NCBI GenBank assembly: GCA_963070105.1
Contig: OY718806.1
Coordinates: 4,113,865-4,177,864, forward strand
DNA from: Litomosoides sigmodontis
Taxonomy: Eukaryota > Nematoda > Chromadorea > Rhabditida > Onchocercidae
Direction: 5' to 3'
Length of the DNA: 64,000 nucleotides
Part shown: positions 1 through 64,000 of the stretch, piece by piece
Numbering within the stretch: position 1 is the first letter of the stretch
Layout: each line of letters opens with the position of its first letter
Translations under genes and position numbers: made by a program
The notes under the pieces: generated by a model
Seen by the model: the letters and a program-made list of their open reading frames with translations, nothing else
Databases searched by the model: none
Told to the model about the DNA's origin: nothing

Positions 1-77
1 GTTTTACAATTGTAATAGAATATTACATTTTTATTTCATTTTCTTCAAATGATCAGTAAAAGCTTTGAAAAATTCAG

Positions 78-2672
78 ATTGAAGCGCTACGTGCTAAGCT
101 TGAGACCAAAAATATACTAATAGAACAAAAGGAAAAAATTTCTGAACGATTAGAAGCAGATTTAGTGGTCGAAAGGAACAGAGTGTCAGATCTTCGAGAC
201 AGCAATAGAGTAAGCATGTTTTTTGCTTTGAATAGCATGAATAGCACTGATTAAGTGCTCTATTTGTTTGATTTCTGACGAATCTTTGTTAAATTTAGCC
301 TTAATTATACGGAATATTAATATATTTGCATCCAGAATTCTGAGCAAAAAATCGGTCAGTTGTTGGCGCGAATTGATGCTGCGGAAAGTCTATTGCATGA
401 GAAGGAAAGTGAGCTAGAAAAGGTAAAGCAAAAGCTTCTGACAAATCCGGACGTGCGAAAGGAAGAAGAATTGCAAATGCAGCTTGATGAAGCGAATAGG
501 TTAACAAAAAGTTGCCTTTGTAGCTACTTATTGTTTTTAAGAGCAGGCTTTAAATTTTGAGGACTAGCTATTTTGCATTACTAATTCACTTAAAATTTTT
601 AACTTACGTGCTATAGCAGTAATTGTAGAGAAAAACTGAGGATGGAGTCGTTAATTAACGAGCTGCGCCAAAGTGCTGAAGAAGAAAAAATGCAGCAGTT
701 GGAAACATTTCAAGCGGAAAACCGACAATTAGCAGCAACAATTGAAAGTTTGCAGAAAGAATTAGCCGATCGGTAGCTTTTTCGTCATTTGTTATTATAA
801 TAAATTTTTGGATTTCGCTAAGTTACTATTATCGGTACAATAAAGACTTTGTAGCCTAGACCTAAGTTTTATTTCAAGCAGTTAGTTGCAGATCTCCATG
901 TCACATTCCAAGTAGTTGGAAGAAGTTACTTATTCAAGCCTTAGCTTAGTCTGATTTTCTTATAATGTTGGCAGGAAGAATTATTACAAAGTGACCTTAT
1001 GAACTTGCGGACTAATTTATTGGACGCTTTTAGAGAAGTACTGCTAGAGTCACAAAGTGAAAAAATAGGTGACTTGGACCAAGAATTGGTAACTGCAGAA
1101 CGGCAATGCAAAAATCATGTACCACAACATTCAAATGACGAAGAGGTTAATAATTTCCAAAAATTGTGATCTGCCAGGTGCTTTATTTTGAGCAGTTTAC
1201 ATTTGTAATTATGAAATTCTCAAATAACGTTGGATGTAATGTTTTTGATGAGAAGCATCTTGGTTTAAAAAAATTAGCAACTGTTAGATTATCTTTTTTA
1301 GCTGGCTGAGGCGAGGAAAGAGATTGAATCTCTTCTCCGATTGGTGCAAACACTTGAAAGAGAAAAGGCGTCTATAATTTCGCATTGTAAACAGTTACAG
1401 GGGTATGCTTTTGAAGTTTTAATTTTCGTTGAAAGAAATCCTTTGAAAGACGTTTGGGTAAGTTTCCAACTGGAAATTTGATCCAATTTTTTCTAGAAAA
1501 TTGGAAGATATTCACAAGGGTGATGCCGCTTCGATAATTGGTCCAACTCGATCGGAATTTTCTGCACTCACAACTGAAGGATCTCTTAAATCTAGGTTTA
1601 CTTGTTCATTTTGCATATTGTTATTATTTTTTTACATTTCCTGAATTTTTCAATTTATATTCGACTTTATGGCCTTCTCGATTTTATAGGGTAGAGGAAC
1701 TAGAAGAAGCTTTGCGTGAGTCAGTAAGTATAACGGCTGAGAGAGAGCTTCATGTTGCCCAGCAAAAGAAGCTTAATCAACAACTTGCTGCTCAAGTACG
1801 TATTATCCTTTTTTTAAAGCAATTTATGTACAATTGCACATTTAAGTTTAATTAACAAATTCCGTAAAATTTTTTTTAATGTACCCAACTTAAGCTAACG
1901 GAGTGTCGCCTTGAATTAAATGATCTTCGACGAAATGTGAAAAAGTTAACAAGTAATGAACGGGAAGAAGCTTTGCGTTCTTTGGAAATTGAAAAACGAA
2001 GGCATATTGATCAGCTACTGCAGCTAAAGTTAGATTTTCTATAAAGTTTATGTAGAAAAGAAACATTATGGTTTCAATTCATGAACATACTGTTATGGTT
2101 ATGCGGAATTCTTAGGCATGAAGCGTTGGTAGCTGCAATCGCTGAAAAAGATGCTCACATTGCGTTATTGGAGCAGTCTAGGGAGAGACCACGAGAAGAG
2201 ATAGAGACTCTGCGCCATCATAAAGAAAAATTGATGGAAAAATTAAAAGAAGAAAATGAACGTCGTGCTCAGCTTCTTAGTTCCGCTGATTTAACCGTTG
2301 GTAAGCGATATAAAATTTACTGAAGTATGGATCTTTTACTTCACCTATTTTGTGATTTTTTAGTTAACGACCTCTCAAGAGAGAGTGGTTTTACTGCAGT
2401 CGCTGCAGTCAATGCCCCATCAAATTTTACTACTCCGCGACAACCTATTATTGCTGATCAGGTCAAACTTTTTTGTTTAATGCCTATATTTTATTTGTTT
2501 TCTGTTCAATCTAGTTTAATGTTACATGCACTGACGACGAAATATTTATTTTTGTAAACCCTGTTAATTTTTTAAATTGCTTTTTGAGAGTGGCTGCATC
2601 AATCTTTAACGATACGTACTTTGACTTCTGTATTTCTTCTAGGAAGATGACGCGGAAGGTATTTGGGCATAA
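78..2672 (+). CDS. elks-1: ELKS/ERC/CAST active-zone coiled-coil protein, C-terminal part (5' end outside window)
   Basis: Presynaptic active-zone scaffold of the ELKS/ERC/CAST family; in animals it binds RIM, liprin and Rab6. Exons read: 78-209, 336-499, 629-772, 975-1145, 1302-1402, 1497-1595, 1690-1795, 1895-2028, 2116-2300, 2364-2461, 2643-2672. The translation is almost entirely charged coiled coil. Family signatures are RVEELEEALRESVSITAERE in exon 1690-1795, AAIAEKDAHIALLEQS in exon 2116-2300, and the last codons DAEGIWA-stop. The GIWA carboxyl terminus is the known PDZ ligand for RIM, so the end is intact. Phases close at every junction except 772 to 975, where an extra base is needed; a micro-exon or alternative donor there is likely missed. 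A poly(A) signal AATAAA is at 3435-3440. The family call is strong; the symbol follows the C. elegans name. Confidence 0.9.
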
Positions 2673-5600
2673 AAACATTTCAACTGGAAAAAAGAAGTTA
2701 GGAAGTTTAACTGCCACATTTTATTTCATCTATTCATATCTTCAATTGTTCTGCAAACTTTTTCACTTCGCTTCGTCGTATGTACGGGTTCTTACAATTT
2801 GTAAACAACTGCCAGGTATCGGGTCTTTGATAGTTTGTACTTTCTTATGGTGTAAACCACCTCACAGTCTGTTCGTCATTTATCTGTTACATTTTTTAAA
2901 GGCACTTTGTATACTCATCTATAATTAATGTTGAGAAGTATCATTCATTCTAATTTGAATTATGTACAAAGTTATTTGGTTTCCTTTTGAGACGCTTATT
3001 GGGATGTTTTCGATTAAACCACTACTTTTATTCAGTTAACTGCTGGTATTTGATATCTTTTAGGATTAGTTTTCCAGTTTTCGAAGGCAGGCAAATTGTT
3101 AAAAATTTCTGACTTCAGTTGAAACCTGCCTAGGGGAAATGTTATTTGAATTTATTTCAGGTCTGGAAAACCATATCCATCCGTGCTCGCTTGTCCACTG
3201 TTCCGCAATTTATTGTAAATTTGGAAACAAGTTAGCTACATTTGAGACGTCCTTTATTAGTTGAAGATAAATGTTTCGAGAGCACACAAAAGAATAAAAA
3301 AGCAAACAGATTTCAAAAAAAATGAAATCGACCTTGCGATTGATCGATCATCATGCCAAATTTAATTCATCAAGTTGTGGTGCATTTGCTTTCTTTCCTA
3401 TGTTTGTGATTTTTCCTGTATGAATTTGTATGTCAATAAAAAGTTTATGAAGGCTTATTAAATGATTAAAAGTGACGTTTTGTGTTCCGCAAAAATAGAC
3501 GTAACTAGTAAATGGAATTCTCGATATTTAACAAAGCAGTAAGTGCATACTCTCTCCAGTAGTACTGGTTTTTAATTTCTATAGTAGTATGTTGGTTTAC
3601 TTAGTTATTAGCATGCACGCCATTCTCCTCTCGTAAAATGTATGTAAATTTTACTGACTTAAAGGGAAAACATGAGCGTTTTGTGCTTTGGTGCTAGCTG
3701 TTTTAAGTTCGCCAATGAATGAGATGGATGAGCGTATACTTGTAGAGTTTATGTGTGGGCGGAGGAGCTACGGAAAGCTATTAACATATTTCGAGAAACC
3801 CGTAAGTTGGGAACTGTTGCGGAATGCAGAGAGCTGATGAATGAAAGTCAATTTGGGTTTGAAATTGAGCAGGCGAATAAAAGCAGTCGAATATTGGGAG
3901 AGGAGGAGTGAATGAAACTTTACTTGCCACATAACTTCCCAAATAAACCACTAATTTTTTTATTGATTTCGTGGAGTTATAGTTGAGATGAGGTTATTTG
4001 ACGGATAAGATGGAGCTGAGCTTTCGAGAGGTAGAATTCCAGTTCCTTCTGGCTAGAAGTTTAGTCGGTTTTCATTCACTCATGCGGAGTGCATTCGTGT
4101 TTCAATTTTTCCCTGAAGTAATTACGTTGAAAAGGTTGTTCAGCGTATGTTCAGTTTGATGAATAAGGAAAAGATGAAGGAAGGTAATTTTTCAGGGCAG
4201 ATTCAAATTATCGTCTTAATGCATTCATTCTTCTTCCGTTTCGCTTGAACTGTGTAACTTTTGAGTTTGAAGTATGAAGGGATTTTTACAAATGCTTTCA
4301 TCAATATGCTGGAAGAAGAAAGGTGGCGAGCAGACAGTGCTATTAAAGTGTACTTTTTAATATGTCTGGAGGAGGAAAGACGATTGTTCACCAAACACCA
4401 CCATCTCCTTATGAAAGGCAGTGTCATTTCATCCCCACACTGAAATTCTCGGGAACAAAGGTTGGGGAAGTGTGTTGAATAGTTTCATTCGGGTCCTTTC
4501 TGTTTATTGTGCAGTTTTATTATTTGCTATCATTGGACGTACTGTACCGCAAGTTTGCCAGTTGCTTTTATTGTTCATTGCGCTATCGTCCCGCACGGGA
4601 CAGCAGCAGCAGCAGCAGCACAGCGACATTCAACCACTGCTCATTCTCCTTTCCTCTCCTGCAACATTTCAGAGGTCAAAATTTAGCTTATCTCACTAAC
4701 ACTGCCTGTTCTATGTTGCACTTCAGTTCCGCCCCTCATTTATTTCATTGCCAGTGATTTTATCTAACTTCTTGCGTCCTGACGTTCATTCTCATCAGGT
4801 TACGTTAGCCACTAATTTTCATAAGGCTCACTTCCGGCTGCTGAGAAGACAGTCAGTTGTTCGTTCGTTCTAGTGGTATATTGCAGAACTAGTTGTTAAC
4901 TTAAAATTTGCATTTTAATAAGTAGCTTTACATCCAGGCACTATTACATATTACTTTTCTAAACCAAACTCTTCATTAAAGTTGAAATAAAATTTCAGAA
5001 GAAGGAATTATTGGTTAAATAACATGCATGTTGTAAACAGTCTCATTTCAATATCTGTTTTTGTAAGCTTCACGGATCTGTTTAATTTTTGAATTTCCGG
5101 CAAAGATCATGTCATCTGTGTTTAAACTTTTATCCTTTAAACACATTTCTTCTACTGGAATTTTTAGTGAATTTTTTGGCAAGTTAAGACTTGACCAATT
5201 CGTTCCACAAAGGAGGAAAGATAAATCATCATCTTCTCACAGTCGTATCCTGGGAAATAGTGCAGTTATCAGATGAACTTGAGTTAACACGAGTTGTGCA
5301 CTTGAATACCTGTCATCACGCTTCAACTTTCACTTGTATTAGCTAGGTAGAACTTAATGGCATGCTGTGCTGGTGGGAGGAATTGCGCAAAAGTGAATGC
5401 TAATAACTTATTGACGGAGAAATGAAACATCTCTGCTCGTCGTTTTCTGTTTGGTGCGAAGTGCGGAAAGGACCGACTCCAATTCTTCATGTAATCCATC
5501 ACAATAACATTACAGCTCGCGTGATTTTTTTTCACTTTTTAAATGGTTGATGTCTTTGGAGAGAAGGATTGCATATAAATGCCACAACTTTTCAGCAGCA

Positions 5601-6130
5601 ATGTGAAATGCCATGAATGTGTTTGCACTGTTGCAGGTATAATCACTCACCTGTTTCGATCTAAAAATTTTCATCTTTTTCTAAATTAAACAAGACTAAA
5701 TTTTCTTCAGCTAGGCTTTTAGTTCTTCTACCTTCCTCGTTACTTCTTAAATTTACAGCAAATCCCTCCTTCTCCACACCATTTCAACTTTGCTGTTCAA
5801 ATTTTGTCTACCACTGCATTAATTAGTAGCCCTTTGAATGATCAACATTCATTTTGCTCGGTTCGTTTCCTTTCGTATTTCTGAAAATAAAATGACAATC
5901 ATTTTTGATGTAAGACTTATCGTTTATTGTAAGCAGTTCACGATGATTTCTTTTTTTTTTGTTTAATTTGAACTTTTATTTTTATACAGCCCATCATATT
6001 GTTGATGTTATAATTTTACCAATCACTGAATGCAAACTTTAGCTAATAATAGCTTGATGTATTACATCTCACGCATTCATTCATTCATTCACTTGTTCTT
6101 TGATGTTTGATTCTGCAGTTTAAATAAGAG
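2673..6130. other. ELKS 3' UTR and intergenic region before UCKL1
   Basis: The first ~770 bases are probably ELKS 3' UTR, ending near AATAAA at 3435-3440. The rest has no reading frame that combines splice consensus with a recognisable protein. A short CAG run lies at about 4601-4620, and a weak ATTC repeat at 6074-6090. Part of 5.6-6.1 kb may be 5' UTR or first-intron sequence of the next gene. Confidence 0.5.
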
Positions 6131-9099
6131 ATGCGTGAACACGTAAAGCGTCATGTGACAATTGCGGACCGATTAGAAAATACTTCCACTGGTACAACAA
6201 CTACATCGCTACAAAGCGGTGATGCCGATAGGTAACTAATTATTCTCTTTGCATGTATTTTGGAGAGAATTTCTTGCATATTTACACATATCTTATCGAC
6301 AAGTTTTAAAACGAATGTTACGGTACAGTTTGCAGAATTGAAATTCATTTCATATTCCCCCATTTATCTAAGATTCATGTTAAATTCTCATAATATTCTG
6401 CAACACGTATTGGTTTTTTTTTCTTGCATATTTTTTTCTAGCATTTTTCATATTCACGGTTGAGAGTTTTAGTGTTTCCGCAGCTGCAACTCATCCCATA
6501 CATCGTGCCATACGTACTATTTCGGGTTCAAAATCCGAAGATCATCTTATCACAACAGAAAGTGGACGTGTATGCATAATTTCATTTCCTGATTTTCTTC
6601 ATGACGTCTTTAAAAGAAGCGATTTGCTTCAACATTTTCAGTTTCATTTTCTTGTCTGCACGGTCTCTCTGATTGTGTCTGAAATGTTGCAGCGCATATA
6701 TACAAAAGGGCGTCCACCGTGGTATGATCGGGAAGGGAAAATTTTAAAACAACCATATGTGGTTGGAATTTGCGGCGGATCAGCTTCTGGGAAAACCACC
6801 GTTGCAAGACGAATAATTGAACGACTGGAAATGCCTTGGGTTACCGTTTTATCCATGGATTCCTTTTACAAAGTACTTTTTGGATTCTTCGAATATGCAT
6901 TTCGTTTTTCAATGGTGGGGTGGTAAAACATTTTGAGATGTCTTTAATTGAGTTAATTTGAATTTCGCGCTCCAGTTAAATAAATTGTTCAAGGTATTGA
7001 CAGAGGCACAGCATCATCTGGCATCCAAAAATGAATACAATTTCGACCATCCACAAGCCTTCGACTTTGATTTGATGTGCGAGACTGTTCGGCGTCTTCG
7101 AGAAGGAAAGAATGTTGAAGTTTGTCATTTTAAAACTTTAGACTATCCAAAGTTAACTAATGTTTCCGAAACTTTGATATCGCTGTTTGTAGGTCCCGGT
7201 TTACGATTTCGCTACTCACCGGCGTGATAAACAGCCAAAACTGATGTATGGTGCGGACGTACTCATTTTCGAGGGCATTTTAGCTTTTCACAACAAAGAA
7301 TTGGTTGATTTGATGGATATGAAAGTATGACTTATTAAATTCATGTTTTTTCTGAACAAAGGAAAGATTAAAGGAAAGATTTTTATCAATTTTGAGGTAT
7401 TTGTGGATACCGATCCGGATACACGACTGGCACGAAGGCTAGAGAGAGACATCCAGGATCGTGGTCGAGATCTTGAAGGTGTCTTAACTCAATATTTACG
7501 GTTTGTAAAGCCGGCTTTTGATACGTTCATTGCACCTGGCATGAAGATTGCTGATATCATCGTACCACGAGGTGGTGAAAATGAAGTAGCCATTGATCTC
7601 ATTGTTAAGCAAGTGAAAACTCAGCTAGCTGAAAGAGGTAAACAGTTTGAAGCTCATTTTTGTATGAAGATAAGTCATCCCAATGCATTACTAAAAGTTA
7701 AGGTTATGATGCATCAAAAAATCCTTATTCACAACGTGCTGGAATGGTACAAAAGGATTTACCATTGCAGTTGCCACGTACATTAACAGTTGTATCACAA
7801 ACACCGCAAGTTCGTGGCTTGCATACATATATAAGGGATCGCAAAACTCCAAGGTGATTTTTGTTAATCTTACAACTTCTTTTCGTGCATTTAAAACCTT
7901 TATATTTATGCACTTTAAATTAAGTCACAGGAGGCGTAATCTTCCAATTTTTAATTTTTAGGGATGAATTTAATTTCTATTCTAATCGATTAATGCGAAT
8001 ACTAATCGAGAATGCTATGAATTTTATGCCATTCGAAGACGCCACGGTTACTACGCCAACAATGGAAAAGTATATCTTGACTCAATTTTTTACGCTATAA
8101 AATTTTAAATGTTGGTTACAATTCCCTATAAATATGTGTGATTGAGCGAAGCACACATTTTTGTTTGTAGATTTGTTGGTAAGAGGAATACAGCGCAGAT
8201 ATGTGGTGTTACAATCATGCGTGCTGGTGAAACAATGGAGCATGCATTGCGAGTTGTCGTGAAGGACTGCAAAATGGGTAAAATTTTAATACAAACCAAT
8301 GAGAAAACGATGGAACCTGAGTTATTCTATCTGCGTCTGCCGAAGAATATTTATCGATACAAAGTTCTACTGATGGATGCTACTGTTGCTACAGGTTTTT
8401 TTCGCCTCCTTTTGTTACAGCTTAGAGGGGGGGAGGGCAGTATCGAAAATTCTGTATTAAAATTTGTCGAAGTTATATGGACATTGTGAGAGCCTGGCGA
8501 CTGACCACACTGTATCATACATTTACCAAAGTTATTCAAAACTATTCGTTTTTTGAAGTTATATAAAGTTTTCATGTTTTTTCTAAATTTGAACTTACCC
8601 TTACTAGGCTGATACTAACTGTTCTGTCTTGTTTAAAGCTTCAGAACAAGCTGTTAGTGTGCTAAAATATAACTAATTTTCACTTTCACTGCCTAGATTG
8701 TTCGGATTTGTTTTTGCAAAAATATTATTGCTACTGCGATACATATCTGTTTTTGCAGGCGCCGCTGCAATGATGGCTATTCGTGTTCTATTGGATCATG
8801 ATGTACTGGAAGAAAACATTCTGTTGTTGTCACTGCTTATGGCCGGAACTGGTGTACATTCACTTGCCTATGCTTTTCCCAAAGTATGTCTGGGCTTGTT
8901 AAAAATTCGTTCAAATTCTTATGAATGTATTGCTGTATTTATTGATTTTCAGGTTACTTTATTGACAACTGCTGTAGATCCGCATATCAATGAACTATAC
9001 TATGTCATTCCGGGGATGGGAAATTTTGGCGATCGTTATTACGGTACTGAGGCAGTGACTGCATGTGATGATTCCTCAAGTGGTGAAGAAAATCCGTAA
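6131..9099 (+). CDS. Uridine-cytidine kinase-like 1 (uridine kinase plus UPRT-like domain)
   Basis: Pyrimidine-salvage protein of the UCKL1 type: an N-terminal uridine/cytidine kinase (NTP + uridine to UMP) joined to a uracil phosphoribosyltransferase-like domain. Eleven exons close in phase: 6131-6231, 6473-6569, 6693-6872, 6994-7119, 7193-7324, 7397-7637, 7703-7853, 7962-8069, 8171-8394, 8759-8883, 8953-9099, giving 543 aa, the usual length of the family. Visible motifs: [10 protein letters not shown] before the P-loop GGSASGKTT, then [40 protein letters not shown], and in the C-terminal half [31 protein letters not shown] and [10 protein letters not shown]. The ATG at 6131 opens the first exon. 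The acceptor before 6473 (TTTTAG) was chosen over the nearby CGCAG because only it keeps phase. The acidic tail is typical. A poly(A) signal lies at 9805-9810. Whether the UPRT half is catalytic in this subfamily is uncertain. Confidence 0.95.
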
Positions 9100-12000
9100 A
9101 ATCGATCAGATATTTCATAAAGCCGGAACAAGCTTCCATTATATTTAGCAATTAAAATGTTCTGTGTCTCATGCTCTACACAGATATTTTTCGTAGATGT
9201 TCATCCATACATACATATGCAAGATTGATATTTATTGGTCTCCCTCCTCTTTACTGGTTGTTTCATCTCTTATGTGTTAAATGTGAAGTGCAATGTTTTG
9301 AATTCGTCAGGCGTAGCATTTCAGAATATATTACTCTTAATTAGTTGATTGATAACGTAATAGAGAAATTTGGAATGTTTTTCACAATTTTTTTGTTTAT
9401 ACCAATCCTAAATGAAGAATTTTTACAATAGAGAAATGCATCTGAGTGTTGATTGCATCATCATAAATTTGCTCCGCTGATATTGCACTTACTTTTTGCT
9501 TCATGGAGATATGCTTCTTTCAGCATGGTTTCCTATCGTCACTTATCCTTTCTTCCTGTCAGTTTTAGAAATTCCAAAAAAAAGTTTATCCTCTTTCATG
9601 ATAATTTGAAATTATTTGTTTTCTGCACTTTATCGTAATAACTGTAAATTATTTATACTCATTTATATATAATATCATTTATATACTTTCGTAAATGTTC
9701 TCGTTATTTCTGCTCCGTGATGACCTTGTATCAGCCACCTTTAGTTATTGTTTGCTGCACATGCTGTGCTCAGAAAGGGTGGACGATATTTTATGATCTT
9801 TCGAAATAAAATCTAACATATAATTTGATAATTTATTGGCATGCAAATTTGGAGGTTTTATTGTGATGATTTTACTGAGAGTTGTAAGCTTTTATTAGCC
9901 TTATTCATCAGTTTAACTTTTCCAAGCGGCTGAAATGAAGGATGGTTGGATTTTTATTGTTATTGAATTTTTGTGTTGTTATTCATTTTATGCTTTATTG
10001 GACATTAAAAATATGTTTCTTTCAAATTCATTCCTTAGTATTGCACAAAAGATGCCGAGAGGAAAGCGCGCCTCAAAGAGAAAGTAGTCAGTCGGAAGTG
10101 GGTTTTATAAATGAGGTTTTAATAAATATTTTAATAAGTGAGGTTCGGGTTTTAATTTTAAAATTTCGGAATCAAATGAAAAGCACAAATAAAGCTGACG
10201 GGGTTTTCAAGCTCATGGAGTTTAATTTTCACTGGATCTGCCTCGTAATCTTTGGTTATTTGATATTTGATTCGAAGTTTTCAACTTCAAACCACTGCAT
10301 CCGTTTTAAAAATCCTGGCATTGAAATCTTTTGACATTAAATTAGTCTATCATATACTGATAGACATGAAGGAAAACTAGCATATTGTGTTTTTACGATC
10401 AATTTATGTCATAGTAAATTGTAAATTACAGTAACCTTTCACCGATCAATCAACTTGATTTAAAAATATCAAATGATACTGAGTGGATGATTACTAATCA
10501 CCGAACATAAAAATTGTAGGTATTTGTTTGTCGCACTTCAGGCAGCTAATTGAATAATGGACAATGCACTGAATATATTCGGCGTAGTAATACGCTTTTG
10601 AGAAAAAAAAGATGGGAGAGAGGAAGTATAAGCAGGCATAAATTAGTTTTGTTGCGAAGATGGACGAAATTGAATTTCCGATTTTGTTCAGTGGCAGCAA
10701 AATAGGCAATACTGTCGAATTCCGGCGGAAATTTTTTTCATGATGTCAAGCTTTTTCATTCCGAAGCGTAAATGTCAGCATTGCAGCTTTGTGATGTCGT
10801 TTTATCCTTTTTTAGCTAACAGAAGGAATGCGTTCGATAGCTTAACTTTCCGGCACTTCCAGAACTTGCTATTCACACATTGGTTTGTCGACCGTCATCA
10901 TGAGAAGCTCAACAGCCAAACTGTTGGTTTTAATAAATTAGTTGACAACATTGCATATTCACTCGGTGGCTCAATTCCCTTAGTTAGACATTGCTACATT
11001 TATCGATTGCCATTAATTAATTCCCGCAATTCATCAACGTTATTCTTCGCTAATCCTTTCTGAAGTAACTATTCAATGCTATCTTAACTCCTCGCTTCTT
11101 TTCTATCCACAATCAACTGATGGACTAGTGAATTCTCAAACTTCGTTTACACTAGCTGTTTATTTAAACCTTTTCTTTTTCAAAATCTCTACTTTTTTCA
11201 CTTTCTTAACCAACTTCAAAAAATTCGATCTCCACACATTTTGAAAGAAAGTGTTGAACAAGAAATATCGCGTTTCCCTCTCTCTATCAACACTTCTGTT
11301 AAGTTGGGGAATTAGTGGAAGTGTCTTAAAATGTTCTTAATTTATCGAAAAGTAACTATTTAATACCGCCAAGCAAGCATGCAAGCAGTTATGTCATTGT
11401 TCAGTGGGTCTTTCAGCACGTTACACAATTAAATAAATATCTTCAAGATTTTCAGAAGATCCCGTAACTAATTTCACTTCACGAATAACTTTCCGTGTTC
11501 GTTTTGTTTTTCCCCTCACATTTGCGCAAGCGTATTGAACCAGACGTATATTAGCTTCTACGTTACTTATTTCAAATTGGCATTTGTCTCGTTTTCCTTC
11601 TCTCTCATTTGTTGTTCACTCTCTTGCTTGAAGTCATACCATTGAAAGTGTTTGCGCTCAAATTGCTCTTAATTTTCAGGTACAAAGAAGCTTTTTTAGT
11701 GAAAATTCTAAAAACACTTCATTTGTGGATGTTAAAGAAGCAGCTTAGTTGATTATGTTATCAGCAACGTTTTTTATTCGCGAAAAGTTTTTGAATTCTC
11801 CATAAAATTCATTGGAAAATTTGATAATTATTTCTTTTTAATTAACTGTTGATTTGCAGTAATTTGTGAACCTTTTCCGGTTTCACGAAAAGAGTGCATT
11901 ATCGGCAGGTGTTATGAGAAGTTCGTATAAAGAAAATGAGTAATGAATCTGTTAACACTTCGTTTAAATGATGAAAACCGGATGCGAAGTTTTAGCAAAA

Positions 12001-12116
12001 GAAGAAAAGTACAGTTGTTCCCTCCTCCTTTTAGTAATTTTAAAATCTCGGCAACACCTTCGTCGCACCGTTTGCTGAATTTGCATTTTATGGAAAAGGA
12101 AATATGCTCGTTTCAG
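9100..12116. other. UCKL1 3' UTR and gene-free stretch upstream of the plexin-like locus
   Basis: UCKL1 3' UTR probably ends near AATAAA at 9805-9810. I searched 9.8-12.1 kb by eye for Sema-domain exons that should precede the plexin PSI domain at 12117 and saw none. A short basic start (MPRGKRASKRK) at about 10052 is followed by a possible donor but no convincing second exon. Confidence 0.5.
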
Positions 12117-15100
12117 ATCCCCAAATATTCGATAAGTAATTGCGAGCCGTTCAAAGCATGTTCTGAATGCACGACTGAATATGACCTCCTGTGTGGTTGG
12201 TGCTTCCTTCGAGGTGTCTGCACCGAACCGGTTAATTGCACATCAGCAGTAATCACAGATATTTGTCCAGTATTCGACACTCCGGTTCCCTACACTTTAT
12301 CCGGCGCACTAACCAATTCTAATGCGTGGCATCCAACCAGGAACGCAAAATATTATTGTAAAGTTATTTCTCGAAATTTCAGCTAGAATTCATTCATCTT
12401 AAAATGTTATAAAGAAGGGAATGTAAGTTAGACTAAACTTGAATTTTTGAAGTGAGTACTTGAACAGCAATTTCTACTCTTGCTAAAAAGTTTGTAAGTG
12501 ATATCTGGTGGTAAGAAGGTTATTATGCTTCAAATGACAATATATACTTCATATTTTCCGGATTATTTTAATTTCATTTTATCATAAATTTTTTATCCAA
12601 CAACTTCAGATATTCAAAATTCAAAATCATCAGGGGTATACTTGCACATTTGAAAATATAATAGCAAAGGGAGAATGGACAGATACAGGTGTCATATGTC
12701 ATGCACCATCTTTTCGTATTGTGGTACCAATAGAAGAATTTCGGAAAGTCAATGTTTCCATTTACTACAATGGATTCAAAAACCCAATTGTCACTCAAGA
12801 AATTCTAATCTTCAACTGCTCCTTCTATAATTAGCAAATTTTTGTGAAATTTCCAATGCCCATTTTTTTCTTTCACATATTTGCCAGTGAAAGAAGAAAC
12901 GATCTTCTTAAAAACATGAATAAACATTTTTGTCTTTAAGTTTGAATTTCGATGGAAAAAATTAATTTTTTAGCTGCATGTCGTGTATGTCGTCATCATG
13001 GAACTGTCGATGGTGTGAAGTGGAAAATTTGTGTCTCGCACTTCATGAGAAATGCCGAGTTCAGAAATTACTAAATAATAGCTTGGTTCAAGTCGAAAAG
13101 TTAAGAGAGAAAATTTCAGAGTGATACAAAATCTTCCTGTCCACAGATCGATCCTATAGTGCGAAATAAAATGACCGTCGAGGTGGGCAATGACCAGATG
13201 ACAGCAATTCAAATGTTACATGTTAATGATCAGGAAGTATCGCACTTAAGTCTGTCGTTTCCGCTGCGAAAATGGTACAGTACTGCGGAATGCTTCACTT
13301 AAAAAATCCAAACTCTTCTGTGATCCATGGAATTATGCATTGAAGGGGAATGCTTCACAAGTGAGTTTGCAGCTGGAGGTGCTTAAAAATGGAGTCGTTG
13401 TTGACGAGTCATCAGGTCTTTGAACATTTCAATTACTGTAAACTACTTTAATCTTTCTTCATCCAAAATCCAATTTAAGATTGAAAGCTACAATGAATGG
13501 AAAAATTATTTTCTAAATCCTTCTCATTTTCATATCCAAGGTTTATCTGAATTAAATCCAGGCTAAAATTAATTCTTATGGTTTAATTTTAAGTAACAAT
13601 GTATAACTTTACTGTAACCGTATGGCTGAGGACTGCTCAACATGCCTTTCCTTGGATCCAAGTTGGAAATGTGCGTGGCGCGATAACACCTGCAAGTTTG
13701 ATGTACACTGCCAACAATCGGCTGCTACGCAATTGCCAGATCTTGTTTGTGGACAACCAGTGATCGACACTGTGCTTTTTAATGGTTTTCTGTAATTTAT
13801 TTTGTGGAAAAATTTTCCCATTTTTAGTACCTGGCGCGTTTTGGAATGCTTTTAGTTCGAGCCACAGTCAGGACCAGTCGAAGGTGGTAGGAAGATCAGG
13901 ATTCGCGGTCGAGATTTAGGTTCATTACTGAGCGAAATTAGGGGTCGCATCTTTGTTGGAGGCTCCAGATGTGAAGTTATCGAATTTGAAATAGCTTCTA
14001 AGTAAAGTTTCTTTTAGTTTAAAATTTAGAAGACTCGTCTTTCAATGCAAGTAGTTACTGAACGATTGCAGGATTTTGTGCGAAGTGAGTCCTGGAATAG
14101 GTTCCGGTTTAGTTAGTTTACGTGCTGGTCAAACTGGTCGACGCTTTGCTCATTCCACCGTGATTTATCAATTCGTAGATCCACAACCATTCTCACTTTG
14201 GACCTTTGTCAGGTGGAACCAAATTAACCATCTACGGTAGCAACTTGTACACCGGAAGCAATGCTTCAATTCTCATAGGAATTTACCCTTGCAAAGTATT
14301 GCAAAAAGCAAGTTAACACTTCAATTTTTTATATATCTCTCTTCTCCAAGTTGACGTTTGAAGAAACGTCATAGAATTCTACATATGTCTGCGCTGTAGG
14401 AACTTCAGTTCGATGCAACTTAAATCTTTTATTTGTGCAATGCAGTCTATTAGTTCTTGTCCTTTCGCAAAACCAAAGGATACCATTGCAAAATTAGCCG
14501 AAGAAACTCCATTTTTGGCAAGAAGATTTTTCTTTATTCAAAGGAACAAAAGACTGTTGAATTTTAAATGTTTATATGAGTGCCATATATACAATTAATG
14601 ACCAGCATGACCGGCTGCGTATGACCGTTATTCGCATTAAAGAATGAACGTTGGGCTAGCACCCACTCTCCTCTTCCTTCCATGGAGGAACAATGAATGA
14701 TTGCTTAAATTAATGAAAATTTTCATAGAAGAATTGCTAAATCATCGTGAAATATTTTTGTGACTCATCGGGCTTTTTTCAGAAAGAATTCGTGCAAGTG
14801 GAAGTGCGATAGATTTGGACAGCTAAAATGTATCATTAAAATGCTTCATTTTAGACTTTGTTACCGTCGTCAATAACATGCTTAACAAGTCAAAGTGATA
14901 GAGCAGGCATTTATCGAAGAATAAAAGTTACTATTGATCGAAGTACCAAAATTCTTCACGGAATATTTGAGTATCGGAATGATCCAATCGTCAAAAGAAT
15001 CCATCCCGAAGAAACATCCCAAAGTGATGGCAGAGTGATTGAAATTTTCGTACGTCCTAACTTTTTTATGATGTTTATCTCACTTATAATGATGAACCCA

Positions 15101-18100
15101 TTACAGAACGGGAAAGCATTGATATGAATTATTATTAAATATTTTCAACTGTTAAATCACCATACTAAAAAAATACAATTTTATCAAATGAAAGTTGTGA
15201 AATTTCATTAATCAAATTGAAGGGTGAGAATTTGAACTCGGTCTTGAATGCTAAAATATTTATTAAAAGCACAAATTCGGGCGAAGAAGCGATATCAGAG
15301 GTAAGCGATTGCCATGTGCATAATTCAACATTGATGAGATGTGATGTATTAGTTAGCCGACGGGTATTCCTACCAATCAGTTCATTCCCTTCAAAGTTAA
15401 CACGTTGGCCAGTGGCATTCGAAGTGGATGGCGTGAAATCTGTTCGAGATTTTGGTGGACGAATACACAGTTCTCTGTTGTGGCTGATCCGCAATTTCTT
15501 TTGTTCAAAAACGTTCGCATCCATAAGCCGGAACAGCTATTTCTGTTGGAAGGAAACCAATTATCTCTTGCAGCCACAGCTGAAGAATATCAGGTCTTCC
15601 ATTCTTTGATCAGAATTTCGACGTTCCCAATGACCAAATTCAAAGCTAAATTCTTTTTCAATCCACCATTTTAAGAATTTCCCGCTGGAAATCACATCTT
15701 ATTATTTTTATATAAAATTTTGTTTAAGGATTTTCATCGGTACGTCACAACGTGTAGTCGTGCTGCTCGAAGAAAAGCAGTTATTTTGTCGAGCACCATT
15801 CGGTACGGATATTTATTAACTTCAGCTTGAACTTAAATTGTTCTGCCCAGTAGTGAAAAGCTAATGACGCTTTCATGAATATTTCGCTAACAATTCAGAA
15901 GTTTTCCCAAATCATTCCATTTCAGAGTTTCTGTGATTCGTTTAGTTGCACTGTTGTTTACGACTGCTTGTTTGTTTGTTATCGGCTTGTTATTCTATAT
16001 TCTGTACAGAAATAAAAATCAGCGGAAACGAGAATACAAAAGAATACAAACGAAAATGAAAGAACTTGAATTTAGTGTACGTAATGAATGCAAACAGGTG
16101 AGTCATATTCGATTTTGACGATTCTGACAAATCGGTTTATCCACAAAAGGAAACAAATATTTCATCTTTCTTTACAGGCTCTCGTAGAGCTGCAAACCGG
16201 TGTGTCCAACTTGAAAATGGCAACCGACAATCGTATTCCATTTCACAATAAAACTGAATTCTACATCCGAATTCTGTTCAGAAATACAACTTTATATAGC
16301 GGTTTACTGCGCAATCGACAGCGTTTAGATAGGTTTAATTTGTTTTGTTTCAATTTTATACGCCTGAAGATTAGGACTATAGAAGTAACGCCGTTGATAA
16401 TGTATCGTTATAGCCAGTACGTTGCACTTCTTCTTTGTTGTTTAGATTTTCAACTCAATTATGGTTTAAAATCGGGATAATTTTCCCACTTATTTTCAGT
16501 TCTCGGAACTTTGACTACACGTCGTCAAAGTTATCCAAATTTAAGTACCTTCTCGGCAATGTCAAGTTCCTGTTGAAACTTATCGAAATGGTTGACAACA
16601 ATGCGTGCTACACTTTGGAAAACAAATGTGCTTTGTCGTCGCTTATCGTAGGCTCATTACTTGATGACATGTGCCATCGCACGGAAGTTGCTTTCGCTGT
16701 TTTGAATCGTCATATCCTAATATCGCTTAAAGTAATTTTTAGTAGATCTTTTACTTTGCTTAAATTTGCTGAAATCTAGACGGTATTAGCTTCATGTGGT
16801 AAATCCAAGTTCGAACCTGATTTGTTTCTAATTAAAAAAATTGTGTGGCAGAAGACTGAACAATTATATAAAAAGAGTTACATACAAATCATTTCTAGAA
16901 ATGTGAACCTCATATTATGATGTTTCGTCAAAGTGGTTCTCTAGCAGAGCAAATTTTTACGGTTTGGTTCAGTCTATGTTTTTTGGAGTATTTAAAAGAT
17001 GGTCCGGGCCAGTCAATGTATTTGTTGTATAAGGTATTGAAATGTCAAATTGAGCGCGGTCCCGTTGATGCTATAACCGGCGATGCACGATATTCATTAA
17101 GTGAATCAAAACTTCTCACAAGACCACTTGATGTTACAAGCATGGTTCGAGTTTGCTCTTCGATTTCATGAATCCAAAGAAATTAAGCTGAATGCTTTGA
17201 GTAAGTTGAATCTCAGTGTGGCCAGCAATACCGCGAGCTCGATCGATAAATGGTGGAAATGATAGCAACGTGAAATTTGTAAATGATTGTTCCGAACAAA
17301 GCATTATCTGTTTGGCAAACATTTACATTACTGTCGAAGTAGATGAACATTCATTGTAATCGCTGTAGATTTCCGTTGAAATTAGTTATCGTCGCTTCCA
17401 GCAGTTATGATTTGAAGCTCAACTGTTTACAATTCTAACTATTCTCACATGAATTTGACTTCATAAATTTCTTGGAAATTTTATAGAGTTGATTTGATAA
17501 CAGTAATTAACAACTTTACAGCAATTGCTCGTGATTCCTTTTGATAGTTCCAAGCAGTTGCCGATTATTCTTAGAGCATTAAGTTGTGATACGATTACTC
17601 AGGTTAAAAAAAAAACTGCTGAATACTATTTATTCCAATGAACCATTTTCTACTCGATTGAGCGTGGATCAATTTCATTTAGGTAATGAATTAAAGTTAT
17701 TGAATGATGCAAATAACATTGAAGAGAAAATTAATTCTCTTCACGAGTCTTTTGTTTTCATGATTTCTTTTCTTTGAAAAACTAAAATTGAAACAAATTT
17801 GTTAAGAATGGAAGTGTTCGGAACATTGCGCTACCACTCCAGTGGGTGATGATGGATTGGAAGAAGGCGAAATAAAAAAGCTGAAATGCTTGGATGATTA
17901 CAACATAAAGGAGAATACAATACTCGTCATGAAGCCAACTAGCACAAATTCACATCAAAGTATGTTTACCATTAGATAACATTTCGCGTGGATTACGATA
18001 AAGCAAAGGAAAAGCTTCAATTGTTGTATTTCTCACTTGTTTGTTTATTGCAGAAAATGATTGCACGAAAGCATTCATTTCATATAATCGGGGAGGTAAA

Positions 18101-19617
18101 AAATTACCGAGCACAGATGGAGAACGTGTTAGGTGAAATGTGAGAAGTCACTCTCTACCTTGCCCTGAATTTGCGTAAAATATCGTCATTTTCCATTGCT
18201 AATTGAAATTTAAGTTCATTTTTAGGATATTGCGACAAAGTATCCAATTTGAAGGGCAGTGCACATCCAGTTCAATATTATCATCTGGAACAACCACTCT
18301 CAATAGAAAATTACTTCAGGAAGAATGTCGATGCTGCGAACACATCCATACCAGAAATATTTCTCACACGATTACCCACAAGGTTTCAGCTTTTCATTTC
18401 GCAATGAACAAAGAAATTAAAAACTAAGGTCTTTAGAGAAATTTCTAAATTATAAACAAGATATTTATGTTACTGCAGAAGAAATTGGTGAGGACTGAGT
18501 ACAAAAGAAAACTGTATCTTGTAGCAAAGGAACGGTACAAAAATTCATAGACGATTTCCTGGAATATATGCGAAAGATTTTGAGTGTCCGCCACTCCTGT
18601 TATTCGTCTTTCACACTTTCGATAAAATTGCGATCAGGAATAATGTATAACATCTTATTTACTTTTTACATAAATTTACCGCTTTGAAATTTCATCAGTA
18701 AAACTACGATAAATAAAAAACATGTTGCGAATCTTAAAATTCATCTAAATTTTAAGCTGAATACGTAATATTTTAAATTGATATAATGGATTTGCATGCT
18801 TGTAGTTTATGGATGAAATGGGAGTTCGATGGAAAGTAAATCTTTGGATTTTGCGCTTCTGGGTAAACGTTCTATCAAATATTGACTACGTGTTAGATGT
18901 CGAGCGGACACCAGCAGTGGATAGCTCGTTAGCTGTAATTGCTCAAACATTGGTCGATGATTTCAGCAATGTTAACTACAAATTTGGAAAGGTAAAAACA
19001 TGCATATAAAATTTTTCTGATACAATTAAAATTCCTCCAAAAAGCGTTATTATTTCAGGAAAGTCCATCATCAAAACTCTTGTTCGCCAAAGAGATGAAA
19101 AAGTATCGTATAAAAGTGGCAGATTTCTTCCGAAATGTTGCCATTTCTCGTTGATTGTCCACCGAAGATTTTCATTGTCACATCGTTATTTCAACAAAAG
19201 TTAGCCATTGTTTGGAGATTGTTTTCAAGTAAGAAATTAGTTTTAGAGTGCACTACACTGAGATCTTGCTAATGTTTTAAAATTAAACTCCTTCCATACA
19301 AACAATCCATAAGATTCTTTCGTGTCGTACTGTTGAGGAGTAAGGAAAATGCAGCAAAGCACATTCAATTAATTTCTTTAATTAATTAAAGTTCACCAAC
19401 TCTAATTTACCCATTTTCCTAAATATGTCTTGAGTAGATGATCGCTTTCTCAGATTTATTCAATGATCTCTTTCATACGATAACTATTGTTTTAACATCA
19501 TTGTAGAATCTTTGTGATGGAAGAATCCATTGCGCATTGCAAAATGATCTGTATGAATTGGTTAGAAGTAATGGTATCCGTTTGCTGAAACGACTTCCTC
19601 CTACTACTGGTCAGTGA
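12117..19617 (+). pseudogene. Plexin-like receptor, Sema-less and frame-broken (probable pseudogene)
   Basis: Plexins are semaphorin receptors with Sema, PSI and IPT ectodomains, one TM and a split RasGAP-like cytoplasmic domain. Recognisable here in order: PSI1 (12117-12357, CSECTTEYDLLCGWC), IPT-linker exon (12610-12830), PSI2 (12975 on, CMSCMSSSWNCRWC), PSI3 (about 13600-13781), IPT repeats (13858-15800, GPVEGGRKIRIRGRDLG and GPLSGGTKLTIYGSNLY), TM (15926-16097), and GAP-domain exons from 16178 (RQSGSLAEQIFTVWFSLCFL, PVDAITGDARYSLSESKLL, LRFWVNVLSNIDYVLDVE) to a last exon ending TGA at 19615-19617. Lesions: no Sema domain upstream; no usable donor after the exon ending near 12830 (in-frame TAG); +1 shifts near 13245, 14190 and 17141 and in an A10 run at 17606-17615; -1 shifts near 15445 and 18575; phase mismatches around the TM exon. 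Neighbouring genes read cleanly, so general sequencing error is less likely. Local assembly error remains possible. Confidence 0.75.
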
Positions 19618-20642
19618 GTTGAAATGCGTGGGACAATTGAATGTTTACGTGTCATAATGAGACTGAACAGATATAAACCACATTTATGCTGCTGTACAAT
19701 TTGAATAAACGATTAGTGTTGAACATAGTTATTCCTCGTTTTAAATACAGATTGGTAATGAGAACAGAATTATGATGTACAGAAAAAGGCAATGATGAAT
19801 TTTTTCGGAGAAAAAAACGAACTGTGAAGTTCTGGGCAGATTATTCACAGTTATTTTTGTCTCGCAGACGAGTGACGGGTAGTAGCTTCAGAATAAGGGA
19901 GGTATCAAGGACAGTGCTAATCTTGAATGCTTTTGGACTTTTTAAACTTTAGATAATATTAGAATGACCACAAAATCATTCTACCTGTTCATCATTCACT
20001 TTGCTGACTAAGTCGACTAAACCAGTCCATCCTGGCGGGTATAATTATAATTCACCTCGAACTCCACAACAAAATAGTAGTATGAAAAAATAAGCCTTTA
20101 GTCTCCGGTATTATTTTATTGTAAAGTAAAACAATTCAGATACATGCGCTGTGCAGCACGATCTTTGAATTGTGTTAGTTTTATTTTTATTGTTATTATT
20201 AATGAGTGAACACAGGCAGGTATTCTCTTACACGTCCCACTATTGTAAATATAAAAATGAACACACACACGCACACACACACACACACACTCACACATAC
20301 ACATACACGTGCTTATACAGTAATAGGAAAGGAGACGGACATGTTGACAGACACACATAGTTGAATACGGATTGAACAGGTAGGGCAGCAGTATTCTAAA
20401 TTAGGAAGAAATGACGTAAAATGGATATGATTTAATGGATAGGATTTTGTTATGTGCAACAAGCGCCATGTGTTAATCATTTGAATCCATACAAGTATTC
20501 CATGAAATTCCTACAAATAGCAAGAAAGCGGAAGTGAACTGGATAGTCAAGGAAAATGAGCAAGTTTGAGGGATAGTTCTAAATAGCGAACATGATGACA
20601 TCCCACTAGTCGAAATTCGAAAATTTAAAAGATTTCAGGAAC
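19618..20642. other. Convergent intergenic spacer with CA repeat
   Basis: This is the spacer between the plexin-like locus (+) and the L1CAM gene (-), containing both 3' ends. It holds an interrupted CA dinucleotide repeat at about 20258-20310. I saw no FIGQY-type ankyrin-binding exon for the L1CAM gene on the minus strand here. Confidence 0.5.
20258..20310. repeat. Interrupted (CA)n microsatellite
   Basis: Tandem ACACAC interrupted by single G and T variants (CGCACAC, CTCACAC, CATACAC). It produces Thr-His and Val-Cys-rich frames on the two strands that are not genes. Confidence 0.95.
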
Positions 20643-23600
20643 TTACTGATTGCCTTCAATATCGATATGATCACCTCGCTCCAGCTCCTTCTGTTTAGCG
20701 GAATATTTGTTACTTCGTTGTCGTTCGCAACAGCACATTACTGCTGCGATGAATAATGCAAGAGCTACTGCACTTAATACTGCGATGAACCAAGCTGCGC
20801 TTCGCAAGTTTTCTACAAACATTAAATCGGTGAGTGTTCCCTCATTAACTGGTGCACTGTACGACTAGCATAAACGCATGACAAACGTGCACTTCAGTGC
20901 GAGCCACTTCTAGATGCCATTTGAATCAAATTCAAGATCTTCACGCTGCTTGAGAACAAAAACGTCATAGTAACACAAAAGTGTTCAGTTACTGCCGTCC
21001 AAAATAGATGAACGAGATTTTCAATTCAAGCTCACAACCGAGATGGTCTGTTGTATTCAAGTCTACTTTTTCCTATTGCAGTTCAGTTTCAATGCGGATG
21101 TAAGCTCCAGACGAACCGGTCGTCATTGATTCCTTTTCCATGTACGGTATTGTTCACGAATATTTTTAAACAATAGGTCGCTTCTGCTACTCACTTTTCT
21201 TGCTCTCTTTTCATTTTCAATCTGTTAAGTATTTAACGTACTCATACCATGAGAAATGTGCGTGATCGTAGTTCGACTTAAACTTCTTATTGTGATTACT
21301 TCTGATGTTCGTTGTCTTTGACCTTCCTTAGCGACACCAATCATTTTATATCGCGTACCTTCTTCTAGGTCGCTTAATAGGATTTCAGTTCGGGGTAAAC
21401 TTATTTGCTCACTTTCTACCCAATCATTACTATCTGAATATTGTTAAAATTAATGACGAGTGATAATTGCGTTTTTCATTACCGTAATAATTGCAAAAAA
21501 ATGAACAATTTTCTTACTGGCGACGGAATAATTAACAAGAAAAGTAGATCCTGGCATAGCCCACTCGGAGCCATTTGATGGTAACCACTGAACTCGAGCC
21601 GTTGTAGGAGAAATTACTTCAACAATGAAATTTGGTATGTCTGGTTCTGCAAGCACATTTAGAAATTATCAGCGGGATGGATGGCTCGCTTTGATGTTTG
21701 AAAGAAAGAAATCACCTGCAGATATCTTCTGGAAATTAAGAGAAAAACAGGTTCGACATCAGCGTACTAAGTATTTATTGATACTTATGATGAATGGATG
21801 AAAATAATGGAATTGGTTGCTTTTTTTTGTTTTGTAGTTCGTACAAGGTATTTTAACGTTTTCCTTGTTAAAGTGAAATTCCAAGCTTTTCGCATAATTG
21901 AAGTGAATGATAAAATACCTCGAAGTGGCCAGGTTCGTACTGGTCGTACCACTTTTGGTCCTTCACCACCCTTTGTTTCTGCCCAAACGGAAACCTTATA
22001 ACTAGTATCCGGTTCACCTTCCTCATTCAAATAATAAAGTTGTCGATTTAGCACAAATGTTTCATCTTTTATTCCCGTTGAGGAATCTTAAAATAAAAAA
22101 AAAAAATTAGAACAAGAAGTGTAATTCATGATAATGGAATTCAAATAGAGCTACGATTCAAGGAAATCGTTAAAAATAGTAAACTGTTAAAAGAAAACCG
22201 CACTTTCAAAAGTAATGAAGTAGCCACGAACGTATCCATTTGGCTGTCGTGGTGGTTCCCACGTAACATATAAACTTCTTGCTCCAACTGCTCGTACCCT
22301 CATATTATGTACTTTTGATGGTACTATAACATATGAAGTATTAGTTGTTAGGTTTGGGTGATGTCAATCCTCGAGAATTTCATTATTCCTTACTTCCTTC
22401 GGGAGTTGTAAATTTGATCGTTGTTGGCACCTCGCTAAGGTACCGACTGTTCGCTGTTCTAATGCGTGCTGTATAGTTTGTTATTGGCTTTAAACCGTAA
22501 AGAATCGTCGCGTTTCTCTGTTTTTCAATCCCAATATTTACTATGGCAAATGGCTTTGCATTTTCCCAGTAGTCAATCTAAAAGAAAAATGAAAGAGGTA
22601 TTAGGAGAGGAAACTATATGAGTAACTATGATTTACTTGCATGTCATTTGAATGCCTAAAAAATGGTATGTAAATTTACCAGGTAACCCTTGAAATGACC
22701 ACGTATGGATTTCCGATCCACATGTTTCCATATAAGAAGAGCGGCAGTGCAATTGATGAATTCAGAAACGCTGAAATCAACCGGCGACGACAATGGTGCT
22801 GCAAAAACATTGAATTTATAGTTACATTTTAAGATCCTCATTTTGGCACTTAAATTCTAGAAGATTTACCATCTTCTCCTGAATACCCTTTGACAGTTGT
22901 TGGTTTCACAATTGCACGACCAAAACTATTCAGAGATTCAACTTGAATTAAATATTCTCGGAATGTTGGCTGATCCCGAACAACTGTATGATTCTGAAAA
23001 TCCCAAATGAATACGTGATTCACTTGCAAAAATTGGAACTAAAATGAACTGATATTCAACAAATAACTTACTGCTAAAGGGTCTTCAATTCGTATTTCTG
23101 TCCAAGTTTCTCCTGGTTGATTAAGCTTATAACGGACAATGTACTGCAATCCTGGACCATTCCAATCATATTTGTGCATTGGCTTCCATTCAATGATCAT
23201 ATTATTTGGTTCGCTCCCTTCCGCTCGGACACCCTTCGGATTTGTGTATGGGTAGTAAGGTTTCGTGGAGCACACTTTCCCCTTCTTGAAGCCTGGCTCG
23301 CTTTCACCACGCGAATTTCGAGCTATTACACGGAATGTGTAATTCACCTGAAATGTGAAATTCACCTTGTTGACGAAATTACTAAATTGCTTGCTCCAAT
23401 GGGTAATGGACGAGTTGGATAATTTATCGAGAAAATTCTCAATAATATGCACTTTGTCTGGAAGTGAAAATTTTAAATTCTCACCCACGGTGAAAGTGCA
23501 ATTTCCGCTTGGTAGAAATCGGCATCAGTGTTCGCCTCCTCCACAGCAGTTTTCCATAATCCCTGAAGTTAACTTTGGGTGACTTCGGCGCTAACATCCA

Positions 23601-26600
23601 GTAGAAATATTGTTTTGAAGAAAACACACTTCTTCAAAATCAGTATGCATTTGAACCAGAAACTGCTTGATTCTATCACCATGATCATTCGGTCGACGCC
23701 ATCTCAGCAGTGCTCTTCGTTCGTTGCAATTTATTTCTGTCACCAATGGCACGCCAGGTACATCTGCGAATTTCCGACTGTTCAAGGAACTTTTGAATGA
23801 CTTTCACACACAGACATACATCAAATTATTCATTCATTTTCTGAACAATTTTATTTATTTTTTAGCATCACAATGCTTCTACCTGAAATGAAATTCCGAA
23901 AAAAGTATATAAACGTGACTAATGTTGAAGTGAAATAATCACCAAGTACAGTCAACTCAATTCCTGAAATTTTGACATCGACATCGGTAAGAGCGATGCA
24001 ATCAATATTTCCTGAATGAAAACTACGAGCATCAACGATAAGCAGGGAATTGTTTAACAGCCTGAAAATTTTTGAGTTAATACATTTCAAATTTGCACTC
24101 GAAACTTAGCAGTCTGAAGAGGTGGGATTGGAAATGAAAAAGCAAAAAACAAGAATTCAACGAAGTTAGAAGAGGTCATAACAGCTGCAGGAATAAAGTG
24201 CTTCTTCAAAAGGCGAAGCGTACTTAAAATGGACAGAGTCATTAATTGGTACTCCATTATGAGTCCAAAAGTATTCAACTGTAAGACGAGGATCACAGAC
24301 TGCTTCACATACGTACTCCATCGATTCATGCGCTTCCAGGATTGTTTTCTTTGGTGTTGGCACACGAATAAAATGTGTTGGACCTGTTAAATAACACTTG
24401 AATGCAAATAATAATTGAAAAATAAGAAAACTATGATCGAGTACTTCTTCTATACTTTTTAGCAATTAGACTTAATTATTGATTAGGAGGAAGATTACTG
24501 AAAACTTGTAGTCGATTGACAGCTCGATTAATACCATACTTGTTCGATACATTGCAATAGTAAAGACCTTCATCGGCCGAATTCACTTGCGATATGCGCA
24601 ATGTATGATTAGGGAAAATCTGAGAAGGAATATAAATTTTAGTAATTGTTAGTTTAACTGCAAAAAAAGGTTCAAAATGCATCAATTAGCTTTAAATAGA
24701 TTAAAAATTGCAGAAGCTAACATGGATTTTTCCGGGAACAACAGCAATGGAGTGGTCATTAGTGTCCACCCATTTAACCACTGCTTCCGGTGCTGCGTCA
24801 ACATGGCATGGTAGCTCTACGGTTGATTTACGTACCACATTCCAGATACGACGACTTGGCATTTTGAAAGATGGGGCATAAGCTACAATAAAGCCCAATT
24901 TTCAATTTTGATTTTATAGTTTTTTTCTCAACGACTTAAACCGGATAAAATTGATATTTGTAACATAAGTCGACGATTCAGTCTATCTTGTATAAATCCT
25001 TTCAGTTTTAATATCAAAATATCAGGTACTACGTGAATCACATGTGTTCTTTTGTTTTTCTCATGTTACCTGTTAAAAAAAAAAAGCATAATGATTTAGT
25101 TGCATTACCGCGCACATTCACGAAAGCATTTCCAAAGACGTAACCAAGCGGATTCGACGCATTGCATTGATAAACAGCTGTGTCAACGTCATGATTCAGA
25201 TTTATGATTCGTAATATTTGACCGTTTTTTAAAATCATACGTCGATCATTGTCTGCCAACTCTAAAGGAACTATTACAAGTAATGATGAAGTTATGAAAT
25301 TCGAGTTAAATCGATGTTAACAGGAAGACCGATAATGTAAGATAGCACAACATGCTCCATCACATCTCAAATACGCGGAATAATAGCCTATAATTTAATT
25401 GTAGTTGCTGTTTGGATGTAGAGATCTTGATTTCATCTATAAGTGGGACGAAGGCTTTTCAGATCTTACCAGCACCACATACATGATTGACGATGCCTAT
25501 GAAATTTGAGGGAGAGAACTCTCATAGAAAAGAATCAAACCGTGCAATGGTACACCGTTGATAAACCACTGAACGATGGGAGTTGGAATTCCCGATGTCA
25601 CGCAATGAATTTCAGCGGCACTGCCTTCCGGTTCGTCAATATCCTGCGGCTTAACAATCCAAAATGGGGCTGCTAAAGTAACTTTCAGATTTAAACAAAA
25701 ATTTAAGTGAAAGGGTTGAAAAAAAGAAGTCATATCTGGTTCGATAAGCGCTTGCTATTTTATTACAATTTTTAAATTAATAAAGAAAGCTCTTGGACGT
25801 TGCATGAACAAACTATTTTATTTATCTAACAGTTTTAAGATGCTGATCTGATATTATAGGAGAATTACCGGTGATAATGACATGCATTTGATGAAATAGA
25901 TGCTGTGCTCGACATTCGTATACTCCAGCATCTTCCGGGCGAACATTTTCGATGATCAAAGCTTTACCGTAATCAGCCTCTTGTGATTTAAAATCTTGTA
26001 ATCGAGAAAGCGGCAATTCGCCATTTAATTTACTCCAAGTTATATTTGGTAAAGGCCTGAATTCATTGTAATGTAATATTGTTTTATTGATTTTACATAA
26101 ACAACGGTTAATTAATGTGTTGTAAGCAAGCAGCGAAGAAGTTCTCCGAAAAAAAGAAATTAGGCGATGGTGAGTTATACACTGCAATAAGTAAAATTTA
26201 CCTCCCGCCAAAAATGCACATCAGTTTGAGCTTGGCTCCTACTTTGACAGACACTTCTTCTGGACTAAGCCATAACTTATGTATAGCTGTTCCATTGCTT
26301 CCTGCAAAATGACTTTCTATTGCGGCATAAAAAAAAATATTTAGGTAGGTGAGGAAAAAAGGAACTACCGACTTAAAATGAAAGCTGTAAGTTAGAAATA
26401 CTTTTGACAGGGTTGACGATAAGCTGGAATTCGCTGCCTTCACGATAGTCTCCATGCAATACAGGAGAGGTTGCTGCACACTGATAAATTAAATTTGGTT
26501 GGCCGTCACGTTTTTCGACTGCGGTGAAATGAAGGGTACCTGGGTGAAAGTATCGACCATTAGGTATTTGGTCGAAGAAAAAAAAATATATTTTAGTTTC

Positions 26601-28013
26601 GATTTCGGCAATAAAATAAGGTTTGCAAAATTAACCTTCGATATCGACAGCGATATGCTCACGCTTAATAGTTCGGATGACATTTGTTCGTTTTGCTTCG
26701 CGATAGAGCCAGAAAACAGATGGCTTTGGCATTCCATACGGAGCATCACATCGGATACTCAAACTTTGCCCTTCATCTACTACCAATGGACGCACACCTC
26801 GGGATGCAAAGTGATCAAGCACTGAATTCATTCAATGATAAATCTACGAATTTTTCCAGGTCCAATTGTATTTTTCTAAATCACTTAAACATTAACTCTA
26901 AATTTTCATGCCATCTTCATTGCACCTCCAAATAGGTGATGATTACCTCCAATTTGCACATGAAGTTTGTTGGAAACAGCAGTGCCAAAAATATTTGAAG
27001 CGTGGCACTGATAATAACCCTGATCGCTGTCTTGAGCATCATTAATTATTATATTACCGCTTTGGAATTGTTTTTCCCATGCAATTCGATGGCCGTCAAC
27101 CTTCAATCTTTTCCCATCCTTAAACCACTCATACCTGGAAATAACAATAAGGTTAAAATGTTTGACAGGTTTGCGAAGCATACATCTGCGATACCTCATT
27201 TTTGCCGCACGACTGATGGCTTTCAGCAGTCATTTTGTTTAGAACATCTCTTTCAACTTACTAATTTTACCAAACTTTGTAGGAAATTTTGGCGGATTTT
27301 AGGTGCAACTATTCTCTATCAGAACTTTCTTTCTCTTTCAGATTAAGAACCGCTCATGACGTTAAACATCAGTGGGAACATTTGTACTGAAATGAACAAA
27401 GGTCAAAGAGAGTTTGTTCGAATAGAAGAGCCCGCAAGCGTTTGAATTCATAAAATGCCTTCCGATGATTTTATATAAAAAAAAAACTTTCAACTGACGT
27501 TTCTGGATCACCAGTAGCGTGGCACGGGAGAATAAATTTATCACGTGCAACACCGGTTCTGTTCCCTTGCAACCATACTTCGCCACCATTTTCTGAATCC
27601 AATTTTGGTGGGCCTCAAATTTATTTATGATTACAAAGAACGAAAACATGAATAAATCACAGTTGGTCATTGGTCTCAGCCACTAGAAATTCCGTATCTT
27701 AGTTCGATAATTGTTTCTAACTGCAGTTATTATGTGTAAATGATTGATCACCCAAAAATGGATTAAACTTCGTTTTAAAGAACATGTACGAAACATATAG
27801 TGGACTGAAATTATCCTTATCAGAAGTAAGATCGCTGTTAATACTAATTTGAGCTTTTAATTTTGCTTTGCTTATTCTTGTAGCTGAAGTTTCGTACATG
27901 TTCTCTAAAACGTTTGTTTTTAAAATTAAAATCTGAAAATTGAACAAACCAAGTGCACTGGTGAAAACAACAAGCTGAAAGAACGAACATAAGCGAATAG
28001 ATAGCGTATTCAT
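20643..28013 (-). CDS. L1CAM-family cell adhesion receptor, LAD-2-like (6 Ig, 5 FnIII, TM, short tail)
   Basis: Single-pass neuronal adhesion receptor of the L1/neuroglian family. Twenty-four minus-strand exons were read, about 1185 aa. Signal peptide MNTLSIRLCSFFQLVVFTSA (exon 27950-28013); Ig1 27488-27613 and 26947-27134; Ig2 26636-26821 and 26402-26572; Ig3 26202-26301 and 25869-26056; Ig4 25541-25672 and 25109-25261; Ig5 24722-24882 and 24499-24619; Ig6 24224-24383 and 23943-24061; five FnIII from 23763 to 21248; TM and tail 20643-20812. Family marks: GPTHFIRVPTP-like linker, LSPWVNYTFRVIARNSRGES, YEWFKDGKRL, and YxC cysteines with DxGxY in the Ig domains. The tail is only about 27 residues (from CCCERQRSNKYSAKQKELE to GNQ-stop), with no FIGQY motif, as reported for C. 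elegans LAD-2. Two junctions are irregular: the acceptor at 26573 ends CG, and exon 27488 leaves one base too few. Family call firm; LAD-2 orthology inferred. Confidence 0.88.
27771..27912 (-). repeat. 24-bp inverted repeat in intron 1 of the L1CAM-like gene
   Basis: Arms 27771-27794 and 27889-27912 are reverse complements except at one position, separated by 94 bases. The sequence around GAACATGTACGAAAC is shared by both arms. On the minus strand, which is the host gene's sense strand, the single mismatch becomes a G-U pair, so the pre-mRNA could form an unbroken 24-bp stem. It may be a small MITE-like insertion or a structured intron element. Confidence 0.8.
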
Positions 28014-28981
28014 CGCTGGCCACTAATATTATTGCTAGAAAAAATTCAATTACAAATTTGAAAAATGAAGATATAAAAACGTAAACATTTATAAACTAGT
28101 TCTAAATAATCTAAACTAATTTAAAGGGTATTTTGACAAATAGAATTTAAATGAATGAGTGTTATTAATTTATAGTTGGTATTTGAATTTTAAAAATCGT
28201 AGGAAGAAAGTAAGAAGTGAACAAATTAATGATTTAAAAGACTTTTGTTAGCTTTTATTGTTGGGAATGCCCGTCTAAATTGTTTTTTTAATAAGACTAT
28301 TTAAATGGCTCTAATTAAATGTCTTCGCAAGTTAACTCAACAGTTGCCTGTTACAGCAAAATTTACTGCCAACCATTTAGTGTAAAAGGCGAGTTATTGA
28401 ATTGTCTTCATGCAAAGTCGCTTGGTTTTGAATCAACAAATTATATTGAAATGTGATAATCTTAAGCTTTTCTACATTAAAAACCAATTTTGCTGACAAA
28501 ATTTGCTTTTTCCGAATACTCATGCTATTATATGGTTTGCATACACATGACCAAACCAAATTTAAATTTAAATTCAAAGATTTGTATTTTAAAGGCAACT
28601 GTTTTGAAGTTTTCTCAGATGTTATCTCCCAGTCTGATAATAATTAATCCTTTCATTATTCAAGTTCAGTTAGCTCTTTCTTACTTTCACGCAAAGCATT
28701 TTTCCATGAATGACTTCTCTACGAATATCGATGCGCAGAGCAGTTGTTTTTAATTATACATTTTTTGAATTGAGATTTTGGAAGAAGTGAAGGAGGTAGC
28801 ATGGCCGCGACAGGGAAATATTAGATTTATTGCTCTGCGAGGAATTGCTACTTTCGTTTCAGATGCATCAATAGTTGCTAGCTGACTAAGTGCGTACTTC
28901 CTTCTAATTGACAAATTCTCTCAAGCACAAAGCACAAGCTAAGCTTCAAGCATTATTTCTATTACCAACATAGCAGAACCT

Positions 28982-29013
28982 CCCCCCTCCACCCCCTTTC
29001 GCCCCGCACCCCC
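28982..29013 (-). promoter_or_regulatory. G-quadruplex-forming tract (minus strand)
   Basis: On the minus strand this reads as G-runs of 5, 4, 5 and 6 separated by loops of 3, 5 and 4 bases, matching the G3+N1-7 quadruplex pattern with room to spare. It stands out in AT-rich surroundings about 1 kb upstream of the minus-strand L1CAM-like gene. A regulatory role is speculation. Confidence 0.6.
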
Positions 29014-29736
29014 TCCTTAAAGGTATGGTTTTGTGCCATGTTTTATAAATGATTACTTTTCGGTTCACACTTCAATCGTACCTTCAACTTTCATCGTTTG
29101 CAAAAAAGAAAACTTACAATGAAATTATTCCACCATTAATTTTTGTAAAAGTCAAGAAAAATATTGTTTTAAAATCTGAGTTGAAGAGCTCACTTTAAAA
29201 GTTGCGGATGAAATTATTTTTTAAGCAAAAATTTTAACCTAATATATAAGTAATGATGGTTATGCAAATTCTGATAGAGGGACAAATTGTTATAGCTAAA
29301 TTTAATTTAATATTGCGATCACCTGGAGTTTGGAAACAATGAGCGGATGCCAGAAGCTTCTACCTTCACGCAGGTCAAGTACGCACGACGAGGGGTCATG
29401 CATTCATAATTGTTACATCATAGATTGTTATCAAGCTGCTTCGATCCAACTTTCCAGCTAGGCTGGAAATGATGAAAAATGAAATGCAAAGGGTTGAATT
29501 TGTAAAAATTAAATGGAACTGATAATAATTTGCCAAACCACCTCTTAGACGAAACTTTAAGCTCCCGTCTGTATGATAATATAACACACATTTATTTCAC
29601 AAATAATTCAATTTCCACTTTGAGGCTTTAATTTTATACAGCAAATTTTTCAAATAATTCCTCGTAGAAGCTGAACTGAAATTTTGGTAATTAGCTGTGA
29701 TACAAACTAAAACAACAATAACAACAACGGTAAAAT

Positions 29737-30066
<330 letters not shown>

Positions 30067-30461
30067 TAAAGTAGTGCAATAGGACATATAATAATGTAAA
30101 ACACAAGTTAAGGAATGAAATAAATAAATTTAATGAAAATAGATAGAAAGTAGACAAGAAATAAATGAAAGAATAAACTTTAAGTAACAGAAATCAATCT
30201 AAAGACTTATTTTTCATGCTTTTTGAGCCTAGCAACGAATTGGAGGATTGAAGGAAGTGATAGGGTAATGCAGGGAAGAACTGCAAGTGGAAGTTAAAGT
30301 ATGGCCAAGTTCGTGTAGGTTTTAGTGAGGCAAAGCAATGCGCTGGCTGTGCCCCAATTGAGATTTTCAGAAACTCAGAAAGGAATGGGAGGTTGCTTAG
30401 GCTTCGATTCCCCTGAAATAGCCCCTTCTTCGCTCACACCTACTCAGTGGTCACATTATCA

Positions 30462-30492
<31 letters not shown>

Positions 30493-30496
30493 AGCA
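30462..30496. repeat. Short CAT/CAG compound triplet repeat
   Basis: About seven CAT units run into about five CAG units. No coding context was recognised. Confidence 0.85.
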
Positions 30497-32688
30497 TATC
30501 TTTCCGTGAAATGGACGACGCATGATTTTAAAAAACGGTCAGATATCATGAATCGTAAATCTGGATCATGACATCGATACAGCTGTGTATTCATTCAGCT
30601 TATTTGTTTCGCTATTAAATTCTAAAGAAAAAAATTTTGAACATAATTTCATTTTAATCCAACCATCTTTGTTTAATTTTTTCTCTCTGTTTTATAAACT
30701 TAATTTAATCGTACTTATAAGAAAATTGATCCGATACTAATAGAGGTAGAAATAATTTGTTACATGTGAATGCGCTGAGACGTAAATTATGCGCACAAAT
30801 CCCACGATTAAAATCAAAATGTTCAGCTAGTTGATAAGAACATTGCAATATAATATCACACAAGTTAAAATCTAAACAAGGAATTAATGAAAATTAGCAC
30901 GCCCAACTATGCACAATGCTGCAGATATGATCTGTTAAACATTCACATCCTTGAAGTTCTAACGAATTATTTTTAGATTTGACCCGTTCATCGTTCGACT
31001 AAAATTCCGTGTCCAATCAAACACCAATATCACGCGGACCTTTTTTCTTAAAGGCTATTACCAAAGTAGATTTCTGGTGATAAGTAATGGAATGAAGAAA
31101 AACAACGTTTTTTGGTTGATGCCATTTTACATTTCCAAAATGTGTTAAATAATTGCTCATTGACTGATGCTCCTAACTTATTCAAATGCATTGTCATACG
31201 AGTAGTATTAATATGAAAAAGCAAACCTTCACAAAACAACATGTTAAAGGATTTCAAAAAATTGCTTTACACTTCAATAGCAGCAGGCTAAGGTTGAAAT
31301 GCCAAACTGTGTTGATTAGGTGAAATGCGCAGCGCATATGCATATGCAGGACTCTTTGAGTATTGTCAGCAATGGCAAATACTGCGAAACTAGCATTACT
31401 CAGCCGCATGCATTAATGAGACTTCTTCATGCGCTGATCAGAAACGATGTAACGGAAAATAATAACATCAAAGTTTTCATTTTGGGGATTGGAACGAAGT
31501 GTTTTAAAATCCATTTGATAAATGATGTTAGCCAAGTTACCGTCCTTGTGCAATTGGTGGAATGCCTAGGAAGCTGAAGACAATGCGTCTTATTAGAAAG
31601 ATATGGAAAAGTAGCAAATTTCATCGCACTGGCTGAGAACGGGAGGGAGAGAGAGTAGAACCGATGAATTATAATGTGAAGGAGCACAGTGCTTCCTTAT
31701 GTCAGTCACCAAAAGCAAATTTCGACAAATAAGATTTAACAAGGCAACACAGAAGACTGGCAACAGAATGCTTAGGCTCAGGACGAATCTATAGCAGAAT
31801 TTTATTAAATGATGCTGCTTTTCTAAGTTAGAAGTCGGCCTTTTTTGATCCGATTGACAATGGAGGATAATTAGCACAGTGACTGACAAGATATACCAAA
31901 TTACGGTATAATTGTAATTAATTTTTAAGAAGTTAACTAGTCCTTTGTGAAGTCTGTTTATATGATTTCTATGGTCCCCTCGGAATTATCATTCATATTA
32001 GCTAGGCTGATAGTGGAAAGCTAAGTTAAGTGTGCTTTGGCGGTAAATTGTTTCGTTGAGATTTCGTAGCCCATATGTGGAAGCTCTTATATAAAGTGTG
32101 TGGGTGTGGTTTGAACTTATCCTGCTTTTTTTTCATAACTGTGTTGTTAGCTTTATGCCACTGAAGGAAAATTATTAAGTTAAAAAAGTTATTTAAAATA
32201 CACGGGAAACAAATAGGCAGGTTCCCTGAAGAGTTCATTTGCAGATGATGTAAATTAGTAAGGGAGAAGGAGCAAATAGTAGAAGAGGAGAACCTGAGCC
32301 ATGCCGAGAAATTTAGAATTTCAAAATTACAGCATTTTGAGAAGCAGCAACGAGTTTGAAATCAGCTCAAAGCTGAATTTATTTCAAGTATGCTAAACGA
32401 TTGTGTTGAGGAACTTGAGAAAGAGGCACTTTAGCGAAATAACAGAACCCTTTTTACTTCTTTTCTCCTCCAAGAATAAAAATTGAAAGAAAGGAATGGA
32501 AGTGTAGTTGATGTCTGTACACTTTATTTCTACGAAAATCCTTGATAAACTGAATCGTCAAACAACATGCAAAACAAAAGCAAGCGATTTGAAAAATTAG
32601 AAATTCTCAGTGAGAGAAATTCCCAATGTCGGGAATAAATTATGAATGAAAATTGTGCCAGCTCTTCGTACAATTATTTGCTTGTTTA

Positions 32689-32819
32689 TCAGCAGCTCCT
32701 CGTCTTGCTGATCACTGCTCCACAGGTCCTTTGGTCATACTGAACAACTGTTAGACTCCACATACAATGTCCATCACTCTGACCACTACGAACTGAATAT
32801 TTACTACGGCCTGTCTCAT
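32689..32819 (-). CDS. Possible terminal exon of an unrecognised minus-strand gene
   Basis: The acceptor TTTGCAG (minus strand) at 32820 opens a 43-codon frame containing DETGRSKYSVRSGQSDGHCM, WSLTVVQYDQRTCGAV and ending TRSC-stop (TGA 32689-32691). Its composition is unlike the surrounding AT-rich noncoding sequence, which favours coding. No upstream exon could be linked, and I do not recognise the family. It could be the end of a gene with large introns, a remnant, or chance. Confidence 0.3.
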
Positions 32820-34853
32820 CTGCAAATAACTATGAAAAAGCAACTATGTTATTTAAATTTATCTGAATTTACACGATTTCAATAGAAATTTTAGTAAAAA
32901 ATCTTAGTGGTAGTATACGAAGACCCTAAGTCGAGAAAAGGTGAATGCAAATTACAATAAAAGTGAAATTTTCAGTGCTTTTAAATCACTGGACAAGTGT
33001 TTATTTGCATTGCATAAGTGTTTTTTTTTTTTAATTTTGCGGATGAAGAAAGTAAAGAGATTTCCGTCATGATGAAGGAGTAATGAAAGCTACAAATGTA
33101 GATTTGACGTGTATTTTAAAAAACAAATACATTCCAGATAATTTGTATACAGTAAATGATGTCCTTTTTCTGTCCAGAAATATCAGTCTAGCCCGATTAT
33201 TATTTTGCATATGGATAGATAAATGAATTAAATTGAAAAGTTGAAAAAACAAAGATAATTTTCAAGTGAATAGTTGAAACAACTAGAATTTTTGAGGAAC
33301 GTATGCTGGGCAATTTTTTATCCTTTCATCACGAATGAACTATGTAGACTTTACAAAATAAAAAACGAAGTTCATTGTTTTACAGATGCACTCCAGCAAT
33401 CATTTTTTGAAGTTGTGTATCACCATAAATTGCTTTTACTTTCAATCGGTTTAGCTTGCCCAGTTTTAAACGGTATTTCTCAGCGTCCGAATGTTTCTGC
33501 TAATGATCATTTGATCAGAATCAATGTAATATTAATAAATTTTCAATATCGTCTTACATTATGATCCTCGTTTAAATTTATTTGAACATAGTCATTTATT
33601 TTTAAAATTTTACTGATCTTGGAAAAACTTGGATGAAATCAATCTTTGGAATAAGAGCTAATGAAAGCTGAATTTCAGAACTTTGATGTTGTTTTTACAA
33701 AATATAACTGGAAATTTCATGCTAAATATCGAATTCACTCGAAGAGTAAGTGGAGAAGAAAAATATGGCCTGACGCATGACTGATCCCAAAGGATTTCAG
33801 ACAGAATATCAACATCCATAAAAAAATAGTCGCCAGTTGCACTTCAACTCCAAATAAAATCAACTCACATTATTTATATAAACCTCAGGTAATATGTCAC
33901 ATCTTTTTGTAGCTAAATTTAGAAAAACATGCAGTCTACTTACTAAACAGAAATTACAAATTACTTATAAGTTATTCCTGATCAGGCATTATAAACCGTA
34001 CAAGTAGGATCATTACAATCTATTTAGGGAATTATGCGAACGGAACTCCAAAACAAAACTTGTTATTGAATTTTTTTCACAAATGGGCGTAATATTAAAA
34101 TGTTTCCTTTTGAAAGGTGCAAGATTTAAAACAGGAAGGAATTTGACAATATCAGTAATGAAAATTGATTAGTTTAAAATTGGATCTTTGGGACATTACA
34201 GGTGCATTGTAACGGAATAGTTTACGAATGGACGCTAACAAAGAGACCGCCATCTTGCTTGATTTGCTTTATGAGAAATAAACCACGGTGTTCATTGCAA
34301 GCTCCCAGCAAAGGTCAGAATGTGCTCTTGAATCTTTCATCTGAGAAGTTAATTAGACTACCAGTAAATTAATTGGAGTCTTGTTATATCCCAAATTGAA
34401 GTTAGTGCATTTTTATAATTTTAATAGCCTAAATTTGTATATTTGTTAGTCTACCAAGCTCTTAAGACTTCTAGTTTGTTTTTTTAATTGACTTCTCTGA
34501 TTTAAGCTTCTTATTAATATCAAGTTTTTGGGCAACTTAGTTTTATAATTGCCACGTTTAAATAGTTTTATGGTTTGATATGAACGTAGCTAATTTAGAA
34601 GAAATGGAAGAAATGTGAACTGGAATAGCAATCTTCGGGAAAAATCACTTCGTCATATTCCCTGTAGTGAAAATTAATGTTTTTCATCAGTAATAATTGT
34701 GTTTCTTTCATACAAAAACTGAGATACTTTTAATAAAAAGTATGTAGCTAGTGAAAGAAGAAAAAACCAGGACAGAATGATAAAAGAATTTACATGAAGA
34801 CAATGTCATGATAATACAACCATATAATAAATTCATTTTCACATATAAAATTG

Positions 34854-36121
34854 TCAAAGTAAGAACTGAAAAGTGCCATTGCCGCTTTCCTTAACCGATG
34901 GTACTGCTAGCAGAGAAGTATTATGGGCCGTACCTTGAATAGGTTGACTGTTTGATGGGAAGAATGGATTCTGAGGGAATCCGAAACCGAACGGTTCAGT
35001 GAATGGCACTTCCTACAAAGCGATTAGCCAATTACTTCAAGTTGGAGAAAGCTTAAATTTAGTATATTTAAATTCAACATTTGTGCAAATTATATAACCA
35101 AACAATAGAATACAATTTTCAATATCACAAAAATGTTTTTTACAAAAGCTCACCAACTGCTTGAAGAAGTTTTCCGCTTGCTGTTCTCTCAGTCGACGCT
35201 CTTCTTCTTTTTTCCGATAATACGAAGCAAATTCATTTTTACTCACAATGCCATCACCTACGTCTAGCCAAATAAGAGTGGATACTTTGTTACATCGATA
35301 TTAAAATAACATTCGGTTAATTAAGAATTATGAATAATAAGCAGCTTTGCTAGCAGGCTTTTTAACATGAAACGCTTCGTAGATAAATTTCATAGATAAA
35401 GAAACTTAAAATTTTTTCGCTCTTCAGTCAGAAGAGAAAAAATTCTTTGACAAAAAGATATTTCAGAAACAAATAAACAAATACCATTTAAATCTTGTCT
35501 GTGATATAATTTCGATTTATTCTCAATGTATGGCCGATCTGCTAATATAAATTCTGCAAATGTAATTTGCTGATCACCATTTGCATCGATACGTCTAAAC
35601 TCTGAATAACGAAATTTTGAATAACTATAATCTGTAATTGAAAATAATGAAACTAGGAATGATACATTTTTTGGCGAATAAAAATTTTTGGTGAAGTTCA
35701 CATAATTAATTGTAAATCAAAATACCTTTTTGAATCAAAATAATAAGGCGAAAGTTCTTCAGAGATTAATGCACTTATTTGTATTACAAAAATCATGAAA
35801 AGAAAATATAAGGAAAGCTGCTGGAACATCACAGATAATTGAAGTGAAAGACATTTCTATGAAATCGAAAACTATCACTTTTCAGTATGTTTTTAAATTA
35901 TATCAAACTAAAATCTCTGAATACAAACCATCAAATCTCGGGCTAAAATCATCAGCAGGTATGGGAGTAATTTCAACAGGTAGTGGTAGAGCCTGTGCAT
36001 TCAAAACGGACGCTGATGAAGGAAGAGCTGCAGCTGCGATTGTTTCTAATTTCTTTTCACCAATGATTATTTCCACAGTGAACAATAAAACTATGAACGA
36101 TTTCATACATAACTTTTTCAT
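34854..36121 (-). CDS. Secreted two-EF-hand calcium-binding protein
   Basis: Four minus-strand exons, 35929-36121, 35485-35601, 35154-35257 and 34854-35012, give 190 aa in phase. The N terminus MKKLCMKSFIVLLFTVEIII is a signal peptide. EF-hand 1 has a canonical loop DANGDQQITFAE. EF-hand 2 is DLNGDGIVSKNE if the acceptor at 35258 is used; the acceptor six bases upstream would insert two residues and spoil the loop. A charged helix (RKKEEERRLREQQAENFFKQ) follows, then a Phe/Pro/Asn-rich tail (FGFGFPQNPFFPSNS) ending QFLL. There is no HDEL-type retention signal, so secretion or vesicle lumen is likely rather than a reticulocalbin-like ER role. An in-frame ATG lies upstream at 36163; 36121 was chosen because it gives the better signal peptide. 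Exact family not identified. Confidence 0.8.
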
Positions 36122-36740
36122 GGTTAGTGCTGCTGAAAGAACTATCTGATTGAAGAAAAGCACCCATCCTTTTCGTCGATATTTCAGAATGATTTTAAAA
36201 ATCTACAAATAATTGAAATATTTGTGTTAAATTACTCCTCACAAAATTGAGTATAAATCAATGTTACAATGCAACTAATTTATCACAATATTCTTCAGAA
36301 AACTGTTATTGATTTAAAAAATTTTTGTTAATAAATAAAACCAATGGATATAATCAAATACAAGGACTGTTGAGCTGAGGAGTTTATAAATCGGTCAGTC
36401 CACTATTGTAACATTTATATAGCTAATTTTTGCTCTTATACAACAGTCGCCCAAGCCGATATCATAACTTTTTGTTGTGTAGTCGCGGAAAAGTAATTGG
36501 TGTTAGAAAGGCTGTAATTTCCCATTAAACAATCTCCGTCCCACATTTGCACTAATTAACATATTTTCACGTTTCTTTTCATCACATTAGATGAATCCTT
36601 TCAATTGTACATCTTTCATTCCACGCGCATTATAAAATTAACGGGTTGTTTTTCAGCTTAAATTCTTTTCTTTCAAGCACATTTTCAGTATCTCTGCAAG
36701 TTGAAAAACTTTTATGTCAACTAGTCATATCAATTCCTAT

Positions 36741-37607
36741 TCATGACGCCGTAGGTGAAACGAAATTATACGACACACCATACGGACTATATGCCATACA
36801 TACTGCATCCATATCCAAACTATCTTGTTCGTCATTGTAACTTTTTTCAATCCCCAGGTCCTTCAACTATACCACGTGGCCTTTCCACTATTACTGATTT
36901 ACTTCTCTGATCAACGACATAAGGACAAGAGCAGATTTCAACAAATGGAACACTACTAACAAGCTGAAGAATTAATTTAGGAAAAACCACAGCCTGAGCA
37001 AAACTCTACGATTTCTTTCCTGTGTACGTATGCTTCTCGTATTGGCTTAACTTGTAACTTTTCCTTATCAAACTAATTTGTGAACTACTTTTAATTTTGA
37101 AATTCAAAAACCTAATTGGTCATCACTTCAACCTAGAAATTAACGAGTGCCTCTATCAAAATTTTGACGGTATACATTGCCGTATATTACAAACCTCTCA
37201 AAGTCAGAATTTTACCACAGTTTCACTGCGCCTTATTTTTATTTTCAACGTTTACAAAATTGAACTCTGTAAATGTTGCTTACACAGCATGTGCATATGC
37301 AAAAATCTCGAAAAGTGAAGATTGGATTAGTGATATGAATTTACTTCTTTCTGCTTCAAAAACATTTATTTTTTGATCAAAACAATTTTAAAATAAGTCA
37401 AAATCCATTAACGGTGACCGCAAAAACAAATTTTATGGATATATCTAACCTTTTAACTTGCCTCTACAACTTTTTTACTTTTTTGATGGCGTCTTCACTA
37501 GGAACGGCTCCAGCTGCTATATGCAAAAAATTTCCTATTTTTTTTAATAATAAAGGAATTAAACTTGGATAAAGCTGTACAGTCTTAATTATGCTGTGAT
37601 TTTCCAT
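36741..37607 (-). CDS. Unrecognised 100-aa protein, second cistron downstream of the SET gene
   Basis: Three minus-strand exons, 37479-37607, 36873-36963 and 36741-36823, join with GT-AG introns in perfect phase to a 100-residue protein. It starts MENHSIIKTVQLYPSLIPLL and ends YGVSYNFVSPTAS-stop, with CSCPYVVDQRSKSVIVERPR in the middle. It has no signal peptide, TM or known motif that I can name. The frame is open upstream to an acceptor ATAATCAG at 37647-37648, only 40 bases downstream of the SET gene stop, as expected for a trans-spliced second cistron. The alternative, that these exons belong to an alternative 3' end of the SET transcript, is not excluded. The 49-base intron between exons 2 and 3 is short but normal for nematodes. 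Confidence 0.6.
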
Positions 37608-37687
37608 GTAGCAACCGATTCGCGAGACAATGAATGAATTTAAAAACTGATTATTGAAGAAAAGATGAATAACGCCGAGGTGATATG

Positions 37688-38977
37688 TTATAAAATGGAA
37701 GCAGGAAGAAACAGTCTGCAATCCTTACTACCGCATAAGCACTTTTTCAGACAAAATTCTGAGCTATTAACCCCATAATCATAGGTCAGTTCTTCATAAG
37801 CAGGTATGTCGCGAAGCGCAAATAGACCAACATGTACCTGTGGAGTACCATATCTCACAAGGATTATTATCATGTTAGGATTGCAACCATGATTTATGAA
37901 TCGTGATTGATTCCCACGTACAGATGGATCAATATACGTCACTTCAGTGTGGTCTAAATTCACTTATGTTATTGCAAAATTAGTTTTATTTGAATAAATG
38001 AAGATGTTGTATAAAAAAGGGATTGCCAATACTAAGATTGAAGAGAGAAAAACACAGAGCAATTTTTTTTTCAAGTTAGAATAGCTGTAATAGCAACGAA
38101 GCATTACAAGAGTAAAGAAAAAAAGGGAAAAGAAATTTTTATTAAAAATCATAATGATATTATTAAGAAATTAACCACCTCGGAAAACCTCCTTAATCGT
38201 AAGAACATAGTTTGTGTCGGACTGACGTTTCTTCACTTCATCTGGTCCAATTACTTCCCCAGTATATTCAATAACAAAGCGACCTTTTTTAATTAGTTCT
38301 CTACACTGTAAACCATAACCTTTTTCACCAGCATCAAATACCTAAAATTAAGCGAAACTTCATCTTCGAAATGATAGTGGAAGTTTTTTAGTGAAGTTTG
38401 AATCTACAATAAAGGCTAGCCTGAAGAGGAAGTGAACAGCCTAACTGGACACATCTATTTTGACAGTCATTTGGAAACAACGAGCAAGAACAGCCAGTGG
38501 AACACTCCAGTATTGGCAAATTGCTGTCAACATTTTTAATGGAATTCTGATCCCTGAATATATCCTGAAAATTTCTAATAAATATTTAAAGAAATTTACT
38601 GCAACTTTTGAATTAAAACATATGGACACATACCACCTGTCTACAATTTCTTTTCGATATAGAAAAGTAAGTAGAATTTTATGTGGCAATTTAAGCTGAG
38701 ATAAGACTAAGGCATTCTTTTTTCTCCACATTTCATGAAGTAATAAAACTATCTTCTGTTAAATTTCAATAATTTTCAAAGTTTTAATAACTGCTACAAG
38801 ACCTTGATATGGCATTATATAAGTGTGATTAAGACTTGCTTGGTTGTAGAGAAGACAAGTACAGCCGGTACTTGCTGTGCATGGTCCCATACAATTGCAA
38901 CCTTCATACGACGTATTGAAATTCGATAAATTGCCACCTGGTCCACATTCTAAGCTTTCTATGTGTATATATTCCAT
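37688..38977 (-). CDS. SETMAR-like histone H3 lysine methyltransferase (pre-SET, SET, post-SET)
   Basis: Transfers methyl from SAM to histone H3 lysine (H3K36 or H3K9 type in relatives). Exons 38798-38977, 38421-38546, 38179-38341 and 37688-37953 give 244 aa in phase. The pre-SET cysteine cluster runs from YEGCNCMGPCTASTGCTCLL to CSTGCSCSLFPNDCQNRCVQ. The SET domain shows EKGYGLQCRELIKKGRFVIE, the catalytic SAM-binding RFINHGCNPN and ELTYDYG. The post-SET zinc motif is CLCGSKDC near the end. Length and order fit the SET half of SETMAR (no transposase part). The donor after 38421 is GC (CAG|GCTAGC), kept because it alone preserves phase and homology. The ATG at 38977 is assumed; the exon is open further upstream (VVG) to an acceptor-like TAG. 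It shares a short divergent spacer with ced-2. Confidence 0.87.
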
Positions 38978-39137
38978 TCCGACAACCTACTCGAAATGAA
39001 TAAGGAAGTGATTGAACAACGCACAATGCACTAATTTGCATAATGTCTCTATCACGGCCAGTTACGGGCCGTACAGAGTTCGTCGAGCACTGCGTGAAGA
39101 GCTGAAGAAGGCGGGGGTGTTGGTGTATATTTCGAAA
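38978..39137. promoter_or_regulatory. Head-to-head spacer between SET gene and ced-2 (candidate bidirectional promoter)
   Basis: Only 160 bases separate the two proposed start codons, which face apart. Both promoters or trans-splice sites must lie in or across this segment unless either gene has unseen 5' exons. Confidence 0.45.
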
Positions 39138-40971
<1,834 letters not shown>

Positions 40972-41433
40972 AAAACCGATTTTCCGTTATTTTACAACTT
41001 TTCGTATAATCGTTTGCAGTTTTTTGTCATTAAAAACAAGTGCTTTTTCCAGGGATAAAGTATTTGATGTTTGAAGAACTTCACACTTACTTTGAATGTT
41101 ATGTATAATTGATGATGTACATGGAATATTTGGGCTCATATTTCTTGCATTGAACATTTGATTTAATTTTATCGGTAAAGATGTGCATGTAAAAAGAAAG
41201 TGAAACATAAGTAGACTCGTTCACATACATATTGTATGAAGAATAAAGAAGCTGTGCAGAACGGTAACGCATTGGAGCAGACTACAGAAACCACTTTTTT
41301 TATTTCTGGAGTCACATTTGATTGTTATCCAGTAATTTCGAATTACTTATTCACATAGTTTTCAGCCATAAAAACATTGTGATCGACTACGTAACATAAA
41401 GTTGAATTTACATACGGGCGGCTGACTGCCATT

Positions 41434-41494
41434 CGCCTGTTGGTGTGAAAAGAAATGAAGTATTCACGATTTATATTTTCGCACCAACAGGGCG
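41434..41494 (+). ncRNA. Candidate small hairpin (pre-miRNA-sized inverted repeat)
   Basis: Left arm 41434-41451 (CGCCTGTTGGTGTGAAAA) pairs with right arm 41476-41494 over 18 bp with one bulged G and one G-U, across a 24-base loop. The 61-base length and shape are compatible with a pre-miRNA, but also with a MITE remnant. No known miRNA seed was recognised. Confidence 0.35.
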
Positions 41495-42156
41495 GTATTC
41501 CCGGGATACTATTCAAAATTTTGTATTGGTTTGGTTGAGCAGCACAACTTTAGTGAAACAGAAGTTTTCGAAAATTGGGGTATGTATACTCAACATTAGC
41601 ACGACGTTGCCGTAATCCGTGTTTAAATTCTGCTCGTCTCGCCGGGAACTTGTTTTTGACGTCGATATTAGATGTGCTAATATCTAAGCAGCTATTCCGT
41701 CATACATCGAGATTGGGATGCTGCTGTACGTAGCTGAGACTTACACTGTAATTTGCGTGCTGCTCCATTTGACGTTTTCCTCTTAGGTTGCAGCGGATGA
41801 GTACATAGCAAGGTAGTATCATCTATAGCCAACTCATCCATCCCTCCAACTGATCATTACCACATATACTTAGGCATCATAATACTGCTAATTTCATGCC
41901 AACAATTTCTTTGATGGGCATATTTATTACTGGAACTGCTAATTAACAGTCGGCACGCGTAATACCACCAGCGCGCGCCAACCGCAACCGTTAAGCATAG
42001 TGCTGCAACACACAAACCTGCATGCAATTTGAATGGAATGGTCGGGGTGGCAGCGACTGAGTGAGGTTGGTTACTTGGCTGTGCGCCAGGAAGTGTCTTG
42101 ATGCGCGTCACGAACGCGTTGCGTCGTATGGATGTTAAAGAAATTTCGATTAATTA

Positions 42157-42171
42157 GGGGGGGGGGGGGGG
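42157..42171. repeat. G15 homopolymer
   Basis: Fifteen consecutive G bases in intergenic sequence. The exact length is prone to sequencing error. Confidence 0.9.
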
Positions 42172-43826
42172 CTGTGAATGTCATCGAAGCTTGTATTCAT
42201 CGACGGGGTAGTGATTATTTTTATCTTGTCGCTTTTCTGTGGTTCACTTTTGCTGAGACGGATAGATGTGCACGGCCTTTTGGTATTGTGATCGTGAAAT
42301 GTGCACATTTTCCCTTGTAACTAGTGTACGCACAGCTTTATCGTTCCACAAATACCTCTTGTTATCGGCTTTTATCTGACCTTCTTTTCTGTATGTTTTG
42401 TCGTATAGTATCGTCCGGATTATCTCTATTATAATTGTAAAACGAAATCACTGTGTTTCTTACTGGAAGTTTTTAATAAAATGAATTTCGCAAATATGAC
42501 AATTATTTGCATTGAATTTTCTTTTGGCATTTCTAAATTTGTGTGCAGAGCCTTCATTTAAATGCTTTTAGAAGTAAACATAATTTCTGTTACATATGGA
42601 GGCTGAGTTCCGGGATGGAGCGTTCAGGACACGTAATGTTGTGCAGTCAAGTTAACTGTGTTGTATACTTGAACGCAATGGATTCGTGCGTAATGTATTG
42701 GTACTTATTCGGCCCTGTATTGCTAGTGATTTAAGATTTCCCCTGGAATAATGCTTTATGTGCAGTGAGACAGAAATTCAAGATCTGCGGAAGTATTTAA
42801 AGAATCGCGCGTGCAGCAACCTGGAAACATTGATGGAAATATTTATATGTTTTTTATTCGAAGACATAACTTTTTGAATTAGCGTTCGGCGTTTATGATG
42901 TGTCATTTGTCCAACGAGACGTAAGTGGTGCTCTAAAACATTCAATTATTTGTGAAGTATTTTATTTTCAGCAGAAGTTTACGCTGGCAAAGCATATATT
43001 AGCGCAATATTAAAATCCATGAATATGTTGTAGGATTGATTTTTTAGGTATGCATAAAAGTATAGTATAAATCATGCACTCTCTTGCTTTATTATAGCGA
43101 GTTGGATTTAATCAAAGGGAGGACAGATGTTACCGAGGATAGTATTGTGGTAAGGCAGTGTCAGTTCAAATCATTTTTCAAAACTCTATCGAGTTTAGCA
43201 AGCAGGAGTTAAGAATGAGCATATGCTTTTTGATTTCAGATACGAATGTTGTAGTAGCGTCAGTGTGGTAGATTAATGTTACAACCCTCCTCAGGTGTTT
43301 CTTTTGGATGCAAACAATCAAATTTATTGTATATAACTTGCACTCACCTTATTTTACGGAAGCTGTAATATTTCTCATTCGTTAACTATCCATATTCATC
43401 ATTTGTTTAGTATAATGGATGTGCTTTCATTGTTTGCTCTTTGTCACTGTATTTTTTTTTAACGCAACTGAACAGAGCTCTTCCCAAAACAATTTAACAT
43501 TGACCACTCTATTTTTAATGAGAATTACTAGTATATTTTTTTGCTGGGGAAATTTTCTGATCTCCGAATTGAGGTGATGAATTACGTGACGTATATATGT
43601 GCTTATGGAATATTGATAATTACAATATCGAAAGATATAACAGTGAGATAGCTCTCCTATAGAATTTATGTTTCAGGAGGTTACATTGCTTGAACTATCG
43701 ATGACTTAATTTTTTTCGCTTCAACGTTTATGGCAAATTGAATTTATTGGCACGGTTATTAATGCCCATTTTCTTTAGTGAAAATGTGTGAAGAAAAGAG
43801 TGATTCCTTACGCTATTCGTAGGAAT

Positions 43827-46800
43827 ATGATGTCTTCGAGTGGGTTTCGTCCTTTTGATGATCTTTCTGAGTAAGTTAATTGCAAATTTGTCACTTTATT
43901 GTTGACGCAGCGTTCATATGTCAAGTGTTTAATAGAAGTATGACCTATTGAGAAATGATTAAATTCGGAAGGTTTTTGCCACTTTGCCTACAAAAGTATT
44001 AAAGTAAGATTTGGTTTTCGTTAATGTGTTTGAGCCCAATGTTAAGATTTGTTTTTCAGGCATTATGAAGATGAATGGCTACAGCTGGGCCTCGAAGACG
44101 AAACGTTGAAATGTAGTAGTCCTCCTGCAAGTGGAGCAGCTGATTTTGGTCTTACCATATCGACACGGTCTTGTCCATCTCCATTGAGCCACATCCCTAC
44201 CCGCGAACCTTACCCTTCCGAGCCCCCACCGAAGCTGTCACCAGTAAGAGCGGAGCAGCAAACTTTCATAACTTTAAGTAATAGCCGTATTCCTTCGGTG
44301 CCTACTGGTCCCTCGCAGCCCATTTTGCAATCTCCACCACAGGTCCAGTCATCCGAGCTTACCGCCGTCGAATATGAACTAAATCCAGATTTGAGCGTGC
44401 TATCAATACCTTCAAGCTCTCCGCTTCTGGTTACAAAATCAGCGGAATTGCAGTTTGCGCAACCATCCGTTTCAGGTCTCCATCAAAATGGAGATTTTGC
44501 ATCATTTGTACAACTTGAACAAAGGGAAAAAAGTGTGTATTTGATTATGATTTCAGTAGAAAGGAGGTTCTTTTACGGTGCAATAACATTTTATTATATT
44601 GCTTTGACTTTCATAGATCACAGCTTGATTTTTTTCTTTCCAAATGTGTTAATAGTGGGCAGGACTGAGCATTGTTTCGATTGAATTTTTCACGTTTTGA
44701 TTTCTTTGTTAACTCGTATTCAGGAGCGGTTATTCAACCTCAACAGCATCCTCCCGGTTGTGTCCAAGCCGTTAACGGACAGTGGTTTGTGCAGGCTCAA
44801 GTACAGCACGTCCAAACCAGTGCAGGAACGGTTATAGCTGTAGTGCCAAATTTTTGTCGTCCACAAACGCAACCGACAGGGAACAGTCAGAATCTGTCGC
44901 AAGCACAAGTTTCACAATCGCAGCTGATTGCACATCCTATAGGAAATGGACAAGCAATTAACACTGCTCAACCTACGACTGTCGCAGCGCAACATGCAAT
45001 GCAAAACCATTCACATCATCAGATCCAGCAGCAACAGCCACAAATGGTGACCCGCGTTCCCCGTTCACTGACTGTTGGCATTACATCTGGTGCACCACAA
45101 CAGGGCCAGTCTGTTATGCAACATTTGCTATCACAACCAGCTATTTCTCGTCCACAAGTTGTAAGTTTTTGCAAAAAAGAGTTGTTAAATCATTATACTG
45201 ACTGACTAGTAGCACAGTGCCTAGTATATTGTCAACTCCTCCCAATCACAAGTCACATTTATAATGGTCATGATAGAGGTGATTACACATTTTTCATTAT
45301 TTAAGCAGACATCAGTTCCGGCAGCCACGAAAAAGCAGCGAAATTCTCAACCGCGAAATGGACGTAGGAAGGTCTTTAACTTTTTACTCATGCATTATTT
45401 TGTATTATCAAAAAACATTTTCTTTGTAAAAGGCATTCCTGAAAATTTGCGTATTGTGTTACCTTCCCAATGCTTTGCATGGCTAACTTGACGTTTCATT
45501 TTTTAGAACACTAATCAGGGTGGCACTCTTGGCTCTGTTCTGATAAAGGCAAACAAACTTGCTGCTGCCGCATCAACTGATGCATCTGTAAATCAATTGT
45601 TACCTCCGTCTCATGGGATCGAAATGAGGTTGAGTGTGCAGAACAGCGAACAGGTGGCTAATCTTTCTAAGGAAATTTCGCGCCTACAAAATCTTGTAAG
45701 TTTTCAAATTTTATATGGCGTAGTTTAAGATTGTAGACTTTGCAAACTTAATAATTACGTTGTTATTGTACATTCACAGTTTTTGGGATTCTAAATCCTT
45801 TTTACGTCAATTGTGTAATAGCATTGTAAATTTTTGAGATTTTCTGTTCAGTGAAAATTATTTTCAGCAAAGAGCTTATAATGTGGATCACTCAGCAGAA
45901 ATAAAGGAACTAGAAAATAAACGAGCACAAATCTTTTTTGAAGCTCTTGCGCAACAGCATAAGTATGTTATTTTGCAATTCGTTTATAGATTTTTGTCTA
46001 CTTTTGCGTAATCTTAGGATTTTAACTTATTTCTTTTTCTGACATTAGCATTGTTCAGCTACATTTTGCATTTAAGAGATAAGGACTTATTGTCAGTGGT
46101 GAATCCGAAGTCGATGGCTTTGACAGCTCACACCAGGCAAAGGAATCATAATAGGAATAATCATAATAGTGGGCAAACAAATGTAGTGGTGCATCAAGTA
46201 CAGCCTTCTACAAGTTACGGGCAACAACATCAGCAGCAGTCAACTCATCGGCAGCAGCAACAACAGTCGAACTATGACGCAAGAACACCAGCAAGAGTTC
46301 CGGTTTCTTATCATAATTCATACCAAATCTCGACTCATTACACTCCGACTCATGAGACCGTCCAGGGCAGTCAGTTCAACATCCGCAATGATAGTATTCA
46401 GCAGGTATGAAGAGTTTTCGGGGTTATGATTTTATATATTGCGAAATTTAACTTGTAGTTCGAAATTTGGTTTGCACTTACAACTTCAGGAATCTTAAAG
46501 TTCTTGATGACTGAAACGACTGCTATTACTATTTTTAAGGTGTCAACGACTCAGTATAATTCATACCGAGCAGCTGTTTGCCAACCGTCAGTACAACAGA
46601 ATCAAATACGGGAAAATTTTATCCACTCAGTGCCCAATACTGTGCCGCAAACTGTTATTTTGCAACCCGAGCAGCACCTCTCTCGTCGCGTAGTTCGTGA
46701 GGTGCCTTGCGAACCACCACCTCCACCGGTACCATTATTTCCGCCACCAATTCTTAAATCGGCTGCTGAAACCGCTGCAAGTATTGCATCGAAGAAAGCT

Positions 46801-49800
46801 GAAAGGACCGAAAGGTTTGCGATATCTAGTAAATTTATTCAATTGCTGATGTTTTTATACAATTTTATGTCACCTAGATTTATTTTTACTATCATTTGTA
46901 ACAGTTGGTAATTCAATCACTAAATTTGCTCATCATATATAAAAACCCAAATAGAATTGCGTTATTTGAATCCCTGTTCATTTTTGTTTGTTCGTTCATC
47001 CCCAGTTGCAGGATCAGCGATTACTTTTCGTCACTACATAATTCTGTGGAACATACAGACGTGTCGTCGCCTTTCCATGATCTCTCAGATGCACTTCAAC
47101 GCCTTCTTCCGTACCATGTCTATTCTGAGCCTGATTTGAATTCGGAAATTCTGAAAATTTGTATGTTTTTGATAAAAGAATCGTAGTAGAGAATAGGTAC
47201 ACTCCCATCTGAAATCTAATTGCAAATTCTATTTCATTTAATAAAGTTTGATATTTCAGTTGATTATCACTGCCTACGACATTTTGCACATTTAACCAAC
47301 AGGAAACATATTATCGAGCAACGGGTGCGATCCCTGCTGTATAAAGAAGCCATGGTTTGTTAATTTTCATAAAAATCTATACTGCGATACTGATCTAATA
47401 GTTGTAGGTCTTCTGCTCAGTTTAAAAATTTGTTAGTCGATCAGCTGTCATTTGATGAAAAATAGGTTGTTTCAGGCACAAACTAAGATTAATTTGAATA
47501 AATTTATTGTGACGTACATTCTGGAGTTTTTCTCGCTGTAGTAACGAATAGTTAACCAGAATAGCAATAAAAGATGGAATTTGAAGAGTCAAGTTAATCA
47601 GAGTTCCAGGAATTATTGATTTAATAAATCTCATTGTTTGAATCATGAGATGACATCTCTAACGTTTTGTTGTTGGCTGAAGAGTTCAGCAAGTAACTTT
47701 CCCATAACTTTTTCAGGAGGGATATAGTAAATTGGATGAGTGCCTTTTACTTTCACTTGATGCCGAATATGAACGTCGTCTACTTGATGAGGAGAAACGA
47801 ATAGCAGCTGTCTGTGGCAGAGGTATGAAAAATTTAAGTGTCTTGAAATTGTTGAGTAGGAATGGGAGGTTTCTGTTGCTACATAACTGTTGGAATTTCT
47901 TTTATAGAAGAATTCGTTGCAAATTCTGCAATATGCAATCGTATGAGTGAAATGGATCTAGAAGAACGTCGGAAAGAACTGGTACCAAAAAGTATCCCAA
48001 AAATTCACTTCGATTACCATACATTTTCGGAGAATGAAATTGCGGCGCGTGCCATTAGTCCCTTCACAATATCTGATAGCGAAAAATCTTCTGTTTCGAA
48101 GTTTACGAGTTCTGACGATGAAGAGAGAATGCTTTCTGATGTGACTGATGAGATGCTGGTTTTTGAAGAGACTACAGTGATAAGCGATGCAGAAGAAGGT
48201 GTAAATGATCCCGATGAAGAAGAGAGTGTTATCAAAGGAGATGGAGAGGTCAATTTTCAAATAATGAAAAATATACATTATTGTGCTATTATCACCCAGC
48301 TTACTGTTAAGAAATCCATTGATTTCATTATTACTTCAACTGTTTCAATTTAGAACGTAGTGTAATCCGTGTGTTTTTAGAGGAACTCGACTACAAGCGA
48401 TTGGATTGATTCAAATTCGTCACTTGATGTATCTGCTACAGTTACTTGTTGCACTTCGAGGAGGAAAAGTGATTCAGTATGCTCACATCAGGAATTGCAT
48501 TCGCCAGCAATTACTGATATACATGAACAAATGTTTGTTGTAAAAAATACGGTACCTTCTATTAAATCGGCAGAACAGTTGGAGGCTGTCATTGCTTTAG
48601 CACACGCAGCTACGCTGAAGAGAATTTCACCTTCTATTACTACGGAAGAAAATGAAGGTATCGAGAACTGTGTTTCGGTGGAAAAGAGCACTAAAATTAG
48701 CGAGGTCGAGGTAGGGAGTTGCGACAATGACAGCTCACAGACTGCGGCGCATAAAGTAGAAGTTAGTTTTTTGTTCGGAGAATTTTTTTAATTTTATGCG
48801 AATTAAACTCTTTGAATCGTGGTGCTTATCAACCAATAAATATTTGGAGTAGAATCAGATTATTATTGAAAGAGCCTCGAAGTGAATAATGGTATTTTTG
48901 TGGATAAGGAACGCTTCTGATCTAAAATAATTGTTTAGGTTGAGGAGGAAAGACCACCAATTCGAATAAAAATCGCACTAACTGATGCCAGTTTGAAAAA
49001 CTGTTTGAACAAAAGCAGCAACAAGAAGAATAAGGAAAAGAAAAAGAAAAAGAGGAAGAGGAAGCACTGCGATACCGGGAAGACTTTCAGTGAAGAGGTT
49101 TGTGCGCTTGCTGTTCCGTTTTAAGTTTATACGTTGTGGAATATGAAATTCTTGTTTAGTTTTCTATCAGAAATATGATTGAGGTCATGTGGAAAAACTG
49201 GTTGAATTTTTTGAACTTTAGGCAAATTAGATACCAGGAATTCTATATTCAGGCAAACGGTTTATTGCCGAGTTGTTCGGGACTGGAAGATACAAAGTCG
49301 GATGGTGTTGTATCTCATTGTGATGGCACACCTCATCCACGGATTCTTATGCGTATAACGCGTAAAAATAATATTGTATCAGTGACGGACTTGCGAACGA
49401 ATCATATATCTGTGCATATAGCACCGAAAAGTGATCATTCTTTATTTTTCGCCTTTTTATTATTTATGTGGATTTTTATCAATCTTGGATTGGATTTTTG
49501 TTTTGTATCGTCAAAGTTTAAGGTGAAATTGATGAAGAACAAGAGCCTCCTCTGAAGGTTCCAAAGCTGAAGATTCGGCTCGGTCGAAATGGAGAAGAAC
49601 ATGTGGTTGATTCAGAACAGCCAATAGTGAATCATGTATCAAAAATCGCACCACAAGCGATGAAAAGGTTAAAAACGCGGTTTAGAGGTAACGATGTTGA
49701 CCATCTTAACCGACAGAAGCGAACGACAGGAGTGGATCATAATCGAAAAATGACTATTATTATTCCGAAATCTGTGATTGAGAGTTCGTATACACCTTGT

Positions 49801-50872
49801 AACCCTAGCAATTCGATCTCAGCGACGACCGTTAGCTCCGATGCACAATTCTCACCCAATTCGGGTAAGTTGCCTTTTTAAGTAATAGTCGCTTTTGATT
49901 TATCTGGGTTTACGTTCTCCAAACTAATTTTCATTTGACTCTGTAATCCTATATACTCCTTGATCTGGTTTAAAATAGCTATTGTGGACAGTGATGATAT
50001 AAGTAACTCCAGTATGTATAATTTCTTTAAGACCAAATTTGTTTTTGTTAATGAACCACGCTGTTATTATATTTAGATAAAATAATACCTCAAATTTTTT
50101 GATTAAGAGTCGAAAATTCTGAAAATAAATCCTTTATAAATAGAAATACCTCGAAATATGAATCTTATAGACTGAACCTCATCCAAGGAACTTTGGATAT
50201 GTCACCTATTTTTTGTTAGTTACGCATATTTACTGATCACAAAATCTCAACAATATTTCAGCATGCTATGTGACCCAATTCTAACAAATAATTGGGTCGC
50301 GTGGCATGCTGAAAATTTTCTCTCAGATTGCCCTTTTTTTGAAAGGCTTAGGAGAAATTATTTTCTCTTTTATATAGACACATTCAAATAAATTTCTGTG
50401 TAGAAGCTTTTTGCACGTGTAACGGATGTGCGAATGAGTTTTGAAGCTCCATAGGGATTGTAACAACGAAGGGTTCGCCATCGATGATATTGATATACAC
50501 TGATGTTTTTAGGATTCATCGAAAGCTAATTGGAAGCTAGATAATTTTTTAGAATTATCGGACGAGGAAGAAGACGAACAGTTACGTGCCCAAGCTGATA
50601 GTGTTATTAGTCGCTTAAATGACTGGGGCACAAAAAATCCTGTGACGCGTCAAGCTGATGCAATTTCCCGACTAGTTGGTACCGCACCGTTGGTGACACC
50701 GGTACTGGATCGACTTCTTCCGAGTGATCCATGGTTCTTTAGCATGGATGTGAAAAATCCTTCCGCAGTCGACGCCAGTGATACTGCTGCTTCGCACATG
50801 ACGTGGCTTACATCTGCTGCCAGCCACTCCCACAATTTGAAAACCACTGTTAGTATCAGCAAGCGGAATTAG
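43827..50872 (+). CDS. GLTSCR1/BICRA-like subunit of the ncBAF (GBAF) SWI/SNF chromatin remodeller
   Basis: BICRA/BICRAL proteins define the non-canonical BAF complex with BRD9. Exons read: 43827-43870, 44060-44532, 44724-45160, 45309-45371, 45507-45695, 45868-45962, 46059-46404, 46540-46814, 47012-47160, 47260-47354, 47717-47822, 47908-48248, 48381-48761, 48939-49097, 49253-49430, 49523-49864, 49979-50011, 50513-50872; about 1350 aa. Most is low-complexity Gln/Pro/Ser sequence typical of the family. The GLTSCR1 domain lies in exons 46540-47822: coiled KSAAETAASIASKKAERTER, SSPFHDLSDALQRLLPYHVY (hallmark LPYHVY), then LDAEYERRLLDEEKRIAAV. C-terminal features are acidic stretches, a basic KKKKKRKRKH cluster near 49050 and an acidic segment LELSDEEEDEQ. 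The tiny exon 49979-50011 does not close phase into the last exon, so that junction is unresolved. Poly(A) signal at 50974-50979. Confidence 0.87.
50256..50314 (+). ncRNA. Perfectly pairing 25-bp intronic hairpin in the BICRA-like gene
   Basis: Arms 50256-50280 and 50290-50314 flank a 9-base loop. On the plus (sense) strand all 25 positions pair, three as G-U; on the minus strand those three would be A-C mismatches. This bias favours a plus-strand RNA structure. It sits in the last intron. It could be a pre-miRNA-like element, an splicing-related structure or a palindromic insertion. Confidence 0.5.
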
Positions 50873-52756
50873 AGTAAAGGTTTTTTGTCTTTTTTAAGGC
50901 GTCTTTACTTTCCACTTTTACATGAAGCGACATTTCTTAAGTTCTCTATTTTATTAAGTCAGTGAAGTTTCAAAATAAATTTATTTAAGGGATTAATGAA
51001 AATTTTTTTACGTCTTTGGATTAATTGATTCTAATTAATATCGTTAGTTAGTCACAAGTTGAAATTCACTGATAGGGTGAGAAATTGGAGAGAGAAAATC
51101 CTTTGCTGTCATGAAATCAGAAAACGGAAACACATAGTCGCTTCCTGTTGTTTTTTCATTTGAGCGCGGGTTTTATGTCTTTCTACTGCGTTTTGTGGTG
51201 GTGCCTCTGTTACAGCGAATAGCTGCTACTAAGGTGAACAGTCTCGATTAGTTTTATCATAATTTGGTTCTTCTGATCATTGTTGATCTTTTCTGATTTA
51301 AAGTAATATTTCACTATCCGAGTAAGGATGGCAGATTCATTTCATTGAGAATAATTTTCATGAAATTTCGACATGATCAGAATTTCATTACATCCGTTTC
51401 GTTTTTTATTCTTAGCTTTGTTCTTGAAGAACACAAATCTGTAATCTTTTTCAAATCTCTTCGCATTCACGCTTTCCTGCACCATACTATAGTTTGGTTC
51501 CTTGCAGTCTTCCTAGAATGAGTTATTCATTGAATGCCTTGAACTCGAAGCACTCCTCTCTACTGCTAACCTTTTCCCCTTTTCATCCTTTCCCCATTCA
51601 TTTTCATATTTCTTTGCGGTGCTTTCCTCTATAACGTTTTTTTTAATGTGCTGCTAGAACATTGTTTCACGATGTCGTGTGTCGTATGATTATGTATGTA
51701 ATGTTGTCCTGTTTTGTTTGGCATTGATGTGCCACTGCAAAAATTGGATAGAATTTATTAGTTGTTTCTTTCAATTCTAAATCTTATTTTTAAGTATGGA
51801 AAGTTCCTTCCTACAGATTGTACAATAATTCTGTACAGGTCCGAACAGTGTACGCGTCTTGTCATTTTTTCCATCCTTGGCCCCTACACATCCCCACAAA
51901 CACATACACAGTATTCTAATCTCGACTGATCTAATTTGGCCATTTTATCCGTCCTGTAATTTGTTCTTTGTCTTATTTTAGCTTTTGTTGGAGAAGAAAA
52001 ATTGTATATTTTTAATATCAAGCTCTGTGTATCAAAATAATGCGCCTGTTCAGAAATAATATGTAGATATGGAGTATAAAGCATTCCGCAGTATATGTAA
52101 GAGTCTATGTTACTATTATTAACTTTAAAATGTTTGAAATTTCTTGCTCTTCTTTTATCCAATGGTTTTTTAAATGAGGGAAGTGGTGAATTCAGAAAGG
52201 GTAAACGGATTCTGTTCACTTCGTAGATGATCGGTCGGGTTTATTGGATGGTGAAGTCAGTGGGGGTTACGCATTTCGCAAATTTTGCAAGCGGTCGTGG
52301 ATCATTTATTATCAGGATTGTCATCGGATAAAACAGTGTGAGGAGGTCTTAAGTGGTTTTTATGGCTAATGTAAGTGATCAAGCGAAAGCATCTGGTGAT
52401 TAACTGCTCATTACAGTGAGAACATAAGTGTCCGGAATGTGTACGTTCATTTAGCGGCGGTATTTTTCGAAGCAATCAGTGACGGGCGACTGCTGTTATA
52501 TATTTGGGTGTCTTCATTTTCATCTCTTTAAATAGCGTTAGGATAATTCTAGGAAAGCGAAAGACGATTGTTAGCTCTGTGGGTTTGATGTGTATAGAAT
52601 TCTTGGAAGATTTCGAGACAGAAATATTTCCTTGTCGAAGTGTTATTTCATAAGGACCATTTCTCTATTGGTATAACTTATTTAACTGTGGATTTGGTAA
52701 TATAAAAGCAGAAGTAATTTCTTCCCTTTCTGTGCAGTTGCAGGGTGACGTCCGAC
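50873..52756. other. BICRA-like 3' UTR and intergenic region before LSM11
   Basis: The 3' UTR probably ends near AATAAA at 50974-50979. The following 1.7 kb is T-rich, with no coding exon that I can support. A donor-like site and promoter for LSM11 presumably lie in 52.2-52.75 kb. Confidence 0.5.
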
Positions 52757-54393
52757 ATGGATTTTTTTTCTTCGAGTTTTAATGCCGAAATGGTTTTAAG
52801 TGATGTCAACCTTTCCTCGAAAGGGTTCGGAATTTTTGCGTCAGTTGACAAATTTGAACAACACTTACTGAACACAAATATTGCTCTCGTTGGAGAGTTA
52901 CAAAAGCTGGAACCTCAGGAAAATGTAAAGAAATTAAACGGATTGCCCAGGTAAACTATGGAAAGGTGGTGAGCGTTTTAAAAGTTTAGAAGCAAAGACG
53001 GAAATCAGAATTTAGAGTGCTTGTCATGGATGCTGGCTATCTGAAGCTTTCAAGTATGGAAATGGTGTTTACGTTTTAAAAAAAAAACCGTCTTTAACGA
53101 ATTTCAACTTTATGTGATGTGGAGGTTTTTGTCCGATTATCGTTTCTCAGGAATTGATTAAGTGCGCTGTTTGGAGATATTTATCGATGTTTAATATTGA
53201 CAGTACTTCACTTCCAACGCGAATATTGTTTTAAAAGTCAATATTGACTCAGACATTAAATATGCAACATTCCTACACACATATAAAAAGATTTCCCGTA
53301 TATATGTGAATTCCTCAATCGACTTGTAGTAAGTATTCGGTCTGTCGAATTCATTTTTGATAAGAGCTTTCGAAGCATGAATATATTTATTAGTTGGTAC
53401 ACCCGACCAGCAGGAAATGTCCATCAATTATGTTATACGCAAAGGTTAGGCTAAATTGGTTTAAGCAGTGAAGTTCGTCCGTTTACATTCATCTCGTTAT
53501 ATTTTTTTGAACTGTATTCTATTATTGAATGAAGCAAATTTCAGGAAAGGTCGACTATCACAAATATGTGCACAAAAAGGAAGAAACCTAACTGAAACTG
53601 CTCGGGAATTAAACTTTAATAAGGTGGCGCTATTTGTTCATGTCGGATCTTACTTTAATGTTTATAACTTAACTGCTTATAGAGAAGGGATGCTAACTGC
53701 TCTCAAACAGTCCAGCAAGGACCAATGAAACGTTTGGAAGAGTGTATGGAACGTGGACATCGTGTGTGCATTAATTTGCGAGGGCGGAATAGCGTAAACT
53801 CGTTCATTGACGCGAAAGTTGTTGCATTTGATAAGCACTGGAACTTGCTAATAAGGTTTGTCGTACTCTGACACGAACTGGCCAGAAATTACATGCCAAC
53901 GTCTGCATATCGACTTCCCACAAAACGGCAACCTACTATCTCAAATTTTAACTTATTGCTATTGCTGACAAGCACCCACTTGTCTTAGTTCCCAAACAGT
54001 CATAAAGCTGTGAGGTTAAATCTTTCATGTCTTGAAATCACAATATGTGCTGCTCACTTACTAATCTCAGGTGAAATATGGTTTATGTTAGGGAAGTAAA
54101 TACGAATCAGAACTTTAATACGACATTACGAATTTGTAAAAATCAAAGTTTAGTGAGCATCCAATAATTTATAAGCGTATAAATCAACAAAATAATATAG
54201 AGACGGTGATGAGAGTTTCAAGCCGTCAATACGAATGAAACGTCAAGTCACCAAGAGTATGCGGATAACAACGCCACACCGGTATTATGAAAGCCAATAT
54301 AAGGATGGGAAGGGTAAAACAAAAACACAATGGCGACGTCATTTACCATTTTCGCTGATACGTGGGGACGACATTGTTCTAATTGCTTGCTGA
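52757..54393 (+). CDS. lsm11: U7 snRNP-specific Sm-like protein LSM11
   Basis: LSM11 replaces SmD2 in the U7 snRNP and recruits FLASH for 3' cleavage of replication-dependent histone mRNAs. Four exons in perfect phase, 52757-52950, 53545-53623, 53716-53855 and 54201-54393, encode 201 aa. The N-terminal segment (MDFFSSSFNAEMVLSDVNLS, then FASVDKFEQHLL) resembles the LSM11 FLASH-binding region. The Sm1 motif spans exon 3: GPMKRLEECMERGHRVCINL followed by DAKVVAFDKHWNLLI. Exon 4 starts RDGDE at the position of the LSM11 DVDE element. The carboxyl-terminal Sm2 part is TQWRRHLPFSLIRGDDIVLI, with the typical IRG(D/E). The split Sm fold with a long inserted linker is specific to LSM11 rather than LSM10 or SmD proteins. 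Shorter than the human protein. Poly(A) signal at 54557-54562. Confidence 0.82.
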
Positions 54394-54628
54394 GCGTTCC
54401 CTATGGTAAGTGCATTCGAAAAACTACTTGGTACATTTTCTGCAAAAATATTTGGAACAAAATAATATTCACAGATGATCAGCGAAAGAGTGGGATCGTA
54501 ACCCACGTATCAGATTCTAGAAAGCCTTTTCCTACTTTTGCAAAATAATTTCAAAAAATAAACACCTTTATCCGATAAAATGTGGGAATTTGATAAAATT
54601 ACTTTAGAAAATGACTTATTTCCTAACT
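54394..54628. terminator. Convergent 3' spacer between LSM11 and exportin-T
   Basis: Only 235 bases separate the two facing stop codons. AATAAA at 54557-54562 serves LSM11 (plus strand). The transcripts may overlap at their 3' ends. Confidence 0.5.
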
Positions 54629-57600
54629 TCACGGTGCAACTCTTTCCGCCTTCATTAGCCTCAGCTGAACATACTGCATATCCAAAGCATTTTCCAATTG
54701 TTTACCCTGTAATTTTTCACTGCTTATAATAAATATGTGCATCAGTCTACCACATGTACAAAGATTCACAATGAAATATGCTATTTTGAATTATCCAAAA
54801 ATTAGGTACTTACCTTATAACTGCATATACATTGACAGAAATTTCGAGCAATATCTATAGGAAGAAACAACTGTAAGTGCCGGTCAAACCTGCAAGAATG
54901 TCTACGTGATTACAGGTGTCAAACTTCGGGTGTTTTAATTTTAGATGAAAACAGTAAAACTAACAGATCTCTTACCTTTCGAAAGAATATGATCGTAGAG
55001 TTTGTAAACACACGTAAATTTCGTGCTGCAGCAAAACACACTGAGCGTCTGCAAGGTCATGGTGACCATTAAGAGGAGTCTGCAAATAATGGTTACGTCA
55101 TGTTTAATTTAGAAACAAAAAACTGCGGGTGCATTTGGAAAAATTCCTACAGATATGGAAGGTCCAATTATGACTCATCATTTTTTTCAAAATATCCTAC
55201 ACATCATATACGTAGGAAAATTACCAGAAACGCGCCAGAAACCGCCTTCTCCCATAAAAAATCGATAGCTGACCCATCATTCGAGAGCCTTCGAAACAGT
55301 TTGTTAATAATTTGAAATGTAAGGCGTTGCGTTGGTATATCATTTAAGTCCATGAAAGAAACGAGTGAGTCTGCTACTTTGTGGAGAAATTTGGTGCCTT
55401 CAAAGTTAAAGAATTTGAAGTGATCTTCCGTTAAAGAAGACTAAATCCGGAAATGAATTAACGAAAAATTGCACAAAGTAGGAATTTGAGATTTCATACC
55501 ATCTGTCAATACAACAATTAGATCGTTTGTCAAGATACTCAAGATTGTTTGCAGATAAGCTCGGTTATAATAAATGATGTCCCTATCGCCGTTCTCATTT
55601 GATATATCGAATGGTATTCTTTGTGCGCTCCATAAAATATCAAACAAAGCGGGAATATCCAGGCCTGTTTCCAAAAGGCGTTTCTGAAATAGAATTTGCC
55701 ACCCTGTTGAGGAAACCTACCAGAGCAGAACTCCTTCAAGTGATATAGTAGCAAGTGATTTGCTCACAAAAGAGAAAGCGACAGTTTGGAAGGAGACAAT
55801 AATATGATAAAGTCTGTAGAAACACACCTTGAACTTGCCAAAAATTTGTTGCAATAAAATAAGAAAGTCATGTGCCACTTTAAGATTTGAACCAACGTCA
55901 AGATATTTAGCACAAATAGCTGGTAACATAACTAGTATTTCGCTATCAAGACAGGTGACCATCCGATGAAGGTACTGCCTCAGTGCATCCAGTCCTTCCA
56001 CATTATCTGGAGTTATCTTATCCAGAAATACCTAAGAATTATATCAACTTATTACTATCTCAATAATCGGAAATGTTGATAGCCAATTGAAGCAACACAA
56101 AATAGTTTTAAAAAAACCAAGTTTCCACTCCAAAATGAACTTTTCCTATCCTCTGACCGTACGTAAAAAAAAATTTCGTAAAGGAGTTCACACAGCAATG
56201 AGATAACACAAAACAAGTAAAGGATGAACGCACTTCCATCAATTCAATAAAAATAATAGTGCACTGACAGCATTGCATGGTGTAGTTATTTGTAAATGCT
56301 TTAGTAACACGCCTGAAAATATGGATAATCATATTATACATATAACTGCCAAAAACACACAGTTCTAAACTAAGATTAAATCGAAAACTCACGCGCTATA
56401 ACCAATTACATCAGCATAGCGCTGATAAAGCTGATGTACTTCTTCAACATTCTTTGTTCGTGATAATCTTTCCGTTATGCGTGAGAATTTTTGAAGTAAT
56501 GATAAACCGAGAGCTTTAATGCATTCTTGCTTTCTTTCAACAAATAGATTGCTGTGAACAATTAACACTGATGTAGATTCATATAGATACATCTAAAATT
56601 TGATAAAAACAATATCCCATTGATTACAGGAGTATCAAACAAAATTTATGCGCAAAACATGATGGATGATTAAGATATCAAAACTTGAGGATCGAAAACA
56701 ATTCATAATATCTGATATGCTGAAAAGTGCTAGCTTAACTAATAAGTTGACCAAAGGGAATGGTTTAACCATTAAAATCGTAAGTCTAGGACAAAAAAAC
56801 ACATATAGAGAGCTAAAATTATGAACAGTCTAAATTTTGGATCTTATGGCGGTATAAACAGCAGTAACGAAATGCGAAAGACAACCTGATCCTCTTTCGA
56901 AAGCTGATAATCTTCTTCCGATGTTACTGTGAAAAATGACTCTAACTTTGCCAGAACATTTTCAGCTTGACTACCTATGAAAAGCCTGAAAACATCTTTT
57001 AATGAGAAAGCAATTTAAAGAAGCTATTTATTAAAATATTTTGCTTACTTATGTGCTTTCACAAAGCGACAAAACAAGTAGATAATGCGACTTCTTGACT
57101 GCAACGAAACCTGGCGAAGACCACGTGTATCTAGGAATGCTTCCTGAAAAGGAAAAGAGAAAAAATTATCATAATGCTTGTCTAGTATCTATGTGGACTG
57201 GAGACTTCGCTGAAAACCTACATATTAAAGGAGCTGAAAAGCAGTCATTAATAAACACCTTACTTACTGTTGGATGTATACCTAAGACTAAAATTTTAAA
57301 TCCAAACCAGTATCATTGGCAATGGACCGGTACTACTTTGCAGCACTCTTTCACAATGGCAAGCAATTTCGAAGAATAATGTATTAATACAAGGTAAACC
57401 ACAATGATTTATCGTACTTTGTAGAATCTAAATACATCAATTTTTAAACAGATAAGAATACGCCAAATATTAATATAAGGTAATCCCCAATGATTTATAG
57501 AAAAACATTGCTTTTAATTTTATAATTTTTTGTGTAGTTAAAAAGTTACTAATTTACACAAATAAAACGAACCTTCAATACCATTTTTTTTGCGCGATCA

Positions 57601-60600
57601 CAGATCACACTACTATTATTTCCAAAATTTGTCTGCAAAAAACTTCTGTAAAAGATTTATACTCAGTTGACTTATGTAAATTCCACTTTGCAGCTTCTAA
57701 TATGTATTCTTCCACTTATGAGTAAAAATAGGTATTCATTTAACATAACTTATCCAAATGCAAAATAGAGCGTTCGAATCAAATCATATAGGAAATTAAC
57801 ACGGAAGTTTCATAGTCTCATATTGCACATAATTCCGATATTTAAATACACCACAGATTTTTCAAAGCACATGAAATAACGTACGTGTACGAAGTCCGGA
57901 AGATCGTACACTAATGCTAAAGTAGCTTCAACAACATTCACGTGACATTGCTTCCAGTTTTCACATACATTACGCACCGAAAGCTCCAGTTTCGTCAATA
58001 TCTCCTCCGGTTCCTAGATTTTTGAGCCAGTGAAATTAAATAAATAAGAATATCCGGCGACCAAAAACAAACGGAAATAAGTGGAATCATGCGAATCTAT
58101 CACCTGACTAGTACTTTGGCATCTATTTCAAGCTATCATATGCAATTATAACTGCTCTTGACCAAAATGTTATCCATTTTCGTAATTGCTAGCACCTATT
58201 TCATGCATCACGCCAATCTCAATTTCATCATTTTAACCCTTTTTCCTCTCTTTTTTTCTGCCTCATCGCTTAATTCAAACTCAGTATTATATGAAAATGA
58301 CGTACAAAATTTCCAATTGCTGACAGCATATTTCGAAGTTGTCTTCTATACGCCATGAATTCAGCCACAACCTCACCATCCGTACTATTCAAGTCAACAC
58401 TACCTGCTTTATACCTAAATATATAAAGTTCTTTACAATACCATAAAAAATTGTGTTAAAGATATCAGAATTTTATTTTAACTGATTTTCTTAACTGTGC
58501 CCATCGTAACTATCAAACAAAAAAAATTAAATAAAAGTTTCCACATGTGAAGGGCAATGTATAATGTATTCATCAAGAATAATATCAACAATGTCTCCCA
58601 CATAGGTCGTATAACTACCAATTAAATTTTTTGTAGTTCAGAAAAGAATCAGTCACCTATCCATGGCTATGCAGATCATTCGACTAGTGAAATCGTGTCG
58701 CTTCTCAAACTCCTGAGTTTTAAGAATATACACATAACGCCGCAGAAATTCGATAACAGTTTCAGAGGCATCTATATCCTGAAATTTCACAGAACTGAAT
58801 AAAAGGAGCTTCAGCTAAAATAATAAAAATATAGACAATGAATGTAAACAATTATAAAAAAACCTCGTAAGAAAAGCATAGCAAAGCGATTTCAGCCTGT
58901 TGTCGGAGAAGCGCTTCACACTCCATGGCTTTTTCCATGTCACCAACTTTTGAAAAGCTGAAAACTATTTTATACAAGAAGTGTATTTGCTTGATTTTAT
59001 CAAATTGTGTTCCTTCCACTATAGTATGAGAAATGTCGCATTGCTGTGAGACATTGTTCTGCAACTTGCATGAAGGCATACTGAAGTAAGAAATGAAGTT
59101 CTAGACCTTCGAACCGCTACATTCCTTAAGGATGTTATAGCTGAATCTAACTAAATGTGCTACATAGTACTAGAATTATACGACAAACATGAAGATACCA
59201 TGCATGGCAATCGATCAAAGCGCAGCCTAATGAGTTTATGAGAGGTCCAGTTCTCAAAACATCATCAACATCATTTTTCTGAAATAATTTCTTATACTTC
59301 CATAGAGAACAAACAGCAGACGATATTTCTGAGAATTTAGAACCTATGTTCTCAACTAGTACAAGACATTAAAATTTACTTGGAAATGCTTACTTTTAAA
59401 TCCAACGATCCGTTGTCGCGCAAAACAGTACACAACGACACAGTAAGTAAAAGCTTTTTTTCAGCATCCATGCCTTTCATGACCATTGCACTGATAGCTG
59501 ATACTGCTGATTCACAAGTATATTCATTTTTTAGACAGTCTAAACATCATCTTGATAAATCTACCCAGTTTATAAACATTCAAAAACTTATCAATGAATT
59601 TAAATAGCTACTAATAATAAATGGGATGGTAGTGCTGTTGACAACAAGTTCCAAATCAATCCAATCGATGTAACAAGCAATGACATCTAAACAAAGCTTC
59701 CGGGTCTTTAGATCACTGTTTTCCGCCTAAAAATATGGCACGAAGTTTTGAAATGATATGCATTGTGAATATTGACATTTTGAATCCAAAATAACAAAAT
59801 CAGCGATTTTAAAGAATGCGAAACTCTACTTCGTCCCGATAAGCAACACTACTGTCAGTAATCACTTAAGTTTCAATTTAAATGATTTGGAATTAGAAAA
59901 AAAATCAACAACGTGAGCTGATAATAATTCAAAAAAACTTTTGAACTAATTTCACAAAACTCGTTAAACTGACTAATATTTGAGTCCATATTAGTGCCAG
60001 ACTACTGTTGCAATTTTCGCGCATAGCATCTTTTATTCGCATATTTCTTTCAGTTACCTGTTAGAAAGATTAAAGCAGAATGAAATGAAAATGTAAATTT
60101 GCAGTAGCAAAAAAAATATGAAAATTATTAGCAAATAACTTATCATCAAAACAAATTTAAGACCAATTACACACGTGAAGCTTTTCCACAAAAAATGGTC
60201 AAAGACGAGCAAAAATTTTATGCATTTTTTCCAAGTTTTTGTAAATTAAAGTCAAAGTAAAACATAGTTATTTCTTGAGTACATTGCTTTCCAATGAAAT
60301 CATAAAACATGCAGTTTTGCAGTGTATTAGCATTCGATCGGGACAATCAGAAGGTATAATGCAGATCATTCTCGGCAGGATTCCTCTTACGAGAAATTTG
60401 CGCTTTCCTACGTTTACGTGGGTTCATCTAATCAGAATTCTGCTACTAATCATCCGTTCAAGTCATAACGATTACGGTAAAGAGCTTTTACAGTTCAAAT
60501 CACATATACAAAAGCATCCCGAACAGGCAGAACGGTATTTAGAATAGAGTGATAAACAACTGCTTCCTCCAAATTACAATACCTGCTTGGTACGCCGAAT

Positions 60601-61306
60601 CTCTCGATCAACCACCTCACAATCAATAGCAATCAGAGTGCGCAGGAAAAAGACTGTTATTTCAGGTGATGATACCATTTGTTGGAAAAATACCTTAAGT
60701 GTAGAAAATGCAATGGTCCTTTTCTTAACTTACATTAAAAAAAACAAAAATCTCCATGAATATACACTACTATTTGCATTTCACACTATGACACAAATAT
60801 AAAAGAAACTCGCCTCTTCCATAAAATTAGGCCAACGCTTTGGAAAATCGGCAGCAAAAACTAAAGCAAAAAGTTGAGCCATTTTGTTCACTAAATATGA
60901 TGGCTGGCTTCTAGAACTTCTGAAACAAAAATCTTTAGTTTAAAGAGTAAGACCATAACTCTCAGATAGCAAATGAAATGTTGAACTTACAAGTGCTGCA
61001 ACCAGCCACACATCCATCGTCGGATAATATTGTGATCTTGATCGCTATCCGCATAGCGTACTGTCAAATAGGTTTCAATTACTTGTAGAAGCATAAAGTG
61101 CTCCTCGGGATCACTGAAATTTTTTTCTTTCATGGACTTTGTTGTGCAAACCAAGTCATTGCTATTATTATATGAAAAAAATTGTAAAAATCATCTCATA
61201 CAAAACTTTTCTTAAACGGGTATACGCACCAGCCATTAATGATTTTTTCGATGCAATTCTTCCATCCATCACAGTCATTCTTCAATTTTTCTATGCATTC
61301 AAAAAT
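54629..61306 (-). CDS. Exportin-T (tRNA nuclear export receptor)
   Basis: RanGTP-dependent karyopherin that carries mature tRNA to the cytoplasm (XPOT/Los1 family). Twenty-four minus-strand exons from 61230-61306 down to 54629-54706 give about 930 aa, close to the family length. Matching stretches in order: IFECIEKLKNDCDGWKNCIE, WMCGWLQHL, NKMAQLFALVFAADFPKRWP, LRTLIAIDCEVVDREI, VTERNMRIKDAMRENC, YIDWIDLELVV, YRRQLRNML, TLFFEIACHCERV, AFLDTRGLRQVS with YLFCRFVKAHK, LYESTSVLIVHSNLFVERKQ, YLHRMVTCLDSEILVMLPA, LFDILWSAQRIPFDI, HHDLADAQCVLLQHE. All internal junctions close in phase. The donor at 60813 is GC (GAG|GCGAGT). The first coding exon is unresolved: an ATG at 61389 starts MVTLDE before a GTGAGC donor, but its phase does not fit exon 61230-61306. 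Confidence 0.92.
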
Positions 61307-61389
61307 CTGCAAATCGACAAATTATAAACTCATCAATATTTTGAAAGATCATCAGTAAACAATACCGCTCACTCATCTAAGGTAACCAT

Positions 61390-62485
61390 CTTCCTGGGTC
61401 GAACCAGTTGCATACCACTTTTAGCTAGAATTGGTCTTTTAAGAATGTATCAAGTACCGTAAATGAAAATATTCCACAAGCACTAACTTGCCTACGGAAG
61501 AAGGAAGATAACATTTTATGACAACCCTGAAGTTAAAGCTATTTGAATAATTCACCGTGTGGTGCTGTGCAGTATTAGCCAGTGAAGCAATAGAAACCAT
61601 AATAGTAAGTGCTACAGAATCCACTAAAGTAGCTCCTTCGAACAACACACCTAAAACGTTAAAGATAAAAAGCAAAACACACAAGTCCACTGAATTAGTG
61701 ACGGTGAAAAAACCTTTCATGAGGAAGCGACGAAGTTAGTAACTTCCACCGCAATTAATAGTTTAGAAACTAACAGCCGTTTTCATTGCCGACAGAAAAT
61801 GAAAATTCAACTCACTACAGTAAGTGAAGTTTCTAAGAAACTGCAGTATGGATGTGAGCAATCAAATTCTGACTTACTGACACTTCACAGTAACACTTCA
61901 GAAGTGAAAAACCACACACCAACCAGCCTCCAACTAGCCTTATTAAATCGTTTCTCAAAAGATTGGGACACAAAGTTTCACAGCGGAAAAGGCTGGATGC
62001 AGGTGAAATATTGTAATTGATTAGTCAGGCAAGTGGAAGGCGGTGGGGATAGCCGTCGTTACTGTTTTTCCCCGCTGATGGTGGAGGCGGGAATGAGAGG
62101 TGAGAGGGAGATTGTTCCTCCGTAGAAAGGGTGTATTCCTTACGTTATACTCGGAGACAAAATCTTGATTCGGCAGTTCACGCATTCGGGAAATCTCGGT
62201 TTAATTCTGGGACATTTTTCATTGTCATAACCGGGAGTAAATTTTTTCCGTCCTACGTGAGTGTGGGACGTTTAAATCTCGTTGTTTGAAAAGAAAAAGG
62301 TTCTTGGAAAATCGATTTTCCAGTGGAGTAATTGGAAGCCATCATTTTTGTGAGAAAGCATTTGTCACTGCAAGTAATGCGTACGGCAGCAACATAAAAA
62401 CCATAATATTAAATATGGTTTAAATTGAGCACACAAGTTCTTTGTAGTTTTTCGAGGTGCGCTATTATTAAACAAGGTGGGGGCG
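61390..62485. other. Divergent region between exportin-T and CNOT4
   Basis: This contains the promoters of both flanking genes. Two Ser/Thr/Lys-rich plus-strand frames (61573-61739 with TESTKVAPSNNTPKTLKIKS, and 61799-62020 with LLTLHSNTSEVKNHTPTSLQ) have coding-like composition, but do not join in phase and match nothing I know. They may be 5' leader sequence of CNOT4 or a small unannotated gene. Confidence 0.4.
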
Positions 62486-63975
62486 ATGTCTAGTGATGAA
62501 CAGTCCGATAAAGAGGTATTTGCTTTTTCGTTTTTATTTCTTGATGCGGTTAGCTAAAATATTGTATTCATATAGTTCCGAGACTCGCCCATGCAAAAAC
62601 ACATGAATAGTTTAATGCCACTCAAAAATATTTTATCTGCATGGATGTGAAGTTTTTTGCTTAGTTGTTAGCATTTATTGTCGAACATACTGCGGAAAAT
62701 GCTGTGTAGGTCCTGTATCCTGATTTCCGGCCAGTATATTCCTGGTATACCTTTCTTATTGTGGTTCCAACTAATCTTTTTCAGTGCCCTTTGTGCATGG
62801 AAGCACTCGAAATCGATGATATCAATTTCTATCCCTGCAAATGTGAATATCAAGTAGAAATAAAGTTCTTTTATATTATCTAAGTTAAATTAAACTAATT
62901 TTTTTTCGAAATGTGCTAGTGTGCGAATCCGGAAGAAATATTTTCTTTAGGCACTACTGATGGAGTAGAAGTCAATTTAGTACTGTAATATTACATTTAT
63001 TTCACTATATTACATTCATTTACTACCATATATTACACATAATTACAGTGATATTTGCCGACGAAGTGATCCAGCAGTTTTAATTTCAGATATGTAGATT
63101 TTGTTGGCATCGATTGCGAACTGATGAGAATGGATTATGCCCTGCATGTAGGCAACCGTATCCGGAAGACCCTGTCAATTTTAAACCTCTCACTGCTTCA
63201 GATGTCCAAAAGATGAAAACTGAAAAGCGACAAAAACAGCAGCTGCAGAAGATCAAGATATGCGAGTCTAGGAAACATCTCTCCTCATACAGGTTTTATT
63301 TTCTGCGGAAAAGTTCTACGAAACCGTAAGATTCATGAAAAATAACTTTCCAGCTACGTGGGATTTAACTGGTCGATTAGCATTTCCAATTTCAGGGTGT
63401 TACAAAAGAATCTTGTGTATGTAGTGGGTTTGTCGGCTAGAGTTGCAGATCCAGAAACCTTAAAGAAAACAGAGTATTTTGGAAAATATGGCCGAATACT
63501 GAAGGTCAGTCCTGCAGGTGTTGTTACGTTACGTGTCACTGAAAAAAAATTGTAAGAGAATAAATGAGTATTGATGGTTATGTGCATAATAGGACCTTAC
63601 TGTAGGTTGCTGTGGGATCTTCGCCATCACTGAGCGGTCCACAGTCGGCATCGTTTACAGCTTATGTAACTTATGCGAGATATGAAGACGCACTTAGAGC
63701 TATACAGGTTTGTGTTTTGGCTGTTCCTTGTTTGTTTTGCCAGTGCTTTGAAATTTATTACGTTAGGCTTTCGCAACTGTACTTTATAAGTCTCGTGTCG
63801 CTTACATCTTTTAAGGGGAATGTCATAGATCCGTATGACTAAAATTTAGATCAATAAATTTACACAATTGTAGGCTGTAAATAATGCACAGTTAGATGGA
63901 CGTATTGTGAAGGCGTCACTTGGGACAACAAAATATTGTACAAATTTTCTTCGTAGTCAGCCATGTTATAAACCG
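62486..63975 (+). CDS. ntl-4: CNOT4/NOT4 E3 ubiquitin ligase, 5' part (continues beyond right edge)
   Basis: RING E3 ligase of the CCR4-NOT complex, acting in translational quality control and mRNA decay. Exons 62486-62515, 62785-62853, 63090-63292, 63396-63504, 63606-63707 and 63874-63975 close in phase. After MSSDEQSDKE comes the C4C4 RING (CPLCMEALEIDDINFYPCKC, ICRFCWHRLRTDENGLCPAC), then a basic helix (KMKTEKRQKQQLQKIKICES). Next are the RRM-like domain (VLQKNLVYVVGLSARVADPE, YFGKYGRILKV, SFTAYVTYARYEDALRAI, AVNNAQLDGRIVKASLGTTK) and the start of the C3H1 zinc finger (YCTNFLRSQPCYKP). The final exon ends at a GTCTGT donor, and the remaining gene lies outside the window. The eight-cysteine RING without histidine is the CNOT4 hallmark. 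Confidence 0.95.
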
Positions 63976-64000
63976 GTCTGTTTGTTTTGTGGTATATTCA

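Follow-up and report, generated by a model that had tools for sequence, protein, structure and literature searches.

An LSM11 gene, a candidate U7 snRNA and a putative U7-type particle in the filarial nematode Litomosoides sigmodontis

According to the available part of PMC6509145, U7 snRNA has not been identified in Caenorhabditis elegans and a CSR-1 route has been proposed there; the formation of histone mRNA ends in nematodes has been an open question since. The locus described here raises it for a filarial worm: is a U7 snRNP kept in this lineage? The window is the whole stretch of DNA analysed (64,000 nucleotides; contig C6, positions 4113865-4177864), taken from the L. sigmodontis genome (65.9 Mb, 7 contigs). 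The first-pass annotation of the window described an intact four-exon LSM11 gene in perfect phase and proposed that the U7 pathway was kept here and lost later in Caenorhabditis, or that the protein has been repurposed.

The four-exon LSM11 gene is real and its description was correct. The exons join in frame across GT-AG introns of 594, 59 and 345 bases (gene model from sequence), and the product of 212 aa matches a public L. sigmodontis protein at every residue (100% identity, 212 residues). The features of the locus are given below in window positions.

52697..52737, plus strand: 3′ splice acceptor-like stretch (TTTCTGTGCAG), 19 bases 5′ of the LSM11 ATG (sequence); the site ending at 52737 is a possible spliced-leader or 5′ UTR acceptor.
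52757..52950, plus strand: LSM11 exon 1, with the start codon and the N-terminal extension specific to LSM11 (MDFFSSSFNAEMVL...SVDKFEQHL, which resembles arthropod LDFxSxKFDPLKAL...); gene model, identical public protein, profile-profile comparison.
53545..53623, plus strand: LSM11 exon 2, RKGRLSQICAQKGRN..., basic linker; gene model.
53683..53855, plus strand: LSM11 exon 3, which encodes the greater part of Sm1 (GPMKRLEECMERGHRVCINLRGRNSVNSFIDAKVVAFDKHWNLLI) and can be aligned to LSM11 of human and arthropods.
54201..54393, plus strand: LSM11 exon 4, with the last part of Sm1 (RDGDESF), the spacer and the closing strand LIRGDDIVLI.
54391-54393, plus strand: LSM11 stop codon TGA, counted within exon 4.
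54557..54562, plus strand: candidate polyadenylation signal AATAAA; a second one is found at 54728.

Proteins of nine other filarial species are 52-71% identical to the product, with 99-100% of the query aligned (protein search), and the Sm core is well conserved in the alignment of these orthologues. Under their truncated names, the ten filarial proteins appear as LSM/Sm domain proteins or as unnamed or uncharacterised ones; LSM11 is given for none of them (0/10). The Pfam LSM match of the product lies below the cut-off (18.5 bits vs 23.4), and the gene is absent from the 24 matches of the whole-genome scan with this model. Elsewhere in the window, exons of a uridine kinase-type gene (PF00485; 6384-7786) and of a fibronectin-III protein (23039-23524) are found. 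A long, mostly leucine open frame on the minus strand (29597-30193) derives from a simple repeat and is probably no gene.

By sequence comparison, the gene is the filarial LSM11 orthologue rather than SmD2, because of its best match in the PDB, its profile margin, its N-terminal match and the presence of a separate, ordinary SmD2. Human LSm11 is the best PDB match of the filarial protein used as a single sequence (8e-6) and precedes the best SmD2 in the profile search (1.3e-8 vs 3.3e-5). In the profile comparison proposed by the first-pass annotation, the LSM11 profile gives 79.8 bits on the filarial protein and the SmD2 profile 19.6 (60-bit margin), a preference that is partly circular since the LSM11 profile was built from proteins that the filarial profile had retrieved. 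Among the 33 hits of the filarial LSM11 profile, four outside nematodes have a functional name, all of them arthropod LSm11. The separate SmD2 of the same genome matches human SmD2 (6.6e-58) and C. elegans SmD2 (2e-59); a separate SmD1 is also encoded (checked by search). SmD2 and filarial LSM11 have in common the Sm fold, the GPL start and the AFDxHxN core, whereas SmD2 is without the N-terminal extension. A diverged SmD2 duplicate or some other Sm-like protein is scarcely credible in view of the PDB order, the profile scores, the homology of the N-terminus to other LSM11 and the ordinary SmD2 encoded beside it.

The LSM11-type split Sm fold and its C-terminal strand, both claimed at first sight, are recovered in the AlphaFold model: the Sm1 block (about residues 103-155) and, after a spacer, the IRGDDIVLI strand (residues 202-210), which closes the fold, lie in a single Sm fold (pLDDT of the core 74-92 in blocks of ten; whole model 64.8). 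Human LSm11 superposes on the model over 80 residues at 1.3-1.4 A, with a Z tied with that of other Sm proteins; LSM11 is not separable from these by structure comparison. In the tree (28 rows; human LSM11 used as a 66-residue piece; P0022, P0023, P0025, P0027-P0029, P0031, P0032, P0038, P0040 and P0042 omitted), SmD2 is set apart (100/98) and the filarial, Toxocara and Steinernema proteins are grouped (94/90). The tree has long branches, and nematode and arthropod LSM11 are not joined to the exclusion of SmD2.

The filarial LSM11 is short (212 aa vs 371 in the human chain, PDB 9nh5). Its first-pass description included a FLASH-binding-like N-terminal segment, for which the result depends on the comparison. 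Profile-profile alignment of nematode N-termini with the corresponding segments of arthropod and three unnamed LSM11-like proteins scores 35.7 (84% probability), against 16.8 (1.6%) for the highest of 60 column-shuffled controls. The L. sigmodontis N-terminus alone does not rise above shuffles (6.3 bits; best shuffle 9.5). The LSM11-specific extension, which binds FLASH and CPSF73 in human, thus appears to be kept in filarial LSM11 as judged from the profiles. By its position, the exon 2 linker is possibly the counterpart of the CPSF73-contact helix of human LSM11 (described in the available part of PMC12774660); the AlphaFold model has a helix at residues 66-77, with pLDDT <50 there.

Does the genome encode the partners of LSM11? 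The whole-genome Sm/LSm domain scan gives 24 matches, among which, by eye from the translations and by family marks, are candidates for SmB, D1, D2, D3, E, F, G and LSm1-8; among these candidates, D1 and D2 were the ones checked by search. The LSM10 and SLBP genes that the first-pass annotation said should be sought are both found:

C1, exons 5813741-5813618 and 5813028-5812802, minus strand: LSM10-like gene (Sm/LSm domain scan).
C3: SLBP RNA-binding domain (E 1.8e-13).

A nine-sequence LSM10 profile ranks human LSm10 first in the PDB (9.8e-11), followed by the 9if7 Sm protein (1.1e-9), LSm4 (7e-9) and human SmD1 (1.8e-4). As a single sequence, the protein retrieves the 9if7 chain first and LSm10 second. 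LSM11, LSM10 and a distinct SmD2 are thus all encoded in one genome.

The histone genes were inspected for a stem-loop and a downstream element, and both are found. Five intronless clustered histone genes lie at C2 9378671-9385350 (by eye H1, H3, H2A, H2B and H4). All five carry the stem-loop GGCCCT-NNNN-AGGGCC with ACAA behind it; the loop is CTTT in H2B and H4 and CTTA in H1. They also share the element ATGARTCNTGCT, which starts 8-9 bases past the stem. Its recurrence at a constant position after five distinct histone genes points to a function. Neither stem-loop nor element is found within 260 bases of the stop in the H4, H2A and H2B copies of C1 (0/3). The 3′ flanks read are those of these 8 genes, from a set made up of H1 and the genes with the 24 histone-fold matches. 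The stem-loop model gives 8 hits in the whole genome, five of them in the C2 cluster and none above the Rfam cut-off, and it is also weakly positive in 14/14 control genomes. Around the hit at C6:9990995, no histone gene was recognised by eye; the remaining two hits were scanned by a regular expression that is too strict for the loops found here. The C1 copies form a second H4/H2A/H2B group (C1:1360000-1369000, L060), perhaps replication-independent. Diverged H2A- and H2B-like genes, including two identical inverted H2A-like copies, are found at C6:9240000-9249900 (L061).

The exact complement of the element, the 11-mer GCATGATTCAT, has 48 sites in the L. sigmodontis genome: two are histone elements, one is L073 (see below) and 45 were fetched and folded. 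One of these 45 loci, on C3, reads UUAAGCAUGAUUCAU-AUUUUGUCCA-GUUGGUCCGC-CCUG-GCGGGCCGGC: complement of the histone element, then a U7-like Sm site, then a hairpin of ten pairs (three G-U).

About C3:7365094-7365154, 61 nt: candidate U7 snRNA gene (L110 107-167, L148); ends predicted, the 5′ from the promoter and the 3′ from the hairpin.

This RNA, found in one copy in the genome, is a strong candidate for the U7 snRNA whose search had been proposed with LSM11. Its 70 downstream bases form the most stable fold among the 45 loci. A U7-type Sm site with a hairpin is expected by chance at 3e-5 among the 45 loci, an estimate from base rates in 441 kb of genome (both strands) that was framed after the hit. 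The hairpin next to the Sm site and the total length of about 60 nt are both present. The Sm site AUUUUGUCCAG retains UUUGUC and has CC where the consensus has CU (U7-type pattern: AAUUUGUCU), a terminal CU that is virtually invariable in U7 according to the available part of PMC7026596. When the 3′ half is shuffled by mononucleotides, 38 of 2000 shuffles give equally stable folds, and part of the 5′ end also self-pairs when the RNA is folded alone.

Rfam RF00066 gives the candidate 13.3 bits (E 1.4), below the cut-off of 34, which is a threshold of the curators and no biological feature; among four weak Rfam matches to the stretch, U7 is the best and covers the full model. The whole-genome scan with RF00066 gives no match and is uninformative, the controls being equally silent. 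No U7 match is found by Rfam in 39 of the 44 other 11-mer loci (L134-L138 and L073 left out), a scan in which L110 itself fell below the E limit, so that equally weak matches are invisible there. In public contigs, the U7 core has no match among viral ones and one among prokaryote ones; the latter lies in a bacterial bin and is at about chance level by estimate.

For the 5′ end of the candidate and the elements of the five histone genes, the predicted pairing amounts to -24 to -27 kcal/mol and includes a second block, for example GAUC, further downstream of the element. These energies are partly circular, the 11-mer core having been the search key while the upstream pairing was not, and another two loci differ from them by no more than 0.6 kcal/mol. 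The extra pairing beyond the 11-mer may count as weak independent support for U7. Two other search patterns gave no candidate. The pattern GCATGAYTCAT with AATTTNTC has one hit, L073, which was rejected for being without a U7 hairpin by eye; none of the 20 hits of GATTCAT with AATTTNTCNNG has the full complement.

The promoter was examined with a motif built from seven U1, U2 and U5 promoters (position -56 to -58; near-copies excluded), the genome having five U1, four U2 and three U5 genes located. The candidate carries this motif 71 bases upstream of the core with a score of 12.6, within the range of leave-one-out snRNA promoters (9.5-20.1); the best of the 44 other loci scores 2.8 (p about 0.002). 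At C5:9935297-9939172, U2 and U5 genes are interspersed (three each, near-identical copies).

The protein families, stem-loops, common element, complementarity, U7-like layout and snRNA-type promoter element read in this genome very probably belong to a U7-type particle that acts on histone pre-mRNAs (LSM11/LSM10 ring, U7-like RNA, element, SLBP). LSM11 and LSM10 would replace SmD2 and SmD1 in the Sm ring on a single-copy U7-like snRNA of about 60 nt. The 5′ end of this RNA would base-pair with ATGARTCNTGCT and the second block downstream in the clustered histone pre-mRNAs, SLBP would hold the stem-loop, the LSM11 N-terminus would recruit cleavage factors through FLASH and the CPSF73 module, and the cut would fall a few bases past the stem-loop. 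Transcription of the RNA, ring assembly, FLASH/CPSF73 recruitment and cleavage are proposed on the model of the U7 particle of human and fly (available parts of PMC7026596, PMC5636114 and PMC12774660). A best match to SmD2 or another LSM, or a genome without LSM10 and U7, had been named as outcomes against the first-pass reading; neither appeared in the 65.9 Mb.

Two other readings draw on C. elegans. LSM11 and LSM10 might serve another RNP (spliced-leader or other Sm-class), the U7-like RNA being a chance look-alike and histone ends being made by CSR-1 small RNAs. LSM10 can indeed persist without a recognised U7: C. elegans has an annotated LSm10 orthologue, K07A1.15, without known phenotype in the available part of PMC5737717, and is the species for which the CSR-1 route was proposed when no U7 was identified (PMC6509145, in part). 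This is nevertheless improbable for L. sigmodontis, where LSM11 retains the N-terminal extension used in histone processing and the histone element complements an RNA with an independent U7-like Sm site, a hairpin and an snRNA promoter element. Alternatively, some protein or small RNA, and not U7, might recognise the element, perhaps as with AATCC in C. elegans, which is conserved at the HDE position (PMC1924863, in part) in a worm with no U7 identified (PMC6509145, in part). The presence in the L. sigmodontis genome of an RNA with the exact complement and a U7 layout makes this slightly less probable still than the preceding reading.

The U7-type reading is preferred here, and the set of parts resembles the vertebrate and Drosophila U7 snRNP: LSM10 and LSM11 beside SmD1 and SmD2, SLBP, stem-loop, downstream element, RNA 5′ complement, U7-like Sm site, 3′ hairpin and snRNA-type promoter element. 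It differs in its nematode host, in an element (ATGARTCNTGCT) that is not purine-rich, in the Sm site (AUUUUGUCCAG vs AAUUUGUCUAG, Rfam consensus) and in an RNA under the Rfam cut-off. It is apparently a known machine that is new for nematodes; neither U7 nor LSM11 was found to have been reported from filarial worms in the literature covered, which leaves out most subscription journals.

With C. elegans, the stem-loop with a CTTT or CTTA loop, SLBP (CDL-1) and a conserved element right behind the hairpin are shared (PMC1924863, in part); its authors took the AATCC element as a U7 site. C. elegans differs in that U7 was not identified there (PMC6509145, in part) and in having AATAAA immediately behind the element of histone genes. 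No named C. elegans protein is among the 33 LSM11-profile hits; LSm10 is annotated there (PMC5737717, in part). LSM11 relatives are found by profile search in Toxocara (Spirurina, as L. sigmodontis), Steinernema (Tylenchina) and the nematomorph Gordionus (Nematomorpha). The two key C. elegans papers, as cited in PMC6509145, are Davila Lopez and Samuelsson 2008 and Avgousti 2012.

Because it occurs in Toxocara, Steinernema and Gordionus as well as in human and arthropods, LSM11 predates the nematodes; if C. elegans truly lacks it, that absence is secondary. This distribution fits the proposal that the pathway was kept here and lost later, and suggests an ancestral pathway that disappeared or diverged on the line towards Caenorhabditis, where such an event, if real, would be placed. 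It is rather unlikely, although less so than the two readings weighed above, that the U7 snRNP, ancestral to nematodes, was never fully gone and that Caenorhabditis still uses an unrecognisably diverged particle; the CSR-1 route would then be an addition, not a replacement. The filarial RNA provides a concrete seed sequence for U7 searches across nematodes, and the C. elegans LSm10 and AATCC element become testable as relics or working parts. In Steinernema hermaphroditum (P0021, P0023), LSM11 is the front part of a predicted phosphatase fusion (Phospholysine phosphohist...); the fusion may be real or may stem from the gene model or an operon.
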